The notes under the pieces were generated by a model, which did no database searches, was not told the origin of the DNA, and saw only the letters and a program-made list of their open reading frames with translations. The position numbers and the translations under genes are program-made. DNA of 64,000 nucleotides from Chaetoceros tenuissimus (lineage: Eukaryota; Bacillariophyta; Thalassiosirophyceae; Chaetocerotales; Chaetocerotaceae), in the NCBI GenBank assembly GCA_021927905.1, contig BLLK01000022.1, positions 868,001-932,000 of the forward strand, in the 5' to 3' direction. This document shows positions 1-64,000 of the stretch, piece by piece; position 1 is the stretch's first letter; each line of letters begins with the position of its first letter.

Positions 1-2724
1 ACAATTAGAGATGAAGCCAATCCTGTCAACAATACACAGACAAGAGATGATTGTGATGAAACTTCTAAAAGTGACTGTTTGGTTGCACTTTTTGAAGACG
101 CTGAATGCTGTCGTACATTTGCAACAAATGCATTTTCCAAATTAAAAGATATGATACTGAATCTAGATAGAGACCTATTACTTACCTTTCTTCAGATCGA
201 AGCATTTGTAGAAAGGTTACCAGATATAGTTCCAGATATTCAGAGAGAATTGGATAAACGTAGGTTTGCATTACTATCTCAAGGCAAAAGTGACGGATCT
301 GAAGCACAAGTCGGACATTTAATATCAGGTCAGAGTCCAATGATAACGATGGCATTTCAAGAAGAAAGAGATAGTCGCCACAACTATCGCTCTCGGGAAC
401 TTATGAGACTTTACAACAATAGGGAGGAATGTCGAGGTAAGTTACGATAAAGGTGAACAGAAACAATGCATGAAACAATAAAAACAGAGTACTTATATTT
501 TCTACCAGATACGTTTCTCTCCCAACTCAGAGCGTTCCAGCATATAAAAGGAACGGTTCTAAATCATACAGAAATTGAACGAGCCCTCGATGATATCAAG
601 TCTACATTGCATGGAATGATGAGGATAATTCTCCCTTCAAATATTCCATGGTTGGCTGAATTATTTACAGAGTTGTTATTGCAGATTGGACTTGTTCCGA
701 TGCAGGAATTAGATGCCGAGATCATCAAGAATGTAGCTAATAAAGAGCGCTTACAAAAACTGCATGAGCGCTTTACAGCAAAATCGCCACAAAAGAACAA
801 AAGTAGTAAGCCTCTTGTACAAAAGGACAACTCATCTATGTCACGAGAACATTTCTTCACTGGACACGAAGATTTTTTCTTTCTTTTTGTACAGAGTGTT
901 GATTCTTTCAAATTCAATCATCATTTACAAAGAAGGCTAGCTCGAGTTCTAACAGAATTCTCAGTAGACGACAAATCTGGGGTAGGAGTAGAGCGACGTA
1001 CAAACGAGATGATGATGCTGTCAAAGTTTTTGGGATTACTTGTGTTCAGTCCGAACTATGATGTAAATGTAACCTCCGATGAAGAGTTCGACGAATGCTT
1101 TCGCCCTCTTTTCCCAATCAAAAAGGTTCTAGAAGATGCCATTGCTAATGGCAACTTGTTGACAATTATGCCATGGGTCATTACTTATCTTTGGATGATA
1201 AGTTGGGATAACATCTCAAAGAAAAAAGAGTATTATATAGAGACATTTTCTATACTAAGAAAAGTCCACAATATTTTGCTATCGCTAGCCCGACGGAACA
1301 TTGATACCTCGAGCATAGATTTGTTCCCACTAATCATGCAACTGGATAATTTCTTTGCACAGGTGGTGGGACTATCGAATGCTGAAAAACTATGCACATC
1401 TACATTGCTTCACACTGGAAGATATCAAAATGTGTTCGATAATACAGAGCAAGTTTACTTTTCTCGTAAATTTGCTTCGATATTATCCCCTCATCTCGAG
1501 GACTTGTACAAACTCGCATCCGATTTGGCTGATAACAAGATCCTCTTTTCTTCTTCGAGTAGCTTCAAGAAATCAAATCCATCATCACTGACAAAATATG
1601 ACTCAAACAACTTCTTCAAAAGCGAGAATGCTGCCTCAACACTTTTTAATCCAATTGACAACGGCAAATTGCAAGGATTTCTCAACGAGCTTAACATTGT
1701 GAAACATCATAAGGGGAATGGAAAACTAATCGATGCTTTCTTTCATCAACACAAACCGGTGCAAAAGATATGTGATTTTGTCATTGACTACGCCGTTGAA
1801 AATATTTTCTCCAAGAAATGTTATCAAGAAATCATTATACCAACTTCTCGGTGTATAGTCATACAAACTTTGCAGGATACTGAAATTCCAGATCGGATTG
1901 AGATTGATTGGTACCTCGATATACTTCGGAAGATTGAGAGGCAGGTCGATATCACAGTCACCGAGAAGAATTTTTCTATTCTGAAAGAATACATCACAAA
2001 TGCAATTGAAAGTTTAGCTTGTACATCAATTCAAAGGGACATCAAAAGCATTGCGATTTCTCTCTCACTTGACCATGCACTTCTCAAAATCACGACTCTA
2101 TCATCTTACATGATTAGAACACAAGTGAAGGGAAGTATGGATAACTTCCTACGCAATCAACAAAGTACTAATATTACTCTGGAACAAAAAACAAAGTGCT
2201 TCTCTTCCAAGACGAAGGATATAATCACTTTGGCACTGCATTCTAATGCCATCGATCTAGAAATGATGGAAAATTTGAACTTCCAATTCTCCGCTCTAGA
2301 AGCTAAAGACGGGCACGAGATGTGGAATAATACATCAAATAAACTTGCTTCAAGCCTCATAATGAAAATGTATGATAGCCTAGTTGAAGCTGTGTCCAAA
2401 CCAAATTCAGAAGAGCTCCAGAAAATGTGCATCCTCTTCATTTCCATTGCAACCACTTTGTTCTCAATAGGACTCGCACATGATAGGCTTGATATTTTTA
2501 GACAAAGGATCTTTGATACACCCTCATTTTTCTTAGTTTTGATTCAATCGATACCATCTGAATCTCATTTACTAAAATGTCTCCTTCAAGTATTAGCAGT
2601 TGAAGATTTGATGACAAAGAAACAGCTCATCAATTGCCTTTTATCCTTGTTTTACGAAGAAAAATTAACTCAAGAAACAGCGCAGAAGGTAGTACATCTT
2701 ATTGATTACTTTAGAAGAAACTAA
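1..2724 (+). CDS. CDAN1: Codanin-1-like protein (5' end outside window)
   Basis: The reading frame is open from base 1, so the N terminus lies upstream. Exons are 1..436 and 509..2724. The 72-nt intron (GTAAGT donor, CTACCAG acceptor) gives the junction NNREECRDTFLSQLRAF; without splicing the first exon stops at 450. The 883 visible residues are mostly helical. Stretches such as KFLGLLVFSPNY, IMPWVITYL, HEDFFFLFVQSVDSFKFNHHL and the Phe-x-x-Glu-Arg-Asp region before the intron resemble metazoan codanin-1. In animals codanin-1 binds the histone chaperone ASF1 and the nuclease-like CDIN1, and loss causes dyserythropoietic anaemia; its role in an alga is unknown. A basic, Ser/Lys-rich linker lies around residues 250-265. 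It ends tail-to-tail with the next gene. The assignment rests on remembered motifs, so it is moderate; another large helical repeat protein is the alternative. Confidence 0.6.
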
Positions 2725-3070
2725 GGACCATCATTATAAGTAAATGAAAAGTTAATAATTTTCTGTTGCAGATTAAGCGATGAAAATGAATGATGCCTGG
2801 TACAAATGCAACTCGTTATACTTCTACTACCATCCAACATATCTAAAAGTAAGGTACTTAGCCTACTGTATATTGAGAATTTTATTCAAGAAGATATAGA
2901 TTTTTGTGCACCGTTTTTCACTAGTTACCTCGCGAAAGGATGGATTTTTACAAAATTTGAGTTTTTCATGGCAAAAGTAAAGCTCTCAACTGCAGCCTAC
3001 AAACATCAAATGTTTGATGTAAAAGCTTCAATGATTTCATCTTTTTTCCAGAGGGTCCGTTATATAAAAT
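2725..3070. other. Intergenic, tail-to-tail
   Basis: This 346-base stretch separates two convergent genes. A 90-codon plus-strand frame at 2806..3078 has no recognisable features. I tested it as a last exon of the codanin-like gene: every frame entering from the acceptor-like TTGCAG near 2770 meets a stop within a few codons. It is probably 3' untranslated sequence. Confidence 0.5.
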
Positions 3071-3856
3071 TCAACTAGACCATAGCAGCGCTCCTATTGT
3101 AAGTGATGCTAATGATATCGATACAGCTGATATCGTAAAAGTCGAAACACCTGACTGTGGCATGTTGTATGATGCAGGCTTTGCAGATTTTCTCAATGCC
3201 TTCGAAGAAATATTATCTTTCATTGAATCCGTACATGATACAAATCCAAGATCAGACAATATATTTGTTTCTGTCATATCATCATCACTTCTGATTGTTG
3301 TGTTCAAACCATTGGCAGATTGTATCAATTTGTAGACAGGAACAGCAAAACCAACAACAATTTCTTTCATCGTAACAGATTTTCCACAACTTGGAGCTAT
3401 ACAATGAGGGACATTGACAAGTTCAACATGTTCATGGTATTCACCACCAGCGCAAAATTCCAATGTAATATAGCTGACTATACCTCCTGCTGATGTGCAT
3501 TCCGTCAAATTGTACCCACTGAAGTCACATTTGGAAAAGTCAGAACAATAAGATGCATAACCATCTGCATCTTTGTGGTATTGATCATCGAGATAATATA
3601 TACCGCCCAGCTTCTCATATATGTTGAACGTATCGAGTCCACACTGAAGGCTGAGAGTATCTTCTGCATTACTTGCCATCATCGCTATACTTTTAGTCAA
3701 AGGATGCTCCTCATTCATGTAGTGTAGCATCTCTGCATTGTTGAAGAGTTTTCTTGCAAAGGAAATTCTGCTCTCCCCTAGGCTGCTGTCTGCATTGGCA
3801 ATTGTTACAACATCATTGAAAAAGATTGAAAATAAAAAAGCAGCCTTCATTTTCAT
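3071..3856 (-). CDS. Secreted Cys-rich protein, possibly GPI-anchored
   Basis: A 261-aa protein of no family I recognise. The first ~22 residues (MKMKAAFLFSIFFNDVV...ANA) look like a signal peptide. The body has about ten cysteines, several in a CSDFSKCDFSGYNLTEC cluster and others around FCAGG and HCIAPSCG, consistent with disulfides. N-glycosylation sequons are visible at NLT, NTT and NIS. The last ~20 residues are hydrophobic (FTISAVSISLASLTIGALLW) after a Ser-rich stretch, as expected of a GPI-attachment signal or a single C-terminal membrane anchor. It is therefore probably on the cell surface or in the secretory pathway. It diverges from the TPR gene to its right across ~420 bases. Function unknown. 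Confidence 0.7.
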   Translation of the reverse strand: MKMKAAFLFSIFFNDVVTIANADSSLGESRISFARKLFNNAEMLHYMNEEHPLTKSIAMMASNAEDTLSLQCGLDTFNIYEKLGGIYYLDDQYHKDADGYASYCSDFSKCDFSGYNLTECTSAGGIVSYITLEFCAGGEYHEHVELVNVPHCIAPSCGKSVTMKEIVVGFAVPVYKLIQSANGLNTTIRSDDDMTETNILSDLGFVSCTDSMKDNISSKALRKSAKPASYNMPQSGVSTFTISAVSISLASLTIGALLWSS

Positions 3857-4278
3857 CTGTTCTTCTTTTCAATTTCATTGATGGTCAGCAATAGCTATGG
3901 TAGGCAAGAAACTCAAGTTGAAACAACCAAAGAAAAAAGCCCAATGGCACTCAACGGACACTAAATTTATTTTTGACATCGAGCGTTGGGGACTTTTTAG
4001 CTTTTAAATATGTGTTCACAACCTATTTTAGGTAACAGTAGGTAATGAGTGTACAGAAAGGCGAAGAAGGAGAAGAGTAGTAGTAGTCAAAAGGCATCAC
4101 ATCTTTTCAGAAAGATGATCCAAGAAACTACTATAAAATACAGAGTTTGTTCCTGACTACCGACTGAAAGAAGGGAAGCTCTGTATTTCTCCTCCAGTGA
4201 ATCTGAATTTGAACTTCATCATTTGGTGAAAAGGCTTGTATTATTCGGCACAGAACAAAAGATTTGAACTCCTGAAAA
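3857..4278. promoter_or_regulatory. Divergent promoter region
   Basis: 422 bases between two head-to-head genes, so it should hold both promoters. I see no repeat and no motif I would name with confidence. Confidence 0.4.
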
Positions 4279-5463
4279 ATGTCATCGTGGCAGAACCTTC
4301 AAGGAAAAGCAAAAGAACACTACTCTAGAAATGAGTACGACGACGCACTAAGGTTCTATCTCGAATCATATAATGTTGCAAAAAATCACGCACCTCGATC
4401 AGATTGTGCTATACTTCTCTCCAATATTGTAGCATGTCGTCTCAAAATCAATGCGAACGAAAATGAAACTGGGATCAAAAGTGGCGTCGATCATTTAGCG
4501 AAAGCACTAGAAGAAGCAAAAGAATGCACATCAATGAATAAAAGATGGGCGAAAGGATTTCTTCGTTTGGCATCTGTATACGTTGCTATGGGGAATCGCA
4601 ACAATGATGCTTGCCAGGCGTTACAAACTGCTATAACTATCGACCCTACAAATCAAAAAGCTAGAGCGATGCTCCGACAAGAACTAATGAAACATGATAG
4701 ACCGAGAAGTAATGGGTCTTCAAATAGGAGTGATGACATTGGAGATGCTGGCGCAAGTACAAGTGATGATGAGTTTTATCAAGATGTAGATGATGCTGTT
4801 GAAAGCCAAAATCTTTCAATCGTGGAAATCATGAAGAAGAAAGCAAACGAAATGTACGATTTATACATGGAGTCATCTGAAAACACTCAGTCTGCTGTAA
4901 AGATCTTCCTATTTCTCTTGGTTCTTTATATTGCATTTGGAGGAAGATTTGGGCTTGGTTCTAGTAAGACTACTTACGATGAAATGTACGGTAGTGGTCA
5001 GAGTAATGCATATGAAAGGTTTTATTCAAATGATTGGGGCGAGTCAGCGAATTCTCAGAGATCAAACCAAAGGCCAAACCATAGGGATCACTACGGTGGG
5101 AGTCAATATAGTACTCATAGTGCGCATGGCTATCATGACTATGGCTCTTCATACAATTCTAGTCGAAGTAGAAGCTATGGCTATGGAAATGAATACAACC
5201 TTACTTTGGTCATCACAATTATAGTCATATTTTTTCTGAGACATCAAGGTATTCCAATCCATATGGTAGCTCCAATGGGATTCGGCGGGATGAGATTTGG
5301 TGGAATGAGAGGTATGTATGGTAGAGGAGGGATGCCTTTTGGAGGAATGCGTTTTGGCGGAGGAGGATTTGGAGGAGGTTTCGGAGGATTTGGTAGACAC
5401 TTCAATTATGGTGGCTTCCGTGTTCCCCATCGCCGGATGAATCGACCTATGTATGGTCGATGA
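4279..5463 (+). CDS. TPR membrane protein with Gly/Met-rich C terminus
   Basis: 394 aa, single exon. Residues ~1-135 form about three TPR-type helical hairpins: a QGKAKEHYSRNEYDDALRFY opening, a middle hairpin, and GFLRLASVYVAMGNRNNDACQALQTAITIDPTNQKARAML. This is the fold of co-chaperone TPR domains. An acidic linker follows. A hydrophobic segment KIFLFLLVLYIAFGGRFGLG lies at ~213-232, then a Ser/Tyr/His-rich linker, and a second segment LTLVITIIVIFFL lies near residue 310. The last ~60 residues are repeats of Met-Arg-Phe-Gly-Gly and Gly-Gly-Phe-Gly. The layout suggests a membrane protein with a cytosolic TPR domain and a low-complexity tail. No J domain or other enzyme domain is visible. 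Function unknown; it could be a chaperone adaptor. Confidence 0.75.
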   Translation: MSSWQNLQGKAKEHYSRNEYDDALRFYLESYNVAKNHAPRSDCAILLSNIVACRLKINANENETGIKSGVDHLAKALEEAKECTSMNKRWAKGFLRLASVYVAMGNRNNDACQALQTAITIDPTNQKARAMLRQELMKHDRPRSNGSSNRSDDIGDAGASTSDDEFYQDVDDAVESQNLSIVEIMKKKANEMYDLYMESSENTQSAVKIFLFLLVLYIAFGGRFGLGSSKTTYDEMYGSGQSNAYERFYSNDWGESANSQRSNQRPNHRDHYGGSQYSTHSAHGYHDYGSSYNSSRSRSYGYGNEYNLTLVITIIVIFFLRHQGIPIHMVAPMGFGGMRFGGMRGMYGRGGMPFGGMRFGGGGFGGGFGGFGRHFNYGGFRVPHRRMNRPMYGR

Positions 5464-5571
5464 AAGAGACGAGTAGTACAATAATTGTATAAAATAGCAC
5501 TAGAAATACTGTTCATAACTATGCAGACTTGAGACTGGTTTATTTCGTGATTATTTTTTGCCATTCACTTT

Positions 5572-5603
5572 ATTGAGGAGCGATGTTCAAGCCGCTCCTC
5601 AAT
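5572..5603. repeat. Perfect 11-bp stem hairpin between convergent genes
   Basis: ATTGAGGAGCG (5572..5582) and CGCTCCTCAAT (5593..5603) are exact reverse complements around a 10-nt loop. The hairpin sits in the ~220 bases between the 3' ends of two convergent genes, so both transcripts may carry it. It could mark 3'-end formation or be a small relic repeat; neither can be decided here. Confidence 0.7.
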
Positions 5604-5682
5604 CACAGTGATATGCCAAAATACAACTACTGTATATATTCAATATGCACACTACCCCCAAATAATCTACAATTATTCTGCA

Positions 5683-7785
5683 TTACTCCATCCAAAGAGT
5701 GTTCACAGTTCCCCACGACTCGTCATTTTGGCAAAATGCATTCAAAATAGAATCACGTATATCAGATTCATCACGACTCTTCCATTCTACTTCAAAATTT
5801 CTCCTAATAGATTGAGTTGTACAGGCTTTCGTATCTGAGATGGAAGAGTCACTAGTTTTCGATAAATGTTCGTCGAAAGTATCTTGCACTTGGTTTTGAT
5901 TATTTTCAAGGTATTTCATTCTATTTGAAATATGACGTGATAAATAGTAGTTCCACGGGCTTGAGATATCGAAAGAACTTAGCATATTTTCCTTGTTGGG
6001 GTCATCATTATTTGTATTTGAGACGGATACAAATGGCTCAAGCAAGTTCGTCAAGAGAGACCTGTTGAAACCAATATAATCTTCCTCTCCTTCACAGCGT
6101 CGCTTATCCTCTGGGATAATCATAGAGGACAGTGAGACTGCTTGAATCAGGGAATAATACGTGTGGAGTTCGTTCGGGAATGCATTCTTCTTGGCCAAGT
6201 TTTGGATAATCATCTTATCTTTCGACGATTTACTCTCTAGAAGTTCAATTGCGTCATCGTTTCCATCTAATGCAGCTACAATTGCTCGAAACATGGTTAT
6301 GAGAGCGGTAGTGCCTAATACGCTATTCATCAGCTCACATTCATCAAAAGTTCCATCATCTCGGAGCCGTCTACGTTTCGCCTGAGATGCCCAAGTGATT
6401 TGGACAGAACTTTCTTCATATTGAAGGTGTCCAAAATTGTCAAGACACTCATCTACATGTGCAAGCTTCCAAAAGCGAAATAGTACTGATTCTGCCGAAA
6501 CTAAAAGATATCGCCCGTTTCTCAATTGTGCTACGATTTCTTCGGTGCAGTGCTCACCGACGAACAAAGCAAATGAATCATGCAGCTTTTTCACTTCAAA
6601 AGAAAACATTTTTCGAGGTAATTCAAGTTCGCTCCAAGCACAACTAATCATATCAATGGTCAAAGAAGTGAGGCGTGTCACATCTCTCACTTGTCTATAA
6701 ATGGTAGAAGCTCTACTCATTCCATCTTCGTAGCTCACCTCCGTCAGACTTATGCTTGAATCGGCGATAGCATCAATCACAAACCGAATATTCTCAACAA
6801 AAAACGATGTCACTAGATCCATGTAATCTTCAGCCATATGCAGAGAAAGAACGTTATCCTTTCCATCTATTTTCTCAAAGATATGTACAATAATTCGTTT
6901 GAGATATTCATAACTGTAGGTGGCAGTGCTTCCCAATTCTTCGTGTATTATTACACGAGCTTGTTGCACTAAATGAGACAGCAGATATGAAAGCAAGACT
7001 CTTAGTTGAAGACCACCATGTTGTCCATGCCATGATGCGGAAGTATTATCCGTTTTGATTTGGTTTGAATCATCGGAATCACTGCGTTGCAAAAAAGCCC
7101 ATGGCTGACCAAGATGCTTGAGTGAAAGAGTGATCAAAATTTGTACAACTTTGACTGTTTCATAAAAATCCAAAAGAAAAGTAGGCGAAATATCTTCCGA
7201 GTCTTCCTTTTCAATATCATTCTCTTCAAAATTATATTCACGGGATGCATTCTTATGTGCTACCGTAGCATTGACTAGTTGTAAAATATCAAAGTCAATC
7301 TTACTTTCCAATGCCAAAGAGCCAATTCTATCTATCAACCTATCTAAATGTGAGGGTCCAAGTGGCATACTTGCAAAGTTTTCAATAATATCGCATGTAA
7401 CTCCAAACAAGGACTGAAATAAATTGTCAAAGTGCAGGTCTTGAATAATCTCCAATTTTGGCACTTCAGTTAGAATATCAATCAGAGTTTCGAGCGTATT
7501 ATTGTCCACCACAATGCCATGAAGTTGAGTCTGATTTCTATGACTATGATGATCTTGCAATTCTTCATTTGCGTGGGCAATATATTCCTGATAGGATATG
7601 AGGCAATGATGAATGTTCCTAACTGCTCGTTTCCATTCATATGTGTTGCTTGGTTTTCTTCTATCGATGGAAGAAATGGTAGTACTCAAACTACTGTCAT
7701 CTTCACTTGTTGGAATATCTGCAAGAACATATCGAACTGATTGCTGCAGTTCCATGGAAGCTTCTACAACTCGATCGATATTCAT
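5683..7785 (-). CDS. Hypothetical 700-aa helical protein
   Basis: A long uninterrupted frame starting MNIDRVVEASMELQQSV. I do not recognise the family. The sequence has no signal peptide, membrane segment or obvious catalytic motif and is rich in Leu, Ile, Asp, Glu and Ser, as in large alpha-helical scaffold proteins. Acidic patches lie near residues 195-205. A Ser/Asn/Asp-rich disordered stretch occupies the last ~100 residues and ends SWGTVNTLWME. It converges on the TPR protein and shares its orientation with NUP54. Length and codon content argue for a real gene. Confidence 0.7.
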   Translation of the reverse strand: MNIDRVVEASMELQQSVRYVLADIPTSEDDSSLSTTISSIDRRKPSNTYEWKRAVRNIHHCLISYQEYIAHANEELQDHHSHRNQTQLHGIVVDNNTLETLIDILTEVPKLEIIQDLHFDNLFQSLFGVTCDIIENFASMPLGPSHLDRLIDRIGSLALESKIDFDILQLVNATVAHKNASREYNFEENDIEKEDSEDISPTFLLDFYETVKVVQILITLSLKHLGQPWAFLQRSDSDDSNQIKTDNTSASWHGQHGGLQLRVLLSYLLSHLVQQARVIIHEELGSTATYSYEYLKRIIVHIFEKIDGKDNVLSLHMAEDYMDLVTSFFVENIRFVIDAIADSSISLTEVSYEDGMSRASTIYRQVRDVTRLTSLTIDMISCAWSELELPRKMFSFEVKKLHDSFALFVGEHCTEEIVAQLRNGRYLLVSAESVLFRFWKLAHVDECLDNFGHLQYEESSVQITWASQAKRRRLRDDGTFDECELMNSVLGTTALITMFRAIVAALDGNDDAIELLESKSSKDKMIIQNLAKKNAFPNELHTYYSLIQAVSLSSMIIPEDKRRCEGEEDYIGFNRSLLTNLLEPFVSVSNTNNDDPNKENMLSSFDISSPWNYYLSRHISNRMKYLENNQNQVQDTFDEHLSKTSDSSISDTKACTTQSIRRNFEVEWKSRDESDIRDSILNAFCQNDESWGTVNTLWME

Positions 7786-8176
7786 TTTTACTTAGCCGAG
7801 AGAATCACTTATACTCTTTTTTGTTTGTTGTACACTATAGACAGAGGAACAAAAGTATGAATAGTAGCTTGATCTATGGCATAGGAATTCAGTGTGATGG
7901 AAACCTGCCTCCTGCCTCCTGCCTCGTGTCTTATCTTTCATTGAGTTTTGAGCATTTTTATCCGTGTTCGGTGGGGTGTTATTTTTTACTTTTATGAACG
8001 TACGACTTCTACTTTCTACATTTTGACTATTTGTTTATTATTTGTATTGATCACATATCAGCATACTCATTTCATTTTATAAAATGCTAGTTATAAATAT
8101 TTAAAAATAAAATAGCTGGTACGGACGATTCAAAATACTGCAATTATGCCTGATTTCTAGATTCGATTCCATGTTA
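7786..8176. other. Intergenic with small repeats
   Basis: 391 bases upstream of the 700-aa gene and downstream of NUP54. A short CCTGCCT/CTGCCTC tandem run lies at about 7903-7925. Bases 8000..8025 resemble the core of the repeat unit at 17205..17300 (GTACGACTTC-x-ACTTT-x-TAC, then ATTTTG) and may be a relic of that family. Confidence 0.4.
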
Positions 8177-9355
8177 TTAGACTCTGACAGGACGCCCGTC
8201 GTTCTTCATGATTTCTACATCTCTTTCCCCTTTCTTCACAACCTTGATCATCTCGTCAATTCCCTTTCTATGTCCATTCAAAAGCTCCATGACCTCCTCT
8301 TTGACTGGCTCTTCAATTTCTACATCACCAGCGTCCGCGGTACCGGATGACATTCTTCTCCTCCTCTCCTTCTCTTGCTGAAGAACTCTCCACTTTTGAG
8401 CATAGTCTTCTCCATCGCGTTTGACAACTTCCATCATTCTATCAACCTGTTTCACCATTTGATTGATCTCCATAAGTTTACGCACAGCTTCACGTTCAGC
8501 TTCTTGAAGTGGTACATTCTTCCCACGGCATATCTCAAATTTCCGCATCATGTTCTGCAAACGACTTCTCAAAAGTATATTCTTACGGTTGTATTCTTGT
8601 AGTTGGACAAGTACAGCTTCGTGAAACTTCTTTCTCTTTTCAAGAGTTTCATCCAAGACAGTGATGTAATTGTCGTGTAATTTCATTTTAGACTGTTGTG
8701 CTACAATCCTAGAATGAAGCCCAGACGCGGACGTCACAAGAGTTGGAATGTATTCTTCTGGATCTGGATTTTGAGTCAGAGCTTGATGCCATGTTTCTGA
8801 AGGGATATGCGGTGGCTTAGGAGGATAATGGGAATTTGGCAGAGATAATTTTTCGAGTCGTTGCGCCTGTGTGATTGGGTCATAAAATATGTGCTGAAAT
8901 CTGCATGTAGTTTCTTGGCTTTGATGAGGTTGAGGGTGATTTGGTGTGTATGCAGCGTGAAGTTGCCTAAGTTGATTTTCTAGACGTGAAGCTTCTTGTT
9001 GAGCGCCAGCATTCATGTGTGCTTGAAGAGCTGTTTGTTGCGGAGCTCCAAGAACATTCGCAAATGCAGTATTTGTTGCCGGCGCGGGAGTAGTCGAACC
9101 AAAGCCGAATCCTCCAGTAGACGGAGCTGGTGCAGGTGAGAATAGACTACTAGATCCTGGGGACTGTATTGGTTTTGATTGTCCAAATCCGAAGCCTGTC
9201 GTTGGCGTTGACGGAGTAGCAGGAGCTGGTGTCGATGAACCAAAGAAGGATGTGCTTGATCCTGCTGTAGGCGTGCTGAAGCCAGAAGATGCTGGCGCAG
9301 GAGTGCTACCACTGTTATTGAATACGTTGACTGTGTTTTGTCCCCAAGTCACCAT
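8177..9355 (-). CDS. NUP54: Nucleoporin NUP54 (p54/Nup57 family)
   Basis: 392 aa, single exon. Residues ~1-115 are low-complexity and rich in Gly, Phe, Ser, Ala, Pro and Thr, with FG and GFGFG motifs. In the family these fill the central channel of the nuclear pore and bind transport receptors. From ~145 the folded region begins with TTCRFQHIFYDPITQAQRLEK and the NPDPEEYIPTLVTSASGLHSRI stretch typical of the Nup54 alpha/beta domain. Coiled-coil helices follow (LHDNYITVLDETLEKRKKFHEAVLVQLQEYNRKN and beyond); in other organisms these assemble with Nup58 and Nup62. Length is close to plant and fungal homologs. It acts in the channel subcomplex of the nuclear pore. Confidence 0.88.
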   Translation of the reverse strand: MVTWGQNTVNVFNNSGSTPAPASSGFSTPTAGSSTSFFGSSTPAPATPSTPTTGFGFGQSKPIQSPGSSSLFSPAPAPSTGGFGFGSTTPAPATNTAFANVLGAPQQTALQAHMNAGAQQEASRLENQLRQLHAAYTPNHPQPHQSQETTCRFQHIFYDPITQAQRLEKLSLPNSHYPPKPPHIPSETWHQALTQNPDPEEYIPTLVTSASGLHSRIVAQQSKMKLHDNYITVLDETLEKRKKFHEAVLVQLQEYNRKNILLRSRLQNMMRKFEICRGKNVPLQEAEREAVRKLMEINQMVKQVDRMMEVVKRDGEDYAQKWRVLQQEKERRRRMSSGTADAGDVEIEEPVKEEVMELLNGHRKGIDEMIKVVKKGERDVEIMKNDGRPVRV

Positions 9356-11014
9356 GATCTCTTATTTTTGTTATGCAAGCAGATAGGGAGAGATGTATTG
9401 TTCAGAAATAGAGCAGTCGCTAAATAGTCTATCTACTCAAATGAAGAACCTAGAAAATGATAACGTGTACCAAATGAAGAAATTTGAGATCAATTGATAG
9501 ATGAGAATGAAAATTTAAGCTGGTTGTTAGTTAGTAATGCAACATTAATACCTTACACAAAATGCCTGGTAAATGAGCTTCTGAAAGTAATGTGAGAAAA
9601 AATCGTCCCTTCCTATTGTAGCTACGTATGTCGCTAGATCATTAATCTGAACAATTGCTATCCTTTGCCCTTTCTTTTCTTTTTCTTGTTGATGTTGAAG
9701 TTATCCTGACATCCACTCATTTCAACTGTTCTCCCTTGAATAATCGAAGAACCTTCAATTTGTCAATAATATCAACATGTCTATTCACATTCCGGTCAAT
9801 CGTTCATGATAGTTTTTCCGGTCGTATCAAAGATGTTAAAACGACTACAGGCGAACCATATTCCGGGGAAATCGAAATTTCCCCGCCGCTACAATTATGT
9901 ACTGTACTACCACTCTTTTTGAGAAGAGCTTTTATTCCCCACAACACTGTGGATCGAGCTCCTGAACAGATGCGTTAATTTTAACCATTTCCTGTTGAAC
10001 TCAAAAGGTTTCAATACCTCAAATTAATTCAGAATACAGTACATAGTATGTACCTTCCCATCAGACCACGATGAGTTTTGTTCGCATCCTCGGAGAAATA
10101 GAAGAAATATATATTCAAATTATGTAGAAAAGCTTCTAAATGAAGTCTAATGGAATAAAAACAATTTTTTAGAATATCTATACAAAGTAGATATATTTAA
10201 ATGTGAATCATAGCATTTTGAAATCCATTTGTATATTTTTACCCTTTCCATCGTGATTCACAACAGTTTTGCTGAATTCATCAATATCTGGTCAAGGGAT
10301 GTCGTTGAATAGAAGGAGATATTTTACGTTGGAACAAAGGAAAACTTCTTCATCCTCGGGCGAACTATGCTTGCCAGCTCAAAGATGTCTGTTATCTCGG
10401 ACTAAATATGATTATTCCCATATTTTTGAATTCATTTGTTTTCAATCAATTATACTCAAATTGAATGAAATTGAGCTGAATGTTTCTACTTTATTAGAGA
10501 AGTTTATAAAAACATGCATACTATCTTACTCACGGTTCATTTCTAGTAATATTGTCTGGAGATGTCGCAACTCTTTCTTCCCACAAGTGGCAAACGAGCC
10601 AAGTGGGAAGCCCGAGAATTTCCTTCTTCTTCATTTTCTTGTCACGATTGCCAACAAATGTAGAGAAATCTACATGAATTCACCATAGAATTACCATCAA
10701 TTCTAAAAGCAACTGCACCTTGCATTCTACATTGTATCGTTATAACAATGGGTATCTTGAGTTCAAGGTGATATTTGATTTCAATGGGGTTTTCACCTAT
10801 TTTTCAGATGCTATTGAGAAAATGCTTCGCTCGTTCAAGGACGTTTTCTGTTTTCTGGCAGTCGGGTTTCGGTCCAGGAACGATTGAAAAACGACTTCTT
10901 GCCAACGCGTTTCCCCGTAAAAACAGTGAAAGTGGATTTTTTTCACAAAATCGATGCGACAGACCATTCCTCGGGAAGCACGGTACACGCTGTGACATAA
11001 ATTACTTTCTCACT
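9356..11014. promoter_or_regulatory. Long intergenic region upstream of the heat shock factor
   Basis: About 1.66 kb with no gene I can support. Two plus-strand frames (9655..9978, 10269..10688) lack domain character. Two inverted repeats are visible. One is a 9-bp stem with a 4-nt loop at 9864..9885 (CGGGGAAAT/ATTTCCCCG). The other is CTTCCCAC at 10577..10584 paired with GTGGGAAG at 10603..10610. The frame of the heat shock factor stays open back to 10775, probably 5' untranslated sequence. Confidence 0.4.
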
Positions 11015-12066
11015 ATGAAAATGAACATCGAAGATACTGTAGCAGAAACCTTGGCAACATTGAACAGGTCGGCAAGAATGACCACATCTAGTGCTAGCCT
11101 CGATACGAGCGATTCATCTGCATCTGTGATGAGTAACCTCGGAGGTTACTCATCTTCTTCATTGCCTTCCATGAGAGAAGAAACTGAGACTCGAGGTTCT
11201 GCAGAAGATTCCTCCTCACTCTCAGAGCAGGAGAGGATGAGAACTTTCTTCCCGCTCCAGCTACACAATGTAATCTCTGACGATGCCACTAATGATATCA
11301 TTCGTTGGCTACCAAGCGGCAAAGCTTTCATCATAGCTGACAAGAAAAGGTTCGCGAAGGAACTGTTACCTGACTTCTTTCAGGGAAGCCAATTCACTAG
11401 TTTCACAAGAAAGTTGACAAGATGGCACTTTAACCGCGTTCCTAGAGGTGCACTCATCGGTGCCTACTACCATGAGTTCTTTGTGAGGGACCAAGTGGAA
11501 TTGGTAAGTAACAACTATGCAATTAGCATTTTGCCATATTGAAATATCACATAACATTGTACTCATACAATCTACTTCTTTGCTCCTATTTGTAGTGTTA
11601 TCACATGTCGTGCAGAAACAAATCTGCATTCAAAGCTACAAAAGAATTGGATGGAAGATTATCACCAGTCTCAAGTTCTACTCACTCTTTGAAGAACACC
11701 CCAAGCATCCCAAGTCTCGCCACAAAGGCGCGAGCAGTTAGTGAGGATCCAGCTATACCGAAACCTCTTGCACAGGAACGAGCTCACGCAGGATTTCAGG
11801 CACCTCTTTCTACTCATCTTTCACAAAACAGTCAAACTGACATCCTTCGGTTGCTGCAGCTTCAAAACAGCTTACAACTTTTGGATCAGGCTAGGAATCC
11901 ATTCAATAGCTCTGGGAACTCTTCTTTAGCATCTCAGCTTCTCCACCTCGAAATGTGCAGGCGGTTGCAAATGGAGCAAGAATTGAGTAATGCAATCAAG
12001 CAGGCCAACATTTTATCACTGGCAAGAAATCTCAGTGCTGGGAGTCTTACACAAAATGAAAATTGA
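11015..12066 (+). CDS. Heat shock factor-type transcription factor
   Basis: Exons 11015..11503 and 11596..12066 encode 319 aa; the 92-nt intron has a GTAAGT donor and a TTTGTAG acceptor. The junction reads FVRDQVEL-CYHMSCR, matching where HSF domains continue. The HSF DNA-binding domain spans ~72-170: FPLQLHNVISDDATNDIIRW, GKAFIIADKKRFAKELLPDFF, then the recognition helix region FTSFTRKLTRWHFNRV. The N terminus is Ser/Thr-rich and disordered. The C-terminal half is Gln/Leu/Ser-rich with LLQLQNSLQLLDQAR, a possible short oligomerisation or activation segment rather than a full HR-A/B coiled coil. It would bind nGAAn elements and regulate stress genes. HSFs are strongly expanded in diatoms, so paralog identity is not assignable. 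I chose ATG 11015 because the upstream in-frame sequence looks non-coding. Confidence 0.9.
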
Positions 12067-12275
12067 ATTCGGAGAGATTTTTGGACATCGAACGATTACA
12101 TTTTTTCATTATTAGCTGTAATTTGACTCTTTTACATATTAAATTCATTTTTCCATACTTTGAACTATTTTTTGTAACAATATCTTCAATCTGAAAGAGA
12201 CCACGATTTGTGGTACAGTTGAGGCTAGTTAAACTATTCAAGTAACAATGTTGATTTCTTTTTACATAAAAATGT

Positions 12276-13316
12276 TTAAACTCTTAGTCTAATAGCTCGA
12301 ACACCTGCATCACTACAACAGAAATTAACAATTGTAGTAGAGAAGTTGGTGTTCGACGAAGAATTAGAGAAAGGCTTAGTAACAGCTGTCTTTCCTTCTT
12401 CATCAAGCCATCCTAGGCCTCCTCCCCATCTTCCAGTAAATACGAGTCGACCATGCACATCCTTTGCGAAACCGCTCGGCAATGGAGTAACATCCACAAT
12501 GCCATCCGCCATCTCAACCAATGCTCTCTCCCAAGCTATCTCATGTAATTCATACCTGGATGCTATTTCCATAGCCGCAAAAGATTCAGAATCGCAGAGT
12601 TTGCCCATTCCACCAGCACCTATGTAATTCAAAACTTTGCTACCAGTAACATTCTTTTGTTCTCCATTATTTCTTGAAGCTTGAATATTATAATTTTCTT
12701 GATCTAAATCGTGAGATGCACGAATTACAAGCCCTCCATCCTTTTCTTTACCATATCTTTGGACTAGTCTCTTCAGCATTTTCACAAATGTATACGCTAT
12801 TTTTGCTCCGAAAAATGTAGATAGTGCACTGACATCATCCACTATGATTACATATTCATCAAATGACGAAACAGATTTTGATACATTGCGATATATCTGT
12901 TTTAAACAATCATCTTCTTTGCCTTCGACAATATCTGTTGGGAGACTGACATTCAATATATGAATCATTTGACTTTGTGTCCTGACATCGCATCCAATCT
13001 TTTTCATAGCTGCCAATATCGATTCTTCAGTTTTTATGCCGCAATTGATCCATACTACATGATATTTTTTTGAAGAGGATAATTTCGATTGAGCACTGAT
13101 TGCATCTATTTTCTTTTGATTACTACCAGCTGATAGACACTGTGATGCAATTGTATGAAGAAGGAAACGACCATCTGTCTCCACAGAGTCGCAAATTAAT
13201 ATCGTTCTTCCTCCTGTTGGCGGCTTATCATAACCCCATGGCAAAGTATCAACTAAAGCTACAGAATTCATCTTTCTCCCAGTCTTCTTGGTGATGTTTG
13301 TTCTTGCTTTCTTCAA
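12276..13316 (-). CDS. ELP6: Elongator complex protein 6-like
   Basis: 346 aa, single exon. It has a RecA-like fold signature without Walker motifs: RTILICDSVETDGRFLLHTIASQCLSAG near residues 37-65, then HVVWINCG, and DEYVIIVDDVSALSTFFGA at ~150-170. The ETDGRFLLH and VDDVSAL segments resemble ELP6, which forms the Elp4-5-6 ring of Elongator. That complex modifies wobble uridine of tRNAs. The frame starts MKKARTNITKKTGRK; a later Met (residue 16, MNSVALVDTLPW) is an alternative start. It diverges from eIF4E across ~420 bases. The alternative is another RecA-like Elongator subunit (Elp4/5). Confidence 0.68.
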   Translation of the reverse strand: MKKARTNITKKTGRKMNSVALVDTLPWGYDKPPTGGRTILICDSVETDGRFLLHTIASQCLSAGSNQKKIDAISAQSKLSSSKKYHVVWINCGIKTEESILAAMKKIGCDVRTQSQMIHILNVSLPTDIVEGKEDDCLKQIYRNVSKSVSSFDEYVIIVDDVSALSTFFGAKIAYTFVKMLKRLVQRYGKEKDGGLVIRASHDLDQENYNIQASRNNGEQKNVTGSKVLNYIGAGGMGKLCDSESFAAMEIASRYELHEIAWERALVEMADGIVDVTPLPSGFAKDVHGRLVFTGRWGGGLGWLDEEGKTAVTKPFSNSSSNTNFSTTIVNFCCSDAGVRAIRLRV

Positions 13317-13735
13317 CGCACGAGATGATCAACAAAAACAAGTGTTCTCCTTTCTTAGATCTTGATTGCTTTCGACGGTTCTTGAATGGGTCTCGGGGAG
13401 TCCTTTCCTTTCTCCTATTGTATCCGTTTATGTTTAACTAAATAGAATAGACTACAGAGTTTGGATAATTTGAGTCTCTGATTTCGACCTCTTTTTCTCT
13501 CATTATTCCTGCCCTGTAGACGTCATTGTCGAGAGTATCATTATCAGGTTGGGATGGAAACCTTTTTTACTACTTTCACTTTTTCACTTTGTGTGGTCCT
13601 CGCGAGCAGACATGAATTTTTTGACGCCACACTGTGCCACTCTCACCACTGAACTCCTTAATGCTATTGCTGCACAAGCAATTGTACACTAGATAGCACA
13701 TTGTGAACAGTCACCCTTGAATACACTAGAATAGA
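13317..13735. promoter_or_regulatory. Divergent promoter region (ELP6 / eIF4E)
   Basis: 419 bases between two head-to-head genes. It contains a GACGTCA-type core near 13520, which bZIP factors can bind in other eukaryotes. A match this short can be chance. Nothing else stands out. Confidence 0.35.
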
Positions 13736-14397
13736 ATGACCTCCTCTTCAGCACCAACAATAGCAGGCCTTCCTCTTCATAGAAGATGGGTACTCTGGTA
13801 CGATAACCCGAAACACATGACCGAAGGAATGACTTGGAAAGACAACCTACAAAACTGCGGCTCATTTGCTACGGCAGAAGAATTCTGGCAGATATACAAT
13901 AACGTAAAACCTGCTTCACAATTGGGAATCGGGGGAAATTATCATATATTTATGGAGGGAGTTCAACCGATGTGGGAAGATCCTGGTAACAAAGATGGGG
14001 GAAAGTTCGTCTTGACCATGCCGAAAAGAGACTCGAAATCTGGTAAATGTGACGAATGGTGGTTGCTTACCTCTTTAGCAATGATTGGTGAGACTATGGA
14101 TATGCATGGAGATGAAATTTGTGGAGCAGTTGTGAGTATCCGTAAATCTCAAGATAGAATTGCACTCTGGCTCAAGAGTTGTAACAAGGATGCTTGCATT
14201 CAAGTTGGACTTAGATGGAAGAAGGCTTTGGAGGTTTCCAACAAGACTTCTCTCAAGTATCAGTCTCACAAGGATGGTATGTATTTCTTTTCTTTATATT
14301 TGAAATTTTTGAATTATCATTGGTATTCTCATATTTGTTTTGTATAGCCGCTGCATCTGGACACTCTTTCAAGAACCAAGTATTGTTTGATATATAA
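13736..14397 (+). CDS. EIF4E: Translation initiation factor eIF4E
   Basis: Exons 13736..14276 and 14348..14397 encode 196 aa; the 71-nt intron has a GTATGT donor and TTTTGTATAG acceptor. The last exon supplies AAASGHSFKNQVLFDI. Conserved Trp residues of the cap-binding fold are visible: HRRWVLWYDNP, MTWKDNLQ, the EEFWQIYNNVKPAS helix that binds eIF4G, MEGVQPMWEDPGNKDGGKFV, and DEWWLLTSLAMIGE. The two cap-stacking Trp correspond to those in the TWKDN loop region and MWEDP. It binds the mRNA 5' cap and recruits eIF4G/4A in the cytoplasm. The length is that of a compact class I eIF4E. The C-terminal loop is short. Confidence 0.95.
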
Positions 14398-14554
14398 AGA
14401 GATAAATGATAAAGTAACCAATTTTGGATTGCGAGCAGTCAGGGATGGGTAAAATAAGTCATTATTGGAAAAAAGTAATACAAATTTTATTTTACATTTA
14501 CATCACTTTATATTGGAGTGATGAAATAGACATGATGTTTCATGAAGCGGAAAC

Positions 14555-15727
14555 TTATGCTACCCTCAATAATCCTGCATGAATTAGTTTTCGTAGCTTG
14601 GCGCCATAGACGTCGTGTCTCATGTAATACTGCATCTTACCTGGGATCTGCGAACATTCCTGTATGACACGTTGCATCTCAGTGTCCATGAGTATGTTGG
14701 TCAATTCTTCATTCTTCATAATAGCATCTACGCGATCCTTTTCTTCTTTACTCATATCATGTTCAAAAGAAACATTCTGGTCTAGTTTCTTTCGCTCCTT
14801 TTCCTTTTGCATAGCTTCGTAAGCAATGGGACCTATATCTTCCTCAGTTGGTTCTCGTAGTTCTTGCACCATTGGAACATTCTCCTTTGTTTTTTCTTTG
14901 GGAGAAGAATCCATTTCTCCTAGTTTTGTAAAGTGCTTTCCTAGCAACTTACAAATCTCATTCAAAAACTCCATGACTTCATCATGACCTTGAAATCTTT
15001 TCAAAGCCTCTTTAGGATTCTTTTCGAGTGCTTCTAATGCAGCTATACATTTAGGGTTCGACATACTCTTGACTAATTTTGGATTGTTCATAATTTGTTG
15101 TAGAAATTCTGGTGAATTGATTTGTGATTTTGATGCAAATGCTTGTTGCCAAGATTGATTATCCATGGCATCTTGCACTTCTGCTATTCGTAAAGAATCC
15201 ATCTTTGTCTGCTTTTGATTTGCAACAGGTAGTATATTCCCTTCTGGATCCAATTCGTAAATTGGTTCAGTTTGCTCTGTCGTTGGTTGTCTAGTAGTAG
15301 AGTCAGTGGTTGATTTGCTCTTTGCAGTTTTCTTCTTTGTAGCTTTTTTATTTGAATTCAGAAACCCCTTTTTGAATCCAAAAGAAGACTTTGCTTGTTT
15401 TCTCATTGTTTCGTTCTTCTTCCGTTCTAATTCATGTTTGGCTTTGAGTGCATCTGCCATCATTTGTTCCATGAGAGATTCCTGAGCTGGCTCCATCGAA
15501 GTAGCGATACCCGGACTGGTCGTGGAACCCATTGATGATTGTAGTGGTGGCGGACATTCGTCGTCTTCATCAGAGGAACTATCATCATAGGAGTCTTCTC
15601 CTCCAATGACTTCAATCTTCATTCCAGATTTCTTATTGTAGTCGGAGCCTGAGATTTTGAGAGAGTTCATAATGGAGAGACTCGAGTCTGCATCACCTGA
15701 AAGGAATTCATTCGACGATGATGCCAT
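14555..15727 (-). CDS. STI1-repeat protein (co-chaperone-like)
   Basis: 390 aa, single exon. The N-terminal ~170 residues are disordered, with an acidic SYDDSSSDEDDE patch and a Lys-rich KKATKKKTAKSKS block. Residues ~205-265 resemble an STI1 (DP) domain: SPEFLQQIMNNPKLVKSMSNPKCIAALEALEKNPKEALKRF. A second helical stretch at ~335-385 (AIMKNEELTNILMDTEMQRVIQEC, then MRHDVYGAKLRKLIHAGLL) resembles a second such repeat. STI1 repeats occur in Hop/Sti1, ubiquilins and Tic40, where they contact Hsp70/Hsp90 clients or transmembrane segments. No TPR or UBL/UBA domain is present, so it is none of the standard members. It was probably recruited to chaperone work in the cytosol or nucleus. Confidence 0.6.
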   Translation of the reverse strand: MASSSNEFLSGDADSSLSIMNSLKISGSDYNKKSGMKIEVIGGEDSYDDSSSDEDDECPPPLQSSMGSTTSPGIATSMEPAQESLMEQMMADALKAKHELERKKNETMRKQAKSSFGFKKGFLNSNKKATKKKTAKSKSTTDSTTRQPTTEQTEPIYELDPEGNILPVANQKQTKMDSLRIAEVQDAMDNQSWQQAFASKSQINSPEFLQQIMNNPKLVKSMSNPKCIAALEALEKNPKEALKRFQGHDEVMEFLNEICKLLGKHFTKLGEMDSSPKEKTKENVPMVQELREPTEEDIGPIAYEAMQKEKERKKLDQNVSFEHDMSKEEKDRVDAIMKNEELTNILMDTEMQRVIQECSQIPGKMQYYMRHDVYGAKLRKLIHAGLLRVA

Positions 15728-16068
15728 TCTGTGCTTTTTGTTGTCGTATTTTGAAATCGTTAGAATGGAACTAAGCAGTGAGACTTGATTATATTGCTAC
15801 CAAAACTACTCGTACTTTCACTATGAAACAAATTCTCGGTTTCAAAAATGAAGGGTCGGAAATGATGGCCCCGACCAAAATCGACCTATTCTTGGCTAAA
15901 ATTGAAAAAAAGAGATAGTCATTGGTCAAATCCTTGGAATCCGAACTCCAAGAAGTGAATCCAACTCAATCATCATTCCTATTTATCGATATACATATTC
16001 TTCTCTAACTTTTGACGTTTCAAAGTACTATACTGCTCATCTGAATCTATTCGTTTAGAAGCCACAAT
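15728..16068. promoter_or_regulatory. Divergent promoter region (STI1 protein / OMA1)
   Basis: 341 bases between head-to-head genes, with no motif or repeat that I would call. Confidence 0.35.
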
Positions 16069-17085
16069 ATGAGACATAGTAAAGCAGCAGCAACAAAGAT
16101 TCCTCCTTATATTTACTTACCAATAGGATTCTTTGGAGGATCTGCGCTTTATACATATTTTTATTTTCAAGATGAAGCACCATTTACAAAGCGCAAGCGA
16201 CTCCTAGCTACTGTAAGTGCAAACTAAAAAATACTTTACTAAAAATATATGGAATAATGTGAATGTAATCTCATTTTTGCCATGTTTTATTTTTAGTCTG
16301 CAGAATGGGAAAGACAACAAGGTGATTTACAATACAAACAACTATTGCACCAATACAAAAAAGACATTTTACCAAACACTCATAGAGCTACAAAAACAGT
16401 TACAAGAGTTGGGTCGAGAATTGCAAATGCTGCCAATGATTTCTCCAAAAAGTATAAACCAAATGAAACGACTGGTGCACCCTACACTTTTACAGTTGTC
16501 CGGTCTGAAATGGCAAACGCATTTGTATTACCAAACAATCATATATTTGTGTTCGCGGGTTTATTTCAATTTGTGAGGAATGAAGATGATTTGGCCGCTG
16601 TTCTTGGCCATGAAACTGCACATAATCTTGCTCGTCATGCTGGAGAGCGTGTTTCGAGTAGTTTAATGAAGGGATTATTGGCAAGACTTACTTTGTTCTT
16701 GGACCCAAGTGGATTGCTCTATACCATTTTTTTGCCAGCAGCAAGTCTTCTTTATGATTTACCACATTCCAGAGAACATGAAATTGAGGCTGATTACATT
16801 GGATTGCATTTAGCCGCCGATGCATGTTATGATCCAAAGAGTGCCAAAAGAGTGTTTGCTGCAATGAAAGCTTCGACAAAGGAAGGATCTAGGCAACCCC
16901 CAGAGTTTATATCTACACATCCATCGTATGATACTAGATTAACAAATTTCGATGACTGGCTTCCACAAGCAATGGAAAAATTCAATGCTGATGGAGGGTA
17001 TAAATGTCAGAGAATAAGGAATGAAATGAAGAAAGCAAGGTTGTTGCATGATTTGAATTCAAAAAGAGAGGAGATGCGCAAGTAG
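16069..17085 (+). CDS. OMA1: Mitochondrial M48 metallopeptidase OMA1-like
   Basis: Exons 16069..16212 and 16297..17085 encode 310 aa; the 84-nt intron has GTAAGT and TTTTTAG ends. The first exon starts MRHSKAAATKIPPY and includes a membrane segment YIYLPIGFFGGSALYTYFYF. The zinc site HETAH lies at ~153-157 in DLAAVLGHETAHNLARHAGER; the third ligand is in HSREHEIEADYIGLHLAA near residue 212. The order of elements and the EADYIG box match OMA1/Ste24-type M48 peptidases. In other eukaryotes OMA1 sits in the mitochondrial inner membrane and cleaves the fusion protein OPA1/Mgm1 or other substrates under stress. No long presequence is seen, although the N terminus is basic. Confidence 0.85.
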
Positions 17086-17190
17086 TGCATACATTGGAGT
17101 TATTCTAAAAATTAAATCAAATTCAAATACGACGAGAAAAAGAACTTAGTTGGAAAATAATGTGGTTACAAGCCAATTTTGCCGTAGTCA

Positions 17191-17711
17191 GATGTGGATT
17201 TTCCACATTAAATTCCTACAGATGCTACGTACGACTTCCACTTTTTACCGTATTTTGTTAGGAGAAAATTTCGTACGTGAAAATTGACGGAATTTGATGT
17301 ATAGTGTAGAGTAGATGTAAAGTAGAACTTTTTCGAAACTAGTTTTAATAGTTAGAGGTAGATCCAAAACAATGTGTGGAGATGAGAGCCACTTGTTTCG
17401 GCATGGTAAGCCTTCATCAGTTGGCGTAACCTTCTATTTTTCATTTTGTGAGCGATAATGAGTCATCGCTGATATTAGCTAAATTAGCCTAATCTCCCGG
17501 GCATGACACAGTATGAAAATGTACTGCAAAATGTTGTACGGTGTGCTCACAATTCCAAATTAAATGATTTTTTTCAAATCGAGACATTATCTGTTCGCTA
17601 CACATTAAATTCCTACAGATGCTACGTACGACTTCCACTTTTTACCGTATTTTGTTAGGAGAAAATTTCGTACGTGAAAATTGACGGAATTTGATGTGGA
17701 AAATCCACATC
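17191..17711. mobile_element. Composite MITE-like element with inverted ends and internal direct repeats
   Basis: The outer ends (17191..17216 and 17686..17711) are 26-bp inverted repeats with one mismatch; the outermost 14 bases GATGTGGATTTTCC and GGAAAATCCACATC pair exactly. Inside each end lies one of two identical 96-bp direct repeats (17205..17300 and 17602..17697) that enclose about 300 unique bases. Each 96-bp unit itself begins ACATTAAATTCC and ends GGAATTTGATGT, i.e. has near-perfect inverted termini. No coding capacity and no clear target-site duplication are visible. It could be a small DNA-transposon derivative in which one 96-bp MITE was duplicated around other sequence. Confidence 0.65.
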
Positions 17712-18516
17712 TCGTAGAAGGGAGTACGTACACCGCCATACTCTTCCATTATACAATACACACATAACACATAACTAGCCTTTCTATCATGCAGTATATC
17801 ATATAATTCTAACAACAATCCACAAGTTGTAGGGCAGAGCATTTTAAAAGAGGAGGATCGAAATTAGGAACAACAACGAAATGAGGACAAGGACTACAAC
17901 TAGCTAGCTGCGCCATCACATATCACATACTTTCAGCCGAGCGAGGAGCCATGCATGGCTGACGAGGATATGACCATCAAGCGACCACAGCAATCACTAA
18001 TGAACTTCACTAGAGGTGATGATAGAGATTACAAAACAGATGAATCAATGATGAGAGAATTCATTTACTTGTTTACCTGGCTGGTACAAGATCTGGGCAA
18101 GCTACGAGGAGTAGATTCTTCTTGATAGGATGTCGATGAAGATAGATCATCTTTTCCATAGCTTTCATATTGAATTTTGAAAAGAGTAAAAAACGATAAT
18201 AACGACGAAAAGGAAATGGTGAAATTGTATTAGGAGACAGTGCGAGGAGTAAAGATGACAAAAAATGGACGAAGTTTGACTTGTGGAAATGGTTGGAATC
18301 GACACCATTTTCGACCGCAATGATGATGATCTTGATGAAAAAATAATCATTTTAAAATATATTTTTTCTATATACATGAAATAAATAAATTGTAGTGTAT
18401 AGGTTGAAATAGTTAAACGAAGAAATTCAAAAATGTGAGCACATCTGCGAGAGACGTGCTGAGAGTGTGTGGCTGATGTGAGATGTGGATCTTTGGTATC
18501 AAGGTCCCTAGCTAAA

Positions 18517-18540
18517 TGTGGAAAATCCACATTAAATTCC
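18517..18540. repeat. Third copy of the palindromic element end
   Basis: The sequence ATGTGGAAAATCCACAT followed by TAAATTCC repeats the left terminus of the element at 17191, with the AAA/TTT centre flipped. No matching right end is found before the next gene, so it is a solo or truncated end. Confidence 0.6.
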
Positions 18541-18712
18541 ATCCATGACTACATACTCTCTCATCTTTTAGCTAAAATGACTTAGTCCCGTATTTGCGGT
18601 GTCAATGGCGATGAAGACATTGGGTCACACTCTACTTCTAAAATGACCCCAGTTCACTAATACCATATCACCGCATAAAAACCATTCCACAAAGGTACTA
18701 GAAGAAAACGTA

Positions 18713-20260
18713 ATGACAGCTCATCTCCGACACTCTCCTAGAAAAGGAAGAAGAGATAGAGTTGAGGAAATGGAAGTACCTTCGTCCCCTGGTAGAAAAG
18801 AGAAGGCATCGCCTAAACTTTTACCTCCTTTGCTTGTCTTGTGTTTGTGTGCACTGGTATTTTTCTACAACGCTATACTTCCAATTGCTCATGAATATAA
18901 GAATTCAGGGGCAGATGTAGAATTGAATGATATGAAACCTTCTTCAAATATCAATGTATCTCTAGCTGAAAAAGATGATAAAGCTTCAGATACCAATCCT
19001 ATATATGTGGAAGAACCTATAATAGAAAAGAAGAAATTGTTACGAACTAGGAACAGCAAAAGTGAAGATCGAGAAAAGACCAAAAGTTTTCAAAGTGCTA
19101 ATGAGTGCCAACTAGGCATGGAAAAATACCTATACCCAAAAATATATGACTGGGTTATTCAGAAAGTTCCAATAGCAGTGAATGTGAAGGTTGTTGAAAA
19201 TCAATATCATGTAATTTTCAACACAGGATATATTGATCCTGACACATGGTATAATGCAGAATATAGATGCAATGGACACAACGAGACGGCAATAGTTATG
19301 TCGGCAACTAAACCTGGGAAAGGTAACGTGGTGGTTCAATGTCCCATCGAGATAAAATACAATGAAACAATGTTGGATACTGTGTCGGTAGTTCCAAAGG
19401 ATGGCAATGTGACAATATATGAAATGCAAAGGTTTGTAGAATGTGAAAAAATGGATATACAAGACTATTCTCCAAAAAATGCGTCTATTGGTCTTTGTAC
19501 TAGTATCGCTGGTACAGGAAGGATACGAGATATTGCTCATGAATGGGCAGTTTATCATAGGCTACTTGGAGTAGATCATACATGGATTTATATAAATTCA
19601 GACTGGGATGATGGAAAACATCCAAAGAAGTCGTACATTTCCTGGATTCCATACAATCTCAATATCAAAGCCTATAAATTTGAAAAAAGGCCCTGGACTC
19701 AGCGATCGGAATTTTTTCGCGTGACATCGCAAGTTGAATGTGTACTAAGAGCCAGAAGAATGGGTATGGATTGGATAATATTTACAGACATAGATGAGTA
19801 TGTACAAATAAACAACGTAGAAAACAACACTGAAGGAGTACCAGATTTGAAGTATCTCTTGGACACATACTACAAAAACGAGAAGGATGATATAGGGGGG
19901 TTGGTCATGAACAGCATTCCTTTTGGGAATAACCTAATCGTAGAGAAGGATCCAAAGAAAGAATTATTCATTGACCATGTATATCGGCATAAAAAAGATC
20001 CTCAAGACCAAACATGGACAAGGTGGAAGCAGATAGTTAATCCTCAAAATGTTCATAGCTACGCAATCCATTGGCTTGGAGGAGGGTCAAACTTAAAAGA
20101 AGTTCGCCTGAACCCAAATAATGTTCGTATCAATCACTACAAAGAAACCAATAAAGGTGTCGGTGTTTTTCAAGCTAAAAACGAAACTGAGCTAGTACTA
20201 GATTCTGCTCTCGCTGAAAGATTTCATGATAAGTTACTTGCTGCCATCGCTGAGGAGTAA
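18713..20260 (+). CDS. Type II membrane glycosyltransferase, GT92 family
   Basis: 515 aa, single exon. A basic cytosolic N terminus precedes a signal anchor (LLPPLLVLCLCALVFFYNAILPIA) at ~41-64, then a stem region and a lumenal catalytic domain. The GT92/DUF23 core starts near residue 260: GLCTSIAGTGRIRDIAHEWAVYHRLLGVDHTWIYINSD, followed by WTQRSEFFRVTSQVECVLRARRMGMDWIIFTDIDEYV. DIDEY carries the DxD-type metal/nucleotide-sugar site near residue 363. Later HVYRHKKDP and a His/Asn-rich C terminus complete the fold. Several NxT/S sequons are present. Known GT92 enzymes transfer galactose (for example plant galactan synthase). Here the acceptor is unknown; a Golgi role in wall or glycoprotein synthesis is likely. 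A relic of its 3' end lies at ~22064. Confidence 0.85.
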   Translation: MTAHLRHSPRKGRRDRVEEMEVPSSPGRKEKASPKLLPPLLVLCLCALVFFYNAILPIAHEYKNSGADVELNDMKPSSNINVSLAEKDDKASDTNPIYVEEPIIEKKKLLRTRNSKSEDREKTKSFQSANECQLGMEKYLYPKIYDWVIQKVPIAVNVKVVENQYHVIFNTGYIDPDTWYNAEYRCNGHNETAIVMSATKPGKGNVVVQCPIEIKYNETMLDTVSVVPKDGNVTIYEMQRFVECEKMDIQDYSPKNASIGLCTSIAGTGRIRDIAHEWAVYHRLLGVDHTWIYINSDWDDGKHPKKSYISWIPYNLNIKAYKFEKRPWTQRSEFFRVTSQVECVLRARRMGMDWIIFTDIDEYVQINNVENNTEGVPDLKYLLDTYYKNEKDDIGGLVMNSIPFGNNLIVEKDPKKELFIDHVYRHKKDPQDQTWTRWKQIVNPQNVHSYAIHWLGGGSNLKEVRLNPNNVRINHYKETNKGVGVFQAKNETELVLDSALAERFHDKLLAAIAEE

Positions 20261-20446
20261 TGACAAAAAAAATGATTAGTATTGAGTTTTGGTTCCTTTC
20301 GGAATATATCATCTCGAAAGCAACAATTCATTGAAATTCAAAATTGTTTTTAAGTTGTCTCATTTAATAGTTTCGGAATCATTATATTGATACATTCACA
20401 CTCGTGCCATCAAGTTGCATCCATAAAATAATAAATTAATGTTGCC

Positions 20447-21946
20447 TTACAGATCAGGTCCAGCAGAAATAGCACCTAGACTCAAAAGATACTCTATAAG
20501 TGGGTGATCTTCATCGTGTGACTCTTGTGCGATATCCAATGGGGTCTGCCCATTCTTTGAAAACCCTGTCTGTTGATTGATGTCAGCACCTGCCTTCTCT
20601 ACTAGTGTACGGACTACTTCTGTATGTCCACTTCTGACAGCTTCATGTAGTGGTGCCCAGCCATTAATATCTCTCTGATGAATCATATCCTTTTTCTTGT
20701 CCAGAATATCAAGTATCGTGTCAATGTCACCATTTGTTGCAGCGGTGTGAGCTTTTGTCTGGCCATCCCACTCTTGACCTTCAATTTCATTTTCTCTCCT
20801 CCAAATGAACCACTCTTCAGAACCTTTAAGAATGTATGGTGGCAAACCCTCTTCATGATGTTCATCATACTTTTCATACACATCTTCAGACACACCCATT
20901 TTCGCATTGTGTCGAAGTGAATGCCCTATAGGCTCGAAATGAATGAAAATATTTGCAAAGTGTCTTCCCTTCAACGGGAACGGACGACCGTGTAGAACAC
21001 TATGTGACTCGTAAAGTACCATGTCACCCTATTGTTATTGAAACAAGAAAGCAATGAGAATACATACTATTTACGGATGATATTCCATATAACAATGACT
21101 CATACTTCATACTACACTTACCGGCTCCATTGTTACATTGTAAGCTCTTCCGTCGTGTCCATAAACTTCAATTGGCCAAGGTTCATCTACATCTTGATCC
21201 ACGTTGATAATAGCACTTGAAACCAATGGCATTCTATCAACGTGTGTTGCCAACATTGATCCCTCAGTATAAACACGAATACCGTACATGGAACATTCTT
21301 GAAGTTCTTCTCCTGTCCACTCCTGCAGTGTAGATTTTGCTGCATCCCAAATTGCCTTTTTCAGACGATATCCTCCCCCTCTAAGATTCGAATTTTCAAC
21401 TGCGACCATGTAGCTAGGACTATCCCAGTAATTCACATAACTATTTCCTTTTGACCAATCTTCTAGGTTCCAGCTCTCCTTTTCTTTGTTAGCTTGCCAA
21501 AAGTCGCTAATCAGTTTCCAAACAGAAGGAGGAGTCTTGATCTTTTTAAAACCAATGTCTGTATAATTTTGCATGCTTTGTGGCTGTCTCAAATTCGTTT
21601 CAATACGATCATCTTCCGAAATGTCACAGGTATTCTTTGGCTTTTTATATTTATCTCGACAGCCCTGCAAGTATTCATCATATCTTCTCTGTGTATCACC
21701 TAGATACTGAATAGGCATATCTTTATACTCTGACGGTGTAGGGTTATTCACTGGATCAACATTATGCGGGAGCCATGGATAATTTGTGCTCACTTTAGAC
21801 TTGTGTATTGGAAAAGAAAGACCTACACCGTAGTTCAAAGTCCCGTCTTCTTCAATACTAGAAGTGGCACTGGTGAGCGCAATTGTCCATGCAGATAAGG
21901 TAAAGATCAGATTCTTCATGTTACTATTCAAACTTTTCAATCCCAA
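20447..21946 (-). CDS. Secreted prolyl-4-hydroxylase-like oxygenase with ankyrin repeats, copy A (one intron)
   Basis: Exons on the minus strand are 21946..21122 and 21028..20447, encoding 468 aa. The 93-nt intron (21029..21121) has GTAAGTG and CAATAG ends and falls between codons in ...MEP|GDMVLYES. The N terminus has a hydrophobic signal-like stretch (MKNLIFTLSAWTIALTSATS). The 2OG-Fe(II) oxygenase core includes the HxD pair in LATHVDRMP and a distal His in SVLHGRPFPLKGRH, whose basic residues would bind 2-oxoglutarate. Ankyrin repeats fill the last ~105 residues (TAATNGDIDTILDIL, GWAPLHEAVRSGHTEVVRTLVEKAGADIN). Compared with copy B it lacks ten residues after EDVYEKY. Signal peptide plus ankyrin repeats is an unusual pairing. 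Prolyl hydroxylation of secreted proteins is the likely role. Confidence 0.85.
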
Positions 21947-22063
21947 GGAATGAGAAGAGTTGTTTCAATTAATTATGTGAAGAAGAAACTCACTTGTTCA
22001 ATCTCAAGGAACAAGTAGAGTTCATTCAATTATTTTGTGATATTATCTACCTTGGTACCTTGG

Positions 22064-22121
22064 TGATAAGTTGCTTGTTGCCATCGCTGTAATAAAAGTG
22101 ACAAAAATAAGCATTGAGTTT
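22064..22121 (+). pseudogene. Relic of the GT92 gene 3' end
   Basis: Bases from 22064 (GATAAGTTGCTTGTTGCCAT and onward) align with the last codons and start of the 3' flank of the GT92 gene at about 20229..20289 (GATAAGTTACTTGCTGCCAT and onward), with a few substitutions and a small deletion around the stop. The alignment resumes at 22414 after an insertion. This shows that the 3' end of GT92 was duplicated together with the P4H gene and then decayed. Confidence 0.65.
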
Positions 22122-22413
22122 GTTTGGATGCGCATTATTTGATGATCATGGAAGTTAGAAAGACGTTAGGAATGTTCGATGGAACAATGACGACTTGTTT
22201 AGATTTATCTTTACTTTCATAGATTACTCTTACTGTCTAATTGAACGATCTAATTAATCAATTATTTGATACGATTGTTTAACATGATCAATTATGAATA
22301 TATATTACAAAAACAAAATAAAAATAAAAGCTCACCATGGTATTGAGTGAAAAACAATATTGTTACTTAGTGGTCTTATGAAAACGATAATATTGAAAGG
22401 GAGCTTCCAAACA
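22122..22413. mobile_element. MITE-like 292-bp insertion with 6-bp target duplication
   Basis: Compared with the parental flank at 20284, which reads ATTGAGTTTTGGTTCC, the duplicated flank is interrupted by 292 bases bracketed by GAGTTT (22116..22121 and 22414..22419). The insert starts GTTTGGATGCGC and ends GGGAGCTTCCAAACA, giving short imperfect inverted termini (GTTTGGA). It is AT-rich and has no reading frame of note. The empty site in the parental copy makes the insertion call strong even though the terminal repeats are short. Confidence 0.65.
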
Positions 22414-22735
22414 GAGTTTTGGTTCCTTTCGGAATGCATTATCTTTATAATAGCAACGATTCAAAATCATTCAAAATAATTTGATCTTGATTTATTCAGT
22501 AGTTATGAAACCCTTATATTTTTTAAGACATGCCCATAATCACTTTCCCTCCAATTTGCTTCAACATAGATGGGGGGATATTTTCACACAAGGGGGTCAT
22601 ATTTCGGAAGCCTTTTTGAGCCACTCAAATGTAGTAAGTATGGACAACATTGAACATGAACTTCATAATCATCAACCAAAAGATCTGACAGAAAAGATAC
22701 AATCATCACTGTAGGATTATTCACACTTTGTAAAT

Positions 22736-24073
22736 ATGACTTCCTTGCCTGAACCTGATCCCTCACTCTCATATCTGACGCCACAACCTGCTCTCAAAGG
22801 GCAAACTCTGTTTTTAGGTGGAGAGTTGGGAGCGGACGATCGGATTTATTGTATTCCTGGACATAACTCTAGAGTTATGGTGATTGATCCTACCACTGAT
22901 CAATGTGTACAAATAGGCCCAGAATATCAGGGAAAATTCAAGTGGCTGAGAGGTATCCAGGCATGTAATGGGGTAGTATATGGCTTACAATGTCATAGTC
23001 CAGAAGTTTTACGAATAGATGCAACAGCTTTGGAGAAAGTACATGGTCGGGACAAAGAAGCAAATCCTGATCTTGCAGATTATTTGGATAAACATGTAAA
23101 GATATCGACTATTTCAGTACCATATGATATATTCTTTGAAGATCCAGAAGAAGCAAAGAAAGAAAAAGATATGATTTGGAAATATCATGGGGGCGCTATA
23201 TCTCCAATAGATAATTGTATTTACTGTATACCACAGTCTGCAACTCGGGTTTTACGCATAGATCCTGTCAACGACAAATGCGAATTTGTCGGTCCGAAAC
23301 TAGAAGGTAAATACAAATGGTATGGTGGACTAGCAGCAAAAGATGGTTGTGTTTATGGCATTCCGCATAACAGTGGCTCTGTACTACGAATATGGCCAAA
23401 GGTTGTAGGTGACGATGTCAAAGTGGAAGTAACATTACATGGAGATTTTGGCGAAAATTCACATCAATGGCATGGAGCAGGAATGTGCTCAGATGGAAAT
23501 ATAGTGTGTATTCCAAACAATGTAAGCAAAGTGCTCATGATTAGACCAGCTGAGAAAGGGCATGAAGAGGTTGGACCTAAATTGGAGATTATAGGTGATG
23601 AGGACGTTGTTGGTACCGGTGACAATGCAGGTCGAAGAGATAGAAAATACAAGTATCTTGGAGCTATGAGTGATACCCTAAGTAATGTGTACTGTATACC
23701 ATCTGGGACAGAGAGAGTCCTCAGAGTAAATACAAGGACAAATGTTGTCGATGAAATCGGACCAAGTTTATATGAATCTGGTATGGAGAGGTTGAAACAG
23801 AATAAATGGCAAAATGGATTTTATTCGGATGTGGATACAAGTATGTATGCAATTCCACTTGCTGCTGAAACAGTATTGAAGGTTGAGCTAACGACACAAA
23901 ATCATAATAGTGATGATGAAGTTTTCCCTGTTGTGAAAACTCTTGGTTTACCGTTTGACCCTAATTCAAATCTTGCCAAGTGGGAAGGAGGTACAAAAGC
24001 ACCGAATGGAAACATGTATTGTATGCCAAATAATTTCAAGAAAGTGCTAAAAATTGAGCCAACTAGAGTGTAA
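22736..24073 (+). CDS. Beta-propeller-like repeat protein
   Basis: 445 aa, single exon. At least six repeats of about 50-60 residues are visible. Each has the pattern Tyr-Cys-Ile-Pro-x5-Val-Leu-Arg-Ile-Asp-Pro, then Ile/Val-Gly-Pro-x-Leu, then Gly-Lys-Tyr-Lys-Trp-x-Gly-Gly and a short acidic or polar turn. Examples are YCIPGHNSRVMVIDPTTDQC, YCIPQSATRVLRIDPVNDKC, CIPNNVSKVLMIRP and YCMPNNFKKVLKIEP. The periodicity fits a beta-propeller. No signal peptide or membrane segment is seen, so it is probably cytosolic. It sits between a decayed GT92 3' end and the second P4H copy, where the first duplication unit has no such gene, and it converges on that P4H with only ~43 bases between stops. Function unknown. 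Confidence 0.75.
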   Translation: MTSLPEPDPSLSYLTPQPALKGQTLFLGGELGADDRIYCIPGHNSRVMVIDPTTDQCVQIGPEYQGKFKWLRGIQACNGVVYGLQCHSPEVLRIDATALEKVHGRDKEANPDLADYLDKHVKISTISVPYDIFFEDPEEAKKEKDMIWKYHGGAISPIDNCIYCIPQSATRVLRIDPVNDKCEFVGPKLEGKYKWYGGLAAKDGCVYGIPHNSGSVLRIWPKVVGDDVKVEVTLHGDFGENSHQWHGAGMCSDGNIVCIPNNVSKVLMIRPAEKGHEEVGPKLEIIGDEDVVGTGDNAGRRDRKYKYLGAMSDTLSNVYCIPSGTERVLRVNTRTNVVDEIGPSLYESGMERLKQNKWQNGFYSDVDTSMYAIPLAAETVLKVELTTQNHNSDDEVFPVVKTLGLPFDPNSNLAKWEGGTKAPNGNMYCMPNNFKKVLKIEPTRV

Positions 24074-24116
24074 AAACATAATATAGTAACTAGAATATGA
24101 TTAAATTAATGTTACC

Positions 24117-25553
24117 TTACAGATCAGGTCCAGCAGAAATAGCACCTAGACTCAAAAGATACTCTATAAGTGGGTGATCTTCATCGTGTGACTCTTGTGC
24201 GATATCCAATGGGGTCTGCCCATTCTTTGAAAACCCTGTCTGTTGATTGATGTCAGCACCTGCCTTCTCTACTAGTGTACGGACTACTTCTGTATGTCCA
24301 CTTCTGACAGCTTCATGCAGTGGTGCCCAGCCATTAATATCTCTCTGATGAATCATATCCTTTTTCTTGTCCAGAATATCAAGTACAGTGTCAAGGTCGC
24401 CACTTCTTGCAGCGGTGTGAGCTTTTGTCTGGCCATCCCACTCTTGACCTTTAACTTGATGTCCTTTCTTCCAAATGAAATACTCCTCAGAACCTTCAAG
24501 AATGTATGCTGGCAAACCCTCTTCATGATGTTCATGTCCGCCTTGTGCATTTTTCACAGATTCTGCATACTTTTCATACACATCTTCAGACACACCCATC
24601 TTCGCATTGTGTCGAAGTGAATGCCCTATAGGCTCGAAATGAATGAAAATATTTGCAAAGTGTCTTCCCTTCAACGGGAACGGACGACCGTGTAGAACAC
24701 TATGTGACTCGTAAAGTACCATGTCACCTGGTTCCATTGTTACATTGTAAGCTCTTCCGTCGTGTCCATAAACTTCAATTGGCCAAGGTTCATCTACATC
24801 TTGATCCACGTTGATAATAGCACTTGAAACCAATGGCATTCTATCAACGTGTGTTGCCAACATTGATCCCTCAGTATAAACACGAATACCGTACATGGAA
24901 CATTCTTGAAGTTCTTCTCCTGTCCACTCCTGCAGTGTAGATTTTGCTGCATCCCAAATTGCCTTTTTCAGACGATATCCTCCCCCTCTAAGTTTTGAGT
25001 TTTCAACTGAGATCATGTAGCTAGGGCTAACCCAGTGATTCACATAACTATTTCCTTTTGACCAATTTTCTGGGTTCCAATTCTCCTTTTCTTTGTTAGC
25101 TTGCCAAAAGTCGCTAATCAGTTTCCAAACAGAAGGAGGAGTCTTGATCTTTTTAAAACCAATGTCTGTATAATTTTGCATGCTTTGAGGTTGTCTCAAA
25201 CTCATAGCAACACGATCTCTTTCCGAAATGTCACAGATATTCTTTGGCTTTTTATATTTATCTCGACAGCCCTGCAAGTATTCATCATATCTTCTCTGTG
25301 TATCACCTAGATACTGAATGGGCATATCTTTATATTCTGATGGCGTAGGGTTATTCACTGGATCAACATTATGTGGGAGCCATGGATAATTTGTGCTCAC
25401 TTTGGACTTGTGTATTGGAAAAGAAAGATCTACGCCGTAATTCAAAGTCCCGTCCTCTTCAATACTAGAAGTGGCACTGGTGAGCGCAACTGTCCATGCA
25501 GCTAAGGTAAAGATCAGATTCTTCATGTTACTATTCAAACTTTTCAATCCCAA
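24117..25553 (-). CDS. Secreted prolyl-4-hydroxylase-like oxygenase with ankyrin repeats, copy B (intronless)
   Basis: 478 aa in one uninterrupted frame, nearly identical to copy A. The signal-like N terminus is MKNLIFTLAAWTVALTSATS. Iron ligands are probably H235 and D237 (ATHVDR) and H288 (VLHGRPFPLKGRH), with K295 or R297 as the 2-oxoglutarate contact. Ankyrin repeats cover ~370-478. At the codons where copy A is interrupted, this copy reads ATG GAA CCA GGT GAC with no intron. Differences from copy A are patchy: ~250 bases downstream of that point in the minus-strand exon 1 are identical, while residues ~105-120, 155-190 and 335-375 differ. This suggests gene conversion or local selection. 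The promoter-proximal ~40 bases are also shared with copy A. Confidence 0.88.
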   Translation of the reverse strand: MGLKSLNSNMKNLIFTLAAWTVALTSATSSIEEDGTLNYGVDLSFPIHKSKVSTNYPWLPHNVDPVNNPTPSEYKDMPIQYLGDTQRRYDEYLQGCRDKYKKPKNICDISERDRVAMSLRQPQSMQNYTDIGFKKIKTPPSVWKLISDFWQANKEKENWNPENWSKGNSYVNHWVSPSYMISVENSKLRGGGYRLKKAIWDAAKSTLQEWTGEELQECSMYGIRVYTEGSMLATHVDRMPLVSSAIINVDQDVDEPWPIEVYGHDGRAYNVTMEPGDMVLYESHSVLHGRPFPLKGRHFANIFIHFEPIGHSLRHNAKMGVSEDVYEKYAESVKNAQGGHEHHEEGLPAYILEGSEEYFIWKKGHQVKGQEWDGQTKAHTAARSGDLDTVLDILDKKKDMIHQRDINGWAPLHEAVRSGHTEVVRTLVEKAGADINQQTGFSKNGQTPLDIAQESHDEDHPLIEYLLSLGAISAGPDL

Positions 25554-26740
25554 GGAATGAGAAGAGTTGTTTCAATTATTATGTGAAGAGGGAAGAAAAG
25601 AAGCCGTCCGTTGTGGCACTTCGATTCGGCCACCTCAAATTCCATCATCCAAGAAGACATAGTAGTCTTCTGGGGGTCAAAGACTGAACGGAGATTAAAC
25701 GTAACGGGGGTAGAGTCCATCCCCCCAACTCACAAGAGATAATTTATACTCATTCCCACGAAAGGAACACATTTCAAATTTTTCGAACGAACATCGTGCT
25801 GGCTAGTATGTACTTGAGTTGGAGGAAACGGCACATCCTTTCATAAAATTCTTTTTACTACATATTGATGTCTTATGATCTGGTAAATTTTATATTTTTT
25901 TTCATAACAATGGACTGATAACTGCGGTTTTCTTTTTGTATCAGAATGGATTACGACTATGATATTCAGTATGGTTTGTGAACACCAGGCCTCAAAACTG
26001 TAGGATCTATGGAACATAGGAAGGAATGCTGAAGTCTGCATTGAAAGTTTTATTCTAAAAGAGTGGTGGAATGTCAAATGAAAATATGCTGGATATCTAC
26101 ACCTAGAGGCATATATCTACACCTAGCTGCATACATGACGTTTGGATTGCGAAAAATTTTTCTAGAGGGAGACATCCGCATTAGCGAATATCCTTCAATA
26201 TAAATGTTGAAAAATATGAGCAAAAAGATTATTAAAAGCCTCTAAAACTACCATTTGTAAAAAACTCAATTTCTATACGAAATAAAATAATAGCAAGCGT
26301 TATATTTTATGCAATTTTTTCTTACATATCATTTGAATAAAATATAGGGCACAGTTTGCCTACTTAAGACCATCATCAACTCCACCATCTGCACTACGGT
26401 ACTATTCAAACGTATTTTCAGTTTTTTTCTCTATCACTTTTTTTTCTGATGGAAGAAGTAAAAGCTTCGTGGGATTAAAAGGGGGGAGAGATTTATCTGA
26501 GCTCTACCCCCGTTACATTTAATGCGCGTCCGAAATTTTCAAACCCCCTCTCTCATTTTTTCTTCGCAAGTCTAAAAAGCAAGATTGTTTCCTTTACAAG
26601 AACCAAGGCAAGAACATCAAGAAGCAATCAAAACAAGAGCACCACTCTGTGTGACGAAGACAGTAAACCAGGAAACTACCATATCTTCATTCATTTGTAC
26701 ATATCCTCTCCTCTGTCTGTACATATATATTTTCATCATC
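25554..26740. other. Intergenic with a long-spaced inverted repeat
   Basis: About 1.19 kb between head-to-head genes (P4H copy B and DP). Bases 25693..25714 and 26502..26523 are 22-bp inverted repeats (one mismatch) around a GTAACGGGGGTAGAG core, 831 bp end to end. Nothing coding is visible between them. Whether these are transposon ends or paired promoter elements is open. Confidence 0.5.
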
Positions 26741-27895
26741 ATGTATCCCATGATTCATCATCCCGTCAACCCACCTATCAAGAGAAAAATTGAACCCGCT
26801 CCGAAAACTAGTAAACGAGCACGAAAAGAGGACTTAACACCAGAAGAGATAGCATTTAACTCCAAACTCAAAGATCAAAGCTCCCTACGATTTATATCCT
26901 CTAAAGTATGCGATATCGTTGAAAAGAAAGGAACGACGACCTATAACGAAGTAGCTAATGATCTCGTTCAAGATGCACTTCAGCTTTTTCGTGGTGAATC
27001 ATATCCTGAGAAAAAGAGAAAGGATCACGAAAAGAATATCCGTAGAAGAGTGTATGATGCACTTAATGTACTGCTTGCTACTGATATTATCCAAAAGACT
27101 AAAGAAAAGGGGGATAAAGAAAAAACTATCCACTGGAGAGGCTTTCCAAAGAGCTCTTCTTTGGATCTTATAAACCTGGAGAAAGAAAAGAGTTTAGCAT
27201 TGGCTGAGATTGAGCGTAAAAAAGAGTGCTTGAGGGAATTACTGGTACAAAATATCTGCTTCCGCAATTTGGAAAAAAGAAATAAGAGGCACAGATTAGA
27301 TGAGGTTGTCCAGGAAGAGGACAAAATCGCACTACCTTTCATCGTTGTCAACACTGCTGAGAACGCAGCTATACAATGCGAAATGAGTCATGATAAAACT
27401 GACGTAATGTTTGACTTCAACATGCCTTTTGAGATCAATGATGATAATGAAATATTGAAAAGACTAGGATTGTAAGTATGATTATTTCCTGTCCTCGACT
27501 CTTTACTGCATTTTTAATTTTTATTAACTTTGTGTCTCGAATGAATTTATAGGAGTCATGCAAGTATGGAGGATCTAGAAGAAATTCTTACACCAGAAAT
27601 TTTTCAGTACTGCAAAGAGCATCAAATCATTGATTCAGTGCTGCATCAGCCACATACCTATCCAGGCTATCCGTATCATCACCATGGCTCTCATCCGCCA
27701 ATACATGACATGCCCCACTATCCACCGCCACCTTATGCAGCTGACCCTCGTACTTACGCACCTCCTCCTACACATTCTATGCCACCACATGGCTATCCCT
27801 TCTCTCACGACTATCATCACGGGTACCATCCGCATCCTCCAGCTTCAGCTCCTCTTCCAGTTCAACGTAATGATTCGACTGGGGAAGAGAATTAA
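26741..27895 (+). CDS. TFDP: E2F dimerisation partner (DP) transcription factor
   Basis: Exons 26741..27471 and 27553..27895 encode 357 aa; the 81-nt intron has GTAAGT and TTATAG ends. The DP winged-helix domain runs ~45-135: LRFISSKVCDIVEKKGTTTYNEVANDLV, then KNIRRRVYDALNVLLATDII, whose RRRVYD helix contacts the TTTSSCGC half-site. The DP/E2F dimerisation coil follows (LINLEKEKSLALAEIERKKECLRELLVQNICFRNL) with the marked-box part (ALPFIVVNTAENAAIQCEMSHDK...DDNEILKRLGL). The second exon adds EDLEEILTPEIFQYC and a tail extremely rich in His, Pro and Tyr. It would heterodimerise with E2F to control S-phase genes. The 5' frame is open upstream, but ATG 26741 is the first in-frame Met. Confidence 0.95.
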
Positions 27896-28045
27896 CTTTT
27901 CGACGTGATACGACATGCAACATCTAGACAAATGCTAAATTCATAAGTGTTTTAAAGTATAGACAGACCTAGATTATTCAATCCGTTTTTTCTTTTAGCT
28001 ATATCTCTTTCGAGATGTGTCAATGGAATCAATTGAACCAAACAA

Positions 28046-28675
28046 TTACAAATCATCCAAATCCTCTAAACCATCTTCTAATGAATACAACTCTATCAAT
28101 TCTACTTTCAGAGCTTCTCCTAAACATTTCGTATCATTCCAATCGCCATTTTCACCTGCATCACAATAATCAACATATTTTGTCCATGTCCATTTCTTTT
28201 CCTCTTCATTATATTCATATCTTCTTGGACCGGTAATTGGAGAACTCCACCAAATTTGACGATTGGGAGTTTGTTTATTCAACACCCATGTACCTTTTGA
28301 TAGTGACACATTTAATACACCTGATGCATAGTTGATATCAGGTGTATCAAAAGTTGGATTGTCTTCAAAGTAATAGTCTAGTGTATCTTGTATAGTTTCC
28401 AATGTTGAATCTGCTACGTTGTGAAAATCTGACTCAGTGTGAAAATTTCTTCTCTGAATACATGGAAGAGAATGATTATGTAGTATAGGGTGATGATCAG
28501 TTGAATTTCTACAATGGCTTGAGATAAATGCACTTGTAGTTGGAGACAATGAGTTGTTGGAAATGATTCTTTCTCGTCTTGGTAAATTTGTAAGCGACGC
28601 TATTGCTCGAGTATTTTGTCTTGATTGACAGCTTAGAATGTTTTGAATGTTTTTTGATACTTGTTTTGTAATCAT
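28046..28675 (-). CDS. FXN: Frataxin, mitochondrial iron-sulfur assembly factor
   Basis: 209 aa, single exon. The first ~75 residues are basic and Ser/Asn-rich, as in a mitochondrial presequence (MITKQVSKNIQNILSCQSRQ). The frataxin domain follows: ESDFHNVADSTLETIQDTLDYYFED forms the acidic first helix, then DINYASGVLNVSLSKGTWVLNKQTPNRQIWWSSPITGPRRYEY with the invariant NKQxPxxQIWxxSPxSGP core, and WTKYVD. The family binds the NFS1-ISD11-ISCU complex and speeds persulfide transfer during Fe-S cluster synthesis. The C terminus ends with an acidic run. It diverges from SRP68 and converges on DP with ~150 bases between stops. Confidence 0.96.
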   Translation of the reverse strand: MITKQVSKNIQNILSCQSRQNTRAIASLTNLPRRERIISNNSLSPTTSAFISSHCRNSTDHHPILHNHSLPCIQRRNFHTESDFHNVADSTLETIQDTLDYYFEDNPTFDTPDINYASGVLNVSLSKGTWVLNKQTPNRQIWWSSPITGPRRYEYNEEEKKWTWTKYVDYCDAGENGDWNDTKCLGEALKVELIELYSLEDGLEDLDDL

Positions 28676-29018
28676 ATTGGAAAATTGGGTTAGAGAAATG
28701 TACTATTCTATTAGTCTAGCTAGATCCGGAAAAAGGAAACTCATCAACCTCGTCGCTCGTCGCTCCATCATTATTTGCAATAAAATTGCATTGACGAAAA
28801 TGTGAGGCTAGATTTGACATGATATCTTTACCGCTTCCCCTTTTTCTCTTTTTCTTACTTGCACAGTACCAAAGTAAGTACGTACATTACATCATGAAAA
28901 GGAAGTGTAACATTTTCTTGGAAAAAAACACGAAAACACTATGGTACTATTTCGCTTTGCGTTATCTTCTTAAAATACAAGTAGCATCTTTGATCATCTC
29001 ATATCATATATCGAAAGT
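28676..29018. promoter_or_regulatory. Divergent promoter region (frataxin / SRP68)
   Basis: 343 bases between head-to-head genes, rich in short A/T runs. It contains GTACGTAC near 28880. I see no supported element. Confidence 0.35.
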
Positions 29019-30946
29019 ATGGAACTAAGTCAGGGTCCAGAAGAGGAGGCTTCAAAAGAGTTTGTGAGAGCAAACTTCTCCATACAGATCCATAGCATTA
29101 TACACAAGGCACAAAATAGCCATGGACTCATTAGTAACGATACTTCGTCTGACTTCACATCCTATCGCAGCTATCTCACGAATAGAATTTCACGTCTAAG
29201 ACACTCAAAACCTGTGCATAAAAGGACTAGCCAAAGTGGTAAAAAGCATGCATACCGCAAAAAAGAATATTCGATAGAGGATGCTAATCAACATGAAAAC
29301 TTTATCCTAATCCCTCTTGCGATTGCAGAAAGAGCATGGGCGCATGCGATGGAAATCAAGAATATCAATCAAATGACCATGCAATCGGGTGGAAAGAAAA
29401 ATTACTATGTCAAGAGATTGAAAAAAGCTGTGAAGCATGTTGCCGAATTGGAATATTATGTCAATGAAATTTGTGATGAAAAAACAATGTTGGAAACAAA
29501 GTGCTACGCTTCTTTCATTAGAGGCAGTTTCTATTGCGAATCAAAAGATTGGAAGGTGAGTATATCATTGCTACATTTTTCTTGTATCATTTTGCTGGTT
29601 TCTGAATCTTTTTTTATTTTTTGTAGAATGCATGTCGACATTTTACCATGGCTTTTAATCTCTGTCATGAACTTTCAAAAATCTACAAATCCAAAGAACA
29701 TCGGAAATTAGACCAATCTGATTACTTTCTTTCACGAGGAAATTATACTATTCAACCATTGCTTAGATATTGTAGTTATGAGTTGCAAAAGGATTCTTCG
29801 ATTCCCAAACAAGAGGTGGAGGATATTCTTAATCTAGAAAAGGAAGTTACAAAGACATCTTTCACGCATGTAAATGTGGAGGACACTGATACATTGACAC
29901 CCAGCAAAAGTATGACGATTAGCTTTAGAGGAAAGAAGTTGATACTGAATGATGTATCGCAAAATATACAAATGGCTTTTTCTAGAGCACAAAATGATAA
30001 GAGAGCTTTACGCGGTCTTGCTGAAAATACGAGAGAATCGGTGAAAGATGCAAAACTGATGGCACTTTTGAATTCATATGATGATGTGATTAAAATGCTT
30101 GAGGACGTGTTTGGCGAGTTTGCAAGAATGGCTTCTGGGCCAGAAGTCCTTAAACAGAAAGATCAATATTCAAATTTGTTAGGATATTGCAAGTATGATA
30201 AGTTGAAAATGGTAATAGAGAGAAATGAAAGTATGGTCAATGATTTGAGAAAGAAAGATGCTGGATCAGTAATCAATGTTAATGAAGGAGGGATGAAAGA
30301 CACAAATCAGCAAGACGATGAAACTAGACTGAAAAAAGTGGAGGAGATCGCACGTGTTTACGACATTTTATTGAAAGACGCGAAACTTGCAAGTGAATTG
30401 ACTAGTGCTTATGGTGATGACTACCTCGAAGATGAACTTGTTTGGGAAACAAGAGCCAGTGTGCTTCGATTCCGAGCTTTCAGATGTTACTATATTGGAA
30501 GAATATACGCCATGGAAAATGTTGGAAAATTCCAAGAGGCTCTAGCTCTGTTCGAACAATCATCCATGTTGACAAAAGATGCAGTGGAAGAAATTACTGC
30601 ATGCGATAACATGGAAAACAAAGATGCAGTCATTGCTGAGTTGCTGGACCTTCACTATGATCTCACTGTCTTTACTTGTAGGACTAAGGCATCTTTGTAT
30701 TTGGTGAAGAATGGAAGTGGGTTGTCGTCTGGTTTGCCTCTTCTACGGAGATTGGATGATTTTGATGCTGGTGGCAAGACTTGCAAACTAGTAGCGTCTT
30801 CTCCGATCCTTGAGCCGATTGTAGCGAAACCATTTTTTATTGACATAGCTAAAAGATATGTGGAAAATATTGAAGTAGATGACATTGATGAATACTTGAA
30901 TTCAACAAACCAAAAGAAACAAGGACTCTTCAGTTTTCTCGGATAA
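29019..30946 (+). CDS. SRP68: Signal recognition particle subunit SRP68
   Basis: Exons 29019..29555 and 29627..30946 encode 618 aa; the 71-nt intron has GTGAGT and TTTTGTAG ends, with junction ESKDWK-NACRHF. The N-terminal RNA-binding domain carries SYRSYLTNRISRLRHSK, the basic block typical of SRP68, then IPLAIAERAWAHAMEIK. TPR-like helices follow (ASFIRGSFYCESKDWKNACRHFTMAFNLC). The C-terminal third has the conserved region LASELTSAYGDDYLEDELVWETRASVLRFRAFRCYYIGRIYA and ends GLFSFLG. SRP68 pairs with SRP72 on 7SL RNA to target nascent secretory proteins to the ER. It converges on APC8 with 49 bases between stops. Confidence 0.88.
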
Positions 30947-30995
30947 AAACTTTAATATTTCAATTTATAGCATCTTCTTCGTGAACATTATTATC

Positions 30996-33168
30996 TTATG
31001 GTGAAAATGCGAATGATTCATCTTTGTTCTTTTCAACACCTCTCCTTTGTTTATCCATGACCACTTGTATTTCCTTCTGAAGCATTTTCCCCTCCTCCTT
31101 CTCTGGTCCAGGATAATCTAGCAGTCTTTTACAGCACATCATAGCCATGTCAAATTGACGGTTATCACGATAGTAACAAGCTAAGAAAAGCAGCCCTTCT
31201 GCCTCTGGCTCGTCAACATTTACATTCATTATAGTCGTTCGCAAAGAATTACCCCCTTCAGGCACGCCGTCCACTTTTGAATGTTCTAACTGTGCTTGAT
31301 ATCTTAAATCCAGGTGACGTACATAGCACTTTGCTGCTCTCTCGTTGTCACCGTCTTCCTTAAATAGACTTGCAAGTTTCATGGTTGCAACACCTTCTGC
31401 GTCTCCATTTGTTACAGCACGATCAAAAGATTTGATAGCATCATCTCTTCGATCAAGTGCTAGATAGCACGTCCCCATCGCACACCACATTCTTGCATCG
31501 TACGGTTTGACTTCAACTGCCTTTCGATAATAGTGTAATGAATACAAGAACATGTCCATCATTTCGTAGAGTTGACCTAATCCGTACCATGCTCTGTAGT
31601 CATTTGGATTAATATCTACAGCTCGTCGATAAGATTCAATAGCCGCCGAAGTATTTAACATTTCCATGTATGCATGTCCTAGTAATGTCCATGTGTAGCA
31701 GTAACTACGATCTAACTTCAACGCGCGTTGGAAGTATTGTACTGCTTTTTGATGATGACCTTTTAAGGAATAATAGTTTCCAACAATAATACAAGTTTCT
31801 ACTCTGTATTTGTCCAATTTCATAGCTCGATGAGCTAGAGTCGAAAGTGTCACTTTGTCTTCTTTCACAAACAACACATTTGAGTATACATCCATTTGGT
31901 CTAATTTCTGTGGATCTTTGCTCTCTAAAAGTTGAAAGTGCTCTTGGGCTGTATCATAATCTCTAAGTTCCGCGTACGCGACAGCCAGCTCTGCGAGCAG
32001 GTATGTGCTGGAAATAAAGAATCCCATTTTATCAATCTCGTCATTTCCGTCAATCAATCTCTCAATAAGGATGATTGCCTTCTCTTCATTTTGGTTCTTC
32101 ATAAAAACATGAGCGCGAAAAAAATAATACATCCAGTGCGAATTTATTGGTTTCAGAGATTCTTCAACTTCCTGATCGATCGAAGGATTTGATACACATA
32201 ATTCAGCAAGGTCGAGCCATGCTGACCAGTTGTATGGAAACTCGAGAATAGACTCAACAAACATTTCATGAGCAAATGCTGTTCTTTCTCCACCTCGGTA
32301 AACAGTTGATCTAGGGCTACCTACAAATTTTGCCTTCGCAGGAGTCTTTTCCATTTCTTTCAATGCAACTCCATACATGTAAATTCCAAATGCATCAAGT
32401 TTCTTGCCATTATACATTTCTTGTAATTCAGTCACAATATAAGGAAGATTCTCATTTTTCATTGCTGTTCTTTCTAGTGGGTCACTTTATCAAATAAGTG
32501 CACTTGTGAGTATAAATTGAAATTTTAAAAAGATATGAACTATCAGGGAGAAGGACTGATATAACATACCGTAGTTCCAAAACTTCTTCTTCTTTTCGTC
32601 TTTCACCAGCCATGTATAAAGCATATGCTCTTAAATATGTTCCATAAGAAGTTAAATCATCTCGAGGCGGTTGAATAATCAAATCACCACCTTTATTGCC
32701 AATCCTCTTCTTGCCAGTAGGCGAAAGAATAGTATCCCCATTCTCATCTACGCCTTCAGGACTCCTACTGAGAATTCCTGCGCACCTACGATATTCACCA
32801 AGGTCAAATACGCTTTTGGCGTATAATTCAATGTCATTTCCAGGCATTAGATATTCAGCATATGGAGATGTTTTCGTGTCTTTTCGTTTACTAATTCCAG
32901 TATGAGCCAAGGAATTGAGCTGTTCAGCAGCCCAACGAGATGCTAATTTCAACCCCATATTTCCAAGGATAATCGTTGCAGTACGAAGGTTTTCTCTCGC
33001 TTCTTCCAAGTCCCAAATATCGCTATTTGACGCTTTCATTATAGAATGAGAAAAGTTTCTATTTGTAGTTGTTCCTGATGGTGTAGCGGCATTGTGTTGT
33101 GGAGAAAAGAGGGAGTTTGTGGTATCCATACTCATACTCATGCCACTCATATTTGAACTGGCATCCAT
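30996..33168 (-). CDS. CDC23: Anaphase-promoting complex subunit 8 (CDC23)
   Basis: Minus-strand exons are 33168..32570 and 32484..30996, encoding 695 aa; the 85-nt intron has GTATGT and GATAAAG ends. The join reads VLELRDPLERTAMKNENLPYIVTELQEMYNGKKLDAFGIYMYGVALKE, matching the APC8 N-terminal half. Residues ~45-200 form the conserved N-terminal helices (WDLEEARENLRTATIILGNMGLKLASRWAAEQL, YGTYLRAYALYMAGERRKEEE). The rest is a TPR superhelix, e.g. CIIVGNYYSLKGHHQKAVQYFQRALKLDRSYCYTWTLLGHAYME, NPNDYRAWYGLGQLYEMM and KPYDARMWCAMGTCYLAL. As part of the APC/C TPR lobe it drives ubiquitination of cyclins and securin. The N terminus is Met/Ser-rich. A Crypton-like element lies just upstream of its start. 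Confidence 0.93.
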
Positions 33169-33501
33169 GGTTCAATCTTGTAGATATAACGTTCAATGGT
33201 GATAACTCTATCTATCGCTGTTAAGAGAACTGTTAATAGCAATAACTACAATAACTTAGTTAGAAAATACAGGCAAAAAGGCCTCTTTCCACAGGCACTT
33301 TTCGCCTGTATTTTCGAAATATTAAAACATTACCCCCACCACTTTATTATGGAGGGGGTATGACAAAAAATAATATGCGATAATCCATCGAAAATACAGG
33401 CAAAAAGTGCCTGTGCCATACAATTGTACGTAGGAGTGCATAAGTAGATACTGCTGATTGATTTCATCAATATATTACCTTTCATAATATTATTAATAAG
33501 C
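33169..33501. promoter_or_regulatory. Divergent region holding the left end of a Crypton-like element
   Basis: 333 bases between the APC8 start and the recombinase ORF. Its first ~90 bases should carry the APC8 promoter. The remainder holds three copies of the element's inverted-repeat site (see 33263..33415). The insertion lies within ~100 bases of the APC8 start codon. Confidence 0.5.
33263..33415. repeat. Cluster of recombinase-site-like inverted repeats, left end of the Crypton-like element
   Basis: A 27-bp motif occurs at 33389..33415 and, in opposite orientation with one mismatch, at 33290..33316; a partial third copy starts at 33263. Each full copy contains ACAGGC and GCCTGT arms around a 7-bp spacer, the architecture of a tyrosine-recombinase core site. 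Bases 33263..33316 form a near-perfect hairpin (GAAAATACAGGC/GCCTGTATTTTC). Between the two opposed full copies lies another hairpin, TACCCCC (33331..33337) paired with GGGGGTA (33354..33360). Confidence 0.7.
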
Positions 33502-35979
33502 ATGCGGACTCAAGTACATCCTGATGTTCTAAACCTAGTTGCCAACAGCAGTGTTGTGGAACAAAACGTGGTTACTGAGAGTACACGAGAACATTATACA
33601 AGAAGATTAGTAGAACTGGTAAAATGGCTGTACAAGGAGAAGCAAGAAGTGCTGTCACAAGAAACTATTACTACTATGGCAGCAAAAATGCAAGAAGATC
33701 GACAGAATAGATCAAAGTCGCTAACAAAGACAACTCAATATTTGAAAAAAAGAATTGATAAATTACGCCGTCATGATCCTTCATCAAGTCCAATTCTTAT
33801 AGATCGATTCACATATGATATTGTTTCTGAGTTTTTTGTGACAAAGTCAAATATTGAAACTGTGGATGTTTCCCTTGCTTTAAAATTTTATCGAAAATTG
33901 CAAAGTTATGATAGAGACGAGGATGATGATGGACATGATACAGAAGACGAAATTCGTATAGAGCCAGATGAAAATGGACAGGTCAAAATTGCCGTAAGGC
34001 AAGAACCATCAACATACGAAGGATTCAGATCTGCCATTGCACATCTGTACCGAGAAATAGATGTACCTATGCCAGTAGAAATGGCCCTTAATTTAAAGAG
34101 ATACATTGCTGGTTCCCAGAGAATAAATGATGCTGCAAAACAGTGCTTGGGATTAAAAGTGAAGTCAGGGAAGGATCATATGACAATTGAGGTGTACGAG
34201 AAAATTGCAAAACTTTTTTTTTATTCCGGGAAAACAGAGCACGTTTTTGCACATGCCTTCCATGTGCTGGATTGGAATCTTATGAAGCGTGCAGAGAATG
34301 TTGCACATTGTAAAATTGCGCATATTTTTTTCTGCAACGACTCCCTTGTTTTTATTTTTGCAAAAAGCAAGAGTACGAAAAAAGAGGAAAAGTTTCTAGG
34401 CCCATGGCACGTCTATGCAAACCCTCACAAGCCGTGGTTATGTCCTGTTCTAGCACTAGCTAGATATTTACTCACCTACCCAGAAGCATTTGCAGGTAGC
34501 CGCCCTCTCTTCGAAGGGAACAACTCTTATAGCAGATACGATAAAGAATTCAACACCCTTCTTAAAAAGAACAAAGAAGAGATTGAATCTCTTGGCATTA
34601 AAATCAAGGATCTTGGTACCCATTCAGCAAGAAAAGGTGTTGGTACATGCCTTGCCTCTGGATGTACAGTTTCGCCTCCAATCGTTTCAATTTGCCTACG
34701 CATGGGATGGGCGTTAGGTGGTGTCTTAGGACGCTACTTCAAGCATGCAGATGCAGGCGATGAATTCTGCGGCAGAATGGCATCTTTGGTAGAGAAAGCA
34801 CTTGAGAAAGAATTTGCGGTTAGCTGTCCTTACTTTGATTTTACTGAATTAGAAAATGAAGATGAAAAGGAAAAAATGAAAAAAGAACTTCAAGATTTCA
34901 TTGACGCACGTCTACCTACAAACACGTCTCCAGCTGCACGCCGTGTGGCAAGATGCTTGTTCGCATCTGTGTGTTACCACCACAACACATTGAAAGATAC
35001 TCTACATGAGAGCTGTCCGTTTCGTCAATCAAGGTTCTTCATAGATATGCCTCCAAAAATACAAGAGCTCAGTAGAGTTGCCTATCCATGGAACTCTACT
35101 GCTGATACTCCCAAGCTCACTGGCATCCCCCCTTACATAATTCAACTCGCTGAATTTGCACAAGTGAGGAACGAACTAGTTGCGCTTAGAGAATCTCTAC
35201 AACCTATTGTTGCTGGTGAACTTGACGAGCGAGGTGTTGGATGCACTGAATTTTACACAAAAAGGATGCATGAACGACTTGATGTGCTAGAGGATAGGCT
35301 GATTGAAAATAATAGAGAGATGGTACAAGAGATAAAAGGAACGGTTGAGGATAGACTTGAGGAGATTGAAAATACCGAGAATTTTGATATTTTTGAAGAA
35401 AACAAAGATTCAACCACGGAAAATGCACAAGTTTCACAGCGAAAACGAAGGAAGATCACAGCAGGAATGGTGAATGGTGTGGTGACAGTGTTGCCAAGTG
35501 ATTTTGAGTTTCCAAAAGGAATTACAGCTACTCATTTGATTCAGAACTGGTTCCTTGGAAACCGGATGGAAGGTATTGTGCCGTATAGGAGGCTATCTGC
35601 AAAGATTCTCATTAATGAAGCGCAAAAGAAATTGTTTAGAAGGATGAAACAATTCATGAATTGTATCAAGTTTTATGCAGAAGCCGAAAAATGTTGGATT
35701 GAAGGAAACAATATATCTGTCGCTGCTGTTGTCAAAATTTGGCAAAGAGTTGGTTGGAAATGGATTTACCAAAAATACGCTGAGAAGAGTGATAAAAAGT
35801 TTTCAAGGTTTGAAACTCTGTCATGGCAAACGATTGTTGACAAGATGAATAGAAGAGGTGCCTTTCGACAGAAACAAAATGATTGCAAAAACGATGGGGA
35901 GTGGTTGCGTTCCATATATAGTGGTTTGGCATTGAATGCTATTGGAGAAGGAGAAGAAAATAACACAGAAAATGTCTAA
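33502..35979 (+). CDS. Tyrosine recombinase with C-terminal GCR1_C-like DNA-binding domain (Crypton YR)
   Basis: 825 aa, single exon. Residues ~24-220 are the helical core-binding region (STREHYTRRLVELVKWLYKEKQEV). The catalytic domain spans ~225-445. Candidate active-site residues are R263 (NLMKRAENV), H374-x-x-R377 (GTHSARKGVGTCLASG) and Y412 (GRYFKHADAGD). The set R, HxxR, Y is as expected; position of the nucleophile is inferred from family spacing. A helical linker with a predicted coiled coil (~575-640) follows, then a Lys/Arg patch QRKRRK. The tail VLPSDFEFPKGITATHLIQN...PYRRLS at ~662-760 resembles GCR1_C, a DNA-binding domain found in fungal Cryptons. The enzyme would recombine the CAAAAAGTGCCTGTG-containing sites flanking it. 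The HSARKG...GRYFKH arrangement is, to my recollection, shared by multicopy recombinases in algal genomes. Confidence 0.85.
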   Translation: MRTQVHPDVLNLVANSSVVEQNVVTESTREHYTRRLVELVKWLYKEKQEVLSQETITTMAAKMQEDRQNRSKSLTKTTQYLKKRIDKLRRHDPSSSPILIDRFTYDIVSEFFVTKSNIETVDVSLALKFYRKLQSYDRDEDDDGHDTEDEIRIEPDENGQVKIAVRQEPSTYEGFRSAIAHLYREIDVPMPVEMALNLKRYIAGSQRINDAAKQCLGLKVKSGKDHMTIEVYEKIAKLFFYSGKTEHVFAHAFHVLDWNLMKRAENVAHCKIAHIFFCNDSLVFIFAKSKSTKKEEKFLGPWHVYANPHKPWLCPVLALARYLLTYPEAFAGSRPLFEGNNSYSRYDKEFNTLLKKNKEEIESLGIKIKDLGTHSARKGVGTCLASGCTVSPPIVSICLRMGWALGGVLGRYFKHADAGDEFCGRMASLVEKALEKEFAVSCPYFDFTELENEDEKEKMKKELQDFIDARLPTNTSPAARRVARCLFASVCYHHNTLKDTLHESCPFRQSRFFIDMPPKIQELSRVAYPWNSTADTPKLTGIPPYIIQLAEFAQVRNELVALRESLQPIVAGELDERGVGCTEFYTKRMHERLDVLEDRLIENNREMVQEIKGTVEDRLEEIENTENFDIFEENKDSTTENAQVSQRKRRKITAGMVNGVVTVLPSDFEFPKGITATHLIQNWFLGNRMEGIVPYRRLSAKILINEAQKKLFRRMKQFMNCIKFYAEAEKCWIEGNNISVAAVVKIWQRVGWKWIYQKYAEKSDKKFSRFETLSWQTIVDKMNRRGAFRQKQNDCKNDGEWLRSIYSGLALNAIGEGEENNTENV

Positions 35980-37075
35980 AAATTTCATAATAAATATTGC
36001 AATTTTTTTTTTGGTTTGAATTGTGTTTCATTGGATCGATGTTTGAATGTAATTGAAAAGAAAAGGTTGACGAAAAGAAAGTTTTGTGTCAGAAGGAGAA
36101 GATCGACGAGACAAGCGACGAGCGACGAGGGAAGGTGAGGAAAGAGGCTAGCTACTGTACACTGCCTGTTGACATACTGGCTAGTCACAGGCGAAATACT
36201 GGTCAAAAAGTGCCTGTGTTTTCGCTCCATGATATTTTTGAAGAAAACAAAGATTCAACCACGGAAAATGCACAAGTTTCACAGCGAAAACGAAGGAAGA
36301 TCACAGCAGGAATGGTGAATGGTGTGGTGACAGTGTTGCCAAGTGATTTTGAGTTTCCAAAAGGAATTACAGCTACTCATTTGATTCAGAACTGGTTCCT
36401 TGGAAACCGGATGGAAGGTATTGTGCCGTATAGGAGGCTATCTGCAAAGATTCTCATTAATGAAGCGCAAAAGAAATTGTTTAGAAGGATGAAACAATTC
36501 ATGAATTGTATCAAGTTTTATGCAGAAGCCGAAAAATGTTGGATTGAAGGAAACAATATATCTGTCGCTGCTGTTGTCAAAATTTGGCAAAGAGTTGGTT
36601 GGAAATGGATTTACCAAAAATACGCTGAGAAGAGTGATAAAAAGTTTTCAAGGTTTGAAACTCTGTCATGGCAAACGATTGTTGACAAGATGAATAGAAG
36701 AGGTGCCTTTCGACAGAAACAAAATGATTGCAAAAACGATGGGGAGTGGTTGCGTTCCATATATAGTGGTTTGGCATTGAATGCTATTGGAGAAGGAGAA
36801 GAAAATAACACAGAAAATGTCTAAAAATTTCATAATAAATATTGCAATTTTTTTTTTGGTTTGAATTGTGTTTCATTGGATCGATGTTTGAATGTAATTG
36901 AAAAGAAAAGGTTGACGAAAAGAAAGTTTTGTGTCAGAAGGAGAAGATCGACGAGACAAGCGACGAGCGACGAGGGAAGGTGAGGAAAGAGGCTAGCTAC
37001 TGTACACTGCCTGTTGACATACTGGCTAGTCACAGGCGAAATACTGGTCAAAAAGTGCCTGTGTTTTCGCTCCAT
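35386..37075. repeat. 845-bp tandem direct duplication of the Crypton 3' end
   Basis: Unit 1 (35386..36230) and unit 2 (36231..37075) look identical on reading. They cover the last ~197 codons of the recombinase, its 3' flank and the right-end site. The first junction joins ...CTCCAT to GATATTTTTGAAG. A 3-base microhomology (TGA) at the break points is visible. The period is not a multiple of three. Identity implies a very recent event, or a local assembly error. Confidence 0.85.
36084..36824 (+). CDS. Orphan GCR1_C-like ORF created by the tandem duplication
   Basis: A 246-aa frame that starts in the 3' flank of unit 1 (MCQKEKIDETSDERRGKVRKE), crosses the right-end site and junction in frame, and continues into the duplicated recombinase tail from DIFEENKDS to the original stop. 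It would carry the DNA-binding domain without any catalytic domain. If expressed it could compete with the full recombinase for DNA. Expression is unproven; the new leader has no recognisable domain. It may equally be a by-product of the duplication. Confidence 0.4.
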   Translation: MCQKEKIDETSDERRGKVRKEASYCTLPVDILASHRRNTGQKVPVFSLHDIFEENKDSTTENAQVSQRKRRKITAGMVNGVVTVLPSDFEFPKGITATHLIQNWFLGNRMEGIVPYRRLSAKILINEAQKKLFRRMKQFMNCIKFYAEAEKCWIEGNNISVAAVVKIWQRVGWKWIYQKYAEKSDKKFSRFETLSWQTIVDKMNRRGAFRQKQNDCKNDGEWLRSIYSGLALNAIGEGEENNTENV

Positions 37076-38048
37076 GACTACATAAAAAAAGTTGTCGGAG
37101 GTTGGGTCGTTGGAAATGCGAAAGAGATTGCTTACACGTACGTACTAGATGGACTATTACGAGATTTATAAAAATTAAATAGCTAGACTAATAGCTATAT
37201 TACCATTCTTGAAATAGGTTTTGAACTGCATAACCCTTTTTTCATGTTGTCTATCTACTAACTATCTTTATGAAAATAATAGATAAGTTGAAGTGCTAAC
37301 GTAGCCAGTCGTCAATGTTGCGCTTTATTTTATTTTTTTTTCTTTCTCAACCACAACGAATACATTAGGCTAGTTGCTAGCCATGGTATGGTACTGTAGT
37401 AATGTACATACAAACTTCGTAATAGGAGTGAGTAACTGTCCAATTAAATTCCAGTTCGTTGTCGTATGACGTCCCCTTCCTGTAAGTATCGTAGACATCG
37501 GAGAGCAACGGCGAATCCAAAAAGTTCAGTAATTGTGAGGGAAGCTATACTTAATAAAAAGAAAGGTATGTTCGAAAATCCTTTAGTTTTTTTCCGTGAT
37601 ATTCAACCTCTTCATATAGTTAAAAGAAGAGAATGAATTCCTCCAAATGAAAATCGAAACTCATTTGTTAAAGGTGGAAGGAAGGAGGAAGGGAAGTTCA
37701 AGTAACCGGCTTTGGACTGGATGGACTAGTAAGTAGCATACCTACTGGGAATCAAAAATCAATCGTTTTTCGGTTATATTTACGACTTTCTGCACACCCC
37801 CTTTTATGCATCTGCCAAAAATTGGACATTTTGATATCTTATTGTTTTGGAACGATTGCGGATCCATGATTAGAATGATGTTCTTTTTGTAGTTCAAGGT
37901 GTAAACACAGATATTCCCCGCAACCAGCAACATCTTGCGATCATCATGTCTCACTTCCAATGTCCCACTTGCTGGTTCCTCCTTCTTACTAACAAACGAC
38001 ACACAGTTCGCAAAACTTATAATAGTAAAACTCCCCTGTGTAAACAAG
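37076..38048. other. Intergenic
   Basis: About 970 bases between the Crypton right end and the thiol dioxygenase gene. A minus-strand 174-codon frame at 37742..38266 largely mirrors the first exon of that gene and is not supported. Poly-T runs occur near 37330 and 37590. I see no other structure. Confidence 0.4.
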
Positions 38049-39139
38049 ATGGATTTTGAATATGAACAGCATGAACGATGCCAAATAGAGCTGAACTCTC
38101 TAGTCAATGTTGTAGAGACGACTATATCGTCAGAGCTAGTCGGAAAAGAAATCAACCTTCTCTCCGATGATGATCTAAAACTAGCACTTTCTCCGGTGAG
38201 AGCTGCATTAGATAACATAGATACATATGCACTGCTTGGTAGTCCTTGCTGTGGATCTAGCGGCAAAATGTAAGTTCAGCACAAAATAACTATGTGTAGA
38301 GAGAAGAGAAAACCAATTTCGCATCTGTAATGCTTAAGAAGCCTTTTTGTTTATGACATGATCCTAACTATTTCCCCGTCATTCGTAGTTTGCAGCCAAT
38401 ACACAATGAAATTCAACCTATAGCCCCCGGTGTACGTTATATTCATTTAAGAGAAGCTTATGGAATCTATAGTGTAGGAATATTTGTGTTTCCTCCTAAC
38501 GCAGAGATTCCACTGCATGATCATCCTGGCATGACAGTACTTTCCCGTGTGCTTTATGGAACTCTTGGTGTGAAATCTTACGACGTGATTTGTGAAGAAG
38601 AACAGCCGATTAAATCTTCTCGTCGGACGTCGAAGAAGAAGGCAAAGAAAAAAGCTTGGCATAATGTGCTCCGTTCGGTTCTGTTGAATCCCCGCAGACA
38701 CAAGAAAGAGAAAGTTCCTTCGTCGACTGCCAATATGAGCAGTTTTGTTTCGCAAGAACAAATGAAGCAAGAGGATCCACAACAAGTGGGTTTGCATGTC
38801 TATGAAAATGAAGTTAAATATCTATCCGCACCAGACGTTACGGAATTATATCCCAGAAAGGGAAATCTGCATCACTTTAAAGCTGGGCCAGAAGGAGCTG
38901 CAGTTCTCGACGTACTTGTACCACCTTATGATACTGGTGACGATAGAGATTGTACGTACTATGTCCAAGCTGACCATTTATCAAAGTGGTGCCCAAAAGA
39001 AAAAAAGATTGATAGTTGGCTAATCGCATCAGAACAACCTCGGGACTTTAGTTGTATGGGAGGTATATACAAGAACTTCTTGGGAGCAGTCGACGCATAT
39101 GATCCAATGGATGATGATACGATATCATCTTTTGACTGA
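38049..39139 (+). CDS. Thiol dioxygenase, PCO/ADO family
   Basis: Exons 38049..38269 and 38389..39139 encode 323 aa; the 119-nt intron has GTAAGT and TTCGTAG ends, giving junction GSSGKI-LQPIHNEIQP. The cupin has the family hallmark IPLHDHPGMTVLSRVLYGTLGVKSYD, with H117 and H119 as iron ligands. The third His is H235 or H236 in GNLHHFKAGPEGAAVLDVLVPPYD. The C-terminal CTYYVQ element is also conserved. Plant PCOs oxidise N-terminal cysteine for the Arg/N-degron oxygen-sensing pathway, and animal ADO also acts on cysteamine. A Lys-rich insertion of ~55 residues (KKKAKKKAWHNVLRSVLL...RRHKKEK) splits the cupin between the HDH motif and the third His. Substrate unknown. Confidence 0.88.
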
Positions 39140-39760
39140 CTTTCTCGTTTCCTCATTTCTCTTGCAGTTTTAGTTTTTGCTATAAATTATAAGAAAGAAT
39201 GATGAAAATTGTCGTCTTTAAAAAAATATTATATTTTATTTCATATTCGTATCTTTAGAATATTTGTTCAGATCAAACGCATTTTCATTTGAATGGAAAG
39301 GGATGATAATTTGTTACTATTTATAAATGATCGAATAATTAGTCCGGGTCAAATTTTCTTTGGGGAGGAACCCAATGACTCCTTGTCTTTTAGGAAGGCC
39401 ATGTGGGAAGGAAACGCCCATTCATGATGCTGGCCGTGTAATCATCTCATCAGATGAGATGTACGTACTTTACTAATTTGGTGTTTTTTGTCTAGCTGAG
39501 ATAATAAGTAGGCTAGCTAGGTACCTTTTCTGCATGGCGAGTTCGCCTTCTTCTCTGCCAGCTTGCGAGCTTGCAACAACATATGTACAACACAAAGCAC
39601 CCGAGCGAAAGCAACTACGAGTAAACAATAAAATACCTTAGACACATTGCTCAAGCCACAACTTTGACATTGGCGTGAAACTCTCATTATTTCATACTAA
39701 CCCTGGGTCTTGCGGATATATAATAGACGAAACAATTGGTAGACAGTCTCAAAAAAGTAT
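39140..39760. other. Intergenic with a small palindrome
   Basis: 621 bases. A 17-base palindrome (8-bp arms ATCTCATC/GATGAGAT) lies at 39444..39460. The rest is unremarkable and should contain the promoter of the GOLD-domain gene. Confidence 0.4.
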
Positions 39761-40922
39761 ATGCATATAATTCAAACAATAGTTGAGCACGATCAAGAAA
39801 TAACGCCCAAAAAGAACATGACAGACCTAGCCAAAGAGGAAGAGAAGAAAACAGCTCAAGACAAGGAGATTCTAGATGATGAGGAAGAAAAAAGTTTATC
39901 TACTAAATCTGCGTCGGTTGTAAGTGGAGGCAAAGATGCTGACAATGACTCAGATGAAGATAGTCTAGAGGATTCATCAGATGCCGAAGCAATTGCTCTT
40001 GCAACCAAAGCTGCCGATGAAAACTATGTTCCTTCGCAGTCACTTTTGAATAGTTCCTCTCCTTATCCCCTCATTCGTTCTGTAGATGGGATTTCATTGA
40101 AACGTTACAACCCAGACCCAAGCGTATTTTCTGCAAAAGATGTCATTGTTCCTTTGAGAGGAACTTTGAATGTTCCTATCCATGTGACGACAAGTGGAAG
40201 CATTGTAGATTACACTGTAGATTGCGCAGGATATGATATTGGTTTTGGAATCACTGCAGAGAGAGAAGAAGGCGTGACAGTCGTCAAGGTAAGCAATTGT
40301 AATGAATCATTTTTATGAATATATTATTATTTCCATGTCAATGCACTTATGCTATATTATTGATGAGTAGGAAAAGGCGAGACAAGATGCACATGTAGAA
40401 TCAATTACTGGAAGATTCCTTGTTGGATCAGTGCCATGTGCAATTATTTTTAACTTTGATAATGAATACTCATGGTTCCGTGAAAAGAAAATCACTTACA
40501 GAATCAAAATCACACCACCATCATTTGAGAACATTTACAACGGTAGAAGAATCAGAGCAAAGGCTGCACTTGCTATCGTATCCAAGGATAAAGAGAGTGC
40601 AGAGACAAGATTGGAAAATGTCAGCAATAAACATTCAAGTCTAATTTCCGAGATTGAAAGACTTGAGATTGAACTACAGGAGAAGAAGAAATCGGTGGGA
40701 GTCGTGCAGAAGGAAGAAAATTGGTTGAAGGAAAGAGTCCAATTGCGTGATGCTCAAGAAGATCTATTGACTAGAAGGCTTACAGAGGGATGGGAAGATG
40801 AGGAACTTGTTAAGAAGAAAATTGCAGAAAGAGAGGCGAGAAAAAAGAATGGTTCCAAGTCCTCTCTCGTAACTGATGATGAAGATGTTTCTGATAATGA
40901 AAGCAATAGCGTGGAAGTATAA
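39761..40922 (+). CDS. Cytosolic GOLD-domain protein
   Basis: Exons 39761..40288 and 40371..40922 encode 359 aa; the 82-nt intron has GTAAGC and ATGAGTAG ends, junction GVTVVK-EKARQDAH. The N terminus is acidic and Ser-rich (SDEDSLEDSSDAEA). A GOLD beta-sandwich occupies ~120-250: KDVIVPLRGTLNVPIHVTTSGSIVDYTVDCAGYDIGFGITAE, then ESITGRFLVGSVPCAIIFNFDNEYSWFREKKITYRIKI, with the W-F pair typical of Golgi-dynamics GOLD folds. A coiled coil (~265-345) follows and an acidic end. There is no signal peptide or membrane segment, so it is not a p24 cargo receptor. It is closer to the GOLD domains of Sec14-like, ACBD3 or FYCO1 proteins and may tether or traffic vesicles. An alternative start is Met20 (39818). 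Confidence 0.75.
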
Positions 40923-41385
40923 TTGTTTACTTTTCAATTGAATGTTTTAGCGTGGCGCCCGACGTTGATAAGGAGCGAATTATATAGATAGAGATTAGAT
41001 CTTCAATTCTATGTTGTTAAAAATAATACATACAGTACTCGTATATTTTTTACAACGTTCAAATCCAAGGTTATTTATAGCTACTGTGATGCTTTCTATA
41101 CGACTGTGTTGTAATTTCTTCAAAGAGTGATTGATTGGTTACTTCTCTTGTTTAGAAGAATCTTCTTTGACAATTTTTACAAAACATAGGCTATTGATCG
41201 TCATTGTATAATTTTTATTGAAGAAAATATTGAAATAGGTTTTGAGTCTCATAAAAATCGAAGCAAGAAGAAGCGAGGAGATGCAACATCTTTTGACAAC
41301 AAAAGCAACAACACATCTTAGAAATTGATAGGGATCCATCCACTACTCTATATAAATCTCGCTGCTACATTCAAACAACAACAGC
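40923..41385. promoter_or_regulatory. Intergenic, upstream of the proteasome gene
   Basis: 463 bases. Poly-A/T tracts and CTCGTATA-like sequence are seen near 41040, but no element I can name. Confidence 0.3.
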
Positions 41386-42294
41386 ATGTCTGAATTCACC
41401 AATAACACAGTCAACTCAGTAAAAAAGCCAGTGGAGGAAACTCCTTCAGGCTTCTCCTTTGACAACATACACCGTAATGCAATGATTGAACAAATGTCGA
41501 AGCAACAAGCAGCATCTGGATCCAACAGCAGTTACCTACCTCAGGCTACTAAAACTGGAACAACCATTGTAGGTCTTGTATACAAAGATGGAGTAGTTCT
41601 CGGGGCTGATACCAGAGCTACAGGAGGTACAGAAGTCGCTGATAAAAACTGTGAAAAGATCCACTACCTCGCACCAAACATTTACTGCTGTGGAGCAGGA
41701 ACAGCTGCTGATACCGAAAAGACTACCGAACTCATATCTTCTCAATTAGACCTCCTCAGAATGAACACGGAAGGATCTCAGTCTCGCGTCGTTACTGCGT
41801 GCACTATGCTCAAGAGAATGCTCTTTCGATACCAAGGACACGTTTCCGCTGCTTTGGTACTTGGAGGAGTGGACGTGGATGGTCCTCATGTGTATCAGAT
41901 CTACCCTCATGGATCTACTGCAAAGCTCTCATACACTACTATGGGATCAGGATCGCTCGCTGCAATGTCTGTCTTTGAGTCTGGATATGTAGATGGTATG
42001 ACAGAGGAAGAAGGTATTGAATTAGTAAAGAGAGCAATTCTTGCGGGAGTCTTCAATGATCTAGGAAGTGGAAGTAATGTTGATGTTTGTGTTATCCGAA
42101 ACGATGGAACGACAAAGATGGACAGAGGAGCAGTTCAGCCGAACGATGTCACCCCATTGAGAAATGCTATCAACAGAAGTGATAAGTTGAACATGAGAAG
42201 TGGAACTACTGCTGTTTTGAAGAGTTCATTTAAGCCACATAGTGTGGGGGGAGTTACACTTGCAGATGTAACAGTTACCGATATGGAAACCTAA
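41386..42294 (+). CDS. PSMB7: 20S proteasome subunit beta-2 (PSMB7/Pup1)
   Basis: 302 aa, single exon. A 58-residue propeptide ends with KTG; the mature chain begins [23 protein letters not shown], with Thr59 as catalytic nucleophile. The other catalytic positions are Asp in GADTRA and Lys in [12 protein letters not shown]. The [12 protein letters not shown] segment and [11 protein letters not shown] are conserved beta-2 features. The C-terminal extension ([23 protein letters not shown]...[10 protein letters not shown]) is the arm that in beta-2 wraps beta-3. It provides trypsin-like activity in the proteasome core of cytosol and nucleus. The start [15 protein letters not shown] follows a short 5' region. 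Confidence 0.97.
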
Positions 42295-43231
42295 TTGACA
42301 ATAGACAATAACATCTTGTAACTATGGTACTTTTTTCAAATGCATTTTTAGCTCTGGAACGTAAAAATAAATGTCAACACGGATTTATCATTTCAAAGGA
42401 ATTGAGTAATTTTAGTTTTGTACTGACGTCCATGTTTGTGCCAACACTTTTACCTCATGATAGAAAATCAAAGAGGAACTCGAAGTTGAGAAGAATGTTT
42501 CGTTCACGAGGAATGACTGAAAAGAACTTCAGCATAGATATGGTGATTTTATCTGATCATACAAGATGAAGGATGCCTTTTATAACATCAGTTTCAATAC
42601 ATGAAGTAATTTCAATTCGCAAATTTCAACTCCATTCAATTTTGAGTCGGTAGTGAAATCATTTCTCGTGAGTAAAATACAATTCTATTTCTCACGCGTG
42701 AGTAATTTGAGAGACATTGTTCCAAACTTCAATCCCATTGAGCTCTCCTCTGAAGGAAATTTACACATGTAGCTAGAATTCAGAGGCCTTAAAGTACTCA
42801 TCAATCACATAGTGTACTATAACTAAACTTATTTCATTTTTTCCTTTCTTCAATTGTCTTCAATCACAATCGCATTACTGCATAACTTGCTTTATTTGAA
42901 AAAAATCTAAAAAAAGAGGGAGGAGAAAGAGAAAGTGGGATTAAAAAATTGACACCGATTTCACGACTTATTTTTCTATCCTTTGTACTCCTTCCCACTT
43001 TTTCTCACTTGGACAAGATTTGATGCAATTGATTTTAACACTATTAATTGAAACGAGAAGGCTAAGTCGCCCTGTTTCTCGTTCCCGTAGTAAATCTGTG
43101 CCGTTGGTTGATACAATTCTGTATACGTTTGTATCCAGAGCAAAAGCCAGAAGTGAGATTTAGAACTGTTGTACAGTAGCCTTAGTGTACTTTTTCAACC
43201 TATCGCGCAGCTATTGTTGTCTCAAAGAAAG
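42295..43231. other. Intergenic
   Basis: About 940 bases. A plus-strand 81-codon frame (42324..42569) is unconvincing. Near 42660-42715 two TCGTGAG/CGTGAG repeats include the palindrome CTCACGCGTGAG. Otherwise nothing supported. Confidence 0.4.
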
Positions 43232-45889
43232 ATGAAGATACGTAGAACGAAGTCCGACAATCTTCCCCATGCACCTAGTATAAATACGCCACCATTACCT
43301 CCACCATCTCAAACTTTAGGTAGGAGACGGTCGAGATCAAGGCCAAGAATATTAGAGAAGAGAGAATTGCTTGACTACTCTTCTGATGAAGGAAGTGATA
43401 ATGGTGACCACTTCCAACGATGGTGCAGTAGTGACTGTTTGTCACCTAAGAAAAAAGGCGGTGAAGAAAACTGTTCTACTATTTCTGAATCGGCAGTATG
43501 TGTGAAAAGTAATGCTGTCCCTTCGCCGCGACATGTGATGCAGACTGCTGAGATACTGAATGATCCTGCAAATAAAAGTATTACTTCAAAAAAGCAAATT
43601 CATCAAGAAATTTTGAATGGACCGCCAATCATTAAGAGAGGTGCAAATGTTATAGAAATTGACAGCTTAAAGGAGTTTCCACCCCTCCAAACTTGGAAGA
43701 GTGAATGTGTCGAGAGTGGTTTTCTTCATGGCTTAGATATTTGTGGAGAAAATGACAATGAAATTGTTAGTGAAATAGGTACAGAGAGTAGATGCACAAC
43801 ACCTTTTGGAAGTATGCATGATTCATTAGGTTCATTCAAGACTGCCTGGCAGGTAGATGCAACGGGTGATCAAACAGTTGTAATGTGCAATCGTAATCGG
43901 TCGCCGAGTATGAAAAATGGTAACACACCGTTGAAAAAAACTGACTCGCTCATGAGTAGTCAGAGTCTGCAAGATGTCTTTCAGATTAAGTATTCATCGC
44001 CTCTGAAACTGCCAAAAGAAAAAAGGAGCAAGAAAATGACAAGACTCATCAGGACACCAAATAGAAAAGGGCAGAGTCGATCAATGAATGCTGCAGATTC
44101 GATCCGTAAGAGTAACAAGCAAAGATGGATACAAACAGTATCCTTCAAAGAAGCTTCGGAAAACATATTACTAGGAGTTCCGTTGAAAGTTGAGAAGAGA
44201 AAGCTTCCGACTGAGAAATTATCGACTATTTTGAAAGAACATAATCAACATGGGCTGCACAACTTCAGTCCAGCTCGAAAGTTAGAGAGTATCCTCAAGA
44301 AGAAGAAAGAGCCGAAAAATAGTGAAACGATGCAAAAAATGAAGAAGGTCCTGCAGAATAAAAAAGACATGAAACGCATGTACAATAAACAACAGCGACA
44401 GCAGCAAAACCCAAATAAACTGGATGTAGCTATATGTGGTATATACCAGGGCTTTGATCTGATCAATCTTGGCTCTAGCTTGAAATTAAGTTATATTGGC
44501 CAAAAACAGAAAACGCTCTCTGGACAACGATACACTTTACGAAGCATGGTTGTTGACTCCATCATGTCGACACATAGCAATGATCCTGTTGTAGTATTTG
44601 AAGGCTATTCGGTGAGAGGACAAGGGAATGATCGATGGTCGGCTCCAATTCAATATAATAGGCAAAAAGAGAAATTAATTTGGGGTGAAAAAGTTCCGCC
44701 CTCACATATGACTCAAATTAAAAATGCGAAAAGAATCCAAAGGAGTGCATCCAAAAGTGACGAGTCTGAAACTGTATTTGAAGTTCAGACACTTGACCAA
44801 TTGAATCTTGCACATGAACATGCCGTTGAGCCATTACAGGTACGTTTATATGTTTCAATTTGTTTTCGTACTCATTATCCTGTAATCTCATATGAAGCTT
44901 GTTTACAGAATGGTGATGTTGATGAAGCTATCCATCGTTTCATGAAAATTTTGAGAAGTTTGCAAGTGAAATACTCTCCTACTTCTGGAAATACACCAGA
45001 GAATCATGTCATTGCTTCGACATTGCATAATATCGCGATCTTGCACACATTCAATATGCAATTTGAGGTTGCACTAAATTATATTACTCAAGCGGTAAAT
45101 ATGAGAGTGAAGTGTCTTGGATATTATCATTCATCAGTTGCGGTATCTTTTGCAAAACAAGGAATGATTTATTTTGCGCTAGAGAACCTAGGATCTTCAG
45201 TTAGAGCATTCGAACAGGCATTAGATATCCAAACAGAACTTTCGAATAACTCAGACCGAATTCAGACCTCAAAATTATTGAACAATATAGGAGTGGTATA
45301 TTTCCATCTTGGGGAGAAAAGAAATGCTCTGGATAGGCTTATGCGAGCTCTAAAATTACAGAAACAACGAATTGATGAATCACTAAGCCGGGAAAGCTCC
45401 ATCTTCGATACATCAATAACTCTCTCAAACTTGGGGAAAGTGTTTCTAAAACGAAGGGAATATTCAATGGCGACGTATGTTTACGAGGAAGCCGTTATGA
45501 CGCAAACCTCAATTTTTCCAAAAGATCATCCAGTCATTTTGGAGTCGTTGGGTAATGTTGCATATTCCAAAGCGATGGCGGATGACAAAACAAATGCACT
45601 AGAAGTTTATAAATCGCTTCTAGAAATGCAGGTAAAACAATTTGGTGAAAAAAGTCGTGATATTTTTGAAACAAAGGCACTGATGGGTATCCTATACACT
45701 CAACAGAGTAACTACAGTGTTGCTTTGAGATACTTTAATGAAGTGTATGAGTGGCAGCAACTAAACCTTGATTCGATTCATCCAGCACTGAGATACTCAA
45801 AGACTGTCATTGACCAATTGACATCTCTTGTCAATGGTGATGATGTCGCCTTTGTGCGGGCAGCGTCGAGTACAGCGGCGGAAATTTAA
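43232..45889 (+). CDS. TPR protein, kinesin-light-chain-like repeats
   Basis: Predicted exons 43232..44839 and 44909..45889 encode 862 aa. The 69-nt intron (GTACGT to TTTACAG) is a multiple of three and has no in-frame stop, so unspliced RNA would insert 23 hydrophobic, Cys-containing residues between VEPLQ and NGDVDEA. Splicing restores a TPR helix. Residues 1-~400 are basic, Ser-rich and disordered (RRTKSDNLPHAP, RTPNRKGQSR). Residues ~400-530 contain a folded segment of unknown kind. The last ~320 residues hold six to seven TPRs of the KLC kind (HNIAILHTFNMQFEVALNYITQAVNMRVKCLGYYH, NLGKVFLKRREYSMATYVYEEAVMTQTSIFPKDHP). Such repeats are common in diatom proteins. It is a protein-binding scaffold; partner unknown. 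Confidence 0.75.
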   Translation: MKIRRTKSDNLPHAPSINTPPLPPPSQTLGRRRSRSRPRILEKRELLDYSSDEGSDNGDHFQRWCSSDCLSPKKKGGEENCSTISESAVCVKSNAVPSPRHVMQTAEILNDPANKSITSKKQIHQEILNGPPIIKRGANVIEIDSLKEFPPLQTWKSECVESGFLHGLDICGENDNEIVSEIGTESRCTTPFGSMHDSLGSFKTAWQVDATGDQTVVMCNRNRSPSMKNGNTPLKKTDSLMSSQSLQDVFQIKYSSPLKLPKEKRSKKMTRLIRTPNRKGQSRSMNAADSIRKSNKQRWIQTVSFKEASENILLGVPLKVEKRKLPTEKLSTILKEHNQHGLHNFSPARKLESILKKKKEPKNSETMQKMKKVLQNKKDMKRMYNKQQRQQQNPNKLDVAICGIYQGFDLINLGSSLKLSYIGQKQKTLSGQRYTLRSMVVDSIMSTHSNDPVVVFEGYSVRGQGNDRWSAPIQYNRQKEKLIWGEKVPPSHMTQIKNAKRIQRSASKSDESETVFEVQTLDQLNLAHEHAVEPLQVRLYVSICFRTHYPVISYEACLQNGDVDEAIHRFMKILRSLQVKYSPTSGNTPENHVIASTLHNIAILHTFNMQFEVALNYITQAVNMRVKCLGYYHSSVAVSFAKQGMIYFALENLGSSVRAFEQALDIQTELSNNSDRIQTSKLLNNIGVVYFHLGEKRNALDRLMRALKLQKQRIDESLSRESSIFDTSITLSNLGKVFLKRREYSMATYVYEEAVMTQTSIFPKDHPVILESLGNVAYSKAMADDKTNALEVYKSLLEMQVKQFGEKSRDIFETKALMGILYTQQSNYSVALRYFNEVYEWQQLNLDSIHPALRYSKTVIDQLTSLVNGDDVAFVRAASSTAAEI

Positions 45890-45924
45890 AACTCTATTCA
45901 TAAGTATAGGGCTACAACAATTTT

Positions 45925-46947
45925 TTATCTCTTATAAAATGTTGAATTTCTAAAATTAGGTTGTTTCCCGTCTCCCTTTCCACTTGAACTATTCAAACCA
46001 GGAGCAAGTTCTTTGCTCAGTGTCAGTAGCGATTTGAGCTCTGCATCAGTGGCGTTTCCAGAAGCCGCCCATCTAACCCGACCAAGTCCATCTAATAAAA
46101 AGACGTAGCCAGTTTTATTATTGTGCATTCTAAGCACATCTTTGAAATCAGTGCAGTCTCCGAAATATAATAGAGTATTATCCTTTCTATCATCTGGAAC
46201 TTTACCCTTGGATGCACTTGTGATAAAAGGCTTCAAAAGTTTCAATGCAAATCCTTCATTGATGGAAAGAAAACAAGTCTTGACACGGCTTTTATCATTA
46301 CGAAATGCATTTTCAAATGGTTCTATCCAAGAAGGCAGCATTTTATTCCCATAATCATTGAACGCAACTCCAACTAACGTAATCATTGCAATAGGATCAT
46401 TAGACCTATTATCCTTTGTGAAGAAATGAGGAAGAGCTTCTTCATTCCCATTGAGAGACATGAGACTGCCATCATTTAATCCATTCAAACTAGGAAACGT
46501 CTTGGCTTCATCTATAGGAATCAAAGAGTCGTTTGCAAGGATAGGCTTACTTTCTGTCTGTGATAAGTCTTTGAGATACCAGAAATAACCAAGACTGCGC
46601 TCAATTGCTACCATACGTTTATTACCAGTCTTTTGATTTGTCTTTACGATTTGATCTCCTGGAAGTACATATTGCGATAGACCATTTGGATTCATTAGTA
46701 TTCCTGCGTGACGATTTTCCATTTTTGCAAGTGTAAATGAATCAATTCCTTCATATTTATCAGATAAAAGTTTTTCCTTCTCGTCGTTTTCTTCGACATC
46801 ATCATTTTGTTTCGGTGGAGTTGGGTCAGGCTTTGACGAAAGATATCTAAAGTGTTTGAGTGAATTTTCTTGAAACGCTACCGCAGGCATGAAGCGCTGT
46901 GATGAAGCAAACGCTCTTCTCGTGAGCGAAGAAGCTATTGAGTGCAT
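45925..46947 (-). CDS. ATP10: Mitochondrial ATP synthase assembly factor ATP10-like
   Basis: 340 aa, single exon. The first ~35 residues (MHSIASSLTRRAFASSQRFMP) look like a mitochondrial presequence. The conserved C-terminal domain is thioredoxin-like. LITLVGVAFNDYGNKMLPSW is the strand-helix opening, VKTCFLSINEGFALKLLKPFI follows, and TLLYFGDCTDFKDVLRMHNNKTGYVFLLDGLGRVRWAASGNA is the ATP10 signature block. In yeast Atp10 associates with newly made Atp6 during assembly of the F0 sector in the inner membrane. The extended middle region (~75-175) is variable. It converges with the TPR gene with only 35 bases between stops and diverges from the MOT1 gene. Confidence 0.78.
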   Translation of the reverse strand: MHSIASSLTRRAFASSQRFMPAVAFQENSLKHFRYLSSKPDPTPPKQNDDVEENDEKEKLLSDKYEGIDSFTLAKMENRHAGILMNPNGLSQYVLPGDQIVKTNQKTGNKRMVAIERSLGYFWYLKDLSQTESKPILANDSLIPIDEAKTFPSLNGLNDGSLMSLNGNEEALPHFFTKDNRSNDPIAMITLVGVAFNDYGNKMLPSWIEPFENAFRNDKSRVKTCFLSINEGFALKLLKPFITSASKGKVPDDRKDNTLLYFGDCTDFKDVLRMHNNKTGYVFLLDGLGRVRWAASGNATDAELKSLLTLSKELAPGLNSSSGKGDGKQPNFRNSTFYKR

Positions 46948-47227
46948 TTCTATGTTCTAATGTTATCAGCTATGAAATATATAAGTATTGGACTTTGCAG
47001 AGAAAAGAGAATGGGTTGCCAAGAAAAATGAACCTTGTCGGGTCGGTGCAGAAAAGCTCCTCCAAACTGCCGTCAATGACATCGATATGACGTGGACAAG
47101 TGCCGGAGTTTCCTCTTTTTCCCACCATCAAAAAGGCTTGCTTCTTCTCATTCATTCATCATTCATCATCACATCTTTTCTTCAAAAGTTCATAAGAAAC
47201 AAACAAAAGTTCCAAACCTTCAACGCT

Positions 47228-48874
47228 ATGGTGGCGATAATCACGAAAACGAAGAAAAGGATCCAATCCATCTACAAGAATCTGTCTTTGCAGGAGATTT
47301 CAGGCTCTTTAGGTGACATGGGAACACTGCTACCCTTATTAGTTGCACTTTCAGCTCAACGATCGATTGCTTTGGCTCCAGCACTTTTCTTTGGAGGTTT
47401 GACGAATTTTATAACAGGATTCTTTTGGGATGTACCCATGTGTGTTCAACCTATGAAATCAATATCTGCAGTAGCACTTAGTGAAAGCTGGAATGCAGGT
47501 CGCGTAACTGCTTCCGGTATATGGATGGGAGTGCTCATGACTTTTCTTGGTGCTACTTCTTTGATTGAAATTGTGAATAAAATTGTTCCTGGTAATTGCG
47601 TCAGTGGTCTCCAAATTGGAGTAGGAATTAGACTTGCATCTAAAGGAATCAATATGGTTGCTCAACTGAATTGGGTGGATAAGGGATTAGATTGTATATT
47701 ACTAAGTTTGGTATGTGCACTTTTGTGCATGTATTGGTTGAATGAACGTAGACCGCTGGAATCCCCAGAAAATGAATCAGAAGCAAGTGGCTCGCAAGAA
47801 TTAGGGAGCAATGAAGAAAGCGATAGTACGTTTGATATGAATTCTACAACTGAAACTAATGAAGCATTGTTGAGACCAACGAGTTCTTCCACCAGTCGTG
47901 AACAACGAGCGAGATTTCATGAACAAGCTACAAGTGAAGTGAGTCATGAAAGACCTGCTTCTGTCGGAAAATCGAGAGAGAAGAAGCACCCTGTTGGGAT
48001 ATATTTATTTCTGATTGGAGCGCTGTTTGCGGGGATAACATTAGGAACAGCAAAAAATGATGACGAATTTGATCTTCCATTGCGATTTTTCGGTGCCCCG
48101 ATCGCAATGTGGACGATAAGCGATATATCTATTGATGATTGGAAGTATGGATTTCTAGAAGGTGCTATACCTCAGCTTCCTTTGACAACCTTGAACAGTG
48201 TGATTTCCGTATGTGCTTTAGCACATTCACTATATCCAGAAAAGAGGAAACAATCTTTATCTACATCACCTACATGTACCGATGCCGTCATTAGTAGAAG
48301 AGAAGTAGCGATCTCTGTAGGACTCATGAATCTTGTTTTTTGCCCATTTGGATCAATGCCGAATTGCCACGGAGCTGGTGGTTTGGCTGGCCAGCATCGG
48401 CTCGGAGCTAGACATGGAGCCTCAGTTGTCTTCTTAGGGTTAGCAAAAATGTTTTTGGCTATTTTCTTTGGAGCCTCCGCTTTGACTTTGTTAGATGCAT
48501 TTCCAGATGCTGTGTTAGGAATTATGTTGGTGATTGCTGGGCAAGAACTGGCAACAACTGGATTTACTTTGCTCGTAAGAGCAAACGAAGATGCATTCAA
48601 TTTAAGTACAACGAGTGAAAGTCTACTTCTCTCTTTGGATGATTCAGCGTTGACTAAGGAAAAGACAAGACGGTTGCGTCAAAATACAGTGATCGCGGTT
48701 ATTACTGCATTGGTCATTATTTCTCTAGGAAAGACACACTATGGCGCATTGAGTGGATTTGTTGCTCATATGATTTATGGAGACGGATATGACGACCTTA
48801 TGGTGTGGATTAGCTCCAAACGTCGAAGAAGAGAGTCTAGAGTACCATGCGAAGAAGGACTATCTTCTTCATAA
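47228..48874 (+). CDS. MOT1: MOT1-type molybdate transporter
   Basis: 548 aa from ATG 47228; the frame is open upstream and ATG 47087 would add 47 residues. About ten membrane segments are seen. The family signature repeats occur twice. The first is QEISGSLGDMGTLLPLLVALSAQRSIALAPALFFGGLTNFITGFFWDVPMCVQPMKSISAVAL near the N terminus. The second is EGAIPQLPLTTLNSVISVCAL with SMPNCHGAGGLAGQHRLGARHGASVVFLGL in the middle. The PMKS and PLTTLNS motifs are typical of MOT1, related to the SulP superfamily. A ~75-residue hydrophilic loop (NESEASGSQELGSNEESD...SHERPASVGKSREKK) separates the halves. It imports molybdate for molybdenum-cofactor enzymes such as nitrate reductase. The choice of 47228 avoids a leader that looks non-coding. 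Confidence 0.88.
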   Translation: MVAIITKTKKRIQSIYKNLSLQEISGSLGDMGTLLPLLVALSAQRSIALAPALFFGGLTNFITGFFWDVPMCVQPMKSISAVALSESWNAGRVTASGIWMGVLMTFLGATSLIEIVNKIVPGNCVSGLQIGVGIRLASKGINMVAQLNWVDKGLDCILLSLVCALLCMYWLNERRPLESPENESEASGSQELGSNEESDSTFDMNSTTETNEALLRPTSSSTSREQRARFHEQATSEVSHERPASVGKSREKKHPVGIYLFLIGALFAGITLGTAKNDDEFDLPLRFFGAPIAMWTISDISIDDWKYGFLEGAIPQLPLTTLNSVISVCALAHSLYPEKRKQSLSTSPTCTDAVISRREVAISVGLMNLVFCPFGSMPNCHGAGGLAGQHRLGARHGASVVFLGLAKMFLAIFFGASALTLLDAFPDAVLGIMLVIAGQELATTGFTLLVRANEDAFNLSTTSESLLLSLDDSALTKEKTRRLRQNTVIAVITALVIISLGKTHYGALSGFVAHMIYGDGYDDLMVWISSKRRRRESRVPCEEGLSSS

Positions 48875-49062
48875 CTTACTTTGTTATATTACTATTAAAA
48901 AAATGCATATTTTAGGGACAAATTATTGAAAGTTAGATTTCGAAGAACAACATCGAGAATTTTAACTCTGTGTCTTTTTCTTCATCAGGACCGAAAATAA
49001 AACAATAAATTCAATAAATTATCAGATTAAAAAGAATTACAACAACCATTTGTGTAGAATGT

Positions 49063-50966
49063 TTAGCCTCCCATGTTCTTGTTCAAAAGAGCACATTCCA
49101 TCTTAATAACTTTCAGTGCCTTTTCAACTGCGATTCGATCCATTGCAGATGCCTTCCAGTCCTTCATTGTAAACGCAGTTTGGCCCTTCAACTTCTCTAA
49201 TTCGACAACAGCAGATTCTAGGTTACCAACGTGAATAAGTTGCTTTGCACGAGCTAGGGTGTAGTCTGCAATCTTAGCTTCATCATCTGCAGGTGGTGCA
49301 ACATCTGTGGATGGCGATGTTGTTACAGTAGCAAAGATCTTTCCAGCAATCTGTGCTCCTATTCCACTTCTTCCTGCTGGTACATATGCAGCTTCTCTTC
49401 CGATTTGATAAACATCTTCAAAACTAGCTTGTAATTCAGGAAGTGTTGGAATACCATTTTTGACTGAAGGTGGTACTTGTTCAAGTGCTGATGCAATCAC
49501 TCCACTTTCTGTTGCAGCTGCCTTGAGAGCAGCATATTCTTCGAGAGCACCTTCACTACTCGCCATTTTTTCAGCCAATGCCAATGCTGCAGCACTAACT
49601 CTATGTGCTCTCTGAGAATCACTCTCAAAGTTTCTACTAATTTTGAGATTTTGCTCTGCATTTGCCAAACGGTGTGACATTTGTTCAATAGATACAACCT
49701 TCTTCTGCAATTCGCTTACAAGCGCAGCCTTTTCTTCTGCAAGCTTAGTTCCAAATTCTGCTTCGTACTTTGCACCTAATTCAGCCTTCAAAAGCTCAGT
49801 ATTGGTTTTCAATGCCTCTTCATATTCTGCTTTTTGTGCACTAGCTGCTGCATTTACAACTGATTCTATAGATTTTTCTTTTGCTTCGATTGCTTCATTA
49901 GCCGCTTTTGTTATTGCTCCCTCTTGCTCTCTCAGACGACGTGCAAGAAGATCTTCAAACTCGTTACGTTGCTTTCTCAATTCTTCCATGTATCTATCAT
50001 CAAGTGTTAATCAGCAAGATACTTTCGAAAACAATGATCAATATCAAAAGTGTTAATAGCAAATACTTACTTTTCACCAACTTCCTTCTCCTTCATTGCC
50101 AAAAATTCACGCAATCGCACTGCCTCCCACTTGGTTCGCTCATTCATTTCAGATGCAAGTTGAACAACCCTAATCTTTAGCTCGCTCAGAGATGCTTCGT
50201 CTAATCCTTTCAAGTACGCTTCGTCAACTGCTGTCTTCATTGCTGCATGTGCCTTAGCAAGTTCGACATCAATCTTACTGTTTTCAACGAATGATGAACC
50301 TAATTCTTTTTCTGCTTCAGCTGCAATATCTGATATGACATCTTTGATTTCCTTTGTGGCTACCTCTTCCTTCGCTTCTGCTGCCAAAGTTGCAACTGAC
50401 ATGGAAACACCTACACGATTTCCATTAGGAGCATGTTCTTGAACTGGAACAGGTTCACTCTTTCTCCCTACATTTGACGGAGCATGAATCTGAACAACAC
50501 GATTTCCAACTACTTCTTCTGTTTTCTTTTCTTTACTCTCAGTCTTTTCTTTCTTAACGGACTTCTCCTTCTTCTCTTGCTTCTTTTCAACTGTTTTCTC
50601 TTCCTTTTTTTCAACAGGCTTCACCTCCTGCTTCTCTACAGGTTTGACCTCTTTCTTCTCCACCACTGCACTTTCCTTTTTCAAAAATGGCACTTGATCC
50701 AAGATGTCTTGAGGAATCATATCATTGTAGTAAGCTCCTCCGACACCTGCAGCAGTAAAAGCAAGAATAGCAGGAAGAGATGACCCAGATTCCTTTGGAG
50801 CTGATGGCGGTGGTGTGACTTTAGAAGGTTCTTTTGCTACCTTTTCAGCGCCTCCGATTTGCTCTTTTCCGAGTGCACGCTTTTGAGCTGAAGTCGCATG
50901 TGTGCGTAGTGCTTGTTTGCTATTTGCAATTTGTTTGCTTAGTTGATGAGCAGCTGTGCGAAACAT
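49063..50966 (-). CDS. MIC60: MICOS subunit MIC60 / mitofilin
   Basis: Minus-strand exons are 50966..50071 and 49993..49063, encoding 608 aa. The 77-nt intron has GTAAGT and GATGATAG ends and the junction reads VGEK-YMEELRKQRNEFEDLL. The presequence is MFRTAAHQLSKQIANSKQALR. A single membrane segment (LPAILAFTAAGVGGAYYNDMI) lies near residues 64-84. A Lys/Glu-rich repetitive stretch (VEKKEVKPVEKQEVKP) follows, then coiled coils and the C-terminal mitofilin domain with the conserved ARAKQLIHVGNLESAVVELEKLKG. MIC60 forms cristae junctions and bridges the inner and outer mitochondrial membranes. The linker repeats of K-P-V-E-K are low-complexity and probably length-variable. Confidence 0.88.
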
Positions 50967-51771
50967 TTTACTTTTTTACAGTATGCTATCAATTATGAGA
51001 AAATAATGTCAGTATCAACGTATAATTCAACGTTCCAAATACATAGATAATAGCTATTACAAATATTTCTGGAAAAGGTGACCCATCACAAACAAAGATC
51101 CAATGATGGTCAAAAAGTTACTAGGATCTAGGATCCAGAACCATCACTATTGTCTCTGGTCTTTCCTTAATAACGCACCTATAGAAACTTCCCCAAGGTC
51201 AAAAGTTGAAGAGAGCCAAAAATACAATTATTTGGATTGATAATTTATTGGTTGAAGCAAGCTACAAACGCTTTCACTTTGCATAAGTCAGTATCAACAT
51301 AAGATAGGTCGCTCCTTTTTGGAGTTTTTTGCATCGATAATCTCTTCTTTTGCACATCGCTCACATATTCAAAAGAAAGGGGAAGGGAAGAGGAAGAGGA
51401 AGAATAAGTGCTAACCTTGACGGCTTGGGGTGATCTCCCTCCATTCACCTTCAATCGTAGAATAATGGAAAACGTCAGAATGGAGAAGACACCTCCAATA
51501 CATACAAACATGCAGCATCATGGATGAGGAACAGCTTTTGTTCCACCTTGGAGTTGACACTTTGCTTCAACCTGCTGAAGACTGCATTTTCGTTTCAAAC
51601 ACTGCATCTCGAGACCACATATTTCTTCAGGATCAACCCAGAAGCTAGAGAAGATACAAAATTTACATTTCTCACTCTTTCATCCTCAGCGCAATCATAG
51701 CTTTGTCTCATCTTTCTCACATTGAAGCCAGTAACGAAGCAGACTTATTACAATTAGGAAAAATAAATACT
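50967..51771. promoter_or_regulatory. Divergent promoter region (MIC60 / HisC)
   Basis: About 800 bases. A minus-strand 88-codon frame (51245..51511) begins MFVCIGGVFSILTFSIIL, a possible membrane segment, but has no other support. A 42-codon plus-strand upstream ORF (from 51529, MDEEQLLFHLGVDTLLQPAED) precedes the HisC start; I treat it as untranslated or regulatory at most. Confidence 0.35.
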
Positions 51772-52996
51772 ATGACAATGTGTAAAGCAGACGGACCAGA
51801 AACTAAAAAGGCAAAGACTGGCATTGCAGCAACTCTTGCACGCCCAAATATTCTTGCACTTCACCCATATCGTTGTGCAAGAGATGACTATTCAGAGGGA
51901 ATCCTTCTCGATGCGAATGAAAACGCTATTGGACCAACCTCTCTTCCAACCAATGATATCCCACAGAATGATAACCACCTCGTTCTCGAAAGATATCCAT
52001 GTCCATATCAAATTCCTCTCAAAGAGGCATATGCTAAATACAGAGGAGGAGGAATAGGAGCCAAGAATATTTTTGTTGGTGTTGGAAGTGACGAGGCAAT
52101 TGATTTGCTCATGAGAATTTTTTGTAAGCCTGGTGAAGATATGATTATGACTACTCCTCCAACCTATGGAATGTACAAAGTTTCTGCAAATGTAAACGAT
52201 GTTGGTATTGTAGAAGTTCCATTGACTCCTGATTTTGATTTGAGAATTCCAGAGGTGAGTTGATTACAAACTTCTTCTATTACCTGACCATGAAATGAAT
52301 GTGAATCTCAAATTGACTTTCTCGAGTTAGATGCTTGAAGCAGTGACTAATAAAGTTAAGCTCATGTTTGTATGTAGTCCAGGAAATCCAACGTGCAAAG
52401 CTATTCCTCTAAGCGATGTGATTACACTTGCAGAATCTTCCTACAAGGGAATTATTGTTGTTGATGAAGCATATGTTGACTTTAGTAAAGAAGAATCTGC
52501 AATCAAACTTATTCAAGAATATCCAAATATCGTAGTTCTTCAGACTTTATCGAAGGCTTTCGGACTTGCTGGAATTCGTTGTGGATTTGCAATGGGAAGA
52601 GAGGATGTTATTCAACTGATGAACAATGTTAAGGCACCATACAATGTAAACAAATTGACATCTGAAGTTGCTGTGAATGCAATGAAAAATACTGATGTTT
52701 TGGCAAAGAATGTGCAGACTCTTTTGGAACAAAGAGATATTGTTGCTAAAGAGTTGGAAGCTATGAAAGATATTGTTGTCAAGGTTTACCCTAGCGATGC
52801 AAACTTTTTGCTTGTCAGATTGACAAAGTTGAGTAAGGAGATTTACAAAAAGATGGCAGATAGTGGCATCGTTGTTCGTTATCGTGGAAGTGAATTGCAC
52901 TGTGAGGAATGTCTTCGAATCACAATTGGAACTGCTGATGAGAACAAAGCTTTCCTTGCCTTGTTGAAAAAGACTTTCGAAGAACTTTCTGCATAG
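51772..52996 (+). CDS. hisC: Histidinol-phosphate aminotransferase
   Basis: Exons 51772..52254 and 52331..52996 encode 382 aa; the 76-nt intron has GTGAGT and CGAGTTAG ends. It is a class II PLP aminotransferase. LLDANENAIGPTSLP is the phosphate-substrate loop, ERYPCPYQIPLKEAYA the region after it, and VGVGSDEAIDLLMRIFCKPG the small-domain helix. SPGNPTCKAIP and VVDEAYVDFS carry PLP-contacting Asn, Asp and Tyr. QTLSKAFGLAGIRCGFAMG supplies the Schiff-base Lys. It converts imidazole acetol phosphate to histidinol phosphate in histidine synthesis. The frame is open 5' of the first ATG; Met at 51778 is an alternative. No plastid transit motif is visible at this start, so plastid targeting would need an upstream exon. 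Confidence 0.93.
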
Positions 52997-53268
52997 ATCT
53001 TTTTGCTAGGGAGTTCAAAACTCAAGTTAAATTTTGGAGTAGAAAACGATATGAATGGTGAGAGAACGTAAAGATATCTTGGTTGCGATAGAAGATGAAA
53101 TATCTGTTGTCAGGAATGGCAAACGCTAGCCGTTGGAGACAAGTAATGATGTATATATAAGTACCCATCTACTTTTGATGTTGGATGTTTAACTGGTTCA
53201 TTACTCAAATGACACGATTATTATATTTCGCAGCAAACCCCTCTGGATGAAACCATTGATTTCTTGTT

Positions 53269-54198
53269 TTACATGACATTACATTCCTCCTGTTTCTTTG
53301 TTTCTGAGTCTCTTTGTGGAAAATAGTTTGGCTGAATGCTACGATCTACGAACTCAATCCATCGATAGTATTCAATATGCCCCCCGTACTGTCCATGGCT
53401 AATATATTCTTGCTTATGACTGACGAATAAATCAACACCCTTTGCAGAAAAGATTGGTTTGTAGACATCAAGAACGCCTTTCAATTTTTCAATATTCCAC
53501 ATCTTAGTACGTTGACCACGTCCAGCTTCAATCACATGATCAACAAGTTGGTCATATTCTGAAAGGAGATCATGATCTTTCAAGAGCTTCTCCACATAAA
53601 TTGGCATTTTCTCCTTCAGTTTCTTTCTCCCTTTGTGTTGCTTTAATTCTTCCACAGCAACACCATTTGGAAATTTGAGCTTTGTGTAGCAAGTTTTAAT
53701 AATTTGACCTGATAAATTAGCTTGATCATATTGAGGAATATAAGAATCTCCAACCTGATCAACGTCAACAAACTCAATCCAGCGATAAGAACCCTTTCCT
53801 GATTTTCTTTTACAAAGTGCAACTTTAACCCCTTTTTCAGCAAAATCTTCACGGAACATGTCCAAAATAGAAATGAATTGAGCATCCCTCCATTTACCTA
53901 GTGGACCGCGTGTAGTTTTATCATCATAAATTGTTTGTACGAATTTATCATACACATCAAAAAGTCCCTTGTTCAAAAGTAGTTCATGTACTTTTTCTGG
54001 ACATTTATCTTTGAGATCTTTTTGTCCATTGTAGTTCTTTAGTTCTTCAACAGCCACACCAGGCGGTACTACATGATTTCCATCGATGACTTCTAACCCT
54101 TCGGTATCTTCCACATTTTCTAGTGGTTCAGCTCCTTCTTCTCCAAAGTAGTATTCTATGTCGAGTTTGGATTCGATGACTTTGTCACAGGAACTCAT
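53269..54198 (-). CDS. Unknown protein with two tandem ~115-residue repeats
   Basis: 309 aa, single exon, no recognised family. Two copies of one module are plain. Each starts GVAVEELK then Lys/Gly-rich KDLKDK or KKLKEK, has LL-x3-LF/LLS-x-YD, and reaches a strand with YRWIEFVD (SYRWIEFVDVDQ and YYRWIEFVDRSI) followed by a Tyr/Pro-x-Pro-Gln motif (YIPQYD and YFPQRD). An acidic N-terminal ~50 residues precede them. No signal peptide or membrane segment is visible, and Cys is sparse. The module resembles a small alpha/beta domain; homologs may be lineage-restricted. Confidence 0.65.
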   Translation of the reverse strand: MSSCDKVIESKLDIEYYFGEEGAEPLENVEDTEGLEVIDGNHVVPPGVAVEELKNYNGQKDLKDKCPEKVHELLLNKGLFDVYDKFVQTIYDDKTTRGPLGKWRDAQFISILDMFREDFAEKGVKVALCKRKSGKGSYRWIEFVDVDQVGDSYIPQYDQANLSGQIIKTCYTKLKFPNGVAVEELKQHKGRKKLKEKMPIYVEKLLKDHDLLSEYDQLVDHVIEAGRGQRTKMWNIEKLKGVLDVYKPIFSAKGVDLFVSHKQEYISHGQYGGHIEYYRWIEFVDRSIQPNYFPQRDSETKKQEECNVM

Positions 54199-55009
54199 TG
54201 TTCAGGTTCAATTACTGCAGAATCAATTGGGACTAGTTTCGAGATCGAAGTTTTGATATGTTTCAGCAGACAGCAGACTACAACACATTCACATGGGGTC
54301 AATACGTAGTCTAATCTTACTACTGTTCGTCTACTTTTATCCATGTAGCAAAATTTTGTGTCACGTTTTTCTCATGATGTACTTGTCGGATTGGGAAAAA
54401 TCAAAACGTAGGGATGTACTACACAATGAGTACTACATCCCTACGAAGCCAAAACCGTGTTTTACACTGATTTTGAGCGAAAAAAGTGTTACACAAAATT
54501 GGGGGCTTAAGTATTTTCATAAAAATCTTACGACTTTTTGAGTCTTATCAGTTGATAGTGTACTTATTTGCGCGCGAAAAAATTCAAGGTACTATCAGGG
54601 CCGAATTGTGCTAAAATCACGGATAAAGGTAGACAAACAGTACACAAAAAGAAAGAATTTATGAGTCCTTGGCAGTTAGCAGTCGTTATTCTGTTAGCTA
54701 GCAAGCGACCGAAGCCAACAAAGCCTTTGATTTCTACCCCCTTCTCTTCTCTTTCCTTTTGACCTTCTCTTCTCTGAAACAAACACAGAAACAAGAAAAC
54801 ACATGTTGTACGAATAATAATATATCTTCTGCTGTTGATGAACTTGTGCGATCTGTAAGGTAACCTCTCAAACTGTTCTAGAAAGTAGTAAAATATTGAA
54901 GCTTAATAGAGTTACAGCTTTGTGAAAACGAAACGTTGAGAGAAGTAAGCAACACTTGAAAAAGAATCATCAGAGGTGAAAAGAGATCATATTCTATTGC
55001 ATATAAAAA
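54199..55009. other. Intergenic with an imperfect inverted-repeat element
   Basis: 811 bases between head-to-head genes. Bases ~54350..54502 form a long imperfect hairpin (see that entry). Small frames here have no support. The region beyond 54560 should be the PRPF8 promoter. Confidence 0.4.
54350..54502. repeat. Long imperfect hairpin / MITE-like inverted repeat
   Basis: Outer arms AATTTTGTGT (starting near 54351) and ACACAAAATT (ending near 54502) pair, and the pairing extends imperfectly inwards (GTTTTTC with GAAAAAAG). The inner arms CGTAGGGATGTA (near 54408) and TACATCCCTACG (near 54440) pair perfectly around a short loop. The whole ~150 bases is a candidate foldback MITE; I see no target duplication. 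Confidence 0.55.
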
Positions 55010-58000
55010 ATGAGTAATCCGCCTCCTGGTATGGGGCCACCACCAGGTATGCAAGCACCCCCAGGTATGACACCAGCTCCTCCTGGGATGCAAGCACCTC
55101 CAGGTATGCAGCAGCCACCTCCAGGAATGATGCCTCCTGGGATGCAAGCGCCGCCAGGAATGGCCTCATCTGCACCTCCTGGAATGCAGTTTCCACCTCA
55201 AACTAGCAATGTGCAAACTACCCAGCAATATCAGCAGCAACCTCAAAAAATTCCAAATACTATTTCACTCGAAGAAAAGGCGAAAAGATGGGCAAAACTT
55301 CAATCGAAGCGTTACTCTCACCGAAAACGTTTCTCTTCGAACCAAGGTGGAACAGTACAAGTTCAAAAAGACTCCCTACCGCCAGAACATATTCGAAAAA
55401 TTCTACAAGACCATGGAGATATGACTGCAAAACGTTATCAACAAGATAAAAGAATTTATCTTGGTGCGCTTAAATATGCACCTCATTCAGTGTTCAAATT
55501 GTTGGAAAATATGCCCATGCCTTGGGAGACGGATAGAACTGTTCCCGTCTTGTATCATATCACTGGTGCAATTTCTTTCGTGAATCAGGTGCCAAAAGTT
55601 ATTGAACCTGTTTATATTGCTCAATGGGGAGCTGCATGGACTATGATGAGAAGAGAAAAGCGTGATCGTAAGCATTTCAAGAGAATGAGATTTCCGCCTT
55701 TTGATGATGAAGAGCCTCCTTTAGATTACGCAGATCATTTGCTGGACGTAGACGTAGGAAACTTGGAAGGTGTAAGAATTGATCTTGATGAGGATGACGA
55801 CAAATATGTAAAGGACTGGCTGTATGAATCTGGATCGCATATGCCTTTAAGTGATCGGGATCATGTTGAAGATACAATCTGTGAAGATTTAGTATGGGTC
55901 AATGGACCATCTTATAAGAAATGGAGACTTGGAACACCAATCATGGAGAACTTGTACCGTCTTGCAGCACCTTTGGTTTCAACACAAAAAGATAAGAACT
56001 ATTGGTACTTGTTCAATAAGGATCATTTCTTGACTGCTAAAGCATTAAACGTGGCAATTCCTGGAGGACCAAAGTTTGAACCTCTTTACAGAGATGTACT
56101 TGATAAAGAAGAGGAGGATTGGAACGAGTTCAATGATGTTCACAAGATTATTGTGAGACTTCCTATTAGAACCGAATACAGAATTGCATTCCCTCATGTT
56201 TACAACTCTAGACCGAGAAAGGTAAAGAACGGGGGTGGAGGATATTATCACACTATGTCCGCATATGTTGGTGATGAGGAGGAAGATATTGAAGGACTGG
56301 ATATCGAGTGCTTCGGCAGATACAGTGATGCATTAAACCCAATTTTAAGGGTTGATCCAAAGCTTTACGAGTCCAACGCAACTGGAGACTTTGGAGAGAT
56401 TGATGAGTTTGAGGAAGACGCCAATCTCCCTCTTGTTGGAGATTTCGGAGAGTATGCTGATTTGGATGGATATCATTTTAGCGGGGAAGAAAATGTTTGG
56501 GATGACAAATTTGGAGACAGTGAAGATTCATGGGATGATGATGAAAACGACTGGGTAGAGGATGATGAAATCGTAGCATCTGCTGCGCTTCAACCTATTC
56601 TTTTGAATGCGCCTCTGTCAACTCCTAACACATCTGCTGGTATTGCACTTTATCATGCCCCAAGTCCTTTCAATCAAAGAGCTGGGAACACTAGACGTGT
56701 CATTGATGTACCTTTGATTGGACATTGGCACCAAGAACGCGTATCAAGGGACTTGAATTATCCAACTAAGGTTCGTGTCTCATATCAAAAGCTTCTTAAG
56801 GCCTGGGTTTTGAACCAGTTACATTCCCGTCCTGCGGCTAGTAAAAACAAGAAGTATTTATTCAAGTCACTGAAGGCAACAAAATTTTTCCAGTGCACAG
56901 AACTTGATTGGGTTGAAGTTGGTTTGCAAGTGTGTCGTCAGGGACACAATATGCTTTCTCTCTTGATCAATAGAAAACAGTTGAATTACCTTCATTTGGA
57001 TTATAATTTTAACTTGAAGCCAACCAAAACACTCACAACAAAAGAGCGTAAAAAGAGTCGTTTTGGTAACGCCTTCCATCTTACCCGTGAGATTCTAAGG
57101 TTGACCAAGCTTGTCGTAGATTCGCATGTGCAGTATCGTTTGGGAAATATTGATGCTTATCAACTCGCGGATGGACTCCAGTATGCTTTCAATCATGTTG
57201 GGCAGCTTACTGGAATGTATCGTTATAAGTATCGACTCATGAGACAAATTCGTACTTGTAAGGATTTGAAACATTTGATTTATTATCGTTTCAACACTGG
57301 ACCAGTCGGAAAGGGACCTGGAGTTGGTTTGTGGGCACCAAGTTGGAGAGTTTGGTTATTTTTCCTTCGTGGAATTGTCCCTCTTCTTGAGCGATGGTTG
57401 GGTAATCTCCTTGCCAGACAATTTGAAGGTCGTCACTCTAAAGCTGATGCTAAGAATGTGACAAAACAAAGAGTTGAAAGTCATTTCGATTTGGAACTCA
57501 GAGCTAGTGTCATGCATGATATCCTAGATATGATGCCAGAGGGAATCAAGCAAAACAAGTCGAGAGTAATTTTGAGTCACTTATCTGAGGCGTTTCGTTG
57601 TTGGAAAGCTAACATTCCATGGAAGGTACCAGGAATGCCTGCTCCAATTGAGAATATGATTCTGAGATACGTGAAAGCTAAGGCTGACTGGTGGACTAAT
57701 ATTGCACACTATAATCGTGAGAGAATCAAGCGTGGTGGAACCGTAGACAAAACTGTAGTGAAGGTAAGGATATGTCTACTGTAGTCAATTTTTGGTTTTC
57801 AACATTCCACCTTTATTCAAACATTCTTTTTCCATAGAAAAATCTTGGAAGATTGACTAGACTCTGGTTGAAGGCAGAGCAAGAAAGGCAGCACAACTAC
57901 TTAAAGGACGGACCTTATGTTTCAGCAGAAGAGGCTGTTGCTATCTACACAACAACTGTACATTGGTTAGAAAGTAGAAAATTTACCCCTATTCCATTTC

Positions 58001-61000
58001 CACCGTTGTCCTACAAGCATGACACCAAGCTTTTGATTCTTGCATTAGAGCGTCTTAAGGAAGGATATGGCTTACAAGTCCGACTCAATAGTGCAGCGAG
58101 GGAAGAATTAGGTCTTATTGAACAAGCATATGATAATCCGCATGAAACTTTGAGTCGTATAAAGCGCCACCTTTTAACTCAACGTACATTCAAAGAGGTC
58201 AGCATTGAATTCATGGATATGTATTCTCATCTTACACCAGTTTATAACATTGAACCACTTGAGAAAATCACTGATGCATATTTGGATCAGTATTTGTGGT
58301 ATGAAGCAGATAAACGCCATCTGTTTCCAAATTGGATCAAACCTGCCGACTCGGAACCTCCTCCGCTTCTTGTTTACAAGTGGTGCCAGGGTATTAATAA
58401 TCTTGAAAATGTTTGGGACACTGAAGAAGGTGAAAGTGTTGTGCTAATGCAAACTCAGTTTGAAAAGATGTATGAAAAGATTGATTTGACTTTGATGAAT
58501 CGTCTCTTGAGGCTTATTGTTGATCACAACATTGCAGATTATATGACTGCTAAGAACAATGTATCCATCAGCTACAAGGACATGATGCATACAAATTCTT
58601 ATGGTCTAATCAGAGGATTACAATTCTCTTCATTCATCGTCCAGTACTATGGGTTAGTCTTGGATTTGTTGACTCTTGGCTTAAATAGGGCTAGCGAACT
58701 AGCCGGACCTCCTCAGAGACCAAATGAGTACCTGAACTTTGCTGATATTGAGACAGAAACTAGTCATCCAATTCGCCTATACACAAGATATCTAGATAAA
58801 GTGTACATGTTGTTCAGATTTGACGCAGAAGATAGTAAGGATCTCATTCAAAGATACCTCATTGAGCACCCAGATCCTAATAACGAAAATGCTGTTGGGT
58901 ACAAGAACAAGGACTGCTGGCCTCGGGATTGTCGTATGAGACTTTTGAAGCGCGATGTCAATCTTGGACGTGGTATTTTCTGGGATGTAAAGAATCGCTT
59001 GCCTCGTAGTGTCACAACTTTAGATTGGGATAATTCTTTTGTAAGTGTGTACAGTGCTGACAATCCTAATTTGCTCTTTGACATGTTGGGATTTGAGGTC
59101 AGAATCAGGCCTTTATGTGCTCAAAGTGTCAGTATTGGAGGAGCAGCTACTGCTACTACTTACAAGGATGGTGTTTGGAATCTCCAAAATGAAACAACAA
59201 AAGAGATGACTGCACAAGCTCACTTGAGAGTCGAGAAGGAAGCAGTTCAAGCATTTGATAATAGAATTCGTCAGATTTTGATGAGCAGTGGTGCTACAAC
59301 TTTTACAAAGATTGCCAACAAGTGGAATACAGCGCTCATTGGTTTGATGACATATTACAGAGAAGCAGTATTAAACACTCAAGAACTTCTCGATCTGCTA
59401 GTTAAAAATGAGAACAAGATTCAGACTCGTATCAAGATCGGATTGAATAGTAAAATGCCAAGTCGTTTTCCACCGGTTGTCTTCTACTGTCCGAAAGAGC
59501 TTGGTGGACTCGGTATGCTTTCAATGGGCCACGTGTTGATCCCGCAGAGTGATCTCAGATATAGCAAACAGACAGAAATGGGGGTCACTCATTTCCGTGC
59601 AGGTTTGAGTCATGATGCGGATCAGCTCATTCCAAACTTATTCCGATATTTGCAACCGTGGGAGAGTGAATTTGTTGATTCTCAGAGGGTATGGGCAGAA
59701 TATGCTCTGAAACGCCAAGAAGCTAACACTCAGAACCGAAGGCTAACTTTGGAGGATCTTGAAGATTCTTGGGATCGAGGTATCCCGCGTATCAACACTT
59801 TGTTCAGCAAGGATCGACATACATTAGCATATGATAGAGGTTGGAGATTGCGAACTGAGTTCAAACAATACCAAGTTCCACGTGTGAACCCATTTTGGTG
59901 GACTCATCAAAGACATGATGGAAAATTATGGAATCTTAATGCTTATAGAACCGATATGATCCAAGCACTGGGAGGAGTTGAGGGTATCCTTGAACACACT
60001 TTATTTAAGGGAACATATTTTCCAACATGGGAGGGTCTTTTCTGGGAAAAGGCTTCAGGGTTTGAAGAGAGTATGAAATTGTAAGTAATTTCTTGAAGGA
60101 AAAGTAATATATTTGACAAAGTTCAAACTAATCTCACGATCTCTTTTCAGCAAAAAACTTACAAATGCACAGAGAACAGGTTTGACACAGATTCCGAATC
60201 GTCGTTTCACTCTTTGGTGGTCACCAACTATCAATCGCGCGAATGTGTATGTAGGTTTCCAGGTACAGCTTGACCTTACTGGAATCTTCATGCACGGTAA
60301 GATTCCTACGCTGAAGATTTCATTGATTCAAATCTTCAGAGCGCATTTATGGCAAAAGATTCACGAGAGTATCACTATGGATATTGTTCAAGTTTTTGAT
60401 CAAGAACTTGATTCTCTTGAAATAGAGAGTGTCCAAAAAGAAACCATTCACCCTCGTAAATCCTACAAAATGAACAGCAGTTGTGCTGATTTGGTTCTTT
60501 TTGCTGCGTACAAGTGGCCAGTATCAAAACCAAGTCTGCTCCATGATACTAAGGATGACTATGAAGGAAATACAACGAACAAATATTGGATTGATATCCA
60601 ATTACGTTGGGGAGATTTCGACTCTCATGACATTGAGCGTTATTCTCGTGCAAAATTCTTAGACTACACTACTGACAACATGAGTATCTATCCTTCACCA
60701 ACTGGATGCCTTCTTTCTATCGATCTAGCATATTCCCTTTATAGTGGATATGGTAACTACATTCCTGGTGGGAAACCATTGCTTCAGCAAGCCATGGCAA
60801 AGATTATCAAGGCCAATCCTGCTCTTTATGTCCTTCGTGAGCGTATTCGAAAAGGTCTCCAATTGTACTCGAGTGAACCTACTGAGCCATACCTTAGTTC
60901 CCAAAACTATGGAGAACTGTTCAGTAATCAAGTAATTTGGTTTGTTGATGATACCAACGTTTACCGTGTGACGATCCACAAGACCTTCGAAGGTAACTTG

Positions 61001-62706
61001 ACTACTAAGCCGATCAATGGTGCTATCTTTATTTTCAATCCTCGTACTGGGCAGCTTTTCTTGAAGATTATCCATACAAGTGTCTGGGCAGGACAAAAAC
61101 GTCTCTCTCAGCTCGCAAAATGGAAAACTGCAGAAGAAGTTGCAGCTCTTATCCGATCGCTTCCTATTGAAGAACAGCCAAAGCAAATCATTGTGACCAG
61201 AAAGGGTATGCTTGATCCATTAGAGGTTCATTGGTAAGTACAGTATTGAGTTTTACTTTTAGATTGATTTTATTGTGTTCTAACTTCATTTTCCTTAGTC
61301 TTGACTTCCCTAATATTGTTCTCAAGGGATCTGAATTACAATTACCATTCCAGGCTGCTCTTAAGGTTGAGAAATTTGGAGATCTCATCTTACGCGCAAC
61401 TGAACCACAGATGGTTCTATTCAATATTTATGACGACTGGCTGAAGACTATTTCCTCTTACACTGCCTTCTCTCGATTGATATTGATTCTCCGTGGACTT
61501 CACGTTGATATTGATAGAGTAAAAATGATTTTGCGTCCTGACAATAGTGTTGTTACTGAACCTCATCATGTTTGGCCATCTTTGACTGATGAACAATGGA
61601 TTAAGATTGAAGTAGCGTTGAAAGATTTGATTCTTGCTGACTATGGAAAGAAGAATAATGTGAACGTTTCGTCACTGACACAAAGTGAAATCAGAGATAT
61701 CATCCTTGGTATGGAAATTGCTCCTCCGTCCTTGCAGCGTGAACAGGTTGCAGAGATCGAGGCTCAAGCTAGGGAACAATCTCAAATGACAGCTACAACT
61801 ACAAAGACGACAAATGTCCATGGAGATCAAATTGTAGTTACGACTACCACACAGTATGAATCCGCAACATTCAAGAGCAAAACTGATTGGAGAGTAAGAG
61901 CAATTAGTGCTACAAACCTGCACTTGCGTACCAAGCATATTTATGTGTCCTCTGAAGATATTTCAGAGGATGGTCTGACATATGTTTTGCCGAAGAATAT
62001 TTTAAGTAAATTCATCACTGTTGCTGATTTGCGTACCCAAATTGCTGGATACTTGTATGGAATCACCCCTGAAGATAATGATCAAGTTCGCGAAGTCAGG
62101 TGCATAGTCATGGTTCCTCAAGTAGGAAACCATCAAAGCGTGACTCTACCAAAGAATCTTCCCGATCATGAAATGCTTGAAGGAATGGAGCCTCTTGGAT
62201 GGATTCACACTCAACCAAATGAAATCATCCAAAACAGCAAACAGGTTCTTCCGGCACCTGATGTACTCATGCATACAGGCATCATAGAGAATTCTTCGTG
62301 GAATGGTCAGAATGAGATTATTATTACTTCATCATTCACCCAGGGATCTTGTTCGCTTACAGCATACAAGGTCACAAACGCTGGATTAGATTGGGGGAAA
62401 AAGAATTTGAATGTAGCAGGTGGAATAGCTAATGCTCAGGGATACACATCAAATTGCTATGAAAAGGTCCAAATGCTTCTAAGTGATAGATTCCAAGGAT
62501 TCTTCCTTGTTCCAGAAGGTAATCTTGGTTGGAACTACAACTTCCAAGGTGTGAAACACAATACTTCTATGGATTACTCCTTGAAAGTAGATTCTCCAGA
62601 AAGATTCTACGCGGAGTGTCATAGACCTCAGCATTTCCTTTCTTTTGTGCAAATGGAAGATGGCGAGGATGCCGAAGATGCGGATTTGGAAAACTTCTTG
62701 GATTAA
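55010..62706 (+). CDS. PRPF8: Pre-mRNA-processing-splicing factor 8 (PRPF8)
   Basis: Four exons: 55010..57763, 57838..60080, 60151..61233, 61299..62706, encoding 2495 aa. The introns are 74, 70 and 65 nt (GTAAG donors; CATAG, TTCAG and CTTAG acceptors) and keep frame. The N-terminal ~60 residues are repeats of Pro-Pro-Gly-Met, disordered. Then come the PRO8 N-terminal domain ([21 protein letters not shown]), the PROCN and reverse-transcriptase-like parts (FEPLYRDV...[32 protein letters not shown]), the linker and endonuclease-like region, an RNase H-like domain, and a C-terminal MPN/JAB domain ([36 protein letters not shown]). It is the scaffold of the spliceosome active site in U5 snRNP. Length is slightly above human (2335). 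All three introns fall within highly conserved sequence. Confidence 0.97.
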
Positions 62707-62803
62707 ACATTATACAGTTTATACAGACTAAATTTTTCCGTAATAAGTTAGGTACAACTCCTATTTCAATCCATGTTTTGCCATATGACTTTTGTGTCCG
62801 TAT

Positions 62804-64000
62804 CTACTGTTCTTTGAACTCTGTGTAGTCAGTCCACGTGGCATCTTTGAATTTATTATTTGTTGATCCTTTCCTTTTGATCCTTGTTGACTTGGAAGTC
62901 AGAGATTGTTTAAAATGCAATAGCAACATGGACGAAACCGTGACGAGCATAGATTTGATAGTTGATATTCCCCAAACCTTTATCCAAAGTAAAGAAGAAA
63001 ACAAAGTCCAAAGAGAAGCCACTGCGACAACTTTCTCTTTGAATAAGACAAACTCCATTCCGGTTATATAAATCAACCTATACACAACCACAAGCGACCA
63101 TACGAAAGAGAGGAAGCGGAAAAAATTGGCTATTCCCTTTGATTCTGAATCTTGAGCTTCAATCATCGCATACGGTCCGAGGTATCCACTGTGGATCATG
63201 TTTAACGTTTGATTGTTTGACGATCTAATAGGGATCAGCACTATCTTTCTACCCTCGACTCTATCAATTTGTGCTAAAACTGAAACAGAACTTGGATCCT
63301 GGACAAAGTATCGAAATCGAATGTCACCTGCTTGACAGCTAGGAAATAAGTCGCCTATCTGCCAATCAAAAAGACTTCCCTCAAGATATCTACCAAATAT
63401 TTTCAAACGATTTCCCATTTTTGATGTTTCGTATGGTGAAAAGAAATAGCCATCGCCAACATATACAAATTCATTCCCATTATGAAAGACAAAATGCTTC
63501 AAGTCTGCAATGTCCTCATATCGCGATCTATCTGGAATCCACCTATTCCAAAAGCTAGGCATTGGTGGGGTTCCATTCCTTATCCACTTGACAGGTCTAA
63601 AAGCGGTGCCTTTTACTTTGCCAGTTAGAATATTTGGATCAATCAAAACTTCATACTTTGACTTTCCCTTATATCCTAATTTTGCATTGGTTGAGATAAA
63701 TTTGGATGAGGGAAGAGGATTTCTTGTAGGATTATGATGAGCTGCAGGCTGATCAAAGAAAAATGAATTGATAAGATAAGGTCTCCAACTCTTGTAGTAG
63801 TCATACTGAATAACACAATTACAGTCATAATGTTCTTGTACAGAGTTCCCTTCCGAGTCTCTAACTGTAAGTGAACAAGTTTCGCATCTCTCTGTTCTTA
63901 TTTCTTCCCATTGGCAATATTCTGTCCTTCTCTCCATTGTGAGTGCATTCTCAATAGTTATTTGCAGTGAATCATCCCCGACCGATGATGAGATATGGTC
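62804..64000 (-). CDS. TMEM43: TMEM43/LUMA-like membrane protein (5' end outside window)
   Basis: The frame stays open through base 64000, so the N terminus is outside; 63937 is an internal Met. The visible ~398 residues include the hallmark MERRTEYCQWEEI, followed by a lumenal domain with Tyr/Asp-rich strands (YDYYKSWRPYLINSFFFDQP, KYEVLIDPNILTGKVK, GDIRFRYFVQDP). Three to four C-terminal membrane segments follow (IANFFRFLSFVWSLVVVYRLIYI, VVAVASLWTLFSSLLWIKVWG, SMLVTVSSMLLLHF). This order matches TMEM43, an inner-nuclear-membrane/ER protein that binds lamins and emerin in animals. It ends tail-to-tail with PRPF8, 97 bases apart. Function in an alga is unknown. Confidence 0.8.
   Translation of the reverse strand, partial: DHISSSVGDDSLQITIENALTMERRTEYCQWEEIRTERCETCSLTVRDSEGNSVQEHYDCNCVIQYDYYKSWRPYLINSFFFDQPAAHHNPTRNPLPSSKFISTNAKLGYKGKSKYEVLIDPNILTGKVKGTAFRPVKWIRNGTPPMPSFWNRWIPDRSRYEDIADLKHFVFHNGNEFVYVGDGYFFSPYETSKMGNRLKIFGRYLEGSLFDWQIGDLFPSCQAGDIRFRYFVQDPSSVSVLAQIDRVEGRKIVLIPIRSSNNQTLNMIHSGYLGPYAMIEAQDSESKGIANFFRFLSFVWSLVVVYRLIYITGMEFVLFKEKVVAVASLWTLFSSLLWIKVWGISTIKSMLVTVSSMLLLHFKQSLTSKSTRIKRKGSTNNKFKDATWTDYTEFKEQ

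Follow-up and report, generated by a model that had tools for sequence, protein, structure and literature searches.

A probable Crypton-like tyrosine recombinase transposon beside an APC8 gene of Chaetoceros tenuissimus, and the head-to-tail arrays of its relatives

The element and its copies

The stretch of the Chaetoceros tenuissimus genome analysed here (64,000 nucleotides, hereafter the window) holds a mobile unit, assigned to family A, that is separated by 85 bases from the ATG of a gene matching ANAPC8 (APC8/Cdc23) (Table 1). An earlier note on this DNA had proposed a Crypton-like tyrosine recombinase (YR) element with direct recombination repeats at both ends, less than 100 bases from the APC8 start codon, where it may influence the promoter. 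The distance is borne out and the general idea holds, with cores of the form AC[N]T as the repeats. The element is real and very probably a YR DNA transposon of the Crypton-like kind. This kind is already known, and the interest of the present case lies in the arrays and the two-part ends.

Table 1. Features of the locus, in window positions
Feature	Position	Strand	Details
Second element, 1,409-bp non-autonomous member of sister family B	17144..18552	+	left ACTTAGTTGGAAAAT; right TTCCATCCATGACTAC, then AT
ANAPC8 (APC8/Cdc23)-matching ORF	32482-33168		PF04049, E=6.8e-17
Family A mobile unit, window copy, core to core	33254..37081	+	boundaries common to C22 and C42 copies in different flanks
Left crossover core ACTT (AC common to target)	33254..33257	+	copy boundaries, array junctions, C22 empty site
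Left subterminal block, with the left site of the earlier note	33269..33414	+	ACAGGC 33269, 33291, 33396; GCCTGT 33304, 33409
825-aa tyrosine recombinase ORF	33502..35979	+	33502-35976 without stop; R263 K290 H374 R377 W403 Y412
Proximal right end	36164..36232	+	GCCTGT 36164, ACAGGC 36187, GCCTGT 36212
Second copy of element tail	36230..37077	+	exact match to 35385-36232; 3-bp TGA microhomology at joint
Distal intact right end, with the right site of the earlier note (ending 37063)	37009..37081	+	terminal TTCGCTCCATGACTAC
Right crossover core ACAT (AC, element end; AT, target side)	37080..37083	+	12/12 host-facing right ends: AC then [AG]T

The termini of family A read ACTTAGTT... on the left and ...GACTAC on the right. 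The span proposed earlier, 33263..37063, missed these ends by no more than 9 bp on the left and 18 bp on the right, but about 140 bp separate the left 15-mer of its repeat from the left end. Two other full copies, C22 and C42, correspond to 33254-36232 plus CTAC (2,983 bp); over 2,979 positions one of them is identical to the window copy and the other differs at 2. The flanks of the three full copies are unrelated. Judged from these sequences, the transposon appears to have been mobile in the recent past. The 16.9-kb stretch C43:218979-235893 was considered as a cargo-carrying member and rejected: it is related to the short C38 element, and about 15.7 kb of inserted DNA separates its two halves.

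Among the three full copies, only that of the window possesses an 845-bp tail duplication, in which the repeated segments are identical at 848 of 848 positions with a period of 845 bp. Its proximal right end stops at CCATGA, the CTAC core having been lost, and its distal right end is the right-end pattern match at C16:905066-905081. The duplication was most likely gained later by this copy through a 3-bp microhomology event and not through the recombinase.

The recombinase

The reading frame of 825 amino acids is intact, as had been claimed, and the only other ATG-initiated frame of at least 150 aa in the unit is the 170-aa duplicated tail. The assignment to the YRs is made from sequence and rests on a conserved R-K-HxxR-W/H-Y set, R263-K290-H374xxR377-W403-Y412 in the window protein, with a spacing close to that of Cre. 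The steps R-K, H-R, R-W and W-Y are 27, 3, 26 and 9 residues here and 28, 3, 23 and 9 in Cre. In the alignment of families A, C and D, from which family B was left out, R, K, H, R and Y are invariant in all three, and position 403 is W/W/H.

Searches against Pfam gave no significant match for the protein (DUF2120 at E=0.047 and DUF87 at E=1.6 fell below the cut-off) and no match to a reverse transcriptase (RT) or DDE domain. The GCR1_C-like tail described in the earlier note found no backing, as this domain was absent among Pfam matches to E<=5; its best match in the genome (17.4 bits, under the cut-off of 23) is in another gene. A PDB sequence search returned no YR, and three lipase/hydrolase chains at E 0.044-0.046 were taken as chance. 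In PHROGs, the family A and C proteins matched nothing below E 0.17, and the family D protein had one weak match of unknown function (E=0.0012). Scans of IMG/VR for relatives confirmed none. Profile comparison with Cre (hhalign) was not significant (E=0.29, probability 0.2%), with the R box aligned in register. The predicted structures are of low confidence, with mean pLDDT of 39.6 (single-sequence AlphaFold2) and 38.2.

Cores, empty sites and subterminal motifs

Short direct repeats are present at both termini, ACTT and ACAT in family A (AC[N]T, the third base being variable) and the 7-bp TAGATAT in family C. The family A core is short, consisting of AC plus a conserved T. A right-end pattern matched 20 times genome-wide (reversed control, 1). 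Eight of these matches are array junctions and 12 face host DNA, and all 12 are followed by [A/G]T, three of them (C21:1116788, C29:378672 and C17:1122214) being known from the pattern match alone. The left-end pattern likewise matched 20 times (reversed control, 3), with 17 matches from elements of the families and relatives described here. On inspection C38:1178205 was without a family motif, and C16:3217370 and C16:3312048 are known as pattern matches alone.

The search for empty sites suggested earlier was productive, and the sites obtained are paralogous, not allelic. The C22 copy sits in a repeat, and the filled site reads ...ATTATTAC / TTAGTTAG...GACTAC / ATATCATATAT (slashes at the boundaries), while the partner repeat on the same contig reads CTAATTATTACATATCATATAT without interruption. 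Five of five further repeats that were read (L070-L073 and L079) are likewise uninterrupted. The comparison at C22 shows that insertion was precise, at a short AC[A/G]T core, and duplicated nothing outside it. The backing from C43 is weaker: nine diverged paralogues (70-73%) span the joined flanks, and the single paralogue read at the joint has neither insert nor gap there. Only the C22 site is close enough to place the joint to the base. A spanning match was sought in the genome for the window copy, C42 and the short C38 element, and none was found.

Inside the ends lie the motifs that the earlier note took for 27-bp recombination sites. It was right that related sites occur in the same orientation, as the 15-mer CAAAAAGTGCCTGTG is found at 33401 and 37049, near both ends of the window element, and that the left copy has the form ACAGGC-7 bp-GCCTGT (33396-33414). 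However, the right copies read CTGGTC in place of ACAGGC, and a third 15-mer at 36204 was overlooked, which exists because the tail is exactly repeated. In the 41-Mb genome the 15-mer occurs at 10 places, all 10 inside ends of this element family, and the pattern read backwards as a control has no match. Its recurrence at element ends is not by chance. The expectation that it would mark the ends of other copies is borne out at both ends of C22 and C42 but not in shorter relatives: in the C38 short units it is confined to the left end, and C43 carries one copy, inverted and at the left end. Sister family B shares the core of family A and has a different subterminal motif. The ACAGGC/GCCTGT sites thus behave as subterminal motifs and not as crossover points.

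Arrays, alternatives and known systems

It seems likely, with a probability of about 0.85, that the element is a Crypton-like DNA transposon whose sole enzyme, a YR, recombines the end cores AC[N]T with a target AC[A/G]T. Precise ends, near-identical dispersed copies and arrays of relatives with a single junction core all suggest this. The element would be excised as a circle with the joint CCATGACTAC[N]TAGTT, or in longer form CCATGACTAC[N]TAGTTAGAAAATACAGG, and the circle would reintegrate at AC[A/G]T. The enzyme or its C-terminal tail may bind the subterminal palindromes (ACAGGC here) and so select its own ends.

Head-to-tail arrays joined through one copy of the core are formed by the short C38 element (two units), by C54 (five), by C21 (four) and by sister family C (two, with one TAGATAT core between them). 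The C21 array was discovered by a search with the junction pattern CCATGACTACNTNGTTRG, which has eight matches (reversed control, 0), all eight inside arrays and three of them in this new array. Head-to-tail junctions are consistent, and no more than consistent, with a circular intermediate. Arrays may grow by integration of a circle, or of a circle dimer, at the end of a resident element. More tentatively, and at somewhat less than even odds, the ends may carry a two-part code, in which a core common to families A and B is combined with family-specific palindromes, and circles would re-enter resident elements, building arrays, because the circle joint is itself a good target. The joint of the circle would then be preserved in the genome as a kind of fossil.

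Alternatively, the arrays may not be the work of the recombinase, having formed by microhomology or unequal crossing-over between flanking direct repeats followed by homologous spread, or being partly assembly artefacts. This is plausible, if on the doubtful side. Array units are nearly or wholly identical (0 differences in 1,059 positions in the short C38 array and 100% identity over 4,264 bp in family C), and a stop at the same place in four of the five C54 units means that a broken copy was multiplied. Moreover, the tail duplication of the window copy is clearly of the microhomology type, and the C29 tandem array (period 2,578), rejected as an end-to-end array because its units do not stop at element ends, is a segmental duplication. 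Yet in the four clean arrays the units abut precisely at their ends, sharing one core of only 2-7 bp, and chance microhomology would usually be expected elsewhere, as in the window copy.

Excision between the 27-bp ACAGGC/GCCTGT copies, as first proposed, is very unlikely. These sites are common to both ends of the three full copies in direct orientation, their 15-mer is restricted to ends of this family, and the left copy, with two arms around 7 bp, resembles a YR site. However, the shared boundaries, the array junctions and the empty site all lie elsewhere, at the core: full copies extend past the 15-mer sites, by about 140 bp on the left and 18 bp on the right, and end at AC, in short relatives just one end carries the 15-mer, and in family B the motif changes while the core does not. 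Crossover at these sites is therefore largely refuted already. Least probable of all is a DDE-type cut-and-paste or retrotransposon mechanism. In its favour, no profile database searched recognised the protein as a YR, and with a 4-base offset, the highest-scoring of the nine compared, the ends resemble imperfect inverted repeats (15/30 matches in A and 17/30 in B), since the subterminal motif sits about equally deep in each end. Against it, the outermost 30 bases of A and B without offset are not inverted repeats (8 and 7 inverted matches, with 2 in C), the C22 site has no target duplication beyond the core, the single long ORF has no RT or DDE match and the catalytic set is complete in the three aligned families.

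The YR-driven Crypton-like reading invites comparison with known systems. Lambda-type integrases use separate core-type and arm-type DNA motifs, and the likeness of core plus subterminal motifs here is an analogy only; no arm-binding domain was identified in this protein. Starships are large cargo carriers; unlike them, the window element carries a recombinase only. The features in common with these fungal elements, as described in PMC12506042, are movement driven by a YR, direct repeats of short length and a circle that is proposed; according to that paper none had been reported for Starships.

A YR as the only transposition enzyme, with no RT, defines Cryptons, and the window unit appears to conform, its YR being recognised from the catalytic set. 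The first Cryptons had terminal direct repeats of 4 or 6 bp, compared with AC[N]T in family A and the 7-bp TAGATAT in family C. CryptonS elements, found in oomycetes and Phaeodactylum, mostly have TATGG termini and 5-6 bp repeats according to their description in PMC3212892. Like the present elements, they have one YR gene and short direct repeats at the termini, occur in stramenopile hosts and in some members encode a C48 (Ulp1) peptidase, here seen in sister family C. By the same description, their peptidase is an additional protein, whereas that of family C is fused within a single 1,153-aa ORF, and the TATGG of the majority differs from AC[N]T (A, B) or TAGATAT (C). CryptonF elements of fungi and oomycetes, as outlined in PMC3212892, share a YR with a long C-terminal region and short terminal direct repeats. 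CryptonF-2_PS and related elements are described there as carrying a C48 peptidase, and CryptonF proteins as including a GCR1_C domain, for which the window protein has no match. Among the papers listed by literature searches none was on tandem arrays of Cryptons, which is not proof of absence; in PMC3212892, 'tandem' appears once only, in the reference list.

The movement of eukaryotic YR DNA transposons has for the most part been inferred. The near-identical copies (0-2 differences in 2,979 bp), clean empty site, defined core and predicted circle joint, in a diatom that is probably in culture, make the present model testable by PCR or long reads. For C. tenuissimus NIES-3715, should this be the source strain, PMC8613185 gives the accession DRA009158. 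A precise recombinase with a small core could also attract genome engineers. If the two-part end code is true, the array junctions would preserve the circle joint, which has not been directly shown for Starships in the account of PMC12506042.

Copies, ends and target of the element

The genome of C. tenuissimus comprises 41,027,912 bases in 68 contigs (named with C and a number), and the window (C16:868001-932000) has a GC content of 38.7%. The genome report gives 41.0 Mbp and 38.9% GC (PMC8613185). The Crypton-like element of the window, with its relatives here called family A, possesses the intact 825-aa ORF described in the earlier note as well as related 15-mers. The 15-mer CAAAAAGTGCCTGTG occurs at 10 places genome-wide, all inside family A ends (window copy, three; C22, C42 and C38, two each; C43, one), and the reversed control pattern at none. 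The 15-mer at both ends, as the earlier note had described it, is found in the three full copies (window, C22 and C42) but not in the shorter relatives: in the two short C38 units it is confined to the left end, and a single, inverted 15-mer lies in the left end of C43. The C22 and C42 copies lie in unrelated flanks, start with ACTTAGTTAGAAAATACAGGC and finish with CTCCATGACTAC. Compared with 33254-36232 of the window, the C22 copy has two differences and the C42 copy none over 2,979 positions. The heterozygosity of the species is given as 1.56% (PMC8613185); by comparison, copies this similar suggest that family A moved recently.

The tail of the window copy is repeated exactly (35385-36232 and 36230-37077, 848 of 848 positions identical) with an 845-bp period and a TGA common to both sides of the joint. 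The proximal right end terminates at CCATGA, with CTAC lost. Only the distal right end is intact, so the excision unit would be 33254-37081 if the core model holds, the core being the crossover sequence AC[N]T at the element ends. The element is separated by 85 bases from the start codon of the gene with ANAPC8 matches, in agreement with the proposed position within 100 bases of the APC8 start codon.

For five insertions (the three full copies, the short C38 element and C43), the joined flanks were run against the genome. An empty site, which the earlier note had suggested seeking, was found for the C22 insertion. This copy lies within a repeat whose partner on the same contig is uninterrupted, reading CACTAATTATTACATATCATATAT; a 2-base insertion farther along sets the partner apart from the filled site. 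At the filled site, the left boundary is ATTATTAC/TTAGTTAG and the right boundary GACTAC/ATATCATAT; a single AC core has become two, with no other gain or loss. All five further repeats of this kind that were read are uninterrupted, with ACAC in place of the partner's ACAT in four (C48, C16:3590512, C44 and C27) and the same ACAT in C54:1968100. The joined flanks of C43 are spanned by nine genome matches of 70-73% identity; the one read at the joint, on C14, has no insert and no gap there but is not similar enough to place the joint to the base. For the window copy, C42 and the short C38 element, the genome-wide search found no spanning match other than their own sites.

The right-end pattern TTCNNTCCATGACTAC has 20 matches genome-wide (reversed control, 1), of which eight are array junctions and 12 face host DNA. 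The bases following the right end were listed for 13 matches, the thirteenth being a C38 junction left out of the host-facing set. All 12 host-facing ends are followed by [A/G]T (10 AT, 2 GT), with a chance of about 15% at each end as estimated from base composition. Since AC and AT are both present in the empty target, the target at C22 is AC[A/G]T.

Elements, arrays and neighboring repeats (positions without a contig are those of the window)
Feature	Location	Description	Ends or junction
Family A, window copy	33254-37081	full copy	intact right end 37066-37081
Family B member	17144-18552	1,409 bp, non-autonomous; internal repeat of its own left end	core as in family A (AAAAAGA/AC...AC/ATACTC)
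Family A array	C38:1132680	two 1,059-bp units, 0 differences	CCATGACTACATAGTTAG
Family B array	C54	five starts with a period of ~3,138; one unit (2,876) is diverged	CCATGACTACTTAGTTGG
Family C array	C38:769993-778513	two 4.26-kb units, identical over 4,264 bp; 1,153-aa ORF fusing tyrosine recombinase and Ulp1/C48 peptidase	single TAGATAT at joint
Array from A/B junction search	C21	three junctions spaced 1,031 bp, four left ends	right end 111743-111758
Family D	C18:86792-89167	intact 792-aa recombinase-like frame, 27% identity to window protein	
Tandem repeat	C29:102558-118034	period 2,578 bp, units ~99.8% alike, running to the edge of the stretch read; 5' part of family D recombinase gene mixed with other DNA	
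Split family A relative	C43:218979-235893	short; split by ~15.7 kb holding several long frames	
Probably another element	C17:1122214-1127380	a left and a right end of family B on the same strand, separated by ~5.2 kb; recombinase fragment	
Retroelement-like repeat pairs	C22:38801-46108; C16:3585778-3590738; C44, C48, C27	~4-6 kb apart; short terminal repeat ~96 bp; one pair hosts the C22 copy	

Recombinase and subterminal motifs

The window protein had no informative match in Pfam, PHROGs or PDB, and the GCR1_C-like tail previously attributed to it was not found. In an alignment of family A with the sister families C and D (B was left out), R263, K290, H374, R377 and Y412 are invariant in all three, and position 403 is W, W and H, respectively. 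The spacing of the catalytic residues is close to that of P1 Cre, in which the residue letters were checked. An hhalign comparison with Cre was not significant (E = 0.29), with the R box aligned in register. In family C, the protein also includes a Ulp1-type peptidase (PF02902, E = 6.3e-37) in the same ORF, a domain reported in oomycete CryptonF and CryptonS alike (PMC3212892).

Motif enrichment was assessed against 500 simple base shuffles per family. In family A, eight occurrences of ACAGGC on either strand fall within the outer 170 + 100 bp and none inside, and the shared 6-mer count exceeded four in 0 of 500 shuffles. In family B, the ends hold nine occurrences of ATGTGG and the interior one (more than five in 0 of 500). 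The family C motif, ACACCC, with five occurrences in the ends and two inside, is weak because 6 of 500 shuffles reached at least five. The A motif is missing from B and the B motif from A, and the core and outermost bases are common to both. The sites of the earlier note belong to this subterminal motif set of family A. Because the motif sits at similar depth in both ends, left and right ends are imperfect inverted relatives at a 4-base offset (15/30 in A, 17/30 in B). The recombinase or its tail may bind this motif.

Head-to-tail arrays and movement

Most likely, the tyrosine recombinase excises the element between its two cores. The excised circle, with the predicted joint CCATGACTAC[N]TAGTT, would integrate at AC[A/G]T, and integration at the end of a resident element would yield a head-to-tail array. 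The sequence itself shows the precise ends, the core, the empty site and the junctions; the circle, the activity of the enzyme and the part played by the subterminal motif are inferred from it. Three of the 12 family A and B loci with host-facing right ends are arrays. In the C54 array, a stop lies at the same place in four of five units; in the C21 array, the outer ends alone were read base by base and the rest comes from pattern matches. The main rival explanation, which is plausible, is that the arrays arose by microhomology duplication followed by unequal crossing-over. It must account for four clean arrays that join at the core, unlike the window's own tail duplication. A surface-level literature search found no report of head-to-tail Crypton arrays.

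The C29 tandem repeat was considered as a fifth end-to-end array and left out because its units do not end at element ends. Within the C43 insert, some frames appear reverse-transcriptase-like or DIRS-like by eye; five frames or frame parts had no Pfam match, and two of these had no PHROGs match.

Overall, the window element behaves like a Crypton and shows the general Crypton features that could be tested, apart from a clear absence of inverted repeats, given the offset similarity of its two ends. CryptonF possesses GCR1_C, whereas none was found in the window element, which is therefore not placed there. Nor, judged by its termini, is it placed in CryptonS, because it lacks the TATGG found in most members of that group. 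The arrays and two-part ends may represent a variant of the Crypton kind.
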